In this document: in pieces, positions 1 through 59,402 of the stretch
Layout of the letters: each line of letters opens with the position of its first letter
How positions within the stretch are numbered: the stretch's first letter is position 1
DNA from: Brachybacterium nesterenkovii
Lineage (GTDB): Bacteria > Actinomycetota > Actinomycetes > Actinomycetales > Dermabacteraceae
Assembly (NCBI RefSeq): GCF_900163655.1
Contig: NZ_FWFG01000093.1
Location: forward strand, 1-59,402
Length of the DNA stretch: 59,402 nucleotides
Reading direction: 5' to 3'
Program-made: the position numbers and the translations under genes
Notes under the pieces: model-generated
The model's database searches: none
What the model saw: only the letters and a program-made list of their open reading frames with translations
Told to the model about the DNA's origin: nothing

Positions 1-1371
1 CCCGAGGCGTCCGCCGACGCCCCCGCCGCCCTCACGATCGCCGTCCTCGGTGCCGGGACGGTGGGCACCGAGGTGCTGCGTCTGCTCGCGGAGCAGGGGG
101 CGGATCTCGCCCAGCGCGTCGGCGCCCCGCTCGAGGTGATCGGCGTGAGCGTGCGCGATCGCTCCAAGGACCGCGGCCCGCACGTCGATCCGGCGCTGCT
201 GACGGAGGATGCGGAGGATCTCGTGCGCCGCGCCGACCTCGTCGTCGAGCTGATGGGCGGGATCGAGCCCGCCCGCTCCCTGATCCTCGAGGCGATGGCC
301 CACGGCGCGAGCGTCGTGACCGCCAACAAGGCGCTGCTCGCCCAGTCCGGCGCGGAGCTGTACGAGGCCGCGGATGCCGCGGGCGTCGACCTCCACTTCG
401 AGGCCGCCGTGGCCGGGGCCATCCCGCTCGTGCGCCCGATCCGCGAGTCCCTCGCGGGCGACCGGATCCGTCGGGTGCTCGGCATCGTGAACGGCACGAC
501 GAACTACATCATGGACGCGATGACCCGCACGGGAGCGGACTTCGCCGACGCCCTGGCCCGGGCCCAGGAGCTCGGGTACGCGGAGGCCGATCCGACCGCC
601 GATGTCGAGGGCCTCGACGCCGCCGCCAAGGCCGCGATCCTCGCCTCCCTCGCCTTCCACACCCGCGTGGGCATGGGCGACGTCCACGCCGAGGGCATCA
701 CCCGCGTGAGCGCCGATGACATCGCCGCGGCCTCCCGCATGGGCCGCGTGGTCAAGCTGCTGAGCATCGTCGAGCGCCTCGAGGACGCCGACGGCACCGA
801 GCGCGTCTCCGCCCGCGTGTATCCCACGATGATCCCGCGCGAGCACCCGCTGGCCTCGGTCTCCGAGGCCTACAACGCGGTGTTCGTCGAGGCCGAGGCC
901 GCGGGCTCCCTCATGTTCTACGGCCAGGGCGCGGGCGGCGCGCCGACGGCCTCCGCCGTCCTGGGCGACCTCGTGTCCGTCGCGCGGCTGAAGGTCCACG
1001 GCGGCAAGGGGCCGCGGGAGTCCCGCTACGCCTCGCTGCCGATCGCGCCGATCGACGAGCTGCGCAACGGCTTCTACGTGGCCCTCACCGTCGTCGACGA
1101 GCCGGGCGTCCTCGCGGGCGTCGCAGGCACGCTCTCGGCGCACGGCATCTCGATCGCCACGATCCACCAGGAGCCGATCGAGGGCGACGACCACGACGGC
1201 GCCGCCGAGGGCGGCGCGGCGGCCGAGGAGCAGGCGCGTCCGGCGCGGGCCCGCATCGGCATCGTCACCCATCGCGCCCTCGAGGCCGCGATGACCGACG
1301 CGCTGGCGGCGCTGGGGGCCGCGCCCTCCGTCATCGCGGTGGACTCGGTCCTGCGCGTCGAAGGAGAATGA
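1..1371 (+). CDS. hom: Homoserine dehydrogenase, 5' partial
   Basis: NAD(P)-dependent reduction of aspartate semialdehyde to homoserine in threonine/methionine synthesis. The reading frame is open from the first base, and the dinucleotide-binding motif GAGTVG lies at codons 17-22, so the true start is outside the window; a GTG at 61 falls inside this motif and cannot be the start. The ANKALLA segment and the [12 protein letters not shown] segment fit the catalytic domain. The last ~100 residues are an ACT regulatory domain ([20 protein letters not shown]) interrupted by a short Ala/Glu/Asp-rich insert. The ACT domain suggests threonine feedback, as in the family. The stop overlaps the upstream ATG of thrC; hom-thrC-thrB form an operon. 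Confidence 0.95.
1361..1366 (+). promoter_or_regulatory. Ribosome binding site that decides the thrC start
   Basis: AAGGAG ends 1 nt before the ATG at 1368 but 10 nt before the ATG at 1377. The second spacing is workable and the first is not, so thrC is placed at 1377 despite the tempting ATGA overlap with hom. Confidence 0.6.
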
Positions 1372-1376
1372 CCCCC

Positions 1377-2444
1377 ATGGCACATCAGTGGCGCGGCGTG
1401 ATCGCCGAGTACAGGGAGCACCTGCCGTTCGCGGACTCCGACACCCTCCTGACGCTGGGGGAGGGCGGCACACCCCTCGTGCACGCGCCGACCCTCTCGG
1501 CGGCCGTGGGCGCCGAGGTCCACATCAAGGTCGAGGGCATGAACCCGACCGGCTCCTTCAAGGACCGCGGCATGGTCTCGGCGATGTCGCGCGCCGTGAG
1601 CGACGGCGCGCAGACGGTCGTGTGCGCGTCGACCGGCAACACGAGCGCTTCGGCCGCCGCCTACGCGACGCGCGCCGGCATCGGCTGCGCCGTGCTGCTG
1701 CCCCAGGGGAAGATCGCGGCGGGCAAGCTCGCCCAGGCGATCGTCCACGGCGCGCAGCTGATCGCCGTCGACGGCAACTTCGACGACTGTCTCGAGATCG
1801 CCCGCAAGCTCGACGCGCAGTTCCCCGTCGAGCTCGTGAACTCCGTGAACCCGTACCGCCTGCAGGGGCAGAAGACCGCGGCCTTCGAGGTGTGCGACGC
1901 CCTGGGGACGGCCCCGGACATCCACATCCTGCCCGTCGGCAACGCCGGCAACATCTCCGCCTACTGGATGGGCTACCGCGAGTACCGCGACAAGGGCATC
2001 ACCGCGTCGACGCCCGCGATGTGGGGCTTCCAGGCCGCCGGTGCCGCGCCCTTCGTGGCCGGGCGCCCGATCCCGGACCCGGAGACGATCGCCACCGCGA
2101 TCCGCATCGGCGCCCCGGCGTCGTGGGACCTGGCGGTGGCCGCGCGCGACGACTCCGGCGGCGTGATCGAGGCCGTCACCGACGAGCAGATCCTCCAGGC
2201 GCAGGCGATGCTCGCCGGCGAGGTCGGGATCTTCGTCGAGCCCGCCTCGGCCGCGGGCGTCGCCGGGCTGCTGCTCAAGGCCGGACGCGGCGAGGTCCCC
2301 ACGGGCGCGACGATCGCGATCACGGTGACCGGCAACGGGCTCAAGGACATCGACACCGCGCTGTCCCAGCGCGACCTGACCCCCACGCTGATCGAGGCGG
2401 ACGTCAACGCGGCGGCCGAGGTCCTCGGTCTCGCGGCCCTCTGA
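1377..2444 (+). CDS. thrC: Threonine synthase
   Basis: PLP-dependent conversion of O-phosphohomoserine to threonine, the last step of the pathway. The 355-residue protein has the PLP lysine in [10 protein letters not shown] (Lys62), the phosphate-binding and substrate segments [15 protein letters not shown] and [11 protein letters not shown], and the usual length for the short, actinobacterial class. The start at 1377 is chosen because AAGGAG at 1361-1366 is correctly spaced only for it. It lies between hom and thrB, with one base between its stop and the thrB ATG, so the three genes are almost certainly co-transcribed. Confidence 0.95.
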
Positions 2445-2445
2445 G

Positions 2446-3363
2446 ATGAGGATCGCCCGCACCAGCGCCCGGGTCGTCGTCCCCGCCACGAGCGCCAACC
2501 TCGGCCCCGGCTTCGACGCCCTGGGCATGGCGCTGGGCCTCCACGACGCGGTGCGCATGGAGGCGATCGCCGGCGGCACCGAGGTGACCGTCCACGGCGA
2601 GGGCGCGGGAAAGGTGCCGACGGGGGAGGACCACCTGGTCGTCCGCGCGCTCCGGCTCGGCCTCGATCATGCGGGGGCTCCGCAGACGGGCGTCCGCATG
2701 CACTGCACGAACCGGATCCCGCACGGCCGCGGGCTCGGCTCCTCGGCGGCGGCCGTGGTCGCGGGCCTGCTGCTCGCGCGCGGGCTGCTGGCCGATCCCG
2801 AGGCGCTCGACGACCAGGCGGTCCTGGACCTCGCGACCGAGATGGAAGGGCATCCCGACAATGCGGCGCCCGCGATCACCGGCGGGGTGACGGTCTCGTG
2901 GACGACGAACGGCAGCGCCCGCACCGCCGTGCTCGACGTCCCCGACGACGGCACGATCGACCCCGTTGTGCTGTCGCCCGGGACCGAGCTGTCGACGGCG
3001 CGGGCCCGCTCGCTCCTGCCCGAGACGGTGCCCCACGCCGATGCGGCGTTCACCGCGGGGCGGGCGGCGCTGCTCATCCATGCCCTGACGAAGGACCCGA
3101 GCCTGCTGATGGAGGCGACCGAGGAGCGTCTGCACCAGGCGCAGCGCGCCCCGGGCATGCCCGAGAGCGTCGATCTCGTGCGGGTGCTGCGCCAGGAGGG
3201 CTATCCGGCCACGATCTCCGGCGCCGGGCCGACGGTGCTGGTCATGGCGGGTGCCGACGGCCGGCTCGGCGGCCTGGTGCGCCGGGTCGTGGCGGATCCG
3301 GGCGCCTGGCGCTCGGCGCGGGTGGGCCTGGATCGTCGCGGGGCGCACCTGACGCAGGCGTGA
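2446..3363 (+). CDS. thrB: Homoserine kinase
   Basis: ATP-dependent phosphorylation of homoserine, supplying the substrate of ThrC. A GHMP-kinase of 305 residues: the N-terminal segment VPATSANLGPGFDALG is diagnostic, and the ATP-binding loop PHGRGLGSSAAA is at about residues 92-103. A C-terminal Gly-rich GHMP motif is visible as SGAGPTVLVMA. The ATG follows the thrC stop by one base, typical of translational coupling. It is the last gene of the threonine operon, followed by the long rho leader. Confidence 0.95.
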   Translation: MRIARTSARVVVPATSANLGPGFDALGMALGLHDAVRMEAIAGGTEVTVHGEGAGKVPTGEDHLVVRALRLGLDHAGAPQTGVRMHCTNRIPHGRGLGSSAAAVVAGLLLARGLLADPEALDDQAVLDLATEMEGHPDNAAPAITGGVTVSWTTNGSARTAVLDVPDDGTIDPVVLSPGTELSTARARSLLPETVPHADAAFTAGRAALLIHALTKDPSLLMEATEERLHQAQRAPGMPESVDLVRVLRQEGYPATISGAGPTVLVMAGADGRLGGLVRRVVADPGAWRSARVGLDRRGAHLTQA

Positions 3364-3381
3364 CCCGACGCAGGTCCGTCT

Positions 3382-3446
3382 GGTCCGCTGTCCGTCAGGG
3401 TCTGCTGTCTGTCAGGTCTGCTGCCCGTCAGGTCTGCTGTTCGTCC
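3382..3446 (+). repeat. Four-copy 16-17 bp tandem repeat
   Basis: Imperfect tandem units of the form GGTCYGCTGYCYGTCA at 3382-3397, 3398-3414, 3415-3430 and 3431-3446, directly after thrB. The units are not coding in any recognisable gene. Function unknown; they lie immediately upstream of the palindrome at 3453-3473. Confidence 0.7.
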
Positions 3447-3452
3447 GGCCCG

Positions 3453-3473
3453 CCGCGCGTCCTGGACGCGCGG
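3453..3473. promoter_or_regulatory. Palindrome upstream of rho (possible operator or thrB terminator)
   Basis: CCGCGCGTCC and GGACGCGCGG flank a single T, a perfect 10-bp inverted repeat. It ends 15 bp before a TAGCCT hexamer and could be a protein-binding site. No U-tract follows, so a classical intrinsic terminator is less likely. Confidence 0.4.
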
Positions 3474-3487
3474 GATGCGGGCACGTG

Positions 3488-3493
3488 CTAGCC
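3488..3493 (+). promoter_or_regulatory. Putative -10 element for rho
   Basis: TGCTAGCCTGAC contains a TAGCCT hexamer resembling actinobacterial -10 elements. The best -35 candidate CTGGAC (3462-3467) lies 20 bp upstream and inside the palindrome, which is too far for a strong call. A transcript from here would have a leader of about 350 nt before rho. The interval 3364-3844 otherwise holds only the repeats and palindrome listed; no gene is seen. Confidence 0.3.
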
Positions 3494-3844
3494 TGACCGT
3501 GCGCTTCGGCGCGTCTCCTGCGTCGCTCGCAGTCGAGCGGGACGATCCCGATTCTCCGATCCATCCGATGTCGCCCCCGGCGATGTCGAGCATGTGATCC
3601 CAGAGGCGATCCTCCCTCGGCCGCCCGCGGTGGTTCCACGAAGAATTCCGCAGGAGCACCGCCGCCGCGCTCCACGCCCCTCGCATCCACCGAGGCGATC
3701 CCTGTGCGCGGCACGGGGCCGCGCCCCGGGTGCGGACGGGCCGCGTGCCACCGGATCCCCGCCGCCTGGACGGCGGCAGCGGGACCGGACGCCACGCCGA
3801 ACCACCCCACGCAGGCCGAGCGGCCTGACCTGAAAGGACACAGG

Positions 3845-5917
3845 GTGACCGACACCTCCGCAGCGGGCGACTCCGGCCAGCTCGCATCCAAGAAGCTTCC
3901 CGAGCTGCAGGCCATGGCCGCCGAGCTCGGCATCAAGGGCGCTCGTCGCCTCCGCAAGTCCGAGCTCGTCGAGGCGATCCGCTCCGGCGGCGCATCCGTG
4001 CCCTCCGGTGCCGCCGCCGTGCGCGCCGAGGCATCGCAGCCGACCAGCACCGCCCCGCGCGCCGAGGCATCGCAGCCGACCAGCACCGCCCCGCGTGCCG
4101 AGGCCCCGGCCCGCGAGCCCGCGCCGCGCGCGGAGCAGGCGCCTGCGCGCGCAGAGGGCAGCGGCGACGAGGCCGAGCGGACCGCCGGGACCGAGCGCCG
4201 TGAGAGGCCGCGTCGCGATGAGCGCCCCGACGGTGCGGATCAGGGCGGTCGCAGCGACCGCTCCGAGCGCGAGCAGCGCCAGGACCGGAGCGACCGGCAG
4301 GACCGCGGCGAGCAGCGCCAGGATCAGAGCAACCGCCAGGACCGCGGCGAGCAGCGCCAGGATCAGAAGGATCGTCAGGACGGCGATCGCGGCGACCGGC
4401 AGGGCCGGACGCGCCGCGAGCGCCCCCGCAGCGTCGACGAGCTCGTGCTGCCCGACCGCTCCCAGGAGGGGCGTGACGGCTCGGACCGCCCCCGCCGCGA
4501 CCGGGACGACCGCGGGTCCGGCAACGACCGCGGCGAGCAGAGCGACCGCGGCCAGAACGGGCGCGGCGACCGCGACGAGCAGGGCGAGGACGGCGACGAT
4601 CGCCGCAATCGCCGCAGCCGCAACCGCTCGCGCGACCGCAAGCGCCGCAACCGCAACGGCGAGGACCGCGGGCCCAGCCAGGGCCAGAGCTCCGGCCGCG
4701 ACGAGGAGAGCGAGGTCCGCGAGGGCGAGGACCTCGTGTCCGTCGCCGGCATCCTCGACATCCGCGACAACAACGCCTACATCCGCACCACCGGCTACCT
4801 CCCGGCCCCCAGCGACGTCTACGTGACCACCGCCCAGGTCAAGAAGCACGGGCTGCGCAAGGGCGATGCGATCACCGGACAGGCCAAGGCCCCCAAGGGC
4901 GGCGACGACCAGTCCGCGTTCGAGCAGGCGAGCATGTCGGCCCGCCAGCGCCGCAACAACCGGCAGAACACCTCGAAGTTCGCTCCGCTGGTCTCCGTCG
5001 ACACCGTCAACGGCATGACGCCGGAGCGCGCCCGCGGCCGCCTCGACTTCACCAAGCTCACCCCGCTGTACCCGGACGAGCGCCTGCGCCTGGAGACCGC
5101 GCCCACGGGCGTGACGCCGCGCATCATCGACCTGGTCTCGCCGATCGGCAAGGGCCAGCGCGGCCTCATCGTCGCGCCGCCCAAGGCGGGCAAGACGATG
5201 ATCCTGCAGCAGATCGCCAACTCGATCACCGCCAACAACCCCGAGGTCCACCTCATGGTCGTGCTTGTCGACGAGCGCCCCGAGGAGGTCACCGACATGC
5301 AGCGGACCGTCAAGGGCGAGGTCATCGCCTCGACCTTCGACCGCCCCGCCTCGGACCACACGATCGTCGCCGAGCTCGCGATCGAGCGCGCCAAGCGCCT
5401 GGTGGAGATGGGCAAGGACGTGGTGGTGCTGCTGGACTCGATCACCCGCCTGGCGCGCGCCTACAACCTGGCCGCCCCGGCCTCGGGCCGCATCCTGTCC
5501 GGCGGCGTCGACGCCTCGGCGCTGTACCCGCCCAAGCGGTTCTTCGGCGCGGCCCGCAACATCGAGCGCGGCGGCTCCCTGACCATCCTGGCGACCGCGC
5601 TCATCGAGACCGGCTCCACGATGGACGAGGTGATCTTCCAGGAGTTCAAGGGCACCGGCAACATGGAGCTGCGCCTGTCGCGCCACCTGGCCGAGCGCCG
5701 CATCTTCCCGGCGGTGGACGTCAACGCGTCCTCCACCCGCCGCGAGGAGGCCCTCATGAGCCCTGAGGAGCTCGCGGTGATGTGGAAGCTGCGCCGGGTG
5801 CTCGGCACCCTCGAGCAGCAGCAGGCCATCGAGCTACTCCTCGAGCGGGTGAAGAAGACCCAGTCGAACACCGAGTTCCTGATGACGGTCCAGAAGACCA
5901 CGCCGGGCGCGAGCTGA
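3845..5917 (+). CDS. rho: Transcription termination factor Rho
   Basis: Hexameric RNA-dependent ATPase/helicase that ends transcription. Start is GTG 3845, with AAAGGA 6 nt upstream (3833-3838); the frame extends further upstream but without support. 690 residues: Rho N-terminal domain (about residues 17-45, [17 protein letters not shown]), then a ~240-residue low-complexity Arg/Asp/Gln/Glu insert, a cold-shock-like RNA-binding domain, and the RecA-type motor with P-loop APPKAGKT (Lys450) and Walker [12 protein letters not shown]. Long RNA-binding inserts are known in actinobacterial Rho. The insert contains exact or near-exact DNA tandem repeats (36 bp near 4029-4100, 39 bp at 4301-4378). 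Monocistronic in appearance: a long leader precedes it and a hairpin follows. Confidence 0.97.
4029..4100 (+). repeat. Two-copy 36-bp in-frame repeat in rho
   Basis: Two nearly identical 36-bp units encode repeated [12 protein letters not shown] in the low-complexity insert of Rho. The unit length is a multiple of three, so copy-number change would keep the frame. Confidence 0.8.
4301..4378 (+). repeat. Two-copy 39-bp in-frame repeat in rho
   Basis: Units at 4301-4339 and 4340-4378 encode DRGEQRQDQ followed by a short variable stretch; a diverged third copy precedes them. They lie in the Arg/Asp/Gln-rich insert. Confidence 0.8.
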
Positions 5918-5928
5918 TCGACCCCGCG

Positions 5929-5961
5929 ACGCCCCGGGAATGCGCGAGCACCCCGGGGCGT
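5929..5961 (+). terminator. Hairpin after rho
   Basis: ACGCCCCGGG (5929-5938) pairs perfectly with CCCGGGGCGT (5952-5961) across a 13-nt loop, 11 nt after the rho stop. No U-run follows, which is common for high-GC terminators. Confidence 0.6.
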
Positions 5962-6111
5962 TGCACCCCCAGCCGGCGCGGCGGGACGTTCATCACGCCC
6001 GCGCCGGACCCCGTGCGCCGCGGTGATCGGCCGTGGCACAATCGACGGCGGTTCTGGTTCACGGCCCCCGCCGGGCGCCGACCCAGCGACTGCGACACAA
6101 GGAGACATGAG

Positions 6112-6327
6112 ATGAAGAGCGGCATCCACCCGGAGTACGTGGAGACCACGGTGTCCTGCACCTGCGGCAACACCTTCACGACCCGCAGCACCAAGACCGA
6201 CGGCAAGATCTCGATCGAGGTCTGCTCGGCCTGCCACCCGTTCTACACGGGCAAGCAGAAGATCCTCGACACCGGCGGCCGCGTCGCCCGCTTCGAGGCT
6301 CGCTACGGCAAGAAGGCCGCCAAGTAA
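6112..6327 (+). CDS. rpmE: 50S ribosomal protein L31 (zinc-binding form)
   Basis: Large-subunit ribosomal protein of 71 residues. Start ATG 6112 has AAGGAG at 6099-6104, 7 nt upstream. Cys16, Cys18, Cys38 and Cys41 form the CxC/CxxC zinc site that marks the zinc-dependent (C+) L31 rather than the zinc-free paralogue made under zinc starvation. The rho-rpmE-prfA order is conserved in actinobacteria. A very strong hairpin follows the gene, so rpmE is probably transcribed on its own from a promoter in 5962-6100. Confidence 0.97.
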
Positions 6328-6336
6328 GCTTCCGCC

Positions 6337-6373
6337 ACGACGCCGGCGGTCCCCGAGGGACCGCCGGCGTCGT
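6337..6373 (+). terminator. Intrinsic terminator after rpmE
   Basis: A perfect 17-bp stem (6337-6353 with 6357-6373) around a 3-nt loop, beginning 9 nt after the rpmE stop. No U-tract, but the stem strength and position make it a clear terminator candidate. Confidence 0.8.
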
Positions 6374-6554
6374 CGCATGTCCGGGGCCATCGTCGAGGAG
6401 CGTGCCGGCGACCGTGGTCGGACAGGTCTTCCGGCTCACCGGCCCCCGCCGTCGATCGAGCCGTCAGTCGACCGGCCCCGGACGGACCCCGTGGCCCACC
6501 GGCACCCGCACGCCCGTCGAACCGCACACCGCGACCGCATCAGGAGAGCAGAGC

Positions 6555-7643
6555 ATGGACGGTCTGGACGCCCTCGTCGCCGAGCACGAGCGCCTCGAGC
6601 GCGAGATGGCCGATCCCGACCTCCACGCCGATGCCGCCCGCGCCCGCCGCGTCGGCCGCCGCTACGCGGAGCTCACGCCGATCGTGCGCCTGCACCATGA
6701 GCTCGCCGGAGCGCGCGAGGATCTCGCGACCGCCCGCGAGCTGGGGGCGGACGATCCGGAGCTCGCCCGGGAGGCCGACGCCCTCGCCGCGCGCTGCGCC
6801 GAGATCTCCGGGGAGCTCGAGGAGCTGCTCGCCCCGCGCGACGTGGACGATGCCCGCGATGTGATCCTCGAGGTCAAGGCCGGGGCCGGGGGAGAGGAGT
6901 CCGCGCTGTTCGCCGCGGAGCTGCTGCGGATGTACCGCCACTACGCGACCGCCCGCGGCTGGGCCTTCGAGGTCCTCTCCTCGGCGGACTCCGAGCTCGG
7001 CGGGCTGCGCGACGCGGCCGTGTCGATCCGCGCGAAGGGCTCTCCCGCTCCCGCCGACGGCGTCTGGGCGCACCTGAAGTACGAGGGCGGCGTGCACCGG
7101 GTCCAGCGGGTGCCGGTGACCGAATCGGCCGGCCGCATCCACACCTCCGCCGTCGGCGTGCTGGTGATGCCCGAGGCCGATGAGGCCGACGAGGCCGAGG
7201 TCCTCGCCGAGGACATGGCCCCCGCGAACCTGCGCATCGACGTCTTCCGCTCCTCGGGTCCGGGCGGGCAGAGCGTCAACACCACCGACTCCGCCGTGCG
7301 TATCACCCACCTGCCCACGGGGATGGTCGTCTCCTGCCAGAACGAGAAGAGCCAGCTGCAGAACAAGGAGCAGGCCCTGCGGATCCTGCGCTCGCGCCTG
7401 CTGGACGCCCGCCGAGCCGCCCAGGACGCGGAGGCCGCCGCGGCCCGCCGCTCGCAGGTGCGCACCGTCGACCGCTCCGAGCGCATCCGCACCTACAACT
7501 TCCCGGAGAACCGGATCGCCGACCACCGCACCGGCTTCAAGGCCTCCAACCTCGACCAGGTCCTCGCCGGGGACCTCGGGCCCGTGATCCGCTCCGCCCA
7601 GGACGCCGATCGCGAGGCCATGCTGCGGGCGGCCGGCGCATGA
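6555..7643 (+). CDS. prfA: Peptide chain release factor 1
   Basis: Recognises UAA/UAG and triggers peptide release at the ribosome. 362 residues from ATG 6555, preceded by CAGGAG 8 nt upstream; an in-frame extension to 6402 lacks a ribosome site. The PVT tripeptide in [17 protein letters not shown] is the RF1-type stop-codon reader, and the catalytic GGQ is at residues 237-239 ([12 protein letters not shown]). The glutamine is the substrate of PrmC, encoded by the next gene, whose ATG overlaps the prfA stop (ATGA). Confidence 0.97.
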
Positions 7644-8644
7644 GCGAGCGCCAGGAGGGCGACCGGCGCGAGAGGGAGCACGCCGTGGCCGACGCAGCGG
7701 TGCCCGCCGCGGAGAGCACGGCGTCCGTTGCGCGCACGCGCCTGCGCGCGTCCCTGAGCGCGACCACCGAGCGCCTCGCGCGGGCGGGCATCGTCTCGGC
7801 GAGCGTCGAGGCCCGCGCCCTGCTCGAGCGCGCCGCCGCGGCGACGGGACCGCTCGTCCTCCTCGACGAGCTGCCCGAGGACTTCGATGCCGACCTCGAG
7901 GCACTCGTCGCCCGGCGCTGCGCGCGCGAGCCCCTGCAGCTGATCCTCGGCAGCGCCCCCTTCCGCCGCCTGCGGCTCGACGTCCGCCCGGGCGTGTTCA
8001 TCCCGCGCCCCGAGACCGAGGTCGCGATCGACGTCCTGCTCGAGCACGCGCGCTCGACGCGGGTGCGCCGCGTTGTGGACCTGTGCACCGGCAGCGGGGC
8101 GCTGGCCGCCGCCGTCGTCGACGAGCTGCCCGCCGCGGACGTCACGGCCGTCGAGATCGACCCGGCCGCCGTCGACCTCGCCGAGGAGAACCTGCGCCGC
8201 GCGCACCGCGACGGCGCGCCGGGCACGGCTCGCGTCCTGCGCGCGGACATCACGGATGCCGCGGCGCTCGCAGGGCTCCGCGGCATCGACGCGGTCATCT
8301 CCAACCCGCCCTACATCCCCGCCGACTGCGTCCCCACCGATCCCGAGGTGCTGCGCCATGACCCCGAGCGCGCCCTCTACGGCGGGGGAGCAGACGGCCT
8401 CGACCTGCCCCGCGCCGTGATCGCCCGCGCGTCTGAGATGCTCGTGGCCGGCGGCCTGCTGGTCATGGAGCACGCCGACGTCCAGGGGGAGGCGACGCGC
8501 GCGCTCGCCGAGGGCTCCGGCGCCTTCGCGGACGTCCGCACCGTGGCCGACCTCACGGGCCGCGATCGCTTCCTCGTGGCCGTGCGGCGCGAGGCTGGCG
8601 ATGCGTCCGATCCGATGTCGGGAAGTGGGAGACTGACCCGGTGA
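7640..8644 (+). CDS. prmC: Release factor glutamine methyltransferase
   Basis: SAM-dependent N5-methylation of the GGQ glutamine of release factors. 334 residues, about 45 longer than usual because of an Ala/Glu-rich N-terminus; an internal GTG near 7685 is an alternative start. Class I methyltransferase features are visible: [15 protein letters not shown] (SAM loop) and the catalytic SNPPYIP motif. ATGA overlap with prfA and GTGA overlap with the next gene indicate one operon prfA-prmC-tsaC. Confidence 0.93.
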
Positions 8645-9666
8645 GCGTCTACGACACCCAGAGCGAGAACACCCGCGACAAGGCCATCACCGCGGCCGTC
8701 GACGCGGTCCGTGCCGGCCAGCTGATCGTGCTGCCCACCGACACTGTGTACGGCATCGGCGCCGACGCCTTCGACGCGGAGGCGGTCGATGCGCTGCTGG
8801 CCGCCAAGGGCCGCGGGCGCAATGCGCCGCCGCCGGTGCTGGTGGGCGATCCCGCCGTGCTGATGGCCCTGGCCGTCGACGTCCCCGAGGACGCCGAGCG
8901 CCTCGCCGAGGAGTTCTGGCCCGGCCCGCTCACGCTCATTCTGACGGCCCAGCCGTCGCTGACCTGGGACCTGGGGGAGACCCGCGGCACCGTCGCCCTG
9001 CGCATGCCCGACGACGAGGTCGCGCTCGAGCTGCTGCGCCGCACCGGCCCCCTCGCCGTCTCGAGCGCCAACCGCCACGGCAAGGACGCCGCGCTCTCCG
9101 TCCTGGACGCCGCGACCCAGCTGGGCGACCACGTCGAGGTGTACCTCGACGGCGGCCCCGCGCGGCTGGGCACCGCCTCGACCATCATCGACATGACCGT
9201 CTCCCCGCCGGAGATCGTGCGCCAGGGAGCGCTCGAGCGCGAGACGATCGTCGCGGCGCTCGGCGACATCTTCGCCGCGCCGGAGCTGGAGCCCACCCCC
9301 GGTGAGGAGAGCACAGGGGAGAGCGCTGCGGACAGCGCAGGGGAGGGCGGCGAGACCGTCGCGGGTTCGACCGCCGCCGATCCCACTGCGACCGACGACA
9401 CTGCGACCGACCCCACAGCGGGCGAGACCGCGAGCGCCGGTGCGGGCCCGCTGGCCCTGCCCTCCGAGGCCGCGGGCGAGAGTGCGGGCGCCCCCGCCGA
9501 GCTCGATGGCGAGGCCTCCTCCGCTCCCGCCGCCGATGACGCCGATGAGGTCGCCGCCGAGGCCGTTCCCGATACTGATGCAGATGCCGCCGCCGCAACC
9601 GGGCCGGCGGATCCCGCGGGGGAGCCCGATGCCCCCGCTGACGGGGCCGGGCCCGCCACGGCGTGA
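8641..9666 (+). CDS. L-threonylcarbamoyladenylate synthase (Sua5/YciO/YrdC family) with long acidic tail
   Basis: Makes threonylcarbamoyl-AMP from threonine, bicarbonate and ATP for the t6A37 tRNA modification. Starts at GTG 8641, overlapping the prmC stop. The catalytic YrdC domain fills the first ~210 residues: LPTDTVYGIGADAF near the N-terminus, KGRGRNAPPPVLV and SSANRHGKDAALS are family motifs. The last ~130 residues are an Ala/Glu/Asp/Thr low-complexity extension with short internal repeats (TDDTATDPTAGETASAGAG) and no recognisable domain; a normal YrdC-only protein would end near residue 215. The order prfA-prmC-sua5-wecA matches the M. tuberculosis locus. Confidence 0.92.
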   Translation: MSVYDTQSENTRDKAITAAVDAVRAGQLIVLPTDTVYGIGADAFDAEAVDALLAAKGRGRNAPPPVLVGDPAVLMALAVDVPEDAERLAEEFWPGPLTLILTAQPSLTWDLGETRGTVALRMPDDEVALELLRRTGPLAVSSANRHGKDAALSVLDAATQLGDHVEVYLDGGPARLGTASTIIDMTVSPPEIVRQGALERETIVAALGDIFAAPELEPTPGEESTGESAADSAGEGGETVAGSTAADPTATDDTATDPTAGETASAGAGPLALPSEAAGESAGAPAELDGEASSAPAADDADEVAAEAVPDTDADAAAATGPADPAGEPDAPADGAGPATA

Positions 9667-10790
9667 GGATCTATCTCTTCCTGCTGCTCGTCGCCGCGGC
9701 CGTCACCTACCTCGTGACCCCGGCGGCGCGGCTGCTGGCGCGACGGCTCGGCGCCATGACGGCGGTGCGCTCGCGCGACGTCCACGACGCGGTCACCCCG
9801 CGTCTGGGGGGCGTGGCGATGCTCGCGGGCCTCATGGCGACGATGGCGGTGGCCAGCCGGGTCCCGTTCCTCGAGGGGCTGTTCCAGGAGAGCCGCCAGG
9901 CCTGGGCGATCCTCGCGGCGGGGACCCTGGTGTGCCTGGTCGGCGCCGCGGACGACAAGTGGGATCTCGACTGGGTCACCAAGCTCGCGGGGCAGACCCT
10001 CGCCGCCTTCCTCCTGGCCTGGCAGGGTGTGCAGCTGACGACGCTGCCGATCGCGGGCCAGGTGCTGCTGTCGCCCACGATGCTCCTGCTGCTGACCGTG
10101 CTCGTGGTGCTCGTGTCGATGAACGCCGTGAACTTCATCGACGGCCTCGACGGCCTCGCGGCCGGGGTCATGGCGATCGGCGGCACCGCCTTCTTCGTCT
10201 ACGCCTACGTGCTCACCCGCACCGCCGGCTCGACGACGGACTACTCCTCGCTCGCGGCGATGATCACGATCATCCTGGTCGGCATCTGCGTCGGCTTCCT
10301 CCCGCACAACCTCACCCGCGCTCGCGTGTTCATGGGCGACAGCGGCTCGATGCTGCTGGGCCTGCTGCTCGCGGCCTCGTCGATCACCGTCACCGGACGG
10401 ATCGACCCGGCGCGCCTCTCAGGCGCCGACCTGCTCGCCCAGCTGCTGCCGATCATGCTGCCGTTCGGCGTCATGTTCATCCCGTTCCTGGACTTCGCGC
10501 TCGCGGTCATCCGCCGCGTCGGCTCGGGCCGCTCCCCGTTCCACGCCGATGCGCTGCACCTGCACCACCGCCTCCTCGCGCTCGGGCACTCCAAGGCCCA
10601 CGCCGTGTGGATCATGTACCTGTGGTCCGTCGTGGTGTGCGTCGGGATGCTGCTGCCCGTGTGGGTGTCCCTGCGCATGTGCATCGCGTTCTGGGTGGTC
10701 GGTATCGTCCTGGCCCTGCTCATCACCTTCGCCCCCCGCATCCGCGGGAGGGTCGCCCGCCGTCCCGAGGAGACACGTGCCCGCACCTGA
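9663..10790 (+). CDS. Undecaprenyl-phosphate GlcNAc-1-phosphate transferase (WecA/Rfe/TagO family)
   Basis: Integral membrane polyprenyl-phosphate glycosyl-1-phosphate transferase that starts cell-wall glycopolymer or linker synthesis. 375 residues from GTG 9663, overlapping the preceding stop (GTGA). About ten or eleven hydrophobic segments. Signature sites: Asp pair in the LVGAADDKWDLDW segment, NFIDGLDGLAAG, MGDSGSMLLG and the HLHHRLLALG loop near the C-terminus. Its place between the sua5-like gene and the AtpI-like gene equals that of M. tuberculosis Rv1302 (wecA/rfe). The exact sugar-nucleotide substrate cannot be told from sequence. Confidence 0.9.
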   Translation: MRIYLFLLLVAAAVTYLVTPAARLLARRLGAMTAVRSRDVHDAVTPRLGGVAMLAGLMATMAVASRVPFLEGLFQESRQAWAILAAGTLVCLVGAADDKWDLDWVTKLAGQTLAAFLLAWQGVQLTTLPIAGQVLLSPTMLLLLTVLVVLVSMNAVNFIDGLDGLAAGVMAIGGTAFFVYAYVLTRTAGSTTDYSSLAAMITIILVGICVGFLPHNLTRARVFMGDSGSMLLGLLLAASSITVTGRIDPARLSGADLLAQLLPIMLPFGVMFIPFLDFALAVIRRVGSGRSPFHADALHLHHRLLALGHSKAHAVWIMYLWSVVVCVGMLLPVWVSLRMCIAFWVVGIVLALLITFAPRIRGRVARRPEETRART

Positions 10791-11307
10791 CCCCGCCGCG
10801 CCCCCGCCCGCTCCTGACGCTCGCGGGGATCGGACCGCCGGCTCCTCCGGTGCCGAGCCCACCGCCGCGGAGCTCACGGCGATCCGCGATCGCAGCGAGC
10901 GGGCGGCCGCGCGCAACGACGCGACGATGACCCGCGCGGTGCTCATCGCCATCGGCGCCGGTCTCGCGCTCGACGCCCTCGCGGTGGTCGCGGCCCTCCT
11001 CCTGGGCGGCCCCGGGGCGGTCCTCGGCGCGCTCGTCGGGACGGGCCTGGCGCTCGTCGTCACGCTCCCCACCCTCATCAGCGCCCGCGTGGGCATGCGG
11101 CAGGGACCCGCGGCCATGGCCGGCGTGGTGCTGGGCACCTGGCTGGCCAAGATGGTCGTGCTCATCGGCGTGCTCCTCTGGGTGCGCACGCTGGGCTCCA
11201 TCGCCCTGCCGTGGACCGGGTACGCCCTGCTCGTCGGAGCGGTCGCTCCGGCCGTCGTCGAGGCCGTCCTCCTGCTGCGCTCCCGACCGCGCCTCGAGGT
11301 GCGCTGA
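10777..11307 (+). CDS. AtpI-like membrane protein upstream of the ATP synthase operon
   Basis: 176 residues from GTG 10777, with GAGGAG 4 nt upstream; it overlaps the end of the wecA-type gene by 14 bp. The first ~45 residues are Pro/Ala-rich and likely cytoplasmic, followed by four hydrophobic segments (AVLIAIGAGLALDALAVV; AVLGALVGTGLALVV; AAMAGVVLGTWLAKMVVLIG; YALLVGAVAPAVVEAVLL). Position directly before atpB, size and topology fit the AtpI-like proteins of actinobacteria (cf. Rv1303), thought to help c-ring assembly. Sequence similarity to AtpI is weak in this family, so the role is inferred mostly from context. Confidence 0.75.
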   Translation: MPAPDPAAPPPAPDARGDRTAGSSGAEPTAAELTAIRDRSERAAARNDATMTRAVLIAIGAGLALDALAVVAALLLGGPGAVLGALVGTGLALVVTLPTLISARVGMRQGPAAMAGVVLGTWLAKMVVLIGVLLWVRTLGSIALPWTGYALLVGAVAPAVVEAVLLLRSRPRLEVR

Positions 11308-11325
11308 CACCCTGCGGACGGCGTC

Positions 11326-11352
11326 TGGACAGGGGCGTTCCTCTGCTATGCT
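11326..11352 (+). promoter_or_regulatory. Putative promoter of the atp operon
   Basis: TGGACA (11326-11331) and TATGCT (11347-11352) resemble -35 and -10 boxes; the 15-bp spacing is short (16 if CTGGAC is taken). It sits 18 bp after the AtpI-like gene and about 260 bp before atpB. Confidence 0.45.
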
Positions 11353-11424
11353 CGTCGGGCACGCAGCACGCAGGCGCTCGCACCTCGCAGTCCTGGCCCG
11401 TGGCGTACCCCTGACCCCCACCGA

Positions 11425-11455
11425 CGGGGCCTCCCACCGCTTCGCGGGAGCCCCG
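11425..11455 (+). promoter_or_regulatory. Hairpin in the atp operon leader
   Basis: CGGGGCCTCCC (11425-11435) can pair with GGGAGCCCCG (11446-11455) with one bulge and a 10-nt loop. It lies between the putative promoter and atpB and may affect leader RNA stability or act as an attenuator. The rest of 11308-11615 shows no gene. Confidence 0.4.
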
Positions 11456-11615
11456 CAGCGCCGTGCCGAGATCTCCTCGGCCCCGGTCCTCGGGGATCAG
11501 GCGGTGGCGACGATGCCGTCCGCAGGCGCTGCACCGTCCGCCCCGGCGGATCGCTGAGACGAAGACCGGCCGCCCCGTCGCCGAGGCGACGGGCCGACGA
11601 CCACGGGAGATCGAT

Positions 11616-12425
11616 CTGAACACCGTCGACGACGCGAACCTCCTCCTCGCCGAGGGGGGACTGGATTTCCACATCCCTTCGCTCTCCGAGTTCTTCCCCG
11701 ACGCGATCCTGTTCGCGGGGACGCCCTTCGAGTTCAACCGGGTCCAGCTGGTGCGGCTCATCGTCCTGGCCGTCGTGCTCATCACGATGTCCGTCGTCGC
11801 CGCGCGCGCCCGCCTGGTGCCCGGCAAGGCGCAGAGCATCGTCGAGCTCCTCATCGAGTTCGTGCACTCGAGCATCATCGAGAACACCCTGGGCATGCGC
11901 GAGGGCCGGAAGTTCGCCCCGATGCTCATCACGATGTTCTTCCTGATCTTCGCGATGAACCTCGCCGGCGTGATCCCGGGGCTCAACCTCGCGGGCACGT
12001 CCGTGATCGGCCTGCCGCTCCTGCTGGCGCTGTGGACCTTCGGCACCTACGTCTTCTTCGGCGTGAAGAAGCACGGTCTGGTCGGGTACCTCAAGCACGA
12101 GACGATGCCCCCCGGCGTGCCGAAGCCGATCTACCTGCTGCTGGTCCCGATCGAGTTCCTGCAGGTGGTCCTGATCCGCTGGGCCTCGCTCACGATCCGA
12201 CTGCTCGCCAACATGGTCGCCGGTCACATCATGCTCGTGGTGTTCATCGGGCTGACCCAGGCGATGCTGTTCTCCGGCAGCTGGCTCATCGCCGCCTCCC
12301 CGCTGGGCGGCGCCCTCGCCATCGGCATCTACGGCTTCGAGATGTTCGTCGCCGCGCTGCAGGCCTTCATCTTCACCATGCTCTCGGCCGTCTACATCCA
12401 GATGGCCACCTCCGACGAGCACTGA
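11616..12425 (+). CDS. atpB: ATP synthase Fo subunit a
   Basis: Membrane stator subunit that forms the two proton half-channels against the c-ring. The conserved part begins LNTVDDANLLLAEGG; the best-supported start is CTG 11616, with GGGAGA at 11605-11610, giving 269 residues, normal for the subunit. The frame stays open to GTG 11463, but those ~50 residues are Arg/Pro-rich leader translation with no family likeness. The essential Arg is in the SLTIRLLANMVAGHIML helix. A CTG start is unusual and not certain. Confidence 0.93.
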   Translation: MNTVDDANLLLAEGGLDFHIPSLSEFFPDAILFAGTPFEFNRVQLVRLIVLAVVLITMSVVAARARLVPGKAQSIVELLIEFVHSSIIENTLGMREGRKFAPMLITMFFLIFAMNLAGVIPGLNLAGTSVIGLPLLLALWTFGTYVFFGVKKHGLVGYLKHETMPPGVPKPIYLLLVPIEFLQVVLIRWASLTIRLLANMVAGHIMLVVFIGLTQAMLFSGSWLIAASPLGGALAIGIYGFEMFVAALQAFIFTMLSAVYIQMATSDEH

Positions 12426-12458
12426 CCCGTCCGGGGCCGAGCCCCTGACGCCCCCTGA

Positions 12459-12736
<278 letters not shown>

Positions 12737-12737
<1 letters not shown>

Positions 12738-13276
12738 TGCTGCTCGCCGAGGAAGAGGTCTCGGGGACCCGTCTGCTGATCCCCGCGCCGTCGGAGATCA
12801 TCTGGACGGCGATGTTCCTCCTGATCTTCGCCCTCGTCTTCATGAAGTTCATCCTCCCGCGGCTCAACGCCGTGCTCGAGGAGCGGGCCCAGAAGATCGA
12901 GGGCGGCCTGCGCAAGGCCGAGGAGGTCCAGGAGGAGGCGGACCGCTTGCGTGCGGACACCGAGCAGGAGCTCGCCGCCGCCCGTCAGGAGGCCGCCGCC
13001 ATCCGCGAGAAGGCGCGCCAGGACGGCGCCCGCATCCTCGAGGAGGCCAAGGCCCGTGCCGAGGCCGAGAACGAGCGCATCCTGACCGCGGGCCAGCAGC
13101 AGCTGCTCGCCGAGCGCCAGACCGTCTTGACCCAGCTGCGCGGCGAGGTCGGCTCGCTGGCGATCGGGCTCGCCTCGAAGATCGTGGGCGAGTCGCTCAG
13201 GGACGACGAGCGCTCCTCGCGCGTGACCGACCGCTTCCTGGCCGATCTCGAGTCGTCCCAGCTCGCCTCCCGCTGA
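12737..13276 (+). CDS. atpF: ATP synthase Fo subunit b
   Basis: Peripheral stalk subunit of 179 residues. One N-terminal membrane helix (about residues 20-38, IIWTAMFLLIFALVFMKFIL) is followed by a long, charged Ala/Glu/Arg coiled coil typical of subunit b. Start ATG overlaps the atpE stop by one base. A single b gene is present, so the stalk is presumably a homodimer, unlike the b plus b-delta fusion of mycobacteria. Confidence 0.95.
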
Positions 13277-13303
13277 CCCGTCCCACCGAAGGAGCACTGA
13301 CCG

Positions 13304-14119
13304 ATGCGAGGAACCTCAGCCGCCTCTCTGCGCGAGGTCGTCGAGGCTGCGGAGCACACGTTCCGCACCGCGGACGCCCCCCTGGAGCAGACGGCCGATG
13401 AGCTGTTCTCCGCGCTCGAGGTGATCGACGGGAGCAACCAGCTCCTGCGCCTGCTGAGCGACGGCGGGCTTCCGGCCTCCGTCAAGCAGCAGGCCGCTCG
13501 CGAGCTGTTCGGCTCCCGCATCGGGCAGGCCGCGCTCTCGGTCGTGCTCGACGTGGTCGGGCGCCGCTGGTCCGAGCAGGAGGACGTCCTGGACGCGCTC
13601 GAGCGCGTGGGCGTCGTCGCCCTGCTCGAGCAGGCGTCGCGCAGCGGGAGCCTCGAGCGGGTCGAGGAGGAGCTGTTCCAGGTCTCCCGCCTCATCGACG
13701 CGACGCCGGAGCTGTCCGAGGCGTTCGACGATGCGCGCGAGCGACCGGCGGAGCGCGCGGGCGTCCTCGGCCGCCTGCTGTCCGGGCGCGTCGATCCGAT
13801 CACGCTCTCCCTCGCCACCCAGGCCGTGGCCCGGCGCAGCGAGGCCAAGCCGTCCCGGCGCGTGCTCGAGCTCGCGGAGTACGCCTCCGAGCGCCGCGGG
13901 CGGCTCCTCGCCGTCGTGACGAGCGCGCGGCCGCTCACCGAGCAGCAGAGCGCACGACTGGGCGCGATCCTCGACCGCATCTACGGCCGCCCCGTCCAGA
14001 TGAACGTCGAGGTCTCCTCGGACGTCGTCGGCGGTCTGCGGATCCAGGTCGGCGACGACCTGTACGACGCCACCGTCCTCTCGCGGCTGGCGCAGGCGCG
14101 CGAGCGCCTCGCCTCCTGA
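13304..14119 (+). CDS. atpH: ATP synthase F1 subunit delta
   Basis: Links the b stalk to the top of F1. 271 residues from ATG 13304, with AAGGAG (13289-13294) 9 nt upstream. It is longer than the ~180-residue E. coli protein, as in other actinobacteria, with an N-terminal extension before the helical bundle. The C-terminal region carries the typical [14 protein letters not shown] and [19 protein letters not shown] segment ([18 protein letters not shown]). It is placed between atpF and atpA as usual. Confidence 0.93.
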
Positions 14120-14190
14120 CCGCGCCCCCACAGCACCCACACACCTCCCCGGCCGAGTCCGGGCCCACCGATAGGAAGCGAAGCAGCGCG

Positions 14191-15816
14191 ATGGCCGAGC
14201 TCACGATCTCCCCGGAGGACATCCGGAACGCCCTGGACACCGCCGTGTCCACCTACCAGGCCGAGACGCCCGACCGCGAAGAGGTCGGCCGCGTGGCCGA
14301 GGCCGCGGACGGCATCGCCCGCATCGAGGGTCTGCCCAACGTCATGGCCAACGAGCTCGTCCGCTTCGAGGACGGCACGCTGGGCCTGGCGCTGAACCTC
14401 GACCTGCGCAAGGTCGGCGTCGTCGTCCTGGGCGAGTTCGCCGGCATCGAGGAGGGCCAGGAGGTCCGCCGCACCGGCGAGGTCCTGTCGATCCCCGTGG
14501 GCGAGGGCTACCTCGGCCGCGTCGTCGACCCGACCGGCACGCCCATCGACGGCCTCGGCGAGATCGAGACCTCGGGCCGCCGCGCCCTAGAGCTGCAGGC
14601 CCCCACGGTCATGCAGCGCAAGAGCGTCAAGGAGCCCCTGCAGACGGGCCTCAAGGCGATCGACGCGATGATCCCGATCGGCCGCGGCCAGCGCCAGCTG
14701 ATCATCGGCGACCGCCAGACCGGCAAGACCACCATCGCGCTCGACGCGATCCTCAACCAGAAGGCGAACTGGGAGAGCGGAGACCCGAGCAAGCAGGTCC
14801 GCTGCATCTACGTCGCCATCGGTCAGAAGGGCTCGACCATCGCCTCGGTGCGCGCGACCCTCGAGGAGGCCGGCGCCCTGGAGTACACGACCATCGTCGC
14901 GGCCCCCGCCTCCGACCCGGCGGGCTTCAAGTACATCGCCCCCTACGCCGGCTCGGCCATCGGCCAGCAGTGGATGTACGAGGGCAAGCACGTCCTCATC
15001 GTCTTCGACGACCTGTCCAAGCAGGCCGAGGCCTACCGCGCCGTGTCGCTCCTCCTGCGCCGCCCGCCGGGCCGCGAGGCCTACCCGGGCGACGTCTTCT
15101 ACCTGCACTCGCGCCTCCTCGAGCGCTGCGCGAAGCTGTCGGACGCGATGGGCGGCGGGTCGATGACCGGCCTGCCGATCATCGAGACCAAGGCCAACGA
15201 CATCTCGGCCTACATCCCCACCAACGTCATCTCGATCACCGACGGCCAGTGCTTCCTGCAGTCGGACCTGTTCAACGCCGACCAGCGGCCCGCGGTCGAC
15301 GTGGGCGTCTCGGTCTCGCGCGTCGGCGGCTCCGCCCAGATTAAGGCCATGAAGAAGGTCTCGGGCACGCTCAAGATCTCCCTGGCCCAGTACCGCGACC
15401 TCGAGGCCTTCGCCATGTTCGCCTCGGACCTGGACGCGGCGAGCCGCCAGTCCCTGGCCCGCGGCGCCCGTCTCATGGAGCTCCTGCGCCAGCCCGCCTC
15501 CTCGCCGTTCCCGGTCGAGGAGCAGGTCGTCTCGATCTGGGCCGGCACCACCGGCAAGCTCGACGATGTCGAGGTCGAGGACGTCCGCGACTTCGAGCAG
15601 GTGCTGCTCGAGCACCTGCGCCACAACGGCACCGTCCTCTCCACGATCCGCGAGACCGGGAAGTTCGAGGACGAGACCGAGGCCGAGCTCGAGGGCATCC
15701 TCGCCGACGTCAAGCGCGACTACCTGGCCGGCAAGGGCCAGGGCGAGGAGCGCCATGACGTCTCGGAGAGCCTCGAGGCCGACAAGATCGAGCAGGAGAA
15801 CATCGTCCGCGGCTGA
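14191..15816 (+). CDS. atpA: ATP synthase F1 subunit alpha
   Basis: Non-catalytic nucleotide-binding subunit of the F1 hexamer. 541 residues; the P-loop GDRQTGKT is at residues 173-180. Further family segments are visible: [15 protein letters not shown] ([14 protein letters not shown]), the [25 protein letters not shown] region (shown only in part: [13 protein letters not shown]) and the [17 protein letters not shown] [17 protein letters not shown]. The C-terminus has a charged tail of about 25 residues. ATG 14191 has AGGAAG 12 nt upstream, slightly far. Confidence 0.98.
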
Positions 15817-15881
15817 TCGCGACCGGGCGGCCCGGCCGGGCCGCCCGCCGATCACCGATCCGCCACGCACGAGGGAGAGAT

Positions 15882-16790
15882 ATGGGAGCGCAGCAGAGGG
15901 AGTACAAGAAGAGGATCCGCTCCGCGCAGGGCATGCAGAAGATCTTCAAGGCCCAGGAGATGATCGCCGCGGCGCGCATCTCCAAGGCGCAGGCCCGCGT
16001 GGAGGCGACGACCCCCTACGCCGACGCGATCACCCAGGCCATCGGCGCGGTCGCGACGCACACCCGTGATGCCGTACACCCGTTCCTCGCGCAGGACCGG
16101 AGCCGGACCGGCCGCGTCGCGATCCTGCTCATCACGAGCGACCGCGGCATGGCGGGCTCCTACTCGTCGAGCGCGATCCGCCAGGCGGAGCGGCTGAACA
16201 ACACGCTGCGCGCGGAGGGCAAGTCGGTCGAGCGGTACATCGTCGGCCGCAAGGGCGACTCGTACTTTCGCTTCCGCAACCGTCGCGTCGAGCAGTCCTG
16301 GACGCCGTACAAGGAGACGGAGCTCGTCGAGCTCGGCCACGAGATCGCGGCCACGCTCAATGCCCGCCTGCTCGATGAGAGCGAGAACGGCCTCGACGAG
16401 CTGTTCGTCGTCGGGACCCGCTTCATCAGCCGCTTCCAGCAGGAGGCGCGGGTCGCGCGCCTCGTGCCGCTCGCGGTCGTGGACGCCGACGAGGACGCGG
16501 ACACCACGTTCCCGCTGTACGACTTCATCCCCGACGCCGCGACGGTGCTCGACGACCTCGTGCCCCGCTACGTGACCTCGCGGATCGTCAGCATCCTGCT
16601 GCAGTCGATGGCCTCCGAGCACGCCTCGCGCCAGCGGGCCATGAAGACCGCGACCGACAACGCCGATTCCCAGATCACCAAGTTCACCCGGCTCGCGAAC
16701 GCCGCGCGCCAGGCCGAGATCACCCAGGAGATCACCGAGATCGTCGGCGGCGCCGACGCCCTGGCCGGATCGGGCCGCAAGGACCGCTGA
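15882..16790 (+). CDS. atpG: ATP synthase F1 subunit gamma
   Basis: Central rotor shaft, 302 residues from ATG 15882 with GAGGGAG just upstream. The N-terminal coiled-coil QQREYKKRIRSAQGMQKIFK and the C-terminal helix with SQITKFTRLANAARQAEIT are the conserved rotor helices. The central domain carries the conserved ITSDRGMAGSYSS segment. Gene order atpA-atpG-atpD-atpC is canonical. Confidence 0.97.
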   Translation: MGAQQREYKKRIRSAQGMQKIFKAQEMIAAARISKAQARVEATTPYADAITQAIGAVATHTRDAVHPFLAQDRSRTGRVAILLITSDRGMAGSYSSSAIRQAERLNNTLRAEGKSVERYIVGRKGDSYFRFRNRRVEQSWTPYKETELVELGHEIAATLNARLLDESENGLDELFVVGTRFISRFQQEARVARLVPLAVVDADEDADTTFPLYDFIPDAATVLDDLVPRYVTSRIVSILLQSMASEHASRQRAMKTATDNADSQITKFTRLANAARQAEITQEITEIVGGADALAGSGRKDR

Positions 16791-18604
<1,814 letters not shown>

Positions 18605-18618
18605 CGGCGAGCGGCGCC

Positions 18619-19059
18619 ATGCACGTGGACGTCCCGATCACCCTGGTGGTGATCGGGACGTTCTGCGTCCTGCTCGCGGTGCTGTACGTCCTGCGCCAGC
18701 TGCTGGTGTCGCGCAGCCTCGGGTCCTTCGAGTGCGCGGTCCTGCGGCGCGGCCACGTGACGCGGCGCGAGGGCTGGCAGAACGGCCTGATGCGCTTCGG
18801 CATCGAGCGCCTGCGCTGGTACCGCGCGTTCTCGCTGCGGGTGCGGCCGGAGCTGACGATCGACCGCCGCGAGATCCTGGATCTCGAGCGGACCGAGGTC
18901 GATGCGGTCGTCGAGGGCATGGAGCCGCACGTCCTCATCGAGATGCGCATGTCCACCGGGCGCACCCATCGCCTGCTGGTGGCCCGCTCCGCCGCCGCGG
19001 GGCTGCTGGCGTGGCTCGAGGCCGCCCCCGCGGGCTTCATGCGCCGCGGGACCGACTGA
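18619..19059 (+). CDS. DUF2550 family membrane-anchored protein
   Basis: 146 residues from ATG 18619, 14 bp after atpC. One N-terminal membrane helix (VPITLVVIGTFCVLLAVLYVL) followed by a compact basic domain with FECAVLRRG, WQNGLMRFG and RWYRAFSLRVRPEL. These fit DUF2550, an actinobacterial family that typically follows atpC (cf. Rv1312). Function unknown; the constant linkage to atpC suggests co-transcription rather than a shown role in the enzyme. The flank 19060-19143 shows no gene. Confidence 0.85.
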   Translation: MHVDVPITLVVIGTFCVLLAVLYVLRQLLVSRSLGSFECAVLRRGHVTRREGWQNGLMRFGIERLRWYRAFSLRVRPELTIDRREILDLERTEVDAVVEGMEPHVLIEMRMSTGRTHRLLVARSAAAGLLAWLEAAPAGFMRRGTD

Positions 19060-19143
19060 CGCTCCCGGACGGCGGGCTGAGGTGCCGGTGAGAGGGCCCC
19101 TCGGAAGGCTGGGTGAGAGGGGCGGCCCGGTGAGCGGGGCGGC

Positions 19144-20385
19144 TCAGACGTCCAGCAGCTCCCCGCCGCGGATCACGGCCTCGACCCGCAGACCTTCGTC
19201 CACGAGCAGCACGTCCGCGCGCATACCGGCCCGCAGCGCGCCGATCTCGGCCTCGTGGCCGAGCACCCGGGCCGGCACCGCGGTGGCGGCCGCGACCGCG
19301 ACGGCGAGGTCCACTCCCGCCTCCTGCACCGTGAAGCGCAGGACGTCGAGGAGGTGCGCCGTGCCGCCGGCGATGGCGCCGTCCTCGGCGAGGGTGGCCA
19401 CGCCGCCGTCCACGACCACGTCGAGGGCGCCCAGGCGGTAGCGTCCGTCGGCCATGCCCGTCGCCGCCATCGCATCGGTCACGAGCACCACGTGCTCGGG
19501 CTCGGCGATGTCGAAGACGTAGCGGACGGTCTCGGCGGACACGTGCGCGCCGTCGGCGATGAGCTCGACGATCATCTCGCCGCGCGCGGCCGCATCGAGG
19601 CAGGCGAAGGCCGGTCCGGCATCGCGGTGGTGGATCGGCCGCATGCCGTTGAACAGGTGGGTCGCGGTCGGCAGGCTCGAGCGCGCGCCGGGGGATGCGA
19701 GGGCGGCGCGGGAGGCGGCGATGCCCTCCTCCATCTGCGTGCCGCTGCAGTCGGTGTGCCCGAGGGAGGGGATCGCGCCTCCTGCCGCGAGCTCGGCGAT
19801 CACGGCATCGGCGTCCTCGGCCTCCGGGGCCACGGTCATGGTCGCGATGGCGCCCGGCGCCATCGCGCACAGCTCCGCGACGAGCGCGGCATCGCCGCCG
19901 ACGATGTGCGCCGGGTTCTGGGCGCCCTTGCGGGCGGGGGAGATGAACGGCCCCTCGAGGTGCAGCGCGGCGAGCTCGCCGGCCTCGACCAGCGGGGCGA
20001 GCATCGCCACGCGGCGGCGCAGCTCCTTGGCGGAGGCGGTCACGAGAGAGGCGACGAGCGCGGTGGTGCCGTGCGCGCGGTGCTCGCGGACGGCGACGAG
20101 CGCCTCCTGCGCGTCGGCGCAGTCGGGGAAGGACGCGCCGCCGCCGCCGTGGTCGTGGATGTCCACGAGACCGGGGAGGATCGTGCCGGTGCAGCGGAGC
20201 GTCTCTGCGGCGGTGTGCGCGGGCGCGTCGGCGGCGGGGCCCGCGTAGGCGATGCGGTCGCCGCGGAGCAGGATCAGGGCGTCCTCGACGACGCCCTCGG
20301 GCAGCACGGCGGTGCCGGTGATGGCGAGGTCGGACGGGGCGTCGGTGCGGGCGGGCCCGTCGGGCACGTCGGTGGGCGCGGTCAT
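19144..20385 (-). CDS. nagA: N-acetylglucosamine-6-phosphate deacetylase
   Basis: Amidohydrolase that deacetylates GlcNAc-6-phosphate in amino-sugar recycling. 413 residues; on the minus strand AGGAGG (complement of 20392-20397) lies 6 nt before the ATG at 20385, a strong site. Metal and catalytic residues: GLVDIHDHGGGG (HxH), HLEGPFISPARKGAQ (Glu), SLGHTDCSG (His), THLFNGMRPIHHR (His) and VLVTDAMAATG (catalytic Asp). It is transcribed opposite to the atp operon. No nagB or PTS gene is next to it in this window. Confidence 0.95.
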   Translation of the reverse strand: MTAPTDVPDGPARTDAPSDLAITGTAVLPEGVVEDALILLRGDRIAYAGPAADAPAHTAAETLRCTGTILPGLVDIHDHGGGGASFPDCADAQEALVAVREHRAHGTTALVASLVTASAKELRRRVAMLAPLVEAGELAALHLEGPFISPARKGAQNPAHIVGGDAALVAELCAMAPGAIATMTVAPEAEDADAVIAELAAGGAIPSLGHTDCSGTQMEEGIAASRAALASPGARSSLPTATHLFNGMRPIHHRDAGPAFACLDAAARGEMIVELIADGAHVSAETVRYVFDIAEPEHVVLVTDAMAATGMADGRYRLGALDVVVDGGVATLAEDGAIAGGTAHLLDVLRFTVQEAGVDLAVAVAAATAVPARVLGHEAEIGALRAGMRADVLLVDEGLRVEAVIRGGELLDV

Positions 20386-20454
20386 CGGGTGCCTCCTGGG
20401 CTCGGGTGGCTCGGGCGCGGCCCGTTCCTCAGGACCGCTGATGATTCGGTCGGG

Positions 20455-21276
20455 TCAGAACAGTCGCGATTCCGCGTCGTCGATGCCGCGCAGGGCGTCG
20501 TAGTCGAGGGTCACGCAGTCGATGCCGCGGTCGCCCGCGAGCACCTTGGCCTGGGGCTTGATGAGCTGGGCCGCGAAGATCCCGCGGACGGGGGACAGGA
20601 GCGGATCGCGGTTGAGCAGCTCCAGGTAGCGGGTCAGCTGCTCGACGCCATCGATCTCGCCGCGCCGCTTGATCTCGATCGCGACCGTCCCGCCCTCGGG
20701 ATCCTTGGCGAGGATGTCCACGGGACCGATCGCGGTCGCGTACTCGCGCCGCACGAGCGACCAGCCCTCGCCGAGCGTCTCGATGTTCTCCGCGAGCAGC
20801 GCCTGCAGGTGGGCCTCCACGCCGTCCTTCTGCAGGCCCGGGTCCACGCCCAGGTCTGCGCTCAGGTCCGAGATGACCTCATGGATCCGCACGCGCAGCC
20901 GGTCGCCGGTCTTGGCATGGGTGACGTCCCACTGCTCGATCCAGGGATCGTCCTCGGGAGCCTCCGGGTCCTCGACGGAGGCGGCTGCCACGGATTCCTC
21001 GTCCGGCGCGGCTCCATGGTCCTCGACGGAGCCTGCGGTATCGGCATCGGCATCGGTATCGGCATCGGTATCGGCATCGGCATCGGCATCGGATCGCGTG
21101 ATCGTGCGCAGGGTGCACGGCGGGCTCATCCAGTTCAGGGGCTTGTAGCTGCCGCCGTCGGAGTGCACGAGCACGCTCCCGTCCGCCTTGACGATCAGGA
21201 GGCGGGGAGCGAGGGGCAGGTGAGCGGTGAGCCGACCGGTGTAGTCGACGGCGCAGCGGGCAACGACGAGACGCAC
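20455..21276 (-). CDS. nucS: Mismatch-specific endonuclease NucS/EndoMS with an Asp-Ala repeat linker
   Basis: Cuts mismatched DNA in the MutS/MutL-independent mismatch repair of actinobacteria and archaea. 273 residues. N-terminal dimerisation/DNA-binding domain residues 1-60, C-terminal RecB-like nuclease domain from about 110, with GPVDILAKD (Asp187), VAIEIKRRG (Glu201, Lys203) and EQLTRYLEL. The C-terminus SRLF resembles the beta-clamp-binding tail. Between the domains is an acidic linker including an 18-residue Asp-Ala/Asp-Thr run (63-80), encoded by nine 6-bp DNA repeats. Family members are usually ~225-245 residues, so the linker explains the excess. Equivalent to Rv1321. Confidence 0.93.
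21037..21090 (-). repeat. Hexanucleotide microsatellite inside nucS
   Basis: Nine consecutive GGYATC units (plus strand: GGTATC or GGCATC) encode alternating Asp-Ala and Asp-Thr on the minus strand. Each unit is two codons, so gain or loss keeps the frame and changes only linker length. Confidence 0.92.
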
Positions 21277-21463
21277 CCCGACAGGCTACGTCATGGGGAG
21301 CGGGGGTCCGCGCGGTCGCGCCGCGGCTCCGCGGCGGGTCCAGAGCGGGTGGAGGGCGGCGGTGAGAGCGATGCCGAGTGCGGAGCCCGCCCGGTCGCGC
21401 GACCGCGGCCCGGCGAGGCTCCGCGCCCTCCGGGACCCCGTCCGGAGCGACGGCGGGCCCCGG

Positions 21464-21469
21464 TAGAAT
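21464..21469 (+). promoter_or_regulatory. Putative -10 element
   Basis: GGTAGAATCC contains TAGAAT, about 43 bp before the GTG at 21512. No convincing -35 is seen 16-18 bp upstream. The rest of 21277-21511 is GC-rich and holds no gene I can support. Confidence 0.35.
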
Positions 21470-21511
21470 CCGAGGGTCCCGCGCGGGGACATGACCCGAG
21501 GGGAGGCGCCG

Positions 21512-22171
21512 GTGCGCAGGCTGATCGCCGTCGTGCTCATCGTGCTCGGTGCGGCCGGGATCCTGCTGGGGCGCCTGGGGGAGACCCTCTGGGCTCCGCC
21601 GACCGAGCGCAGCGCCGCCGTCGTCCTCGAGGACCCGGGGCCGGCGGTGCTCGTGGACCCCGGCGTCGCCTACGTCGGAGGCCACACCGGGACCGTCCAG
21701 GTGAGCGCTCCCGGGGACGTCCGCATCATCCCCGTGAGCCCCGAGGTCGCGGAGGCGTACCTGGGTGATGCCCGGCACACCCGGATCACAGGCGTCCCCA
21801 GCTGGACGACGCTGGAGACCCGCGAGGTCGCCCCCGCGGGCGAGACGACCCTCCCGGACCCGGCAGGGTCGGAGGCCTGGCCCCCGGCAGCAGGGACGCC
21901 GTCGAGCGAGGCGTCGATCGAGATCTCCGCCCTGTGGCGGGAGGACGGCGGGGCGACACCGGCGCACCCCTACCGCGCCCTGCTCATCGTCGGGGACGGC
22001 ACGAGCCCGGCGGCATCCCGCATCGTCATCACGTGGCCGGTCGACAGCGCGACGCCCTGGGTCCCCTACGCCTACGCCGCGGGAGCGCTCACCGCGGTCC
22101 TCGGCCTGGTGCTGTTCGCGGCCGACCACACCGCGCGCGCCCTGCGCCGACGCAGCGAGGAGGAGGCGTGA
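21512..22171 (+). CDS. Membrane protein of unknown function, two terminal helices
   Basis: 219 residues from GTG 21512, chosen because GGGAGG lies 5 nt upstream (21501-21506); an ATG at 21491 is the alternative. A signal-anchor-like helix (RRLIAVVLIVLGAAGILLG) is followed by an extracytoplasmic beta-rich region of ~150 residues and a second helix (YAYAAGALTAVLGLVLFAA) with a basic tail. The stop overlaps the next gene's ATG by one base (TGATG), so the pair is co-translated. I do not recognise the family. The partner is a lipoprotein, so both probably act at the cell surface. Confidence 0.7.
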   Translation: MRRLIAVVLIVLGAAGILLGRLGETLWAPPTERSAAVVLEDPGPAVLVDPGVAYVGGHTGTVQVSAPGDVRIIPVSPEVAEAYLGDARHTRITGVPSWTTLETREVAPAGETTLPDPAGSEAWPPAAGTPSSEASIEISALWREDGGATPAHPYRALLIVGDGTSPAASRIVITWPVDSATPWVPYAYAAGALTAVLGLVLFAADHTARALRRRSEEEA

Positions 22172-23277
22172 TGAGCTCGGTTCCGCACCGCTGCGGCTCC
22201 GCGGACGTCCGCGATGGTCGCCACGGGGACGCGGCGGCGCCCTGCGCACCGCGGCCGCGCCGCCGCGCCGTCCTGGCCGGTGCGGCACCGGTCGTCGCGG
22301 CGCTGCTGAGCGGCTGCGGAGAGGACGAGACGCCCGCGGCGGTGCCGATGGGCCCCGCCGCCGCCTCGCCATCGCCCCAGGCCTCGACGGAGCAGGTCGC
22401 CCAGATCGTCGCCGACGTCAGCGCGCGCGTCGTGGCCGCCGACGGGGCACGGGATCCCTCCCTGCTCGCCCCGCGCGTGGTCGGGACGGCCCTCGAGATG
22501 CGCACCCGCGCCTACGAGAATCTCGGGAAGGTGCCCGGCCTGCCCGCGACGCTGCCGACGCCCTCGAGCGACCTGCAGACCGCTCTCGTGCCATCAGGGG
22601 AGGGGTTCCCGCACACCGTCATCGCCGTCGTCACGGACTCGGCGGATGCCGCCGTCCACCATTTCCTGCCGCTTCAGCTGGCCGATGCCCGCTCCGTGTA
22701 CACGACCTGGGGCTGGGCCCGCCAGCTCGGCGGCGTCACGATGCCGGCAGGCGTCGCGCCGAGGCTCGGCGCCGCCGCGGTGGACGCGGCGGACGACGAG
22801 GACCTCGTGCTCGCGCCGCAGGACGCGCTCGCGCTCTTCGCCGCGGTGCTGTCGAACGGGGACGCGGCGGATCCCTCGGACCTGCTCGAGCCCGACACCT
22901 TCACCGAGGAGATGCACGCGAGCATCCAGGCCGAGCGCACCATGCTGAACCCGGACGTGCCCGCGGACTCCCTCGCGACGATCCACGAGGAGTACACCGT
23001 CCACCCCGGAGAGCTCGCGGCGCTGCGGACGGCGGACGGCGGCGCCTTCGTGGCGGGCTCCCTGCGCTCGAGCCGGGTGATCACGCTCGTCGGCGGGGCC
23101 ACGATGTCATCCCCGGACCCGGAGCTCGCCCTCGCCGGCACGTCGGGAGCCTTCACACAGGAGGCCGTGCGAGAGTACGGCGCGACGGTGGTGCTGTACG
23201 TCCCGCCGAGCGGGAAGAGCGGGCGGATCAGGGCCCTCGCGGCCGTGAAGTCGCTGCTCGGAGCCAGCGGGCAGTGA
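22171..23277 (+). CDS. Putative lipoprotein of unknown function
   Basis: 368 residues from ATG 22171. A basic N-terminus is followed by a hydrophobic stretch ending in the lipobox LLSGCG, so the mature protein would begin at the Cys near residue 49; the RRR before the hydrophobic stretch also makes a Tat route possible. The mature part has an N-terminal helical segment and a C-terminal mixed domain (GAFVAGSLRSSRVITL, YGATVVLYVPPSG). The family is not one I can name with certainty. The one-base overlap with the upstream membrane protein suggests a functional pair. Confidence 0.75.
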   Translation: MSSVPHRCGSADVRDGRHGDAAAPCAPRPRRRAVLAGAAPVVAALLSGCGEDETPAAVPMGPAAASPSPQASTEQVAQIVADVSARVVAADGARDPSLLAPRVVGTALEMRTRAYENLGKVPGLPATLPTPSSDLQTALVPSGEGFPHTVIAVVTDSADAAVHHFLPLQLADARSVYTTWGWARQLGGVTMPAGVAPRLGAAAVDAADDEDLVLAPQDALALFAAVLSNGDAADPSDLLEPDTFTEEMHASIQAERTMLNPDVPADSLATIHEEYTVHPGELAALRTADGGAFVAGSLRSSRVITLVGGATMSSPDPELALAGTSGAFTQEAVREYGATVVLYVPPSGKSGRIRALAAVKSLLGASGQ

Positions 23278-23356
23278 CGATCACGCCGATGACCATGCCG
23301 ATGACCACGCCGACGACCCGCCGCCCGGCGGCGTCGGCCCGACGGAAGGACCGACC

Positions 23357-24256
23357 ATGACCGACCCCTACGGGATCATCGACCTGTCGACGCTGAAGAA
23401 CCCGAAGGCGCCTGAGGGCGCCGCGGGGGAGACCGGACGCTACGAGGTGACCGTGACCGAGCAGGAGCTCGAGTCCGTCATCGCGGGATCGAACCGCGTC
23501 GCCACGCTGCTGGTGGTCACGAGCTCCCGCGTCCCCTCCGGCCCCGAGTTCCTGGCGACGCTGCGCCGCCTGGTCGACGCCCGCGAGGGCGCCGTGCTGC
23601 TGGCGACGGTCGACGCCGACGACCAGCCGCGCGTCGCCGGTGCCCTCCGCGTGCAGAACCTGCCCACCGTGCTGCTGCTGGTGCGCGGGCAGCTGCAGCC
23701 GCTGTTCGAGGGCATCGTCACCGAGCAGGAGCTCGCCGGCGTGATCGACCAGGTCGTGCAGCTCGCCGCCTCCCAGGGCCTCGACGGGGACGCCGCGTCC
23801 GAGGGGGCCGCGGGCGACGAGGACGCGGCGCAGGCCGAGGAGATGTCCCCGCTGCAGCAGGCCGCGTACGACGCCATCGAGGCGGGCGACCTCGCCGGGG
23901 CGATCGAGGCCTACGAGACCGCGCTGCGGGAGAACCCGGCCGATGCCGAGGCCCGCGCCGGGCTCGCCGCCGTGCGCCTGATGGAGCGCACCCAGGGCGC
24001 GGATCTGCAGGCCGCCCGCAGCGCCGCCGCGGACGCCCCGGAGGACGTCGACGCGCAGCTCCTGGTCGCCGATCTCGACCTGCTCGGCGGTCACGTGGAG
24101 GACGCCTTCGGCCGTCTGCTGGACCTCCTGCGCGGCGCGGACTCCGAGACCAAGGACCGCGTGCGCACCCGCCTGCTCGAGCACTTCGACGTCGTCGGTG
24201 CCGAGGACCCGCGCGTCGGCCCGGCCCGCCGTCGGATGGCCAGCCTGCTGTTCTGA
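23357..24256 (+). CDS. Thioredoxin-fold/TPR protein (CnoX/YbbN-like)
   Basis: 299 residues. An N-terminal thioredoxin-fold domain (about 35-135: VATLLVVTSSRVPSGPEF ... VDADDQPRVAGALRVQNLPT) lacks the CxxC motif, having SSRVPSGPEF in its place. An acidic linker precedes TPR-like helices (LQQAAYDAIEAGDLAGAIEA; ENPADAEARAGLAAVRL). This architecture matches the CnoX/YbbN co-chaperone family and the actinobacterial Rv1324 position. Loss of the cysteines is common in this branch and implies a holdase/partner role rather than disulfide chemistry. The 80-bp interval before it carries three 12-bp CCGATGACC-type repeats (23286-23321). Confidence 0.85.
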   Translation: MTDPYGIIDLSTLKNPKAPEGAAGETGRYEVTVTEQELESVIAGSNRVATLLVVTSSRVPSGPEFLATLRRLVDAREGAVLLATVDADDQPRVAGALRVQNLPTVLLLVRGQLQPLFEGIVTEQELAGVIDQVVQLAASQGLDGDAASEGAAGDEDAAQAEEMSPLQQAAYDAIEAGDLAGAIEAYETALRENPADAEARAGLAAVRLMERTQGADLQAARSAAADAPEDVDAQLLVADLDLLGGHVEDAFGRLLDLLRGADSETKDRVRTRLLEHFDVVGAEDPRVGPARRRMASLLF

Positions 24257-24534
24257 GGCGCAGGCGGGCGCGAGGCGCAGGCGGGGCGGATCAGTCCGTT
24301 GCCCCGCCGCATCTCGCGCCGTCGCCCCCGCCCTGTCGCCCTGTCGTATGTCGCGCCGCAGCCCCTCCCGGACGACGCGCCGCGCCCCTGCCAAATCCAC
24401 GCTGAGTGCCAAATCGCCCCCGAAACGGGTCGCAGCGTGACGCTCGGCGTCAGGGAGGCTTGCTCGGCGTGAGCGAGGTGCGCCTCGGCGCGAGGGAGGC
24501 GCGGACCGTCGTGAGCGAGGCGCGGCGGGATGCG

Positions 24535-24570
24535 ACGAGGCCCTCCCCGACAGATCGGGGAGGGCCTCGT
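24535..24570. terminator. Bidirectional terminator between convergent genes
   Basis: A perfect 16-bp stem (24535-24550 with 24555-24570) around CAGA separates the CnoX-like gene (+) from glgB (-). The rest of 24257-24629 has short direct repeats (GAGGCGCAGGCGGG twice at 24256-24286; TGCCAAATC twice near 24390-24416) and degenerate CTCGGCG-type repeats, with no gene seen. Confidence 0.75.
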
Positions 24571-24629
24571 GTCTGCGGCGGGCCCGCTGGCCGCACGCCC
24601 CGCGCCGGAGCGGGGCGCGCGACGGCGGC

Positions 24630-26967
<2,338 letters not shown>

Positions 26968-26975
<8 letters not shown>

Positions 26976-29109
26976 GGGGGCTCTCCTCGGAGTGGATGAT
27001 GCGCAGGATATGGGCGGGGCGGGTCTCGGGGTCCAGGCCGACGAAGGCGTGCTCGCCCCAGGTGAAGCGCTCCCCGGTCAGGAGGTCCTCGACCTCGAAG
27101 GGGCCGTCGACGCCGAGGGCGGCGAGGTCCAGGTGCACGCCCGTCCCGGCGCTGCGGTCGTGGGCGGTCAGGCAGGCGACGATGACCGTGTCGGGGGCGC
27201 CGGTGGGGCTCGCGTCGGCATCGAGATGCTTGGAGAACACGAGCACCTGGTCGTCGTCGGCGCTGTGGAAGGCGATGTCGTTCAGCTGCTGGAGCGCGGG
27301 GTGCTCGCGGCGGATCCGGTTCAGCCGCGTCAGCAGGGGCTGCAGGGAGCGACCGGAGGCGAGCGCCCCCTCGAAGTCGCGCGGCTTGTACTCGTACTTC
27401 TCGTTGTCGATCTGCTCCTCGGCGCCGGGCCGCGGGATGTCCTCGACCAGCTCGTAGCCGGAGTAGATGCCCCAAGTCGGCACGAGGGTCGCCGCGAGGA
27501 TCGCGCGCAGGCGGAAGGCGCGGTGCCCGCCGGAGCTCATGAACGGCGTGAGGATGTCGTGCGTCGTGGGCCAGAAGCTCGGGCGCATGTACGCCGAGGC
27601 CTCGCACAGCTCGCCCAGGTACTCGCGCAGCTCCTCGGGGGTGTGGCGCCACGTGAAGTACGTGTAGGACTGGTGGAAGCCGACCTTGCCGAGCGTGTGC
27701 ATCATCGTCGGGCGCGTGAACGCCTCCGCCAGGAAGACCACCTCGGGGTGCTTGTCGGCGAACTCGGCCAGCAGCTCCTCCCAGAAGCGCACGGGCTTGG
27801 TGTGCGGGTTGTCCACGCGGAGGAGCGTGACGCCATGGGCGACCCAGTGCTCGAGGACGTCGCGGATCGCGGCGTACAGGCCCTCGTAGTCGGTGTCGAA
27901 GCTCAGCGGGTAGATGTCCTGGTACTTCTTGGGCGGGTTCTCCGCGTAGGCGATCGAGCCGTCGGCCCGCACCACGAACCACTCCGGGTGCTCGGCCACC
28001 CACGGGTGGTCGGGGGAGCACTGCAGCGCGATGTCGAGCGCCACCTCGAGCCCCAGCTCCTGCGCCCGCGCGACGAAGGCGTCGAAGTCCTCCATCGTGC
28101 CCAGATCCGGGTGGATCGCATCATGGCCGCCGTCGGGCGAGCCGATCGCGTACGGGGAGCCGGGGTCGCCCGGGCGGACCTCGAGGGTGTTGTTGCGGCC
28201 CTTGCGGAAGGTCGTGCCGATCGGATGGATCGGGGTCAGGTAGGCGACGTCGAAGCCCATCGCCGCCACCCGGTCCAGGGCGCCGGCGGCGGTCCGCAGC
28301 GTGCCGGAGATCCAGCCGCCGTGCTCGGGGTCGAAGCGCGCGCCCTCCGAGCGGGGGAAGAACTCGTACCAGGAGCCGTACAGCGCGCGCTGACGCTGGA
28401 CGATGAGGGGATGCGGGCCCGAGACGGTCACGCCGTCGCGCAGCGGGCGCTCGTGCAGGATCGCGCGCAGGTCCGGTCCGATCGCCGGGGCCAGGCGCGC
28501 CTGCGGCGTCAGGGAGGAGCTGCGCAGGGAGTCGATCGCGGCGCGGACCACGGCGCCGTCGGAGGCGGGGCGCTCGCCCCGCTCGACCTCGTCGAGCACG
28601 CGGCGCAGGACCACGACGCCCTCGGCGAGCATGAGGTCGGCGTCGATGCCGGCGGGCACCTTGATCGAGGCGTTGTGCACCCAGGTCTCGTACGGCGCGG
28701 AGAAGGCCTCGATGCGGAAGCTCCAGGCGCCCTCCGCGTCCGGCCGCATCGACCCGGCCCACAGGTCGAGCCCCGGATTCGTCGAGCGCAGAGCTGTGCG
28801 CGAGCGCTCGCGGCCGGCGGGATCGCACAGCACCACCTGCACGCCCATCTCGTCATGCCCCTCGCGGAAGGCGTTGACCCGCACCGGCACCGTCTCGCCC
28901 ACCACTGCGCGAGCGGGGAAGCGGCCGCCGTCGACGACCGGCTGCACGTCCATGATCGGGATGCGGCCGATGCCCGCGTCGATGCCCCGCGCAGTGCTGT
29001 CCGGACGGATCCCGCTGTCCGGGCGGATCGGGGTCTGCGCGACCTCCTGACCCCCCTGGGGCTCCCGGGTCGTGCGGGCGCTGTCGGATGGGACGTGCGG
29101 GACGGGCAT
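26968..29109 (-). CDS. glgE: Alpha-1,4-glucan:maltose-1-phosphate maltosyltransferase GlgE
   Basis: Extends glucans using maltose-1-phosphate, the actinobacterial alternative route to glycogen from trehalose. 713 residues, GH13_3. GGAG lies on the minus strand about 5 nt before ATG 29109. Distinctive parts: RIPIMDVQPVVDGGRFPARA at the N-domain, VAYLTPIHPIGTTFRKGRNN, LLRVDNPHTKPVRFWEELL (nucleophile Asp), FLAEAFTRPTMM (acid/base Glu). About 35 residues at the N-terminus are low complexity. Trehalose synthase/maltokinase (treS, pep2) are not in the window, so the substrate supply must be encoded elsewhere. Confidence 0.95.
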
Positions 29110-29166
29110 CGCGTCTCCTCGAAGTCGGTCTCGGCGAGATCGGGCTCACATCCGCGGCCCGCGGTG

Positions 29167-31281
29167 TCAGCCTAGGCGATCCTCGACGCCCGCCGTGCCA
29201 TGGACCAGGAGCACCGCGAGCGTCCCGCCCGGCAGATGCAGGAGCGGCCGGCCGGGCTCGTCCGGGTCCTCGCCGAGCTCCAGCTCCTCCTCGCAGGAGG
29301 CGAAGAGCAGCTCGGCGCCGCGGCCCGACCACGGGGCGGCCGGACCCCGCACGAGCTCGGTGCCGACCGAGCCGTTGACCACGAGCACGACATGCCCCAC
29401 GGCGGCCGGACCGGGACGCAGCATCTGCAGGGTGTGGCGGTCGGGGTCGAGCCAGTCGCCGTGGCGCATCGGCTCGCCGTCGGCCCCGAACCAGGCGATC
29501 TGGTCGCGCTCGGGGCGCTCGGGGTCGGCATCGCCCAGGAAGGTCGCCGGGCGCAGACGGGAGAAGCGGCGGCGCAGGGCCAGGAGGTCGCGGGTGGCCG
29601 CGTACATCGCGCGCTGGTGCTCATCGCGCTCCCAGTCCACCCAGGAGATGCGGTTGTCCTGGCAGTAGGCGTTGTTGTTGCCCTGCTGGGTGCGCAGCGC
29701 CTCATCGCCCGCGGTGATCATCGGCGTCCCGGCCGACAAAAGCAGGGTGGCCATAAGGGAGCGAGCGGTCCGGCGCCGATGCCGCGCCACCTCCGCGGCC
29801 TGCTCCGAGGCGGCGATCTCCGCGGGCCCGAGGGGGCCCTCGATGCCGTGGTTCCAGGAGCGGTTGTCGTCCGTGCCGTCGCGGCCGTCCTCGCCGTTGG
29901 CCTCGTTGCGCTTGCCCTCGTAGGTGGTGAGGTCCGCGAGGGTGAAGCCGTCGTGGGCGGTCACGTAGTTCAGCGAGGCCCACGGCGCCCGCAGGTGCTG
30001 CCCGGGCGGGAGCCCCTGGGGGTCGTGGCGGGTGAAGACGTCGGCGCTGCCGGCCAGACGGGTCGCGATGTCGCGGACGCCGCCGATCTGCGTGGTGCCC
30101 GTGCGGACGCGCCGCGCCGGGTCCTCGAGCCAGAAGGAGCGCACGTCGTTGCGGAACGCGTCGTTCCACTCGGCAAACGGGGGCGGGAACGAGCCCGTCT
30201 GCCAGCCGTAGCCGCCCACGTCCCACGGCTCCGCGATGAGCTTGACGCCCCGCAGGACCTCGTCGGTGGTGATGGCGCGCAGCAGCGGGTGGTCGGAGCG
30301 GAAGCCGCGGTCGTCGCGGCCCAGCGTCGCCGCCAGGTCGAAGCGGAAGCCGTCGATCCCGTACTCGCGCACCCAGTGGCGCAGCGAGGAGACGATGAGG
30401 TCGACCACGTGCCCGGAGCGCATGTTCAGGCTGTTGCCGGTGCCGGTGAAGTCGACGAACGCGCCGTGGTCCGTCCAGTAGTGGTCCTGGGCGTCCAGGC
30501 CGCGCAGCGACAGCGAGGGGCCGTCGGCGCCGCCCTCGGCGGTGTGGTTGTAGACGACGTCGCAGATGACCTCGATGCCCGCCGCGTGCAGGGAGCGGAC
30601 CATAGAGCGCACCTCGTCGCGCACGGCCGCGGCGCCCGCCTCCTGCGCGCGCCGCGTCGCATAGCCGGGGTGGGGCGCGAAGTACGACAGCGTCGAGTAG
30701 CCCCAATAGTTGGTCAGGGCCAGGCGGGTCAGGTGGGGCTCGTCCATGATCGCGTGGATCGGCAGCAGCTCGATCGCCGTGACCCCGAGATCGCGCAGGT
30801 AGTCGGTCATCACGCGGTGCCCGAGACCGGCATAGGTGCCCCGCAGCTCGGGCGGGAGGTCCGGGTGCAGCATCGTCAGGCCGCGCACATGGGCCTCGTA
30901 GACGACGGTCGCGGTCCACGGGGTGCGCAGGGGCTCCTCGCGCAGCGTCTCCTCGAGGGGCGGCACGACCACGGACCAGACCGCGTCGTCGGCGTTGTCG
31001 TCCTCGGCGGGGCGCTGCATCCCGTCGGCGGGCCGCAGAAGCGCGTCGACCTCATGGGCGAACATGCTCGACAGCAGCGGGGAGGCGTGGGAGATGCCCG
31101 TGCCGCGCGGATCCAGCAGCAGGCGGGCGGAATTGTGGAAGCGGGCGCGCTGCGGATCCCAGGGGCCGTGCACCCGCAGCCCGTACCGGGTGCCGGGGGT
31201 CATGCCCTCGACCTCGTCCCACCACATGCCGCCGTCGTAGCGGGTCAGGCGGATCCGCTGCTCGGAGGAGCCCCGGCGCAC
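29167..31281 (-). CDS. glgX: Glycogen debranching enzyme GlgX (isoamylase type)
   Basis: Hydrolyses alpha-1,6 branches of glycogen. GH13_11 motifs: IIYEAHV-type VVYEAHVRGLTMLHPDLP, DGFRFDLAATLGRDDRG (nucleophile), LIAEPWDVGGYGWQTG (Glu) and VTAHDGFTLADLTTY. The start is uncertain. GTG 31281 (704 residues) is the first in-frame start downstream of the divergent promoter zone, but in-frame sequence just before it (APRAQAVDLCV) still aligns with the CBM48 strand of E. coli GlgX, so a start further up (GTG 31428 or ATG 31488, which would overlap moxR) cannot be excluded. The first strand of CBM48 seems missing or altered. It lies 57 bp upstream of glgE, same strand. Confidence 0.9.
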   Translation of the reverse strand: MRRGSSEQRIRLTRYDGGMWWDEVEGMTPGTRYGLRVHGPWDPQRARFHNSARLLLDPRGTGISHASPLLSSMFAHEVDALLRPADGMQRPAEDDNADDAVWSVVVPPLEETLREEPLRTPWTATVVYEAHVRGLTMLHPDLPPELRGTYAGLGHRVMTDYLRDLGVTAIELLPIHAIMDEPHLTRLALTNYWGYSTLSYFAPHPGYATRRAQEAGAAAVRDEVRSMVRSLHAAGIEVICDVVYNHTAEGGADGPSLSLRGLDAQDHYWTDHGAFVDFTGTGNSLNMRSGHVVDLIVSSLRHWVREYGIDGFRFDLAATLGRDDRGFRSDHPLLRAITTDEVLRGVKLIAEPWDVGGYGWQTGSFPPPFAEWNDAFRNDVRSFWLEDPARRVRTGTTQIGGVRDIATRLAGSADVFTRHDPQGLPPGQHLRAPWASLNYVTAHDGFTLADLTTYEGKRNEANGEDGRDGTDDNRSWNHGIEGPLGPAEIAASEQAAEVARHRRRTARSLMATLLLSAGTPMITAGDEALRTQQGNNNAYCQDNRISWVDWERDEHQRAMYAATRDLLALRRRFSRLRPATFLGDADPERPERDQIAWFGADGEPMRHGDWLDPDRHTLQMLRPGPAAVGHVVLVVNGSVGTELVRGPAAPWSGRGAELLFASCEEELELGEDPDEPGRPLLHLPGGTLAVLLVHGTAGVEDRLG

Positions 31282-31363
31282 GCACAGATCGACCGCCTGC
31301 GCTCTCGGCGCGCCGAGTCCCGTGCGCGATCGCCCGGGTTCCCGCGGCGACGTCGCATGACGA

Positions 31364-31369
31364 TAAGAT
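31364..31369 (+). promoter_or_regulatory. Putative -10 element for the moxR operon
   Basis: CGATAAGATCC carries TAAGAT about 100 bp before moxR, in the divergent glgX-moxR interval. The best upstream hexamer (TTCCCG at 31339) is 19 bp away, so the promoter call is weak. Confidence 0.3.
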
Positions 31370-31471
31370 CCCGGAGTCGCGAGGGTGGGCGCGATGCGGG
31401 GCGTGCAGGACTGCGCCCGGTCGGGCACCCGCGCATCACCGACGGACGAACGACGGGGAGCGAAGTCACCG

Positions 31472-32680
31472 ATGAGCCATCCCAGCACGGCGGGCCCGCA
31501 GGGCCCCGCGCCCGATCGCAGCTCGGGCCGACAGGCTCAGGAGCCGGGTGCCCGGCGCCCGGAACCTCAGCGCCCGGAAACCCAGCGCGCTGAGTCGCAG
31601 CGCCCGCGGTCGCAGCAGCCGGGCGCCCAGCGCCCCGATCCCTCCCGCGGCGGGTCCGGCTCCTCGGGGCGCAGCTTCACCCCGGCGCAGCCGGCGATCG
31701 CGCCCGGCGACCTCGAACGGGCCCGCGACATCGTCCGGAAGATCTCGGACGTGTTCGGCACCCGCGTGGTCGGCCAGGAGAACCTGCGCCTGACGCTGCT
31801 GGCGTCGCTCGCCGCCGGCGGCCACGTGCTGCTCGAGTCCGTGCCGGGCCTGGCCAAGACCACGGCCGCCTCCGCGCTCGCCTCGGCGATCGGCGGCAGC
31901 TTCCACCGCATCCAGTGCACGCCGGACCTGATGCCCAACGACATCATCGGCACCCAGATCTTCAACTACGGCTCCGGCACGTTCACCACCCAGCTGGGCC
32001 CCGTGCACGCCAACATCGTGCTGCTGGACGAGATCAACCGCTCGAGCGCCAAGACGCAGTCCGCGATGCTCGAGGCCATGCAGGAGCGCCAGACCTCGAT
32101 CGGCGGCGAGATCCACCGCCTGCCCGACCCGTTCATGGTCCTCGCGACGCAGAACCCCATCGAGGAGGAGGGCACGTACGTGCTCCCCGAGGCGCAGATG
32201 GACCGCTTCCTCATCAAGGAGGTCCTCACCTATCCGCGACCCGGCGAGGAGCACGAGATCCTCGACCGCTCGACCGCGGGACGGCTCAACGCGCCCAAGC
32301 AGGCGCCGACGGCCGCGGTGACGCTCGACGACATCCGCTTCCTGCAGCAGGCCGTCGACCAGGTGCACGTCGACAAGGCCGTCAAGCGCTACATCGTCGA
32401 CCTCGTGTTCACCACGCGCGGCTCCGGCCCGCGCCCCGTCCCCCACCTCACGCAGTCGGTGCGGGTGGGCGCCAGCCCCCGCGGCTCGATCGCGCTCATG
32501 CGGATCGGCCAGGCGCACGCGCTCATCCAGGGCCGCGACTACGTGACTCCCGACGACGTGCGCGCGATGCGCTACGGCGTGCTGCGCCACCGCCTCGTGC
32601 TGACCTTCGACGCGCTCGCCGGCGGGGTCTCGCCCGAGACCATCATCGACGCGGTCTTCCGCGCCGTCCCGATGCCCTGA
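31472..32680 (+). CDS. MoxR-family AAA+ ATPase
   Basis: 402 residues from ATG 31472 with GGGGAG 11 nt upstream. Residues 1-70 are a disordered Pro/Gln/Arg/Ser-rich leader; the AAA+ core follows: Walker A ESVPGLAKTTAAS, Walker B IVLLDEINRSSAKTQ, sensor ATQNPIEEEGTYVLPEAQMD. MoxR ATPases act as chaperones for vWA-domain partners, and two vWA genes lie downstream in the same operon. Gene spacing to the DUF58 gene is 7 bp. Confidence 0.93.
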   Translation: MSHPSTAGPQGPAPDRSSGRQAQEPGARRPEPQRPETQRAESQRPRSQQPGAQRPDPSRGGSGSSGRSFTPAQPAIAPGDLERARDIVRKISDVFGTRVVGQENLRLTLLASLAAGGHVLLESVPGLAKTTAASALASAIGGSFHRIQCTPDLMPNDIIGTQIFNYGSGTFTTQLGPVHANIVLLDEINRSSAKTQSAMLEAMQERQTSIGGEIHRLPDPFMVLATQNPIEEEGTYVLPEAQMDRFLIKEVLTYPRPGEEHEILDRSTAGRLNAPKQAPTAAVTLDDIRFLQQAVDQVHVDKAVKRYIVDLVFTTRGSGPRPVPHLTQSVRVGASPRGSIALMRIGQAHALIQGRDYVTPDDVRAMRYGVLRHRLVLTFDALAGGVSPETIIDAVFRAVPMP

Positions 32681-32687
32681 GGCGCCC

Positions 32688-33584
32688 ATGGCCACCTCGC
32701 TGCTGACACGGGTCAAGGCCCAGGTCGACCTGCACACCTCGCGCCGCGCGCGGGGCCTGATCCAGGGGCGCGGGCGCTCCCTGTTCAAGGGCAGCGGGGA
32801 GGACTTCGACGACCTGAAGTTCTACCAGCCGGGCGACAAGATCTCCGACATCGACTGGAAGGCGACGGCCCGCTCCGGCGAGCCGCTGATCCGCCAGTTC
32901 AACGAGGAGCGCGTGCGCCACCTCTCGATCGTCGCCGACACCTCCGACGCGATGGCCGCGACCGCCGCCGACGGCTCCTCCAAGCGCGACGCGATGGTGC
33001 TCGCGGCCGGGCTCGTGTGCTTCCTCGCCCAGACCAACGGCGACCTCGTCTCCCTCGTCGCCGGGAGCCCCGAGCGCCCGGTGCAGCTGCCCTCGCGCTC
33101 CTCCGACGGGCACCTCGAGCTGCTGCTGCGCTCGATCCAGCAGGGCACCACGACGGCCTCTCCCGCCCCGGACTCGGCCTGGCTGCTCGAGCGCGCGTTC
33201 CGCGTGACCACCCGCTCGACGCTGATGACGATCATCACCGACGAGGCGCGCCCGTCCCCGGACGACTTCTCGATGCTGCGGCGCCTGACCACGCGCCACG
33301 ACCTCCTGGTGATCCGCATCGCCGACGCGGACCCGCTGCTGGCCGACGACCTCGACCGCGACGTCATCGACATCGACGCGCCGCGGGAGATCTCCGAGCT
33401 CTCCCGCGCCTCCGAGAAGGTCCTGCGCGACGTGCAGGCGTACCGGGACGCGCGGCGCGAGGCGGTCTCGGGGATGCTCGACCACCTGCACGTCAGCCAT
33501 CTGCTCGCGCAGGGGGCCACCACCGTGGTCGACGACATGATCTCGATGCTGCGACGCCGGGAGTACAGCCATGCCGATCGCTGA
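32688..33584 (+). CDS. DUF58 domain protein
   Basis: 298 residues. The DUF58 signature FYQPGDKISDIDWKATARSG followed by EPLIRQFNEERVRHLSIVAD is clear; the domain resembles a vWA fold with DTSDAM in the MIDAS position. It has no membrane segment, unlike many DUF58 proteins. Second gene of the MoxR operon; it overlaps the next gene by 14 bp. The family is linked to MoxR and Bat-type vWA proteins, with roles proposed in envelope stress and aerotolerance, but no biochemical activity is established. Confidence 0.9.
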   Translation: MATSLLTRVKAQVDLHTSRRARGLIQGRGRSLFKGSGEDFDDLKFYQPGDKISDIDWKATARSGEPLIRQFNEERVRHLSIVADTSDAMAATAADGSSKRDAMVLAAGLVCFLAQTNGDLVSLVAGSPERPVQLPSRSSDGHLELLLRSIQQGTTTASPAPDSAWLLERAFRVTTRSTLMTIITDEARPSPDDFSMLRRLTTRHDLLVIRIADADPLLADDLDRDVIDIDAPREISELSRASEKVLRDVQAYRDARREAVSGMLDHLHVSHLLAQGATTVVDDMISMLRRREYSHADR

Positions 33585-34044
33585 CGGTCCCCAGATCATC
33601 GACCCGCCCCAGTACTCGGTGGCGTGGCTGATCCTCGCGGCCCTGTGCGCGCTCGTGATCGCCGCGCTCGTGCTCGGCACGCTGCGCATCACGCGCGCCG
33701 TCGTCGAGCGCTCCGCCTACGCGCGGCGCCCCAGCGACGTGGAGACCCTCAAGGCCGAGTTCCTGCGCGCGGTCAACGCCGTCGGCGACCGCGTCGACGA
33801 GGGGGAGGTCGACTCGCGCGAGGCCCACCGCGAGCTCACGGCCGTCATGCGCGCCTTCGTGCGGCGCACCACGGGGCTGGACGTCACGAGCCAGGACGTC
33901 GCCGCGCTGCGCGCCGATGCCCGCACCCGCGAGGTCGGGGAGCTCGTGGCGGACCTCCAGGAGCCCGAGTTCGCGCTCGCGAGCTCCCGGGATATCGAGG
34001 AGTCGCTGCGGCGGGCCCGGGGGGTGATCCGCGCATGGTCATGA
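33571..34044 (+). CDS. Membrane protein of the MoxR/Bat operon (DUF4381-like)
   Basis: 157 residues. One membrane helix near the N-terminus (VAWLILAALCALVIAALVLG) followed by a soluble alpha-helical domain (VETLKAEFLRAVNAVGDRVD; LTAVMRAFVRRTTGLDVTSQ). Position between DUF58 and vWA genes, size and topology resemble the small DUF4381-type component of these operons. Family assignment is from context and general character, not a diagnostic motif. It overlaps the DUF58 gene by 14 bp and the next gene by an ATGA. Confidence 0.75.
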   Translation: MPIADGPQIIDPPQYSVAWLILAALCALVIAALVLGTLRITRAVVERSAYARRPSDVETLKAEFLRAVNAVGDRVDEGEVDSREAHRELTAVMRAFVRRTTGLDVTSQDVAALRADARTREVGELVADLQEPEFALASSRDIEESLRRARGVIRAWS

Positions 34045-35057
34045 GCCTGTGGTGGCTCGCGCTGCTGATCCTCGTGCTCGCGCTCGCCGTGTGGGCGATC
34101 TGCTTCTGGAACCGGCGCTCGGTGCGGCGCTCGCCCGTCATCGTCGCCAACTCCGCGTTCCTCGAGCGCATCCCGAGCTTCGCCCGCGCCCAGCGCACCG
34201 CCCGCGCCCTGCGGGCCGCGCTCGTCGTTCTCGCCGTCCTCGGCGTCGTCGGCTCCGCGGTGCTGTCGGGCCGCATCGCCACCGAGCACGTGCAGACCCC
34301 CAAGTTCGCCCAGCGCGACATCGTGCTGTGCCTGGACATCTCCGGCTCGATGTACCAGTACGACACCGAGATCCTCTCGACGTTCGCCGGCATGGTCGAC
34401 AGCTTCGACGGGGAGCGGGTGGGGCTGTCGGTGTTCAACTCGACCTCGCGCACCGACTTCCCGCTGACCAACGACTACGAGCTGATCCGCACCCAGCTCG
34501 ACCACGACGCTGAGGCCATCGACTTCGACGAGCAGGGCTACCGGATGGGCACCCGCCAGTACCCCGAGGAGAAGCTGCGCATGTTCGCGGACTTCATCGA
34601 GGGCACGCGCGGCATCGACGACCAGGCGTCCCTGGTGCCCGACGGCCTCGCCGCCTGCGCGCAGGAGTTCGACCAGGCCGATACGGACCGCAGCCGCTCG
34701 ATCATCCTGGCGACCGACAACGAGGTCAACGGCGACACGATCTACACCCTCGACGAGGCCGCCAAGACCCTCCAGGACCGGGACATCTCGCTGTACACGT
34801 TCTACCCGGGCGCCTCGGAGTGCTCGCAGACCTGCGCCGACGAGCTCAAGCAGGTCACCGAGGCCCACGACGGCCACTTCTACGCCTCCTCGGACCCGCA
34901 GGCGATCCCCTCGATCCTCGCCCAGATCCAGAGGACGCAGGCCGTCGAGATGGGCGCGACCCCCTCGGTGCTGCGCACCGACCACCCGCTCGCGGGCTGG
35001 CTCCTGACCTACCTGGCCGTCCTCGGCCTGGTCCTGGCCGGTTGGAGGAGCCGCTGA
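34041..35057 (+). CDS. vWA-domain membrane protein (BatA-like)
   Basis: 338 residues from ATG 34041 (ATGA overlap); ATG 34035 is possible too. Membrane helices at the N-terminus (SLWWLALLILVLALAVWAIC; TARALRAALVVLAVLGVVGS) and C-terminus (LLTYLAVLGLVLAG) frame a vWA domain with a MIDAS motif DISGSM in IVLCLDISGSMYQYD and downstream SIILATDNEVNG. Such proteins are partners of MoxR ATPases. The stop overlaps the start of the next vWA gene by one base. Confidence 0.9.
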   Translation: MSLWWLALLILVLALAVWAICFWNRRSVRRSPVIVANSAFLERIPSFARAQRTARALRAALVVLAVLGVVGSAVLSGRIATEHVQTPKFAQRDIVLCLDISGSMYQYDTEILSTFAGMVDSFDGERVGLSVFNSTSRTDFPLTNDYELIRTQLDHDAEAIDFDEQGYRMGTRQYPEEKLRMFADFIEGTRGIDDQASLVPDGLAACAQEFDQADTDRSRSIILATDNEVNGDTIYTLDEAAKTLQDRDISLYTFYPGASECSQTCADELKQVTEAHDGHFYASSDPQAIPSILAQIQRTQAVEMGATPSVLRTDHPLAGWLLTYLAVLGLVLAGWRSR

Positions 35058-36082
35058 TGCGCGCGCAATGGCTCCTGCCCGTGGGGCTCGGGATCATCCT
35101 GCTGCTCCCCCTGCTGATCGCCTGCGCCGTGCTGCTCGTGCGCCGTCCGCGCCAGCGCTGGGCCTGGCTGCGCCGCCTGCTCATGGTCCTGCTGCTCGCG
35201 GTCGTCGTCGTGCGGCCCGTGACTCCGCTCGAGGGCGAGCAGACCCACCGCATGAACGCCAACGTGTTCTTCGTCGTCGACCAGACGGGCTCGATGAACG
35301 CCGAGGACTACGCCGACGGCCAGCCGCGGCTGGACGGCGTGAAGGCCGACATGCGCCAGGTGATGGGGATGACGAAGGGTGCGCGCTACTCGATCATCGG
35401 CTTCGACTCGACCGCGACGCGGCAGCTGCCGCTGACGACCGACCAGGGCGCCGTCGAGGCGTGGATCGACACGGTCGAGACCGAGTCCACGGCCTACTCG
35501 AAGGGCTCGAACGTCGATCGCCCGCTCGACGCGCTGCTGACGGGGATCTCGCAGGCGAAGAAGGACGACCCGGAGTCCAGCGTGCTGGTGTACTTCCTCT
35601 CCGACGGCGAGAACACCGATGGCGAGGACTCCGGGACGTTCTCGGCCTCCGCCCAGTTCATCGACGGCGGTGCCGTGCTGGGCTACGGCACGACCGACGG
35701 CGGGCGCATGAAGGCGCACGGCGGCCCGGACGACGGGCAGTACATCAAGGACCCCTCGGGCGCCGAGGGCGTCTCCGTGATCGATGAGAAGCAGCTGCAG
35801 ACGATCGCCGACGGCATGGGCGTGCCCTACCTGCACCGCACGGAGCCGGACGAGGACATGTCCGCGTCGATGGAGGGCATCACGCTGCGTCCCCTGCCGA
35901 TCACGAGCACCACGCGAGTGCCCACCTTCGAGGACTGGTACTGGATCGCCGCGATCCCGCTGGCCGGCCTCATGCTGTGGGAGCTCGGCGCGATGACCTA
36001 CCGCCTGCCGCGGCGCGTCGAGCGCGAGGAGATCCGCCGCTCCGCCGTGGCGGCGGGCACGAGTCCGGGGGAGAACCGATGA
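35057..36082 (+). CDS. vWA-domain membrane protein (BatB-like)
   Basis: 341 residues from ATG 35057 (TGATG overlap). Two N-terminal helices (LLPVGLGIILLLPLLIACAV; LLMVLLLAVVVVRPV), a vWA domain with MIDAS VVDQTGSMNAED (Thr in place of the first Ser) and LVYFLSDGENTDGED, and a C-terminal helix (WYWIAAIPLAGLMLWELGA). Paralogous in layout to the gene before it; the two probably form a heteromeric membrane complex served by the MoxR protein. Confidence 0.9.
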   Translation: MRAQWLLPVGLGIILLLPLLIACAVLLVRRPRQRWAWLRRLLMVLLLAVVVVRPVTPLEGEQTHRMNANVFFVVDQTGSMNAEDYADGQPRLDGVKADMRQVMGMTKGARYSIIGFDSTATRQLPLTTDQGAVEAWIDTVETESTAYSKGSNVDRPLDALLTGISQAKKDDPESSVLVYFLSDGENTDGEDSGTFSASAQFIDGGAVLGYGTTDGGRMKAHGGPDDGQYIKDPSGAEGVSVIDEKQLQTIADGMGVPYLHRTEPDEDMSASMEGITLRPLPITSTTRVPTFEDWYWIAAIPLAGLMLWELGAMTYRLPRRVEREEIRRSAVAAGTSPGENR

Positions 36083-37020
36083 GCACTGCACCACCTGCAC
36101 CCGCACCCGAGGGCGCCGTGCGCCCGGTGATGCCCGAGGCGCCGGATCCGCTGGTCCAGGACGAGCCCAAGCGCCCGCGGGACTTCGGGATCGACGTGGC
36201 CCGGCTGCGTCGCCTGCGCCGGATCGTGTTCGCGATCCTGGCGCTGCCGATCCTGATCCTCTCGCTGCTGATCGTCCGCTTCGTCTCGATGCCGCTCACG
36301 CAGGCCTGGCACGACGGCGCCTACGACGAGAAGGACTACGCGACCGCTGCCGACCGCCTGGGCCCGGTCGACACCATCAACTGGTTCGAGCCCTACCTGC
36401 CCCACCTCACCCGCGGCACCGACCTGCTGCAGCAGGGGCAGGACGCCGCCGCCGAGAAGGAGCTGCGCGTGGCGCTCGAGACCTGGCAGGAGGGCCGCGA
36501 CCTGAACCGGCCTGCGCACGCCGAGTGCAAGATCCTCAACAACCTCGCGATCTCGATCGAGCGCCAGGCCGATCAGATCGCCGACCCGGGCGAGCGCGGC
36601 GACCGCCTCTACGAGTCCGAGCAGCTGCTGGCGCCGTGCGCCGGCGGAGGCGGCGGGGGAGACGGCGGGGGAGACGGCGAGGGCCAGGGCGCCGGCAACG
36701 AGGACGAGGGCACCACCGGCGGCAACGGCGAGCGCATCGAGGACAAGCGCAAGGAGGCCGACGAGCAGGCCGGCAAGGAGCCCCGCGAGGGCGATCAGCC
36801 CAGCGAGGATCCGCCGGTGGACCCGAGCGAGGATCCCAGCAACGATCCCAAGCACGAGGACCCCAGCGGCAGCGAGCCGCCGGAGGAGGCGCCCACGCAG
36901 GGCGACTCGACGGACGACGCCAAGCAGGATGAGCTCAAGGAGCGCAACGAGAGCGCCAACGGCGGCTCCGGCGAGGAGTCCGAGGGCGGCGCCTCCCAGG
37001 CCCCGGCCAAGCCCTGGTGA
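36079..37020 (+). CDS. Membrane-anchored TPR-like protein with acidic Gly-rich tail (BatC/BatE-like)
   Basis: 313 residues from ATG 36079, overlapping the previous stop. One membrane helix (IVFAILALPILILSLLIVRF), then a helical domain with TPR character (DYATAADRLGPVDTINWFEP; QQGQDAAAEKELRVALETW; CKILNNLAISIERQADQ), then a ~120-residue Gly/Glu/Asp/Pro-rich tail with repeated PSEDP-like units. The final QDELKERNESANG resembles the C-terminal motif of BatC-type proteins. Last gene of the operon. Function unknown; probably a scaffold of the vWA complex. Confidence 0.75.
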   Translation: MSTAPPAPAPEGAVRPVMPEAPDPLVQDEPKRPRDFGIDVARLRRLRRIVFAILALPILILSLLIVRFVSMPLTQAWHDGAYDEKDYATAADRLGPVDTINWFEPYLPHLTRGTDLLQQGQDAAAEKELRVALETWQEGRDLNRPAHAECKILNNLAISIERQADQIADPGERGDRLYESEQLLAPCAGGGGGGDGGGDGEGQGAGNEDEGTTGGNGERIEDKRKEADEQAGKEPREGDQPSEDPPVDPSEDPSNDPKHEDPSGSEPPEEAPTQGDSTDDAKQDELKERNESANGGSGEESEGGASQAPAKPW

Positions 37021-37077
37021 TCGGCCGCGCGGCGAGCACCGGCGGTGCGCGGCGGGACGCGGCGGCATGATGGGGGC

Positions 37078-38271
37078 ATGACAGCTTCGACCCCGCGCGC
37101 CTATCTCGACCACGCCGCCACCACCGCCTTGCGGCCCGAGGCCCGCGAGGCGTACCTCGAGGCCGCCTCGGTGCTCGGCAACCCCACGTCGGTGCACGCG
37201 GCGGGGCGCCGCGCCCGCGCCGTGCTCGATGACGCGATCGAGTCCATCGCCTCCGACCTCGGCGTCCCGCGCTCGTGGCTGATCCTCACCTCCGGTGGCA
37301 CCGAGGCCGACAACCTCGCGGTGCGGGGTGCGGCGCTCGCGGCGCGGACGGCCGACCCCTCCCGGCGCGCGGTGCTCGCCTGCGCGACCGATCACCCGGC
37401 CACGCTCGCGACGGCACGGGCCCTGCAGGCCGACGGCTTCGAGGCCCGCATCGCCCCCGTGGACCGCGCCGGGCGCCTGCTGCCCGATGCGCTCGCCGAG
37501 CTCCTGGCCGACGGCGCCGTGGGCCTGGCGACCGCGGCGCTGCTGAACAACGAGACCGGGGCCGTGCAGGACGTCTCCGCGTTCTCCGCCCGTGCCCGCG
37601 CGCACGGGACCCTCGTGCACACCGACGCCGTCCAGGCCGTCGGGCACACTCCGCTGCCCGCGCGCGGCGAGGTCGACCTCATGACCATCACCGGCCACAA
37701 GATCGGCGCTCCCGTCGGCGTCGGCGCCCTCGTGGCCGACCCCGACGTGTCGCTCGCCCCCGGCACCACCGGCGGGGGCCAGCAGCGCGGGGTCCGCTCC
37801 GGGACGCTCGACGCCCCGCACGCTGCGGCGCTGGCCGCGGCCCTGCACCGGACCCTCGCCGAGGCCGAGACGGAATCGGCGCGCCTGCGGTCCCTGGCGG
37901 CGCGCCTGCGCGCGGGCATCGCCGCGATCGACCCGAGCGCCCGCTTCACCCTGGCGGATGACGCGCCCCAGGGCGGGCACATCGTCCACGTCGCCTTCCC
38001 CGGCGCCGACGGGCAGTCGCTGCTGTTCCTGCTGGACGAGCGCGGGGCCGAGGTCTCCGCGGGATCGGCCTGCAGCGCGGGGGTGACGAGCATCAGCCAC
38101 GTGCTGGAGGCCATGGGCATGCCCGAGGACGAGGCCCGCGGCTCCGTCCGCTTCTCGCTCGGCTGGACCTCGACCGAGCAGGACATCGACGTGGCGCTCG
38201 CGGCCTTGCCCGAGGCCCTCGAGCGAGCCCGCGCGGTCGGGGCGCTCGCCTCCGGGGGCCGGCTGCGCTGA
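37078..38271 (+). CDS. Cysteine desulfurase (NifS/IscS class)
   Basis: PLP enzyme that releases sulfur from cysteine for tRNA thiolation and Fe-S assembly. 397 residues. LDHAATTALRPEAREAYLEA at the N-terminus, the SGGTEADNLAVRG segment, PLP lysine in TITGHKIGAPVGVG, and the catalytic Cys loop SAGSACSAGVTSISHVL are all intact. In actinobacteria this type usually sits beside mnmA and passes it sulfur; here mnmA is 1.8 kb downstream, separated by decayed genes. Confidence 0.93.
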   Translation: MTASTPRAYLDHAATTALRPEAREAYLEAASVLGNPTSVHAAGRRARAVLDDAIESIASDLGVPRSWLILTSGGTEADNLAVRGAALAARTADPSRRAVLACATDHPATLATARALQADGFEARIAPVDRAGRLLPDALAELLADGAVGLATAALLNNETGAVQDVSAFSARARAHGTLVHTDAVQAVGHTPLPARGEVDLMTITGHKIGAPVGVGALVADPDVSLAPGTTGGGQQRGVRSGTLDAPHAAALAAALHRTLAEAETESARLRSLAARLRAGIAAIDPSARFTLADDAPQGGHIVHVAFPGADGQSLLFLLDERGAEVSAGSACSAGVTSISHVLEAMGMPEDEARGSVRFSLGWTSTEQDIDVALAALPEALERARAVGALASGGRLR

Positions 38272-38275
38272 GGGC

Positions 38276-38293
38276 CTCCTCCGATCGGAGGAG
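38276..38293. promoter_or_regulatory. Perfect 18-bp palindrome after the cysteine desulfurase gene
   Basis: CTCCTCCGATCGGAGGAG. It may be a terminator hairpin (7-bp stem, GATC loop) or an operator for the decayed transporter/two-component unit downstream. Confidence 0.55.
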
Positions 38294-38349
38294 ACGGCGC
38301 CGACCGCTCGGGCCATGTGCCGCCCTGCGTCCCGCGGGAGGCTCGAGGC

Positions 38350-39233
38350 ATGGAGATCATCCGCGCACGGGATGTGCGCAGGAGCTACGGCGGGCGCGAG
38401 ATCCTGCACGGCGTCGACTTCGACGTCGCCCAGGGCACGATCCTCGGGATCCTCGGCCCCAACGGATCGGGCAAGACCACCCTCGTCGAGATCCTCGGCG
38501 GCCTGCGCCCCCGCGACGGCGGCACGGTCGAGATCGAGGGTACCGACCCGCGGACTGCCCCGCCCGCCTGGCGCTCGCGCGTCGGGATGCAGCTGCAGCA
38601 GTGCCGTCTGCCGGCGCGCCTGCGGGTCGCCGAGGCCGTCGACCTCTTCGGCTCCTTCTACGAGGAGCCGGTCCCGACGGCCGAGCTGCTCGCCGCCTTC
38701 GACCTCGACGAGTGCGCCCAGTGCCCCGTCGAGAAGACCTCCGGCGGCCAGCAGCAGCGCCTCTCCGTCGCCCTCGCGCTGGTGGGGCGTCCCCGCTCCT
38801 GGACGCGCTGTTCATGGTGATCGCGGCAGTCTGCGTGATCGCCGCGCTCGTGATCTGCATCGTGCCGCAGCTGCTGGGCGGGGGCGGGGTCGCATCGCCC
38901 GGACTGGTCGTGCTCGCCGCCGGGCTGGCGCTGGTGGCCTTCCTCGCCCTGGGGTGCCTGCTGGCCGCCGTCGTCACCGGCCCCCAGGCCGCCGTCGGCG
39001 TCGGCAACGCGGTCAGCGTCCTCATGTGGCTGGCCGCGGGCATGTGGTTCCCGCGCGCCGCCTTCCCCGACTGGCTGCGCGCGATCACGGACGCGACGCC
39101 CGGGGGAGCGGCCGCTCGCCTCATGAACGAGGCCGCGGTCGGCGGGACCGTCGCACCGGGCCCGGTGCTCGTGTGCCTGGGCTGGGTGGTCGGGGCCGCG
39201 CTGCTGGCCGTCGCCCTCTTCCGCTGGGAATGA
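38350..39233 (+). pseudogene. ABC transporter remnant: ATPase N-half fused out of frame to ABC-2 permease C-half
   Basis: From ATG 38350 an ABC ATPase begins normally, with Walker A GILGPNGSGKTTLVE and signature TSGGQQQRLSVALAL, but breaks off at about 38793, just before where Walker B should be. From there a different frame encodes only the last ~145 residues of an ABC-2-type permease, with hydrophobic segments (FMVIAAVCVIAALVICIV; GLVVLAAGLALVAFLALGCL; VGNAVSVLMWLAAGMWFPRAAF) and ends at 39233. The simplest reading is one internal deletion that removed the second half of the ATPase gene and the first half of the permease gene. The truncated ATPase (156 residues) cannot hydrolyse ATP. Confidence 0.85.
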
Positions 39234-39310
39234 GCGTCCGGGCCGATGGCCGCGGGTGGCCGCGGCCCTCTCCCGGAGAGCGCCACCGGGAGCGCGCGGG
39301 AGGGAGCAGG

Positions 39311-39995
39311 ATGGGCGGTATGACCGCGCATCCCTCCTCCCGGGCTCGCCCCCGTGCGGCGGCGCGGGCGTGCGGCCGCCCGGCCTTCCCCTGGCCCTCG
39401 CGACGATCGTCCTGAGCCTCGTCGGCGGGCTCATCGCGCGCTCGGCGGCCCCCGCGCTCCTCCCCGCCTGGACCGTGCCGCTGATGATCCTCGCGGCGCT
39501 CGCGCTCGCGGTGATCGCCGCGAGACGTCCCGACGCGGTGCTGCTGGACTTGCGCATGCCCGGCGGCGACGGCCTCGAGACCCTCCGGGCTCTGCCGCCG
39601 GGATCGGCAGGGCGTCCGCGTTTCCTGGTCCTGACCACCTACGACACCGACCGCGACATCCGCTCCGCCCTGCGGGCGGGCGCCGACGGCTTCCTGCTCA
39701 AGGACGCGCCCCGCAGCGTGCTGCAGGACGCGTGCACCGCATCGCGCGCGGCGAGCCCGTCCTCGCTCCGCGGGCCCTCGGCGTGATCGCCGGGACCGAG
39801 AGTCCCGCGCTGACGGGCCGGGAGATCGATGTGCTGCGCGAGATCGCCAGCGGCGGCACCAACGCGGAGGCCGCCGCGCGCCTGTTCATCTCCGAGACCA
39901 CCCTCACATCGCATCTGGGGCACGTGTTCGACAAGCTCGGCGTGGGGGACCGCGCCGCCGCCGTCCGCGTGGCCTTCGAGCGCGGACTGCTGTGA
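39311..39995 (+). pseudogene. Two-component remnant: kinase membrane start joined to a NarL-type response regulator
   Basis: The first part encodes a membrane region like the sensor of a small histidine kinase (LALATIVLSLVGGLIARSAA; VPLMILAALALAVIAA). It runs directly into the middle of a receiver domain (RPDAVLLDLRMPGGDGLETL, Asp in LLDLRMP; FLLKDAPRS), so the kinase core and the receiver's first strand are deleted. A single-base deletion near 39731 then shifts the frame, and the LuxR-type HTH (LTGREIDVLREIASGGTN; LFISETTLTSHLGHVFDKLG) is read in another frame to 39995. Another frame change lies near the kinase start. With the ABC remnant upstream this was probably an ABC-ATPase/permease/kinase/regulator operon. 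Confidence 0.8.
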
Positions 39996-40108
39996 GAGCG
40001 GCCTCGTCCGGGCACTCGCGCGCACGACCTGGATGGGGACGATCGGGCGCGCGCTCGTAGACTTCTTCCCCGATGCCCGGGCGAGCGCCCGGCCGGAGGG
40101 GAGACGCG

Positions 40109-41215
40109 ATGAAGGTGCTCGCCGCGATGAGCGGGGGCGTGGACTCCGCGGTCGCCGCCGCCCGCGCCGCCGAGGCCGGGCACGACGTCGTCGGCGTGCA
40201 CATGGCGCTCTCGCGCAGCCGCGCCCAGACCCGCTCGGGCTCGCGGGGCTGCTGCACGGTCGAGGACGCCTCCGATGCGCGCCGCGCCGCCGAGCGCATC
40301 GGCATCCCGTACTACGTGTGGGACCTCTCCGAGGACTTCCACGACCTCGTGATCGCGGACTTCCTGTCCGAGTACGCGGCCGGCCGCACCCCCAACCCGT
40401 GCGTGCGCTGCAACGAGCGCATCAAGTTCGCCTCGCTCCTGGAGCGCGCCCGCCTGCTTGGCTTCGACGCCGTGTGCACTGGCCACTACGCGCGCATCGG
40501 CAACGCGGGCCCGGACGGATCGCCGTCGCTGCACCGCGCCCGCAACCTGCCCAAGGACCAGTCCTACGTGCTCGCGGTGATGGGGCCGGAGGCGACGGCC
40601 CGCGCCGTCTTCCCCCTGGGCGAGGACGAGGACAAGCAGGCGGTGCGGGATGAGGCCCGCGCCCGGGGCCTGGGGGTCTCGACCAAGCCCGACAGCTACG
40701 ACATCTGCTTCGTCGCCGACGGCGACACCCGCGGCTTCCTCGAGCGGAACCTCGGTGCGGCCCCGGGCGAGATCGTCGACGCCGACGGCACCGTGCTGGG
40801 CGAGCACGCCGGGACGCACGGCTTCACCATCGGCCAGCGCAAGGGACTGGGACTGCAGCGCCCCGCCCCCGACGGCGCGCCCCGCTACGTGCTCGACGTG
40901 CGGCCTGACACCCGCCAGGTGGTCGTGGGCCCCTCCGAGCTGCTCTCCCGGGCCGAGCTGACCGCGCGCGACCTCGTGGCCTTCGAGCCGATCTCGCCGG
41001 GGCGCCGCGTGCTCGCGCAGATCCGCGCCCACGGCGAGGCCCTCCCGGGCGTGGTCGAATCCGTTCCGGGCGATGGGCCAGCGGGGAGGGCCGAGAGCGA
41101 GCTTCTGCGCGTGCGCCTGGACGCGCCGGTCCGCGGTGTCGCGCCGGGCCAGACCCTCGTGCTGTACGACGGCGACCGGGTGCTGGCGTCGGCGACGCTG
41201 GAGCGCCGGGCATGA
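40109..41215 (+). CDS. mnmA: tRNA-specific 2-thiouridylase
   Basis: Thiolates U34 of Lys, Glu and Gln tRNAs. 368 residues from ATG 40109; GGAGGGGAG at 40095-40103 supports this start over one at 40073. PP-loop [16 protein letters not shown], catalytic Cys in [14 protein letters not shown] and second Cys in [12 protein letters not shown], and the tRNA-binding [12 protein letters not shown] segment are present. Sulfur is expected from the cysteine desulfurase encoded upstream. Its last codons overlap the next gene (ATGA). Confidence 0.96.
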
Positions 41216-42378
41216 CCGGGCAGGCGACGGGGGAGACGGCCCCGGTCCGCGAGGCGCTCGTGACGATCGGCGGCGACGGCACCTTCGCGCTCGGCCCGGG
41301 CCCGGACGGCCGCCCCGTCGAGGCCGAGCAGGCGCGCCTGCACGCGCTCACCCGTCTGCGGGCCCTGCTGGGCGATGACGTCGAGGAGCAGATCGCCACG
41401 CGCCTGCAGCTGCCGGCGGCGCTGGGCACCGAGGCCGCCGACCACCTGCTGCCCGCCTCGCTGTCCCTGCTCGCCAGCACCTCCGGCGACCTCGCGAGCT
41501 TCGGCTGGCGCCTGGGCGCCGGGACCGGACGAGCCTGGCACCGCGCCCGCGAGCTGCGCGAGCGCACGATCGAGGACGCGCAGATCGCCCTGCTCGGATA
41601 CGAGGGCCCGCTGCAGACGACGGCGCTGGGCCCGGTGACGCTCGGCGCGGCGACGTTCCTGCCCTCGGGGGAGCGCAGCCTCGCCGACCGCGGCGCCCTG
41701 CGCGACCTGCCGCACCTGGCGGCCGAGGGGATCGCCTCCCAGCTCGCGGCACTGGCCCAGCGCGTCCCCGGCGCCGCGCCGCACGTGCTGGTCCGGGAGG
41801 ATGCCGCCGCCCTCGTCGCGGGCGGGCGCGTCTCCACCGCCTCCGGCTACGGGCGCCACGAGCCGATCGCCGCGCCCGAGCTCGGAGCGCGCTGGCAGAA
41901 CCTGCTCGGCGCCCTGGGCGAGGCCTCGGGCATCACGCCCGGGCAGGCGACGCTCGCGCTGCCCGCCCGTGCCGATCTGCTCACCGCCGCCCGCAGCGCC
42001 GGATGGCGGCGCCTGGCGATCCCGCTCGCCGGGGCGAAGGGCCTCGACAGCCCGGCAGGCCGTGAGTTGTGGGAGGCGCTCGCCGAGGCCCGCGAGACGG
42101 GCATCGCCCTGGAGCTGCTCGTCGACCCGGTCCGCATCGAGCGCGAGCTCGACGCGCTCGCCGAGACCTGGACGCGCCTGGGCTACGGTGCGCGCGACCT
42201 CACGGGCCTCACGCTGCTGGCCCACCCGCGATCGCGCGCCGGGGGCAGATCGGCGGAGGCAGCGAGCAGGTCGGCGGACCCGGCGGCCGAGCCGACCCGC
42301 GACTCCCTGCTGACCGAGGAGGCCCTCGAGCGCGTGCTGCGGGCGGCGCCGGCGTGGGTGGAGCGCGTGCAGGGCTGA
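41212..42378 (+). CDS. MetE/UROD-like fold protein of unknown activity
   Basis: 388 residues, starting within the mnmA stop (ATGA). The order mnmA followed by a cobalamin-independent methionine-synthase-like protein is common in actinobacteria (cf. the Rv3024c-Rv3015c region). Parts such as [36 protein letters not shown] and [20 protein letters not shown] suit the TIM-barrel of that family. I see no His-x-Cys zinc site of true MetE, so methionine synthase activity is doubtful. A Ser/Arg/Ala-rich stretch near the C-terminus looks like a loop expansion. Confidence 0.65.
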
Positions 42379-42394
42379 CCCGCGCGCCAGCCCG

Positions 42395-42430
42395 TCGCCT
42401 CCGACGTTCGGATCGCCTCCGACTTTCGGA
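42395..42430 (+). repeat. Two-copy 18-bp direct repeat
   Basis: TCGCCTCCGACGTTCGGA and TCGCCTCCGACTTTCGGA, one mismatch, adjacent. They fall between the MetE-like gene and the small ORF that follows. Confidence 0.75.
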
Positions 42431-42633
42431 TGCCACGGGCGGACGGACCATCCGCCGTGCGGGAAAGCGAACCGCAAGTGCTCGAGCTCGCGGTGACCGA
42501 GAATGAGGACGGCACCCTGCACCTGGTCGCCTCCGGGGAGGACCTGACGGTCGCATCGGATCAGGAGGGACGGATCCTCTTCGAACGCGGCTTCAGGTGG
42601 GAGCCTCGCGCGGACGATCCCTACAACCGGTGA
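42430..42633 (+). CDS. Small hypothetical protein (doubtful)
   Basis: 67 residues from ATG 42430, or about 52 from a GTG at 42478. The product is acidic with a well-mixed composition (ELAVTENEDGTLHLVASGED, RILFERGFRWEPRADDPYNR), which looks more like a real protein than the Arg/Pro/Ala shadow frames of this genome. No good ribosome site is seen at ATG 42430. No family recognised. Confidence 0.35.
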   Translation: MPRADGPSAVRESEPQVLELAVTENEDGTLHLVASGEDLTVASDQEGRILFERGFRWEPRADDPYNR

Positions 42634-42664
42634 TCCGCACCGCCCGCTGCCGCTCCTGGCAGGC

Positions 42665-42682
42665 GATGGACGGCCGTCCATC
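42665..42682. promoter_or_regulatory. Perfect 18-bp palindrome between convergent genes
   Basis: GATGGACGGCCGTCCATC, 9-bp arms without spacer, between the small ORF and the 3' end of the PIN gene. Possible operator or hairpin; no U-tract. Remaining bases of 42634-42783 show nothing else. Confidence 0.5.
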
Positions 42683-42783
42683 CGTCCGCGGCGGTGCCGT
42701 CCCATACCTCGTGCCGCACCGCGCACCAGGGTCCGACAGCAGGAGCGGCCGGTCGGCCTCGCAGGAGCATGACCGACGCCGGC

Positions 42784-43365
42784 TCAGGCGCCGGTGATCG
42801 GCCGGCTCGCCTTCGCCGGTCCGATGAATGGTCGACCTGCGTCGAGTATGTCGGCATGGATCTGGTCGGCTTCCGTCGGGTCGAGCTTTCCGAGCTGGAC
42901 GTTCGCCGCCAGGACGTCAGCCGAGGTCACCGCGCTGAATGTGCGGCCTCCTGCATGCCAGGAGGCTCGCGTGCCGATGCGCTGAGAGTTCCAGCAGAAG
43001 CGGACGAAGTCGCGGTCCTCGGTGAGGATCAGGACCGCGCCGATGGCAGGGGCCCGCCTCGCCCAGATGGCGATCGTCTCCGACTCGCCGAGATGCCGAC
43101 CCGCATGGTCGCCGTCATGGCGGAACAGGTCGTCCCGGACCATGTGGGCCTCCATCTGCTCCGTGCGAGTCGGGAAGACGGGGGAGCCGAACAGAGCGGT
43201 CAGCGTCGGCATCGCCTCGGTGATGTGACGGTCGCACTCCCGCGCCACCTCCCGCGCCCAGCTCGGTTCGGGGTCCGGCATCGCACGGATCAGGCTCTCG
43301 ACCAGATCCATGCGGCCCACCGCGTGGAAGTTCCACGCCAGCGACGTGTCCGGCAGCAGGATCAT
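42784..43365 (-). CDS. PIN-domain protein, putative toxin of a TA-like pair (DUF4411-like)
   Basis: 193 residues. PIN-nuclease acidic residues are visible: Asp6 in MILLPDTSLAW, Glu94/Glu96 in HLGESETIAIWAR, Asp117/Asp119 in ILTEDRDFVRF. The gene overlaps the stop of the XRE-ImmA gene by 4 bp, so it is translated second from the same mRNA. Pairs of XRE-COG2856 proteins with PIN proteins such as DUF4411 are a described toxin-antitoxin arrangement; by that knowledge this protein is the likely RNase toxin. Whether it is toxic is not shown. GC and codon use seem milder than in the core. Confidence 0.8.
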   Translation of the reverse strand: MILLPDTSLAWNFHAVGRMDLVESLIRAMPDPEPSWAREVARECDRHITEAMPTLTALFGSPVFPTRTEQMEAHMVRDDLFRHDGDHAGRHLGESETIAIWARRAPAIGAVLILTEDRDFVRFCWNSQRIGTRASWHAGGRTFSAVTSADVLAANVQLGKLDPTEADQIHADILDAGRPFIGPAKASRPITGA

Positions 43366-44546
43366 GCGTCGATGCCCAGAAGCTCCAGCACCTCACAACC
43401 ATCGGCGGAGTCGTGGTGCACCGACGGCATCGGCTCGACATCCTCGACAGGCACTTGGAGCATCCAGGCGAGCGAGTCCGGGGGGACCTCTGCCGACTCG
43501 ACGAGCTGTTCGTGCCGGGTGATCAGCCGCTCCGGGAAGCTCGGCGCCCGCCACAGCTCGGCTCGGGAACGCTGTCCATCGGGATGGGTCTCCTCCCATG
43601 ACTTCGTGACATCCGCCTGGTTCCACGGGACAGCACGGTCGAGACCGATCGTGGAGCAGCGGTGCCGGAACGAGCTCACGCCGGCGCAGGTGTCCCACAG
43701 CGTCTCCGCCAGATGCTCGAGCGAGGACTCGACGGGGACGGACTCCAGGACCGGCTTCGGCAGCACGACGTTGGCCGCGAACCCGTTGACGAGCGCCTCG
43801 GCGGACACAGGGCGGTCAGTGAGGCCCTCGTCGCCCTTCGGAGCGAGGTCGTCGAACAGGTGATGCCCGAGCTCGTGGAGGATCCCGAACACTGCCGAGT
43901 ACCAGGCGGCGGTCTGACCGATCGCGATCGAGCGGCATCCGCCGGCCTTCAGGCTGTGAGCCTCGACGGCTCCGGAACCGGCTCCGCCGTCGAGGACCAC
44001 GAGATCGATGCCGATGCGCTCCGCCAGGAAGTCACCCATGGTGAGCACCGGGTCCCGGCCATCGCAGTATCGGAGCCACTCCGCGCGCACGACGTCGGCG
44101 ACTGCTCGCATGCCCGTCCATGGGTTCGCGGCGGTCCGGTCGACGCCGGAGGCGCCGACGCGCTGCACGAATGCGTCGAACAGACCGTCGGACTCGGACG
44201 TGTCGAGCTCCGCCTGCGTGTACGCGCGGGCGAGGCTGTCGATCTCGGTCGCCATCGGCCCCGTCGGTGCGACATGCGCACCCGTCTCATGGTCATAGGT
44301 GTGGCGGTGCGAGAGCAGCGGCGAACGGCGGTGCGCCTCGCCGGAGATCAGCCAGTAGATATCCACGTCGAAGACATCCGCGATGTCCGCGAGCTCGCCC
44401 GTGGCGAACTCGCGGTTCCCGCGCAGGGACTTCGACAGCTTGTCGTCGGAGATGCCCAGGCGTGCAGCGAGATCGTGGTTGCGCATCTGGTGACGGTCCA
44501 GGAGGTCTCGAACGCGCTCAGCCGGGCCAGCGTTCATGGCGTTCAT
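43362..44546 (-). CDS. XRE-family regulator fused to ImmA/IrrE metallopeptidase domain (putative antitoxin)
   Basis: 394 residues. N-terminal HTH_XRE (about 10-70: RVRDLLDRHQMRNHDLAARLG, DDKLSKSLRGNREF) and a COG2856 domain with the zinc motif HELGH at 224-228 (GILHELGHHLFDDL) and the downstream EALVNGFAANVVLPKP segment carrying the third ligand. The last ~100 residues are extra. It probably represses its own operon by the palindrome at 44566-44580, and may be cleaved or cleave on a stress signal as IrrE/ImmA relatives do. Two ATGs (44546 and 44537) are possible; the promoter geometry suggests a leaderless mRNA starting at 44546. Confidence 0.85.
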   Translation of the reverse strand: MNAMNAGPAERVRDLLDRHQMRNHDLAARLGISDDKLSKSLRGNREFATGELADIADVFDVDIYWLISGEAHRRSPLLSHRHTYDHETGAHVAPTGPMATEIDSLARAYTQAELDTSESDGLFDAFVQRVGASGVDRTAANPWTGMRAVADVVRAEWLRYCDGRDPVLTMGDFLAERIGIDLVVLDGGAGSGAVEAHSLKAGGCRSIAIGQTAAWYSAVFGILHELGHHLFDDLAPKGDEGLTDRPVSAEALVNGFAANVVLPKPVLESVPVESSLEHLAETLWDTCAGVSSFRHRCSTIGLDRAVPWNQADVTKSWEETHPDGQRSRAELWRAPSFPERLITRHEQLVESAEVPPDSLAWMLQVPVEDVEPMPSVHHDSADGCEVLELLGIDA

Positions 44547-44552
44547 GGCACC

Positions 44553-44580
44553 AGCCTAGACTCTCTTGCGAAAATCGCAA
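44553..44580 (-). promoter_or_regulatory. Promoter and operator of the XRE-ImmA/PIN operon
   Basis: The perfect inverted repeat TTGCGA-AAA-TCGCAA (44566-44580) contains the minus-strand -35 TTGCGA. A -10 TAGGCT (complement of 44553-44558) follows after 16 bp. Six bases separate the -10 from the ATG at 44546, so transcription should begin at or very near the start codon. A repressor on the repeat would block the -35, consistent with autoregulation. The remaining 44581-44853 has no gene I can support. Confidence 0.65.
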
Positions 44581-44853
44581 CAGATTCTGTGGTGCAGCGG
44601 ACGCTGGGGTGCCGCCTCGGCGTTTGGGTAGCGCCCGTCACTCAGCGACGCGTCACATTTCTGTATCCCCGCAGGTCAGCGCCTCTGTGTCGCACACCAT
44701 CGTGAAGGACGTGTGCACATCCGCGACGCAGCGGGACCAACGTCCTACTGTCGTCCTGTCGGGAACGCAGGTGCTCCCGACGATGCGGCCATCGATGACG
44801 CTGTCGCGCTTCCAGCTTCCACGGAACCCGAGCACCCATCGAAGGAGAACCCC

Positions 44854-45213
44854 ATGGACACCCACAACCTCGACCAGTACTTCGCCGACCGCCTCGCCGC
44901 CGACCGCCACCCGGTGGTCGCGATCGAGCTCTCCGTGCAGAGCCCCGCCCTGCGCGACGCCGTCATCGCCGGCGTCTCCCGCCTCGCCGACGCCGCCGTC
45001 CAGCGCCACGAGAACGGCGCCGTCGACCTCTCCCGCAAGCCGGTCTCCGGCATGCAGGTGGTCGCCGTCGGCCGCCACAGCGTCGCCGAGATCAAGGCCG
45101 CCGTCCGCTCCTCGAAGGCGCTCGGCGCCGGTGTGATCGTCGTCGACGACCTCTCCGAGCCCGAGCTCACGCGCTTCCTCGCCCACTTCGTGGAGCTGTC
45201 GATCAGCGCCTGA
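44854..45213 (+). CDS. Small soluble protein of unknown function
   Basis: 119 residues from ATG 44854, with GAAGGAG (44841-44847) 6 nt upstream, one of the best ribosome sites in the window. The protein starts MDTHNLDQYFADRLAADRHP and has a mixed alpha/beta look (GMQVVAVGRHSVAEIKAAVR, AGVIVVDDLSEPELTRFLAH). Codon use matches the core genome. No membrane segment and no family recognised. A strong terminator follows. Confidence 0.7.
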   Translation: MDTHNLDQYFADRLAADRHPVVAIELSVQSPALRDAVIAGVSRLADAAVQRHENGAVDLSRKPVSGMQVVAVGRHSVAEIKAAVRSSKALGAGVIVVDDLSEPELTRFLAHFVELSISA

Positions 45214-45241
45214 GCAGACGCACCGGAGCCCCTCCGCAGCG

Positions 45242-45284
45242 GCCGAGCGCCCTGTCCCGTGATCTGCGGGGCAGGGCGCTCGGC
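45242..45284. terminator. Bidirectional terminator
   Basis: GCCGAGCGCCCTGTCCC (45242-45258) pairs with 45268-45284 over 17 positions with one G-U-type wobble and a 9-nt loop, between convergent genes. Confidence 0.75.
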
Positions 45285-45301
45285 GTCGGGCATGACTGTT
45301 C

Positions 45302-46411
45302 TCAGGCGATCGCGAACGCCCCGACGAGACTGAGGGCCGTCACGAGACCCAGGACGGCGAGCGCCAGCAGCAAGGGGCGTCCGGCGGCGGTGCGGAGCAC
45401 GTCGCGGCGCAGTCCCGTGCCGAGCGCGAACATCGCCGCGGCCAGCAGCAGCGAGGCCACCTGGGAGCTCACCGCGACGGCGGCCTCCGGGATGAACCCG
45501 AACGATCGCACGGCGACCGCCGCGAGGAATCCCAGCACGAACAGCGGGACGAGCGGGGGAGCGGCCGTCGTACTCCCGGCCTCCCGGGCCTCGCGGCGCG
45601 TGCGGGCCGTGACCAGGGCGATCAGCGGAGCCAGCAGCACCACGCGCCCCAGCTTCACCACGACGGCGATCTTCAGCGCCTGCGGTCCCAGCACGGAGCC
45701 GACGGCGACGACCTGGGCGACCTCCGGTACGGACGCTCCGGTCCAGATCCCGGCGACGCCTTCGGGCAGGGAGAGGGCGGCGGCCGCGAGCGGCAGGAGC
45801 GGGATCATGAGCGTCCCGAGCGCGACGACGAGCGCGACCGCGGTACCGGTCTCGGCATCCAGACGCTCCCGGGCGGCCTGCGCGTCCTCTCCGGGGCGCG
45901 GCGTCGGTGCGAGGGAGTCGCGGACGGCGGCGACCGCGGCGGCCCCGCAGATCGACATGCCGCACGCGACGAGCAGCGACTGTGCCGAGCCCAGACGCAT
46001 CATGCGACCGGCCAGGGCCCCGGCGGCGACGCCGAGGGAGACCACGGCGACGACCAGCACGATCGCCCTCGGGCCCAGGGCCAGGATGTCACCGACGGCC
46101 AGCTGCAGGCCCAGCAGGACGATGCCCAGACGCAGCACTGTGCGGGAGGCCAGAGCCAGCCCCGGACGCAGGGCCGGGGGCAGAGGAGCCAGATTCGTGA
46201 GGGCGGCCCCCAGCAGGATCGCGACGAGGGCGGGGGAGGCCTGCGGGACGGCGCGCGAGAACATGATCGCGACGACGGCGGCCAGCAGGCTCAGGGCGAG
46301 GCCCGGCAGCAGGCGGGCGATGCGGCCGCGTCGCGTCGCGCCGGGCGGTGCCGCAGCGGACGGTGTCTCTGGGGGCGCAGGTGCGGGGTCGGTGGTGTTC
46401 GGAGTGGGCAC
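45302..46411 (-). CDS. YeiH/UPF0324 family membrane exporter
   Basis: 369 residues from GTG 46411; the frame continues upstream but into the LysR gene and without homology. About ten hydrophobic segments (LLPGLALSLLAAVVAIMFS; TVLRLGIVLLGLQLAVGDIL; SLLVACGMSICGAAAVAA; LLLALAVLGLVTALSLVGAF). The CGMSICGAAAVAA segment and overall topology fit the YeiH family (PF03601), proposed sulfate/sulfite or small-anion exporters. The LysR gene is divergent, the classic partner arrangement. The N-terminal ~35 residues are Pro/Ala-rich. Confidence 0.85.
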   Translation of the reverse strand: MPTPNTTDPAPAPPETPSAAAPPGATRRGRIARLLPGLALSLLAAVVAIMFSRAVPQASPALVAILLGAALTNLAPLPPALRPGLALASRTVLRLGIVLLGLQLAVGDILALGPRAIVLVVAVVSLGVAAGALAGRMMRLGSAQSLLVACGMSICGAAAVAAVRDSLAPTPRPGEDAQAARERLDAETGTAVALVVALGTLMIPLLPLAAAALSLPEGVAGIWTGASVPEVAQVVAVGSVLGPQALKIAVVVKLGRVVLLAPLIALVTARTRREAREAGSTTAAPPLVPLFVLGFLAAVAVRSFGFIPEAAVAVSSQVASLLLAAAMFALGTGLRRDVLRTAAGRPLLLALAVLGLVTALSLVGAFAIA

Positions 46412-46470
46412 GTGCTCCAGGATCCGCCCGCGGCGGCCTGGTGCGGTAGCCCCCGATCCGGCATGGGGGT

Positions 46471-46486
46471 ATATCGTCAGCGATAT
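46471..46486. promoter_or_regulatory. Palindrome at the LysR start (possible autoregulatory site)
   Basis: ATATCG-TCAG-CGATAT, perfect 6-bp arms, AT-rich against its surroundings, ending inside the LysR ATG at 46485. Likely part of the LysR binding region controlling both divergent genes. Confidence 0.5.
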
Positions 46487-47369
46487 GCCCTCGCGCGTCG
46501 ACATCCCCTCCCTCGAGCTGCTCGTCGCGATCGCGGACACCGGCAGCCTCTCCGGCGCCGGAGCCGCGCTCGGCATGGCCCAGCCCAACGTCTCCCGCCG
46601 CCTGAACGCCCTCGAGCGCCGGCTCGGCGTGCGCCTGATCGAGCGCGGCGCCACCGGGAGCCGCCCGACGGCGCCGGGCCGGGTCGCCGTCGAGCACGCC
46701 CGGCGCGTGCTGGACGACGCGGACCTCCTCATCGAGCAGGTCCGCACCGCCGCAGGCCGCGGCCGCATCCGCGTCGTCGCCTCCCAGACCACCGCCGAGC
46801 AAGTGGTGCCCGGCTTCCTCGCCTCGCTCGCCGCCGCCCTCCCGGACGCGACCGTCGCCGTCGAGGTGCACAACACCGCCGACGTGCTCGCCGCCGTGCG
46901 ACGCGACCGCGCCGAGCTCGGCTTCATCGAGGGGGCGGAGGTCCCCGAGGACCTCTCGGGCACCGAGGTCGGGCACGATCACCTGGTGGCCGTCGTCGCC
47001 CCGGGGCATCCATGGAGCGGACGCGGGAGCGTGGAGGCCGACGAGGTCGCCGCGACCCGGCTCATCGTCCGCGAGGAGGGATCCGGTACCCGCGACGTGC
47101 TCGCCCGAGCCCTCGCCCCGCGGCAGCTGGCCGAGCCGCTCCTGGTGCTGCACTCCAACGCCGCCGTGCGCACGGCCGTCGCGAGCGGCGCCGGCTGCGC
47201 GCTGCTGAGCGAGCTCACGGTGGCCGACGCCGTCGGGGCCGGGCGCATGGTCGCCCTCGACGTCGACGGCGCGGACCTGAGGCGCTCCCTGCGCGCGGTG
47301 TGGCGCGGGGACCTGCCCGAGCGTTTGCGCGAGCCGCTCGACGCCTTGCGGGGCGGGGCGCCGGACTGA
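46485..47369 (+). CDS. LysR-family transcriptional regulator
   Basis: 294 residues from ATG 46485. N-terminal winged HTH (IPSLELLVAIADTGSLSGAG; LGMAQPNVSRRLNALERRLG; LIERGATGSRPTAPG) and a periplasmic-binding-like effector domain with IRVVASQTTAEQVVPGFLA, HLVAVVAPGHPW and LIVREEGSGTRDVL. The last motif resembles regulators of the CysB/YeiE kind. It is divergent from the YeiH-type gene, which it likely controls. No ribosome site is obvious, so it may be leaderless. Confidence 0.9.
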   Translation: MPSRVDIPSLELLVAIADTGSLSGAGAALGMAQPNVSRRLNALERRLGVRLIERGATGSRPTAPGRVAVEHARRVLDDADLLIEQVRTAAGRGRIRVVASQTTAEQVVPGFLASLAAALPDATVAVEVHNTADVLAAVRRDRAELGFIEGAEVPEDLSGTEVGHDHLVAVVAPGHPWSGRGSVEADEVAATRLIVREEGSGTRDVLARALAPRQLAEPLLVLHSNAAVRTAVASGAGCALLSELTVADAVGAGRMVALDVDGADLRRSLRAVWRGDLPERLREPLDALRGGAPD

Positions 47370-47370
47370 G

Positions 47371-47721
47371 TCACCGCGGCTGGCCGAGCCACCGCGTCGG
47401 AGCGAGTCGCCGCGTCGGAGCGAGTCGCCGAGCCCTGCCGCGGAGGCATCCGTCCGCAGCGAACGGCCAGCGCAGGGCGCAGCGCCCGCTCGACGACAGG
47501 TGCAGGCGCCGCGCGAGCTCGTGGCGCAGGTCGGCGCCGCGGACCCAGGCCAGGCGCACGAGCGAGGCCACCGTGATCGCCCCGCAGATCCCCGAGGGCA
47601 GGCGGACCGGCACCTGCCCGAGCATGAGGAGCACGAGGGGGACCTGGCCCAGCAGCACCACGAGGGCGCTCGAGAGCACATGCTCGCCCGGTTCGAGGCG
47701 CATCGCGCGGACGATGATCAC
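47371..47721 (-). pseudogene. Membrane protein remnant, N-terminus lost
   Basis: From a GTG at 47721 the frame encodes hydrophobic helices (HVLSSALVVLLGQVPLVLLM; GICGAITVASLVRLAWV). The in-frame sequence just upstream (IAAASAIIALVIIVRAM) is also helix-like but runs into a stop at 47770-47772 with no start, so only the C-terminal half of a membrane protein remains. Its tail includes two perfect 18-bp repeats (47392-47427) encoding RRLAPT twice. The break near 47745 probably marks the edge of inserted DNA. Family not recognised. Confidence 0.45.
47392..47427. repeat. Perfect 18-bp tandem repeat, two copies
   Basis: CCGCGTCGGAGCGAGTCG at 47392-47409 and 47410-47427, just after the LysR gene. 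Confidence 0.85.
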
Positions 47722-47818
47722 CAGGGCGATGATCGCGCTCGCGGCCGCAATATGCGAATCAGGACGTACTCAGTGGGCATCTGCGCCAGATGGTTGGGGT
47801 GACGACCACTGACCGCGT

Positions 47819-47847
47819 CTGACCGCGCTTGACTAGCAAGGTAGGCT
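47819..47847 (+). promoter_or_regulatory. Putative promoter
   Basis: CTGACC (47819-47824) and TAGGCT (47842-47847) at 17-bp spacing, reading toward the excisionase-like gene. The rest of 47722-48084 shows no gene I can support; it seems to be foreign or scrambled sequence. Confidence 0.35.
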
Positions 47848-48084
47848 CGATTCGATTTGATGGCGAGCCCGCAAAGCTGGAACACATGCCGGTGTTCTCC
47901 TTCGCCATCGGAGCCTGCGAGGGTCGGCGCAGCATCGGCCGACCGGCGAGTGCATCTCGTCACTGGTCCGCGCGACGGAGCGGAACCGCCATAACGAGGC
48001 CTGAGGCGAGAGTCGCCGGGCTGGGACGCCGATTGGTCCCAGCATCACCCATGGAGCGTTTGGGTGACTCTTCGGAGACCTCTT

Positions 48085-48258
48085 ATGGCGACGACTACCG
48101 TCACCCCCAATGACCAGACCCCCTACCTCACCCTGCGGGAAGCCACCCGTCTCGGCTATGGCTCGGACACAACGCTGCGCAGGCGCATCAAGCAGGGCAC
48201 CTTGCCCGCAGTCAAGATCGGCTCGCGGCTCAGGGTGCTGCGACATGATCTGGGCTGA
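48085..48258 (+). pseudogene. Excisionase-like HTH_17 protein, truncated by IS DNA
   Basis: From ATG 48085 the frame encodes PYLTLREATRLGYGSDTTLR and RRIKQGTLPAVKIGSRLRVL, the DNA-binding core of an excisionase/MerR-type helix-turn-helix protein typical of integrative elements. It stops after 57 residues (LRHDLG) exactly where IS3-like end sequence begins (TGATGCGCGATCAAGTG at 48256). Normal members continue a little beyond this point. It suggests the insertion of an IS into the edge of an integrated element. It may still fold. Confidence 0.6.
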
Positions 48259-48348
48259 TGCGCGATCAAGTGTCAGCTGGGGTTATGCCGCCAGGCTGAC
48301 GGTCGGGTTCGTGATGGTCTCGTATTCGATGGGGATCAATCGGCCCAG
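48256..48348 (-). mobile_element. End and transposase tail of an IS3-type element
   Basis: On the minus strand, 48348 to 48283 reads LGRLIPIEYETITNPTVSLA followed by Ala and a stop, typical of the C-terminus of an IS3-family OrfB. It is followed by a terminal-looking sequence whose plus strand begins TGATGCGCGATCAAGTGTCA at 48256. The upstream part of this transposase is gone, replaced by the IS5-type fragment. Confidence 0.6.
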
Positions 48349-48735
48349 TCGGGCTTGTCGGCGGCGTCGAGTCCGCCCGGGCGGCCGCGTCGTGACCCGC
48401 GACGCTTGCGATGACCCTTCTGGTCGTCGGGTTCGGGGATCGCGGCCTTGATTCCACGGGAGCGCAGATGGCCGCGGATCGCGCGGGACGAGTACGCCTT
48501 GTCGGCGCGGACCGCCTCGGGTCGGGTGCGCGGTCTGCCGGTGTCGCGGCCGACGCGCAGGTGCGCCATCAGCGGCAGGAACATCGGCGAGTCCCCGGCC
48601 TGCCCGGGCGTGATCAGCGCGACCAAAGGGAGTCCGTTGCCGTCGACGAGCTGGTGGATCTTCGTCGACAGGCCCCCTCTGGAGCGGCCGATGCCGTGAT
48701 CAGGCGGCTCTCCCGCAGATTCTTGTAACTCGTTG
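48339..48735 (-). mobile_element. IS5-family transposase fragment
   Basis: A continuous minus-strand frame reads DHGIGRSRGGLSTKIHQLVD, GNGLPLVALITPGQAGDSPM, ADKAYSSRAIRGHLRSRGIK and KGHRKRRGSRRGRPGG, the middle of an IS5-family (IS427-like) DDE transposase. Both ends are missing: the upstream end joins IS3-element DNA near 48735, and the downstream end joins the IS3-type tail near 48345. The fragment keeps the DKAYSS region but lacks the C-terminal glutamate region. Confidence 0.8.
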
Positions 48736-48754
48736 CAGCCCCTGTGAGGCGCGT

Positions 48755-48778
48755 GGAGCCTGACCCGGTTTCCCGGAC
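48755..48778 (+). repeat. Left terminal inverted repeat of the IS3-family element
   Basis: Begins GGAGCCTGACCCGG and ends CCCGGAC; pairs with the right repeat at 49703-49726 with two mismatches. Confidence 0.85.
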
Positions 48779-48789
48779 GGTTCTTGTGT

Positions 48790-49420
48790 GTTGACCATGC
48801 CGCGATCTCGGCGGTGGTGTGAAGGGCTTCGTAGTCGCCGAGGCTGAGATTGCCGAGCGAGGTGTGCCGACGGGCGAGGCGATCCTGCCCATCGAAGCGA
48901 GGAGGCCGGCCTGGCGAAGCCGGTGCCCGAAGAGCCAGCTGGTGTATTGCACTCCTCGGTCCACGTGAACCACGGTTCCCGGTTCGGGGCGCCGCCGCCG
49001 GCGGGCCATCTCAAGCGCGTCGACGACGATCTCGGCAGTGACCCGGTCGCTGATCGACCAGCCGACGATGCGGCGGCTGAACGCGTCGATGACGGCGGCG
49101 CAGTAGACCCATCCGTCTCTCGAGCGATGCTGTGTGATGTCGCAGAACCAGAGCCGGTCGGGCGCGTCAGCGCGGAACTGCCGCTTCACGGGGTCCTCGT
49201 GCGTGGCGGTGTCGGGCGTCCAGCCGCGCCGCTTCCGGCGGTGCGAGACTCCGGCCAGCCCGCCCAGCCGTATCAGCCGCGCGTGGCGTGCTTGCGGCTG
49301 ACGTGAACGCCGAGCCCGAGCCGGAGCTCGGCGAGCACCCGCGGAGCACCGTAGGTTTCCCGCGAGTCAGAGTGGATCCGGCGCATCGTGGTCGTCGGTT
49401 CCGCATCCCCGATCACGCGC
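48790..49420 (-). pseudogene. IS3-family orfB (DDE transposase) pseudogene
   Basis: Reading the minus strand: MRRIHSDSRETYGAPRVLAE and LGLGVHVSRKHATRG in one frame; a shift near 49280; then ARLIRLGG-, SHRRKRRGWTPDTATHEDP, DRLWFCDITQHRSRDGWVYC (first catalytic Asp), VIDAFSRRIVGWSISDRV and VVHVDRGVQYTSWLF (second Asp). After LLASMGRI the sequence jumps, in another frame, to RRHTSLGNLSLGDYEALHTT, so the segment with the catalytic Glu is deleted. Clearly inactive. Confidence 0.8.
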
Positions 49421-49444
49421 CGTGACGGCGGCCGGCTCGCCCGT

Positions 49445-49687
49445 TCACCCGGTTTCGGCCCCGCAACTCGACGAGCTCCTTGTGCTCGTCGGTGGTGACC
49501 CGGCCTTGTCGCGGCCGGAGTCGACAGCGTCACGGTTCATCCAGTTCCGAAGGCAGGATTCGCTGATCCCGAGGTCACGCGCGGTCTGCGCATCGGGATT
49601 GCCCTGAGCAACAAGACCGAGGGCTCGACGCCGGAACTCCGGCGGGTGGGCAACAGGCACGTCACGGACTCCTTCCGAGACGATCAT
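49445..49687 (-). pseudogene. IS3-family orfA (HTH) pseudogene
   Basis: ATG 49687 (minus) opens a frame with PVAHPPEFRRRALGLVAQGN and ARDLGISESCLRNWMNRDAV, the HTH of an IS3 OrfA. A frame break near 49505 changes the expected VTTDEHKELVELRGRNR (visible in the other frame) to a Ser/Thr-rich nonsense tail. In intact IS3 elements OrfA and OrfB are joined by programmed frameshifting; this break is upstream of that site. Confidence 0.75.
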
Positions 49688-49702
49688 CGCCTCAAAGTCG
49701 GT

Positions 49703-49726
49703 GTCCGGAAAAGCGGGTCAGGCTCC
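49703..49726 (-). repeat. Right terminal inverted repeat of the IS3-family element
   Basis: Plus strand begins GTCCGGAAAAGCGGGTCAGG and ends CTCC; reverse complement matches the left repeat. Confidence 0.85.
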
Positions 49727-49906
49727 GTTCGTCAGGCAAATGCCTTGCGAAATGCCTACGTGGGGTCCATCCTGGTACCAGAGCGATTCTCGTCTCGTGG
49801 ACTCGACCGGTGCCCGGCCGGGCCGAGCGAGCCGATGCGCCGCACGGCAATTCGGACACGCAGCTCGGTGGGGTCTACCCCTCCGACCGTCGAATAAACA
49901 TCGGCA

Positions 49907-49927
49907 GTGGAGTTGTAGCGACTCAGC
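49907..49927. promoter_or_regulatory. HAIR-like inverted repeat upstream of the hsp20 remnant
   Basis: GAGT-N7-ACTC with core GAGTTGTAGCGACTC at 49910-49924. The HspR-associated inverted repeat consensus is CTTGAGT-N7-ACTCAAG; each half-site here matches five of seven bases with the right spacing. It ends 20-odd bp before the hsp20 ATG. The stretch 49727-49906 shows no gene. Confidence 0.4.
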
Positions 49928-49947
49928 GTAAATGTGGAAGTGGTGAG

Positions 49948-50406
49948 ATGGTGATCTCACGTGCGGACCTGCGCATCGCTCAGCAGATGGAAACGCGCTC
50001 GATGTCGGTCGATCCGTCCCGAGAGGGCGACGAGTACGTTCCTGAGGCGAACCTGCTAGGCATCGACTCGGAGTCCATCGAGCTGGGTGGGCGGCCAGCC
50101 GATCACCGTCCGCGCGGTGAGCGGCCCAGTCCGCGACCGCCGGCGCTAAGTGGTTCACCGCCGAACGGCCCCCAGGGGCAATTCATGCGGTTGCTGGGCC
50201 CGGCGCCGGGCATCGACAGCGACAGCGTCACCGCCAGCTGCGACCTGGGCACCCTGCGGGTGGTGATGCCCATCGAGCAGCCCGCCGTCCGGAAAGATCC
50301 CCGAGAAGCAGCCTGCTTCCTGACTTTGGGCACTCAGCCCTGCGCCTGCGCCGATCCTGGCGCGCTCTTTGACGACCCCTGTAACGTTTATCGCATGACA
50401 AGATGA
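49948..50406 (+). pseudogene. Hsp20/alpha-crystallin small heat-shock protein pseudogene
   Basis: From ATG 49948 the frame reads METRSMSVDPSREGDEYVPE and LLGIDSESIEL, matching the start of an Hsp20 domain. Then homology moves to a second frame (VGGQPITVRAVSGPVRDRRR), to a third (AKWFTAERP), and back to the first for GQFMRLL and GIDSDSVTASCDLGTLRVVM, PIEQPAVRK, the end of the domain. So at least three small indels, roughly balanced, have scrambled the middle while the outer frame stays open to 50406. It lies directly upstream of dnaK, where small heat-shock genes are found in stress islands. A protein could be made but would have a ruined beta-sandwich centre. Confidence 0.75.
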
Positions 50407-50460
50407 CAAGATCCGACGACCTCTGTAACGTGTCTTACGTAACGTGCCTCACGTGACAGG
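50369..50460 (+). promoter_or_regulatory. dnaK upstream region with short repeats
   Basis: Contains TTGACG (50369-50374), CTGTAACGT twice (50379-50387 and 50423-50431), ATGACAAG twice in tandem (50395-50410) and the palindrome TTACGTAA (50435-50442). A promoter and a regulator site are expected here, but I cannot place a -10 with confidence, and no CIRCE or full HAIR element is seen. Confidence 0.35.
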
Positions 50461-50475
50461 AAAGGAACGACCATC

Positions 50476-52341
<1,866 letters not shown>

Positions 52342-52359
52342 CACGGAGGGAGGATCGCG

Positions 52360-52899
52360 ATGGTCGAGGAGCAGAACGAGGACACGCGGGCCGTGGACCT
52401 GCTGAACGACGACCTCACCGACGTGTCCCCGGAGGAGCTCCGCGCCGCGCAAGCAGCGGTCGCCTCCCAGTTGGAGACGGCCGAGGACCGGTGGCGCCGG
52501 GCGGCGGCGGACTACGACAACCTCCGCAAACGGACGGCGCGCGAGATCCAGACCGTCCGCGAGCAGGAGCGGCGGCACACCGCCAAAGCCTTCTTGCCCG
52601 TCGTCGACGGGCTGGACCGGGCGCTCAGCTTCGGGATGGACCTTGACGAGGGCGTTCTGGGTGGCATGCAGTCCGTCCGGGCGCAGGCCGCTGATGCGTT
52701 GCGCGCACTCGGGTACCCCGAGATTGTCACCGACGGTGCTGAGTTCGACCCGCAGCTGCACGAGGCGGTCTCGGTCGTCGAGGATGCCAGCGTCCCGCCG
52801 CGCAGCATCCTCGCCGTCACTCGCTCCGGGTTCGGAACGCCTGAGCGGATGCTGAGACCGGCTGCGGTCGTGGTCACCCGCAAGCCGGAGGAGGAGTAG
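52360..52899 (+). CDS. grpE: Nucleotide exchange factor GrpE
   Basis: Releases ADP from DnaK. 179 residues from ATG 52360 with GGAGGGAGG (52345-52353) upstream. N-terminal helix region with AEDRWRRAAADYDNLRKRTA, then the family motif VVDGLDRALSFGMD and the C-terminal beta-wing (DGAEFDPQLHEAVSVV; GFGTPERMLRPAAVVV). 18 bp separate it from dnaK, and only 3 bp from dnaJ. Confidence 0.95.
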   Translation: MVEEQNEDTRAVDLLNDDLTDVSPEELRAAQAAVASQLETAEDRWRRAAADYDNLRKRTAREIQTVREQERRHTAKAFLPVVDGLDRALSFGMDLDEGVLGGMQSVRAQAADALRALGYPEIVTDGAEFDPQLHEAVSVVEDASVPPRSILAVTRSGFGTPERMLRPAAVVVTRKPEEE

Positions 52900-52902
52900 G
52901 AG

Positions 52903-53775
52903 ATGGCGGAGGATCTCTACAGCGTGCTAGGGGTCTCCCGGTCGGCGGATCAGAAGGAGATCCGCCGCGCCTACCGGGAGAAGGCCCGCAAGTTCCACCC
53001 GGACGTCAACAAGACCCCGGGGGCGGAGGAGACCTTCAAACGGATCAGTGAAGCCCACGATGTGCTGTCGGACCCGGAAACGCGCTCACAGTACGACCGG
53101 TTCGGTGAGAACTTCCGGCAGTACGCCGCCGCGGACGCGGCTCGCTCCTCCGAGCAGCCGCGCCGCAGCGGCGGGACCCGATACACGTGGAGCGGGGGCG
53201 GCGCGCAGAGCGTGAACTGGGAGGACCTCTTCGGGGGCGGCTTCGGTGGTTTCGGTCGCGGCGCCGACCGCACCGCGGAGCTGGAGATCACGGTCGAGGA
53301 GGCCTACCGGGGCGGGCGGCGCACGGTGCAGGTCGCGTCCCCGTACGGCGGCGCGCAGGAGTACACCATCGACATCCCAGCGGGCGCTGTCGACGGGCAG
53401 CGGTTGCGAATCGCGGGCGCCGACGGACAGGACGGGGACCTGCTGGTCACGCTGCGCGTGAAGGACAGCAAGCGGTACCGGCTCAGCGGCGCGGACATCG
53501 AAACGGACCTTCCCATCTCACCGTGGGAGGCGGCGCTGGGCGCGGATGTCAGCATGCCCACCCCCGGAGGCCCGGTCACCGTGCACGTTCCGCCCGGCTC
53601 GTCCACTGACAGGCGGCTCCGCCTGCGCGGGCAGGGGATGCCGCGCAGGGGACAGCCGGGAGACCTGTATGCGCGGGTGAAGGTCGTCGTTCCCCGCACT
53701 CTCAGCAAGAAGGAGAGGAAGCTGTTCGAACAGCTCCGCGACGAATCGTCGTTTGATGCCAGGAGAGGATCATGA
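52903..53775 (+). CDS. dnaJ: DnaJ co-chaperone of the CbpA type (no zinc finger)
   Basis: Hsp40 that delivers substrates to DnaK and stimulates its ATPase. 290 residues: J domain 1-70 with HPD at 32-34 (KFHPDVNKTPG), a Gly/Ser/Arg linker (WSGGGAQSVNWEDLFGGGFG), and two C-terminal substrate-binding domains (RTAELEITVEEAYRGGRRTV; YTIDIPAGAVDGQRLRIAG; HVPPGSSTDRRLRLRGQGMP). The CxxCxGxG zinc repeats of full DnaJ are absent, which places it with CbpA. The next gene encodes a CbpM-like protein, the known modulator of CbpA. Its stop overlaps that gene's ATG. Confidence 0.95.
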   Translation: MAEDLYSVLGVSRSADQKEIRRAYREKARKFHPDVNKTPGAEETFKRISEAHDVLSDPETRSQYDRFGENFRQYAAADAARSSEQPRRSGGTRYTWSGGGAQSVNWEDLFGGGFGGFGRGADRTAELEITVEEAYRGGRRTVQVASPYGGAQEYTIDIPAGAVDGQRLRIAGADGQDGDLLVTLRVKDSKRYRLSGADIETDLPISPWEAALGADVSMPTPGGPVTVHVPPGSSTDRRLRLRGQGMPRRGQPGDLYARVKVVVPRTLSKKERKLFEQLRDESSFDARRGS

Positions 53776-54083
53776 CCTCACATCACCTGCCCGTCCGTGT
53801 CGCCCGGGCCGACCTGACGGCGACCGCGGTGGCCGCAGGTATCCACCCGGATACGCTGCGGAAGTTCGTCGAGCTGGGGCTGGTCACCGCCCACGTCGAC
53901 ACCAGCGGCCGGCTGTGGTTCGCCCGTACCGTCCCCGCCCGCGTGCACACCATCGTGCGTCTGCACTCCGATCTTGCCGTGAACTACGCCGGCATTGCAC
54001 TCGTGCTCGACCTGCTCGCCCGCATCGAGCAGCTCGAGCAGCACCGGACCATCCGACTTGAAGGAGACACCCCATGGACATGA
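53772..54083 (+). CDS. MerR_2-type chaperone modulator (CbpM-like; HspR relative)
   Basis: 103 residues, ATGA overlap with dnaJ. MerR-like [23 protein letters not shown] then [19 protein letters not shown], and a helical tail [20 protein letters not shown]. Size and place after a CbpA-type DnaJ fit CbpM, which binds the J domain and inhibits it. HspR, the MerR-family heat-shock repressor of actinobacteria, is related and also sits in dnaK operons, so DNA-binding autoregulation is possible; the HAIR-like site near 49910 would be a target. Its last codons overlap clpB. Confidence 0.8.
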
Positions 54084-56701
54084 ACTCACTCACTCAGAAG
54101 TCGCAGGAAGCGCTCACCTCGGCCCAGAGCATCGCGGTCCAGGCCGGTCAGATCGAAACGGACGAGGAGCATCTCCTGCTCGCACTGCTGCAGCAGGAGG
54201 AGGGGCTGGTTCCCCGACTGCTGCAGACAGCAGGTGCTGACGTGGAAGCGGTACGCGCCGACGTCGAAGCGGAGATCGCCCGCAAGCCCAGCGTCTCCGG
54301 GTCCTCCCCGCAGACCGGTCAGGTGTACGTGAGCCGCAGCCTCACCTCCACCCTGGAACGGGCGGAGCGGGAGGCAAAGCGGTTGAAAGACTCCTACATC
54401 TCCGTGGAGCATCTCGTTCTGGCCCTCGTCGACGACTCCTCCAACCGTCCCGCGTCCCGCGTGCTGCGCGGGCACGGTGTCACCCGGGAGAGCTTCCTCA
54501 GCGCACTCACCAAGATCCGCGGCAACCAGCACGTCAACTCCGCCACCCCCGAGCAGACGTACGAGGCGTTGGCGAAGTACGGCCGTGACCTGGTCGCTGA
54601 CGCCCGGTTGGGCAAGCTTGACCCGGTCATCGGGCGTGATGCGGAGATCCGCCGGGTCATCCAGATCCTCTCCCGCAAGACCAAGAACAACCCCGTCCTC
54701 ATCGGCGAGCCCGGTGTCGGAAAGACCGCCATCGTGGAGGGCCTTGCCCAGCGGATCTTGAGTGAGGACGTGCCCGAGGGCCTTCGCGACAAGACCGTGT
54801 TCTCGCTGGATCTGTCTGCCCTGGTCGCCGGCGCGAAGTACCGGGGCGAGTTCGAGGAGCGAATGAAGGCAGTCCTGGCGGAAGTGAAGGCAGCGGAGGG
54901 ACGCATCCTGCTGTTCATCGACGAGCTGCACACCCTGGTGGGGGCGGGAGCCACCGAAGGGGCGATGGACGCCGGCAACATGCTCAAGCCGATGCTCGCC
55001 CGCGGGGAGCTGCACCTCATCGGTGCCACCACCCTCGATGAGTACCGCAAGCACATCGAGAAGGACGCTGCCCTGGAACGCCGGTTCCAGACGGTGATGG
55101 TCGAGGAACCAGACGTGGAGGACGCGATTTCCATCCTCCGCGGCCTGCGCGAACGGCTGGAGGTTTTCCACGGTGTCCGCATCCAGGACAGCGCACTGGT
55201 CGCTGCCGCCGTGCTGTCCCACCGATACATCACCGACCGGTTCCTGCCCGACAAGGCCATCGACCTCATCGACGAAGCCTGCGCGCGTCTGCGAACCGAG
55301 ATCGACTCAATGCCCGCTGAGCTCGACGAGCTGACCCGGCGGGTGACCCGCCTGGAGATCGAGGAAGCGGCGCTGTCGAAGGAAACGGACCCTGCCAGCA
55401 AAAAACGGCTGGAGGAGCTGCGCCGGGAACTGGCCGACCTGAAGGCGGAGGCGGACTCCAAGCGCGCCCAGTGGGAAGCGGAGCGTCAAGCGATCCGCAA
55501 GGTCCAGGAGCTGCGCGGTGAGCTGGAGCGGCTGCGGCGGGAGGCGGAGGAAGCGGAGCGCTCCTACGACCTCAATCGTGCCGCTGAACTGAGGTACGGG
55601 GCTATCGCTGACGTGGAACGACGCCTGCGCGCCGAGGAGGAGCGTCTCACCTCCAAACAAGGCGGGCAGCGGCTGCTGCGGGAGGTGGTCACCGAGGACG
55701 AGATCGCCGAGATCGTCGCAGCATGGACGGGGATCCCCGTGGCCCGGCTGAAGGAAGGTGAACGCGACAAGATCCTCAGCCTGGAAGCCACCCTCAAGGA
55801 GCGGGTGGTCGGTCAGGATGAGGCCATCACGCTCGTCAGCGACGCGATTATCCGTGCCCGCTCCGGCATCCGCGACCCGCGCCGACCCATCGGCTCGTTC
55901 ATCTTCCTCGGCCCCACCGGAGTGGGAAAGACCGAACTGGCCAAAGCGCTCGCGCAAGCACTGTTCGACAGCGAGTCGGCGATGGTCCGGCTGGACATGA
56001 GCGAATACCAGGAACGTCACACCGTCAGCCGGCTCGTCGGTGCACCTCCCGGGTATGTCGGGTACGAGGAGGGAGGGCAGCTGACCGAGGCGGTGCGCCG
56101 CCGCCCGTACAGCGTGGTCCTTTTCGACGAGATCGAGAAAGCGCACCCGGACGTGTTTAACACGCTGCTGCAGGTCCTCGACGACGGCCGCATCACCGAC
56201 AGCCAGGGACGCACCGTCGACTTCCGCAACACCATCCTCATCATGACCTCCAACATCGGTGCCCATCACTTGTTGGGCCTCGATGGCGGCTCGATCCCCG
56301 ACGACGTGCGAAACAGTGTGCTCGGTGAGTTGCGCGCCCACTTCCGTCCCGAGTTCCTCAACCGGGTGGACGACATCGTGGTGTTCTCGCCGCTGGGTCG
56401 TGAACAGATCCAGGACATTGTGGAGCTGCAGTTCAACGACCTGCGCTCCCGGCTGGCCGAGCGTCAGATCCGCATCGAGCTGACGCCCGCGGCACGCCAG
56501 CTCATCGCCGAACGCGGCTACGACCCCGTGTACGGTGCGCGTCCGCTGCGACGCTACATCAGCCATGAGATCGAGACCCGGCTGGGTCGTGCGCTGCTGA
56601 GCGGGCAAGTGATGGACGGGTCGACGGTCACGCTGGACGTGCAGGACGGCGACCTCGTCTTCAACATCGCAGCGCCCGCCGAAGAGGAGGACGCGGGGTG
56701 A
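54074..56701 (+). CDS. clpB: Disaggregase ClpB (Hsp100)
   Basis: Hexameric AAA+ unfoldase that works with DnaK to dissolve aggregates. 875 residues from ATG 54074, with GAAGGAG 7 nt upstream; ATG 54080 is also possible. N-domain 1-150 ([20 protein letters not shown]), NBD1 with Walker A GEPGVGKT at 211-218, the coiled-coil M-domain (about 410-520: [40 protein letters not shown]) which separates ClpB from ClpC/ClpA, NBD2 with Walker A GPTGVGKT at 613-620. No ClpP-binding loop is evident. It overlaps the genes on both sides. Confidence 0.97.
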
Positions 56702-57152
56702 GCGCGATTGTGACCTGCCCCAACTGCGCGAAGAAGAGAACCGTGTCCGCGCCGCCGCATCGGGGTACCCGCGCTGCGGCTTCTGCAAGAGCGCCGTGCC
56801 GTGGATCGTCGATGCGGGCGATGCGGACTTCGCCGAGGTGGTCGAGCAGGCCCCGCAAGTGGTGCTCGTGGACTTGTGGGCGACCTGGTGCGGACCGTGC
56901 CGGATGGTCAGCCCCGCCCTCGAGAAGGTCGCCACGGAACGTGCCGGCAAGCTCAAGCTGGTGAAAGTGGACGTGGACGCCGCACCGGAGACGGCCCGCA
57001 AGTTCTCCGTCCAAACGGTGCCGACCCTGCTCATCCTCAACCAAGGGAACGTGCTCTCCCGCCAGTCCTGAGCCGCCCCGCCGGACGGGCTGCGGCGCTG
57101 GGTGGACGAGGCGCTGCAGAAGAAGGCAGATTCGGCAGGCGGTGCCCCATGA
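56698..57152 (+). pseudogene. Thioredoxin (TrxC type) pseudogene, frameshift plus premature stop
   Basis: Begins at GTG 56698, overlapping the clpB stop. The N-terminal zinc-finger start VTCPNCAKK is in one frame; near 56737-56739 the frame shifts, and the rest (GYPRCGFCKSAVPWIVDAGD, then the thioredoxin fold with VLVDLWATWCGPCRMVSPAL, WCGPC active site, and VQTVPTLLILNQGNVLSRQ) follows in another. A TGA at 57069-57071, where family members have Gly, ends it early; the same frame continues as PPDGLRRWVDEALQKKADSA to a stop that overlaps the next ATG. A GTG at 56796 could restart a 91-residue thioredoxin lacking the last helix. Confidence 0.85.
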
Positions 57153-57409
57153 GGTACGTCGACCCACACGTCCCGCTCATCCCCCCGGTCCGTCCCCGCA
57201 CGCCGGGGGAGTGTGTGGACTGTGTGGCCGCGGGTGCGCGGTGGCTGCACCTGCGGGTGTGTCGCACCTGCGGGAAGGTCGGCTGCTGCGACTCCTCCCC
57301 GATGCGGCACGCTCGCACGTATGCGCTCACGGCGGGGCACCCCATCGTGCGGTCGCTGGAGCTGGGGGAGAACTGGAGCTGGTGCTACGTGGACGAAGCG
57401 TACCTATGA
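57149..57409 (+). CDS. UBP-type zinc finger protein
   Basis: 86 residues from ATG 57149 (ATGA overlap with the old thioredoxin end). It is little more than one zf-UBP domain: ECVDC (Cys22, Cys25), RVCRTCGKVGCCD (Cys38, Cys41, Cys46/47), RHARTYALTAGHP (His54, His64) and the WSWCYVDEAY strand (Trp78) that in eukaryotic UBP fingers lines the pocket for the ubiquitin Gly-Gly tail. Bacterial stand-alone versions are known by sequence but lack a proven ligand. Linked by overlaps to the redox genes on both sides. Confidence 0.9.
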   Translation: MRYVDPHVPLIPPVRPRTPGECVDCVAAGARWLHLRVCRTCGKVGCCDSSPMRHARTYALTAGHPIVRSLELGENWSWCYVDEAYL

Positions 57410-59118
57410 GTGACACGCCCGCCGCCAACCGCCGCCAGGTCGCTCAGGCCGAGACGCCTGACACCATCGGCGCCTTCCCGCGGCTCAGCGACGAGCAGAT
57501 CGCGGTGTTGCTCGTACGAGGGCAGCGCCGCACACTCACCGACGGGGAGGTTCTCATCCGGCCCGGCGAGCACCCGTCCTCCCTCTATGTCGTCCTGGAA
57601 GGGCACCTGCTGACGGTGGACACCGAACCTGCGGCGGATCCGCGTCACCGCGATGAGCCGTTGGCGGTCGGGGTGCACGGCCGCGGCCGGTTCGTGGGGG
57701 ATGTCGGGCTGCTGGAAGGACAGCCGTCTTTCGTACTCGTCTCCGCCATCGGCGCCGCCGAGGTGATGGAGGTGCCCGTCGACGAGCTGGAGGCCATCGT
57801 CACCTCTGACCCGCTGTCGGGTGAGATCATCCTGCGGGCCTTCCTCATCCGCCGCTCCCTGGCCATCGGGGCGGGAGCGGGCCTGCGGATCGTCGGCTCC
57901 TGCTTCTCCCCGCAGACCCGGGATCTGCTGGACTTCATCGTACGAAACCGGCTGCCCCACCGGCTGGTGGACCTGGATAAGGACGAGAAAGCGGAGCGGC
58001 TGGTCCGCCAGCTCGGCGCCACCGTCGCCGACTTCCCGCTGGTGATCCTCGGCGGCTCACGCACCGTTCTGGGTGCCACCCCGGCACGGCTCGCCGAAGA
58101 GTTGGGGATGCGCCCGCCCGCCCCACCGGCCACCTGCGATGTGGTGGTCGTCGGCGCTGGGCCGGCTGGTCTTGCCGCGGCGGTGTACGCAGCCTCTGAC
58201 GGGTTGTCGGTCCACCTGTGCGACGCGGTCGCCACCGGCGGGCAGGCGGGAACATCATCGAAGATCGAGAACTATCTGGGGTTTCCCGCCGGAATCTCCG
58301 GCACTGAGCTCGCCGAGCGCAGCCTCCTGCAAGTGCGCAAGTTCGGTGCCACGTTGGACATCCCGACCACGCTCCAGGAGGTCGTGGAGGATGAGGACCG
58401 CTTCCGGGTGATCTTCGAAGATGGCAGGGAGGTCACCTCCGATGTGGTGGTCCTTGCCACCGGAGTGCGATACCGCTCGCTTCCCGCCGCGGGGCTGGAC
58501 CGGTTCGAGACCTCGGACGTGTTCTACGCGGCAACAGCGCAGGAAGCGCGGATGTGCGTAGACACACCTGTCGCTGTTGTCGGCGGCGGCAACTCCGCCG
58601 GCCAGGCCGCGCTGTTTCTTGCCCGCACGTCCCCCCGTGTGCACCTTGTGGTGCGCGCCGCGGACCTGGGAGCGGGAATGTCCAGATACCTGGTGGACCA
58701 GATCCAACATCACCCCCGTATCAACGTGCTGCTGTCCTCGGAGGTCGTGGAAGCACACGGCGGCAACCGTTTGGAAGCGGTCACAGTCCGTCACGGTGAC
58801 GTGCTGAAGAAGCTCCGCGCGGGGCACGTGTTCGTCTTCATCGGCGCCGCTCCGGCGACGACGGGATTGAAGGTCGATGTGGCACGCGATCCTGACGGGT
58901 ACATCCTCACCGGCGCGGAGGCGGAGTTGGCCGGCGCGGGGACGGAAGGAAGCCCCCGCTTCTCTTTGGAAACCACCATCCCCGGGGTCTTCGCTATCGG
59001 CGATGTGCGGCACGGGTCTGTGAAGCGAATGACCTCGGCTGTGGGTGAGGGCGCCAGTGTGGTCCGGCAGATCCACGAGTACCTGAACGAGGGTCGTCAC
59101 AGTCGGGTGCGCGCATGA
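57406..59118 (+). CDS. cNMP-binding / glutaredoxin-like / thioredoxin-reductase-like fusion
   Basis: 570 residues from ATG 57406 (ATGA overlap). Residues ~20-160: cyclic-nucleotide-binding fold (FPRLSDEQIAVLLVRGQRRT; VLIRPGEHPSSLYVVLEGHL; GRFVGDVGLLEGQPSFV). Residues ~165-240: thioredoxin-like segment with a single Cys (RIVGSCFSPQTRDLLDFIV; FPLVILGGSRTVL). Residues ~248-565: TrxR-like flavoprotein with FAD motif VGAGPAGLAAA (from 250), GGQAGTSSKIENYLGFPAGI, NADPH motif VVGGGNSAGQAA (from 393), and FAD/NAD end AIGDVRHGSVKRM. The CxxC of thioredoxin reductase is missing; only Cys384 is near that place. So it may be a sensor-gated NADPH oxidoreductase, not a classical TrxB. Confidence 0.9.
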   Translation: MSDTPAANRRQVAQAETPDTIGAFPRLSDEQIAVLLVRGQRRTLTDGEVLIRPGEHPSSLYVVLEGHLLTVDTEPAADPRHRDEPLAVGVHGRGRFVGDVGLLEGQPSFVLVSAIGAAEVMEVPVDELEAIVTSDPLSGEIILRAFLIRRSLAIGAGAGLRIVGSCFSPQTRDLLDFIVRNRLPHRLVDLDKDEKAERLVRQLGATVADFPLVILGGSRTVLGATPARLAEELGMRPPAPPATCDVVVVGAGPAGLAAAVYAASDGLSVHLCDAVATGGQAGTSSKIENYLGFPAGISGTELAERSLLQVRKFGATLDIPTTLQEVVEDEDRFRVIFEDGREVTSDVVVLATGVRYRSLPAAGLDRFETSDVFYAATAQEARMCVDTPVAVVGGGNSAGQAALFLARTSPRVHLVVRAADLGAGMSRYLVDQIQHHPRINVLLSSEVVEAHGGNRLEAVTVRHGDVLKKLRAGHVFVFIGAAPATTGLKVDVARDPDGYILTGAEAELAGAGTEGSPRFSLETTIPGVFAIGDVRHGSVKRMTSAVGEGASVVRQIHEYLNEGRHSRVRA

Positions 59119-59252
59119 GCTCCGACATCCAGGGACACCTGACGCTGCACGCCGCCCCGAACCCGGCAGCCGTGGGAGAACCCGCGGATCCACCGGTGGC
59201 CCATGCGGGCGTAGCGGGCGAGATCCGCTCGACGTTGCGTCGGATGAGGTAG
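59115..59252 (+). CDS. Short ORF after the reductase gene (doubtful)
   Basis: 45 residues from ATG 59115, overlapping the reductase stop by ATGA as every other gene in this operon does: MSSDIQGHLTLHAAPNPAAV then GEPADPPVAHAGVAG. Ends at a TAG in 59250-59252. It may be the start of a once longer gene or a remnant. The final 150 bp (59253-59402) show no gene I can support; a minus-strand frame runs off the window end. Confidence 0.3.
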   Translation: MSSDIQGHLTLHAAPNPAAVGEPADPPVAHAGVAGEIRSTLRRMR

Positions 59253-59402
59253 TTTCGCCGCATGCCGGTGCTGCATATCGCCGAGGAACGCGGCGAGTGC
59301 CCGACGGTGCTACGGCACGCTATCGCGTCCTCGTCGGTGACGTTTGACGGCTCTTCACAGATGAGGGTGTAGCGGTCGATGGCGGTGTGGGCGCGTCGGT
59401 CC

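Follow-up and report, generated by a model that had tools for sequence, protein, structure and literature searches.

Comparison with described islands

Among actinobacteria, a "heat shock island" of similar content to the locus described here is presented for Propionibacterium freudenreichii JS9 and JS20 in a figure legend (PMC5644110), which is the one report of an actinobacterial island of this kind that our literature search found. The legend names no redox tail, and the comparison with that island is by description only. The tLST, as described in the literature, is a mobile xenologous proteostasis island with an Hsp20, a disaggregase and a thioredoxin, is flanked by elements that include IS3 or IS5, and is built on a dna-hsp20-clpG core. 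ClpG works without DnaK. In Thermus thermophilus, the operon order is dnaK-grpE-dnaJ-dafA-clpB, and these genes are the core set of that organism, unlike those analyzed here. The Thermus DnaK-DnaJ-DafA system (PMC3727329) likewise combines a zinc-finger-free J protein with a small assembly factor.

The window, the whole stretch of 59,402 nucleotides of Brachybacterium nesterenkovii DNA that we analyzed, contains near its right end a mobile island of core-gene xenologs and in this respect resembles the tLST, with Hsp20, disaggregase and thioredoxin genes and IS remnants at its border. Genes for FtsH, a trypsin-like protease or PsiE are neighbors of plasmid relatives of the operon, a further likeness to the tLST. 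The island differs in containing a ClpB with its own DnaK, GrpE and DnaJ. The ClpB passes the ClpB model but reaches only 788 bits with ClpG and 783 bits with ClpK against cutoffs of 1900, and a ClpK/ClpG identity was rejected. The preliminary description saw in the locus an actinobacterial counterpart of proteobacterial heat-resistance islands; it is a mobile xenolog island, but not one of the ClpK/ClpG type. The features are as follows.

48085-48258: excisionase-like ORF; HTH_17 at 29.4 bits, just above the cutoff of 27
About 48330..49690 (-): IS remnants (rve and transposase HTH, Pfam PF00665 and PF01527; IS5-type fragment by an IS5 transposase DNA match); left island border
About 49990..50295 (+): hsp20, degenerate remnant; tblastn with the Hsp20 of L134, E 9.5e-10
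50476..52341 (+): dnaK, accessory copy, 621 aa; Pfam HSP70 E 4e-251, NCBIfam above cutoff
52360..52899 (+): grpE, 179 aa; Pfam GrpE
52903..53775 (+): dnaJ, CbpA type, 290 aa, without zinc finger; Pfam DnaJ and DnaJ_C only
53772..54083 (+): CbpM/DafA-like modulator, MerR fold, 103 aa; Pfam MerR_2 54.6 bits, CbpM/DafA structure matches
54074..56701 (+): clpB, accessory clade, 875 aa; TIGR03346 1349 bits (cutoff 1232), tree
About 56698..57131 (+): trx remnant, broken; compared with relatives, a frame change and a stop, with WCGPC surviving in one frame
57149..57409 (+): UBP zinc finger, 86 aa, Tyr at residue 58; Pfam zf-UBP, alignment
57406..59118 (+): CNB / Grx-like / TrxR-like flavoprotein, 570 aa, no CxxC, Cys384; Pfam, alignment of 90 rows, AlphaFold2 model
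59115..59252 (+): short ORF, 45 aa, common to the window and G017

The gene set matches the preliminary description, as judged by Pfam and the ORFs, including the IS remnants and the marginal excisionase-like gene. Pfam also identified the ClpB N, AAA, lid and D2-small domains, and the thioredoxin, zf-UBP, cNMP_binding and Pyr_redox_2 domains. The reported overlaps of stops and starts are real at five junctions (dnaJ/cbpM, cbpM/clpB, clpB/trx start, UBP/flavoprotein and flavoprotein/next ORF). The 45-residue ORF at the last of these may be the start of a lost gene or a chance reading frame. The lower GC content was also borne out, with 67.1% from dnaK to clpB compared to 73.0% over positions 1-47700.

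An accessory and recently mobile operon

The genome encodes a second dnaK (57% identity) and a second clpB (56% identity) elsewhere. The core dnaK is followed by grpE and dnaJ, as read from translations, and by an HspR scoring 146.9 bits against a curated cutoff of 105. The island is thus not the sole dnaK-clpB locus in a conserved core position, an outcome that favors its acquisition as originally proposed. Counting the genome studied here, island ClpB is found in at least 3 of 47 genomes of the family, a lower bound because at most 20 first-look candidates were scored per genome. These three sister copies, a small sample from one genus (the window, G017 and G012), are closer to each other than the core clpB genes are: the window island DNA is 97.0% identical to that of G017 and 96.5% to that of G012, compared to 83% and 86%, respectively, for core clpB. 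GC3 is 0.884 for the island dnaK and 0.844 for the island clpB (island range 0.82-0.88), in contrast to 0.973 and 0.968 for their core equivalents (0.97). The left flanks of the three islands cannot be aligned. The right flank comprises only 93 bases within the window, and the final 80 bases of that side match an unannotated stretch in three Rhodococcus plasmids. The operon from dnaK to clpB is accessory, horizontally acquired and recently mobile. We also considered tRNA-targeted integration and rejected it, since no tRNA lies within the window or in L016, L017, L010 and L050.

We give a probability of roughly 75% to the reading that the locus is an acquired accessory proteostasis operon, in which a second disaggregation machine is retained while hsp20 and the redox tail erode. 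Its function is most likely that of a spare DnaK-ClpB disaggregation machine, as indicated by the protein families, from which the biochemical actions and a possible benefit under heat or oxidants are likewise predicted. DnaK, GrpE, the CbpA-type J protein, the modulator and ClpB would constitute a second self-contained machine beside the hspR-bearing core set. The J protein would hand aggregated clients to DnaK, ClpB would thread them out of aggregates, GrpE would reset DnaK, and the MerR-fold modulator may restrain or assemble the J protein-DnaK pair. The ancestral operon would have had an hsp20 holdase and a redox tail (thioredoxin, UBP finger and TrxR-like flavoprotein) attached, both of which are probably dispensable in this genus and would be eroding around a chaperone core that is kept.

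Relatives across Actinomycetota

The accessory clpB occurs at no fewer than 40 loci in at least 39 of 394 genomes of the class, the present one among them, on plasmids and chromosomes, again lower bounds with two candidates scored per genome. Identity is 69-78% for the accessory ClpBs, against at most 62% for the next matches listed in these 394 genomes. In a phylogenetic tree calculated without the partial or shorter matches L020, L051 and L059, island ClpB forms a clade of 28 rows (support 100/100) distinct from core ClpB; the ClpBs of L062 and L132 are identical, and therefore the rows are not all independent. The island shares the order dnaK-grpE-dnaJ-cbpM-clpB of the accessory operon, and it belongs to this operon type, which is widespread in actinobacteria and has a ClpB clade of its own. 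The full order dnaK-grpE-dnaJ-cbpM-clpB-trx-UBP-flavoprotein is found on actinobacterial plasmids, for example in Rhodococcus DK17 pDK2 (L012), Nocardia farcinica (L013) and Streptomyces angustmyceticus p1 (L015), with ClpBs 75.5-77.1% identical to that of the window, so the arrangement that includes the UBP finger and the flavoprotein is recurrent, as had been anticipated. In these three loci trx is open and a gene for a YflT-domain protein comes first, whereas in the window hsp20 comes first, and both hsp20 and trx are broken. Two of these plasmid-type loci also have DUF1931 after the operon. A complete DnaK-ClpB system, equipped with a J protein and a modulator of its own, thus moves among Actinomycetota. 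An actinobacterial island of similar content is already in print, in the legend cited above, and the novel part is the UBP-flavoprotein pair of the relatives. One Streptomyces MAG locus (L059) shows the reverse pattern of damage, with clpB split over two frames, grpE partial, trx open and dnaK not detected at this locus; an assembly error is a possible explanation.

Damage in the redox tail

The thioredoxin of the relatives is of the zinc-ribbon type. Its gene reads as one uninterrupted frame across almost the entire model in all 24 other trx-bearing loci and in none of the three sister copies, whose lesions differ from each other. The UBP finger passes Pfam zf-UBP (40.2 bits, cutoff 22.7) and has an invariant vicinal cysteine pair, Cys46-Cys47. 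Residue 58, a tyrosine in the window, is a histidine in 33 of 34 aligned rows and at the equivalent position in the bacterial structure 2ida and in USP16. His64 is changed in a single row (1/34), that of G017. The flavoprotein of G012 is cut short ahead of an IS3-type transposase pair. The redox tail is therefore damaged in each of the three sister copies, which form a natural experiment of a kept chaperone core and a decaying redox tail. The flavoprotein ORF is open in the other two copies, and so the tail may retain some use.

The open flavoprotein ORF bears on a second reading, that of a fully working heat/oxidant island, in which the UBP finger and flavoprotein supply reducing power to the disaggregase while another thioredoxin of the cell substitutes. 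A further thioredoxin homolog does exist in the genome (33% identity), and across the class the flavoprotein lies less than 10 kb from accessory clpB in 27 of 40 loci; in 18 of these 27 it is downstream of clpB, on its strand and no more than 1.5 kb away. The loss of trx in all three copies, the changed UBP histidine in two and the truncated flavoprotein in one argue against such an island, as does the absence of the TrxR dithiol, and we regard it as improbable.

The missing dithiol is a property of the family. We aligned 90 flavoprotein rows from 94 loci (none in L010, L014 and L134; the split-frame L075 fell under the score limit), and the dithiol is absent from all 90. The first CxxC column is never cysteine and the second is cysteine once. 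L095 has a CxxC, formed with Cys384 itself, a residue that is invariant (90/90). In alignments with PDB thioredoxin reductases, AATA of the flavoprotein lies opposite CAIC. The FAD and NAD(P) domains have the TrxR fold (best E 9.6e-53 in the PDB matches), while TIGR01292 scores 196.6 bits, below its cutoff of 343. In the cNMP domain, the aligned column lacks the arginine of the phosphate-binding cassette, the usual residue for cyclic-nucleotide binding (0 of the 89 rows that are occupied there); an arginine occurs one residue earlier in 16 rows, one of them among the 27 clpB-linked rows. Pfam gave no match for the Grx-like middle part, and the AlphaFold2 model (mean pLDDT 85.3), which we read for domain layout alone, places an alpha/beta unit there. 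Thus, the preliminary view of the UBP finger and a "cNMP-gated" reductase as a working machine part is not sustained here, with the tail damaged in 3/3 copies and both the TrxR dithiol and the usual arginine absent.

The tail nevertheless points to a family of dithiol-less TrxR-like flavoproteins beside a bacterial UBP finger, an adjacency that, judged by record titles, extends over at least five phyla. Our literature search found no report joining UBP, a cyclic nucleotide-binding domain and thioredoxin reductase, and no account of the chemistry of this flavoprotein. In the relatives, the intact pair has the appearance of an enzyme pair that has so far gone unstudied. A tentative and rather doubtful scheme is that in intact relatives a new NAD(P)H-driven relay would run from flavoprotein Cys384 to UBP Cys46-Cys47 or to the operon thioredoxin, reducing oxidized DnaK-ClpB clients. 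If true, a ubiquitin-type finger would be a redox partner in bacteria.

Integrity of the chaperone core

None of the three sister copies has lost any of its five chaperone ORFs, which are all open, while trx is broken in every copy. This argues against a third reading, in which the whole island is a functionless, decaying passenger whose chaperone genes are open merely through recent transfer. The dN/dS values of dnaK and clpB also speak against it, with 0.11 and 0.21, respectively, between the window and G017 and 0.11-0.32 across the three pairs of copies. In its favor are the IS remnants at the border and the breakage of hsp20 as well as trx. The hsp20 remnant, shared by the window and G017, was found with an intact Hsp20 encoded ahead of dnaK in L134, and its Pfam HSP20 match (E 0.08) is below cutoff. 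A further point for a passenger is grpE, for which dN/dS exceeds 1 in two of the three pairs; it is 1.2 between the window and G017 (14 non-synonymous and 4 synonymous changes), and therefore purifying selection is not visible in every chaperone gene. We consider a passenger improbable and retain the acquired operon with a maintained disaggregation machine. That the locus is an ordinary actinobacterial core heat-shock operon of the dnaK-grpE-dnaJ-hspR type, as the shared order and the MerR-fold gene at the hspR place might suggest, is refuted with near certainty by the hspR-bearing core operon and core clpB elsewhere in the genome, and is also opposed by the zinc-finger-free J protein, the patchy distribution and an HspR score of 43 bits for the modulator (cutoff 105).

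Modulator and upstream regions

Profile searches match the modulator to the structures of CbpM (3ucs, E 3.1e-9) and DafA (9dvi, E 2.1e-5). With NCBIfam models, it falls far short of both HspR, at the score given above, and CbpM (38 bits, cutoff 138). Its HspR score is the higher of the two and it aligns to the HspR of its own genome (35% over 79 positions), and so a repressor role may apply. A zinc-finger-free J protein with an adjoining CbpM-fold gene is the arrangement of a CbpA/CbpM pair, and CbpM, according to PMC4063869, binds the J domain and thereby blocks DnaK. By family resemblance, the modulator probably restrains or assembles the J protein-DnaK pair and is less likely to be a repressor of the HspR kind.

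HspR control of the island dnaK was rejected on the same low HspR score and on a scan for the HAIR consensus, in which none of 29 dnaK upstream regions gave a match scoring above the best of 50 shuffles; the scan covered about 260 bases before dnaK, and where yflT heads the operon the promoter may sit at a greater distance. A SigH-like pattern turned up as a single string across these 29 regions.

Gene content and left border

The island is a real, mobile and accessory DnaK-ClpB operon which, read from sequence, most likely serves as a spare disaggregation machine. Pfam searches placed the genes of the preliminary description where it had located them, with HSP70, GrpE, DnaJ with DnaJ_C, MerR_2 and ClpB domains in the chaperone part, and thioredoxin, zf-UBP, cNMP_binding and Pyr_redox_2 domains in the tail.

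50476-56701, dnaK-grpE-dnaJ (CbpA type)-cbpM-like-clpB
53772-54083 (+), cbpM-like gene, encoding the 103-residue MerR-fold modulator
57406-59118 (+), CNB/Grx-like/TrxR-like flavoprotein, 570 residues; thioredoxin remnant and UBP finger gene lie between clpB and this gene

Stops and starts overlap, as had been described, at dnaJ/cbpM, cbpM/clpB, clpB/trx, UBP/flavoprotein and flavoprotein/next ORF. Of the broken hsp20 before dnaK only a remnant is left, with a Pfam E of 0.08; the Hsp20 preceding dnaK in locus L134 matches it at about 49990-50295 (E 9.5e-10). With relatives as reference, the thioredoxin gene was also found broken, its frame changing near the start and a premature stop following. 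The left border carries the reported IS remnants, ahead of which lies a 57-residue HTH_17 (excisionase-like) ORF (48085-48258). A 45-residue ORF (59115-59252) overlaps the flavoprotein stop; its counterpart in the sister genome G017 is 98% identical, and the sole other match in the fetched loci had an E of 0.79.

Accessory status and probable recent transfer

The genome holds the second dnaK and clpB that an accessory island had been expected to imply, both on contig C94 (57% to the island DnaK and 56% to the island ClpB). Downstream of the C94 dnaK come grpE and dnaJ, identified from translations, and then an HspR (146.9 bits, against a curated cutoff of 105). A further Clp ATPase on contig C86 (6541-8931), with 48-54% identity to parts of the island ClpB, scores below cutoff in every NCBIfam model, the best being ClpB (993 of 1232 bits).

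At E <= 1e-300, the island ClpB occurs in at least 3 of 47 family genomes, these being its own and two sister genomes of the same genus, G012 and G017. Window positions 49920-59309 share 97.0% DNA identity with G017 and 50289-58665 share 96.5% with G012, whereas the core clpB of these genomes shows 83% and 86% identity, respectively, to that of the window's genome. The flanks are unaligned with both sister genomes, except for a 77-base piece in G012; this mismatch rests on the left side because the window includes just 93 bases of right flank. The far left looks chromosomal, from the F1 ATP synthase subunit genes at 14-18 kb. Island GC3 values are 0.884 (dnaK), 0.844 (clpB) and 0.818 (flavoprotein), lower than those of core dnaK (0.973) and core clpB (0.968). 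From its patchy presence in the family, island versus core identity, GC3 and the IS remnants, the island most likely moved recently between species.

Recurrence in Actinomycetota

A search for the gene order showed that the operon with the flavoprotein, with or without the UBP finger, recurs on actinobacterial plasmids and genomes. It is borne by plasmids of Rhodococcus, Nocardia, Gordonia, Streptomyces and Arthrobacter (19 records, at least 72% identity). Thioredoxin and flavoprotein are present in 4 of the 6 records examined among these, 3 of the 4 with an annotated UBP finger. The plasmid copies L010-L014 have further stress genes as neighbors, for FtsH, a trypsin-like protease, a mechanosensitive channel, PsiE, universal stress proteins and YflT ("general stress") proteins. 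With two or three candidates scored per genome, which makes the counts lower bounds, a phylum-wide sample contained ClpB of at least 73% identity in at least 6 of 396 genomes, own included (next among the matches listed, 62%), and a class sample contained at least 40 accessory clpB loci in at least 39 of 394 genomes (69-100% identity; next listed, 62%) and the flavoprotein at least 34 times in at least 33 genomes (E <= 1e-110). In the class sample, 27 of the 40 clpB loci have the flavoprotein no more than 10 kb from accessory clpB, and in 18 of these it is on the same strand and at most 1.5 kb downstream; conversely, 27 of the 34 flavoproteins have accessory clpB nearby. In a ClpB tree of 53 rows, the 28 accessory rows form one clade (support 100/100), in which the window, G017 and G012 are joined by Diaminobutyricibacter and then an Arthrobacter plasmid.

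Among the best 80 flavoprotein loci of a named-genome scan, in which the contigs of some loci end early, 16 contain the operon or part of it, each from Actinomycetota by record title, and 11 of these include a UBP finger. As 14 of the 64 remaining loci also pair the UBP finger with the flavoprotein, this partnership exists outside the chaperone operon too. The thioredoxin-flavoprotein pair likewise occurs alone, since in an Acidimicrobiia MAG (L060, 9491-11614) thioredoxin immediately precedes the flavoprotein and the retrieved stretch contains no clpB. In an Actinomycetes MAG (L057), two family flavoproteins flank the operon (1853-3487 and 11375-12637), the second being on the other strand and truncated where the contig ends.

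A "heat shock island" of Propionibacterium freudenreichii strains appears in a figure legend (PMC5644110). The tLST of Proteobacteria is the functional parallel but has ClpG/ClpK (PMC8290217).

Apparent erosion of the redox tail

The proposed hard-wiring of redox functions to the disaggregase holds as an ancestral feature of the operon, and appears to be eroding in the window's genus. Thioredoxin is a single open frame in 24 of 30 operon loci, absent in 3 and broken in 3, counting as open any frame spanning at least positions 9-143 of a 152-position model, irrespective of start codon, and with two loci (L062 and L132) sharing an identical ClpB. The three broken copies are those of this genus, and their lesions differ: the window shows a frame change plus a stop, G017 a stop plus the loss of one base, and G012 a stop. 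UBP residue 58 is Tyr in the window and residue 64 is Gln in G017, each being His in the other 33 of 34 fingers. In G012 the flavoprotein is cut short at about 420 residues; about 40 bases past the break, a pair of IS3-type transposase ORFs begins (HTH_Tnp_1; rve, HTH_21). Each of the three copies retains open frames for the five chaperone genes. Between the window and G017, dN/dS is 0.11 for dnaK, 0.21 for clpB and 0.63 for the flavoprotein. Simple decay of the tail is weakened as a picture by grpE, with a dN/dS of 1.2 (14 non-synonymous, 4 synonymous changes), and by a Streptomyces MAG with the reverse pattern (L059, 4983-9223), in which clpB is split between two frames, grpE is incomplete and no dnaK was detected in the locus, while thioredoxin, UBP finger and flavoprotein are open. 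Other homologs in the genome, of thioredoxin (C26, 33%) and TrxR (C82, 30%), may explain a dispensable tail.

Window positions 57093-57293, covering the thioredoxin end and most of the UBP gene, show 24 and 30 differences in 200 bases from the two sister copies; other 200-base stretches mostly differ by 0-13, and the stretch before dnaK differs by 22 of 180 from G017. The patch resembles the product of recombination with a less closely related copy.

UBP finger and flavoprotein

What merits testing is the pair of UBP finger and flavoprotein that is intact in relatives. The best structural match of the UBP finger is bacterial (2ida, E 5.2e-33). All 34 UBP fingers have a Cys46-Cys47 pair, where USP16 has Cys-Gly.

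An AlphaFold2 model of the flavoprotein (mean pLDDT 85.3) divides it into a CNB part rich in beta structure, a small alpha/beta unit and a TrxR-like part. The flavoprotein profile can be aligned to solved TrxRs across positions ~241-566. The motif AATA stands opposite the TrxR CxxC, and among 90 aligned members the first Cys occurs in 0 and the second in 1; in L095 a CxxC is formed with Cys384 itself, a residue kept in 90 of 90. The Grx-like part contains Cys166 in 17 of the 27 members linked to clpB and in 0 of the 63 others. For the cNMP domain, matches were to CRP-type and kinase domains. Arg occupies the cassette-arginine column in 0 of the 89 members having a residue there, and lies one residue earlier in 16, one of them clpB-linked. 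Lacking both the CxxC and the cassette Arg, the protein is not supported as the "cNMP-gated reductase" initially proposed; it may have other ligands or other chemistry.

Modulator

The Thermus operon has the order dnaK-grpE-dnaJ-dafA-clpB. Thermus DnaJ acts with DafA and, like the island J protein, has no zinc finger (PMC3727329). CbpM and HspR are described as related (PMC4063869). The modulator scores 43 bits with HspR and 38 bits with CbpM in NCBIfam, both under cutoff, and shows 35% identity over 79 positions to the genome's own HspR; directly upstream of dnaK, none of 29 loci had a HAIR match above the best of 50 shuffles. Its profile matches the structures of CbpM (3ucs, 3.1e-9) and DafA (9dvi, 2.1e-5), and we read it as a putative CbpM/DafA-like protein modulator that may also have a repressor role.
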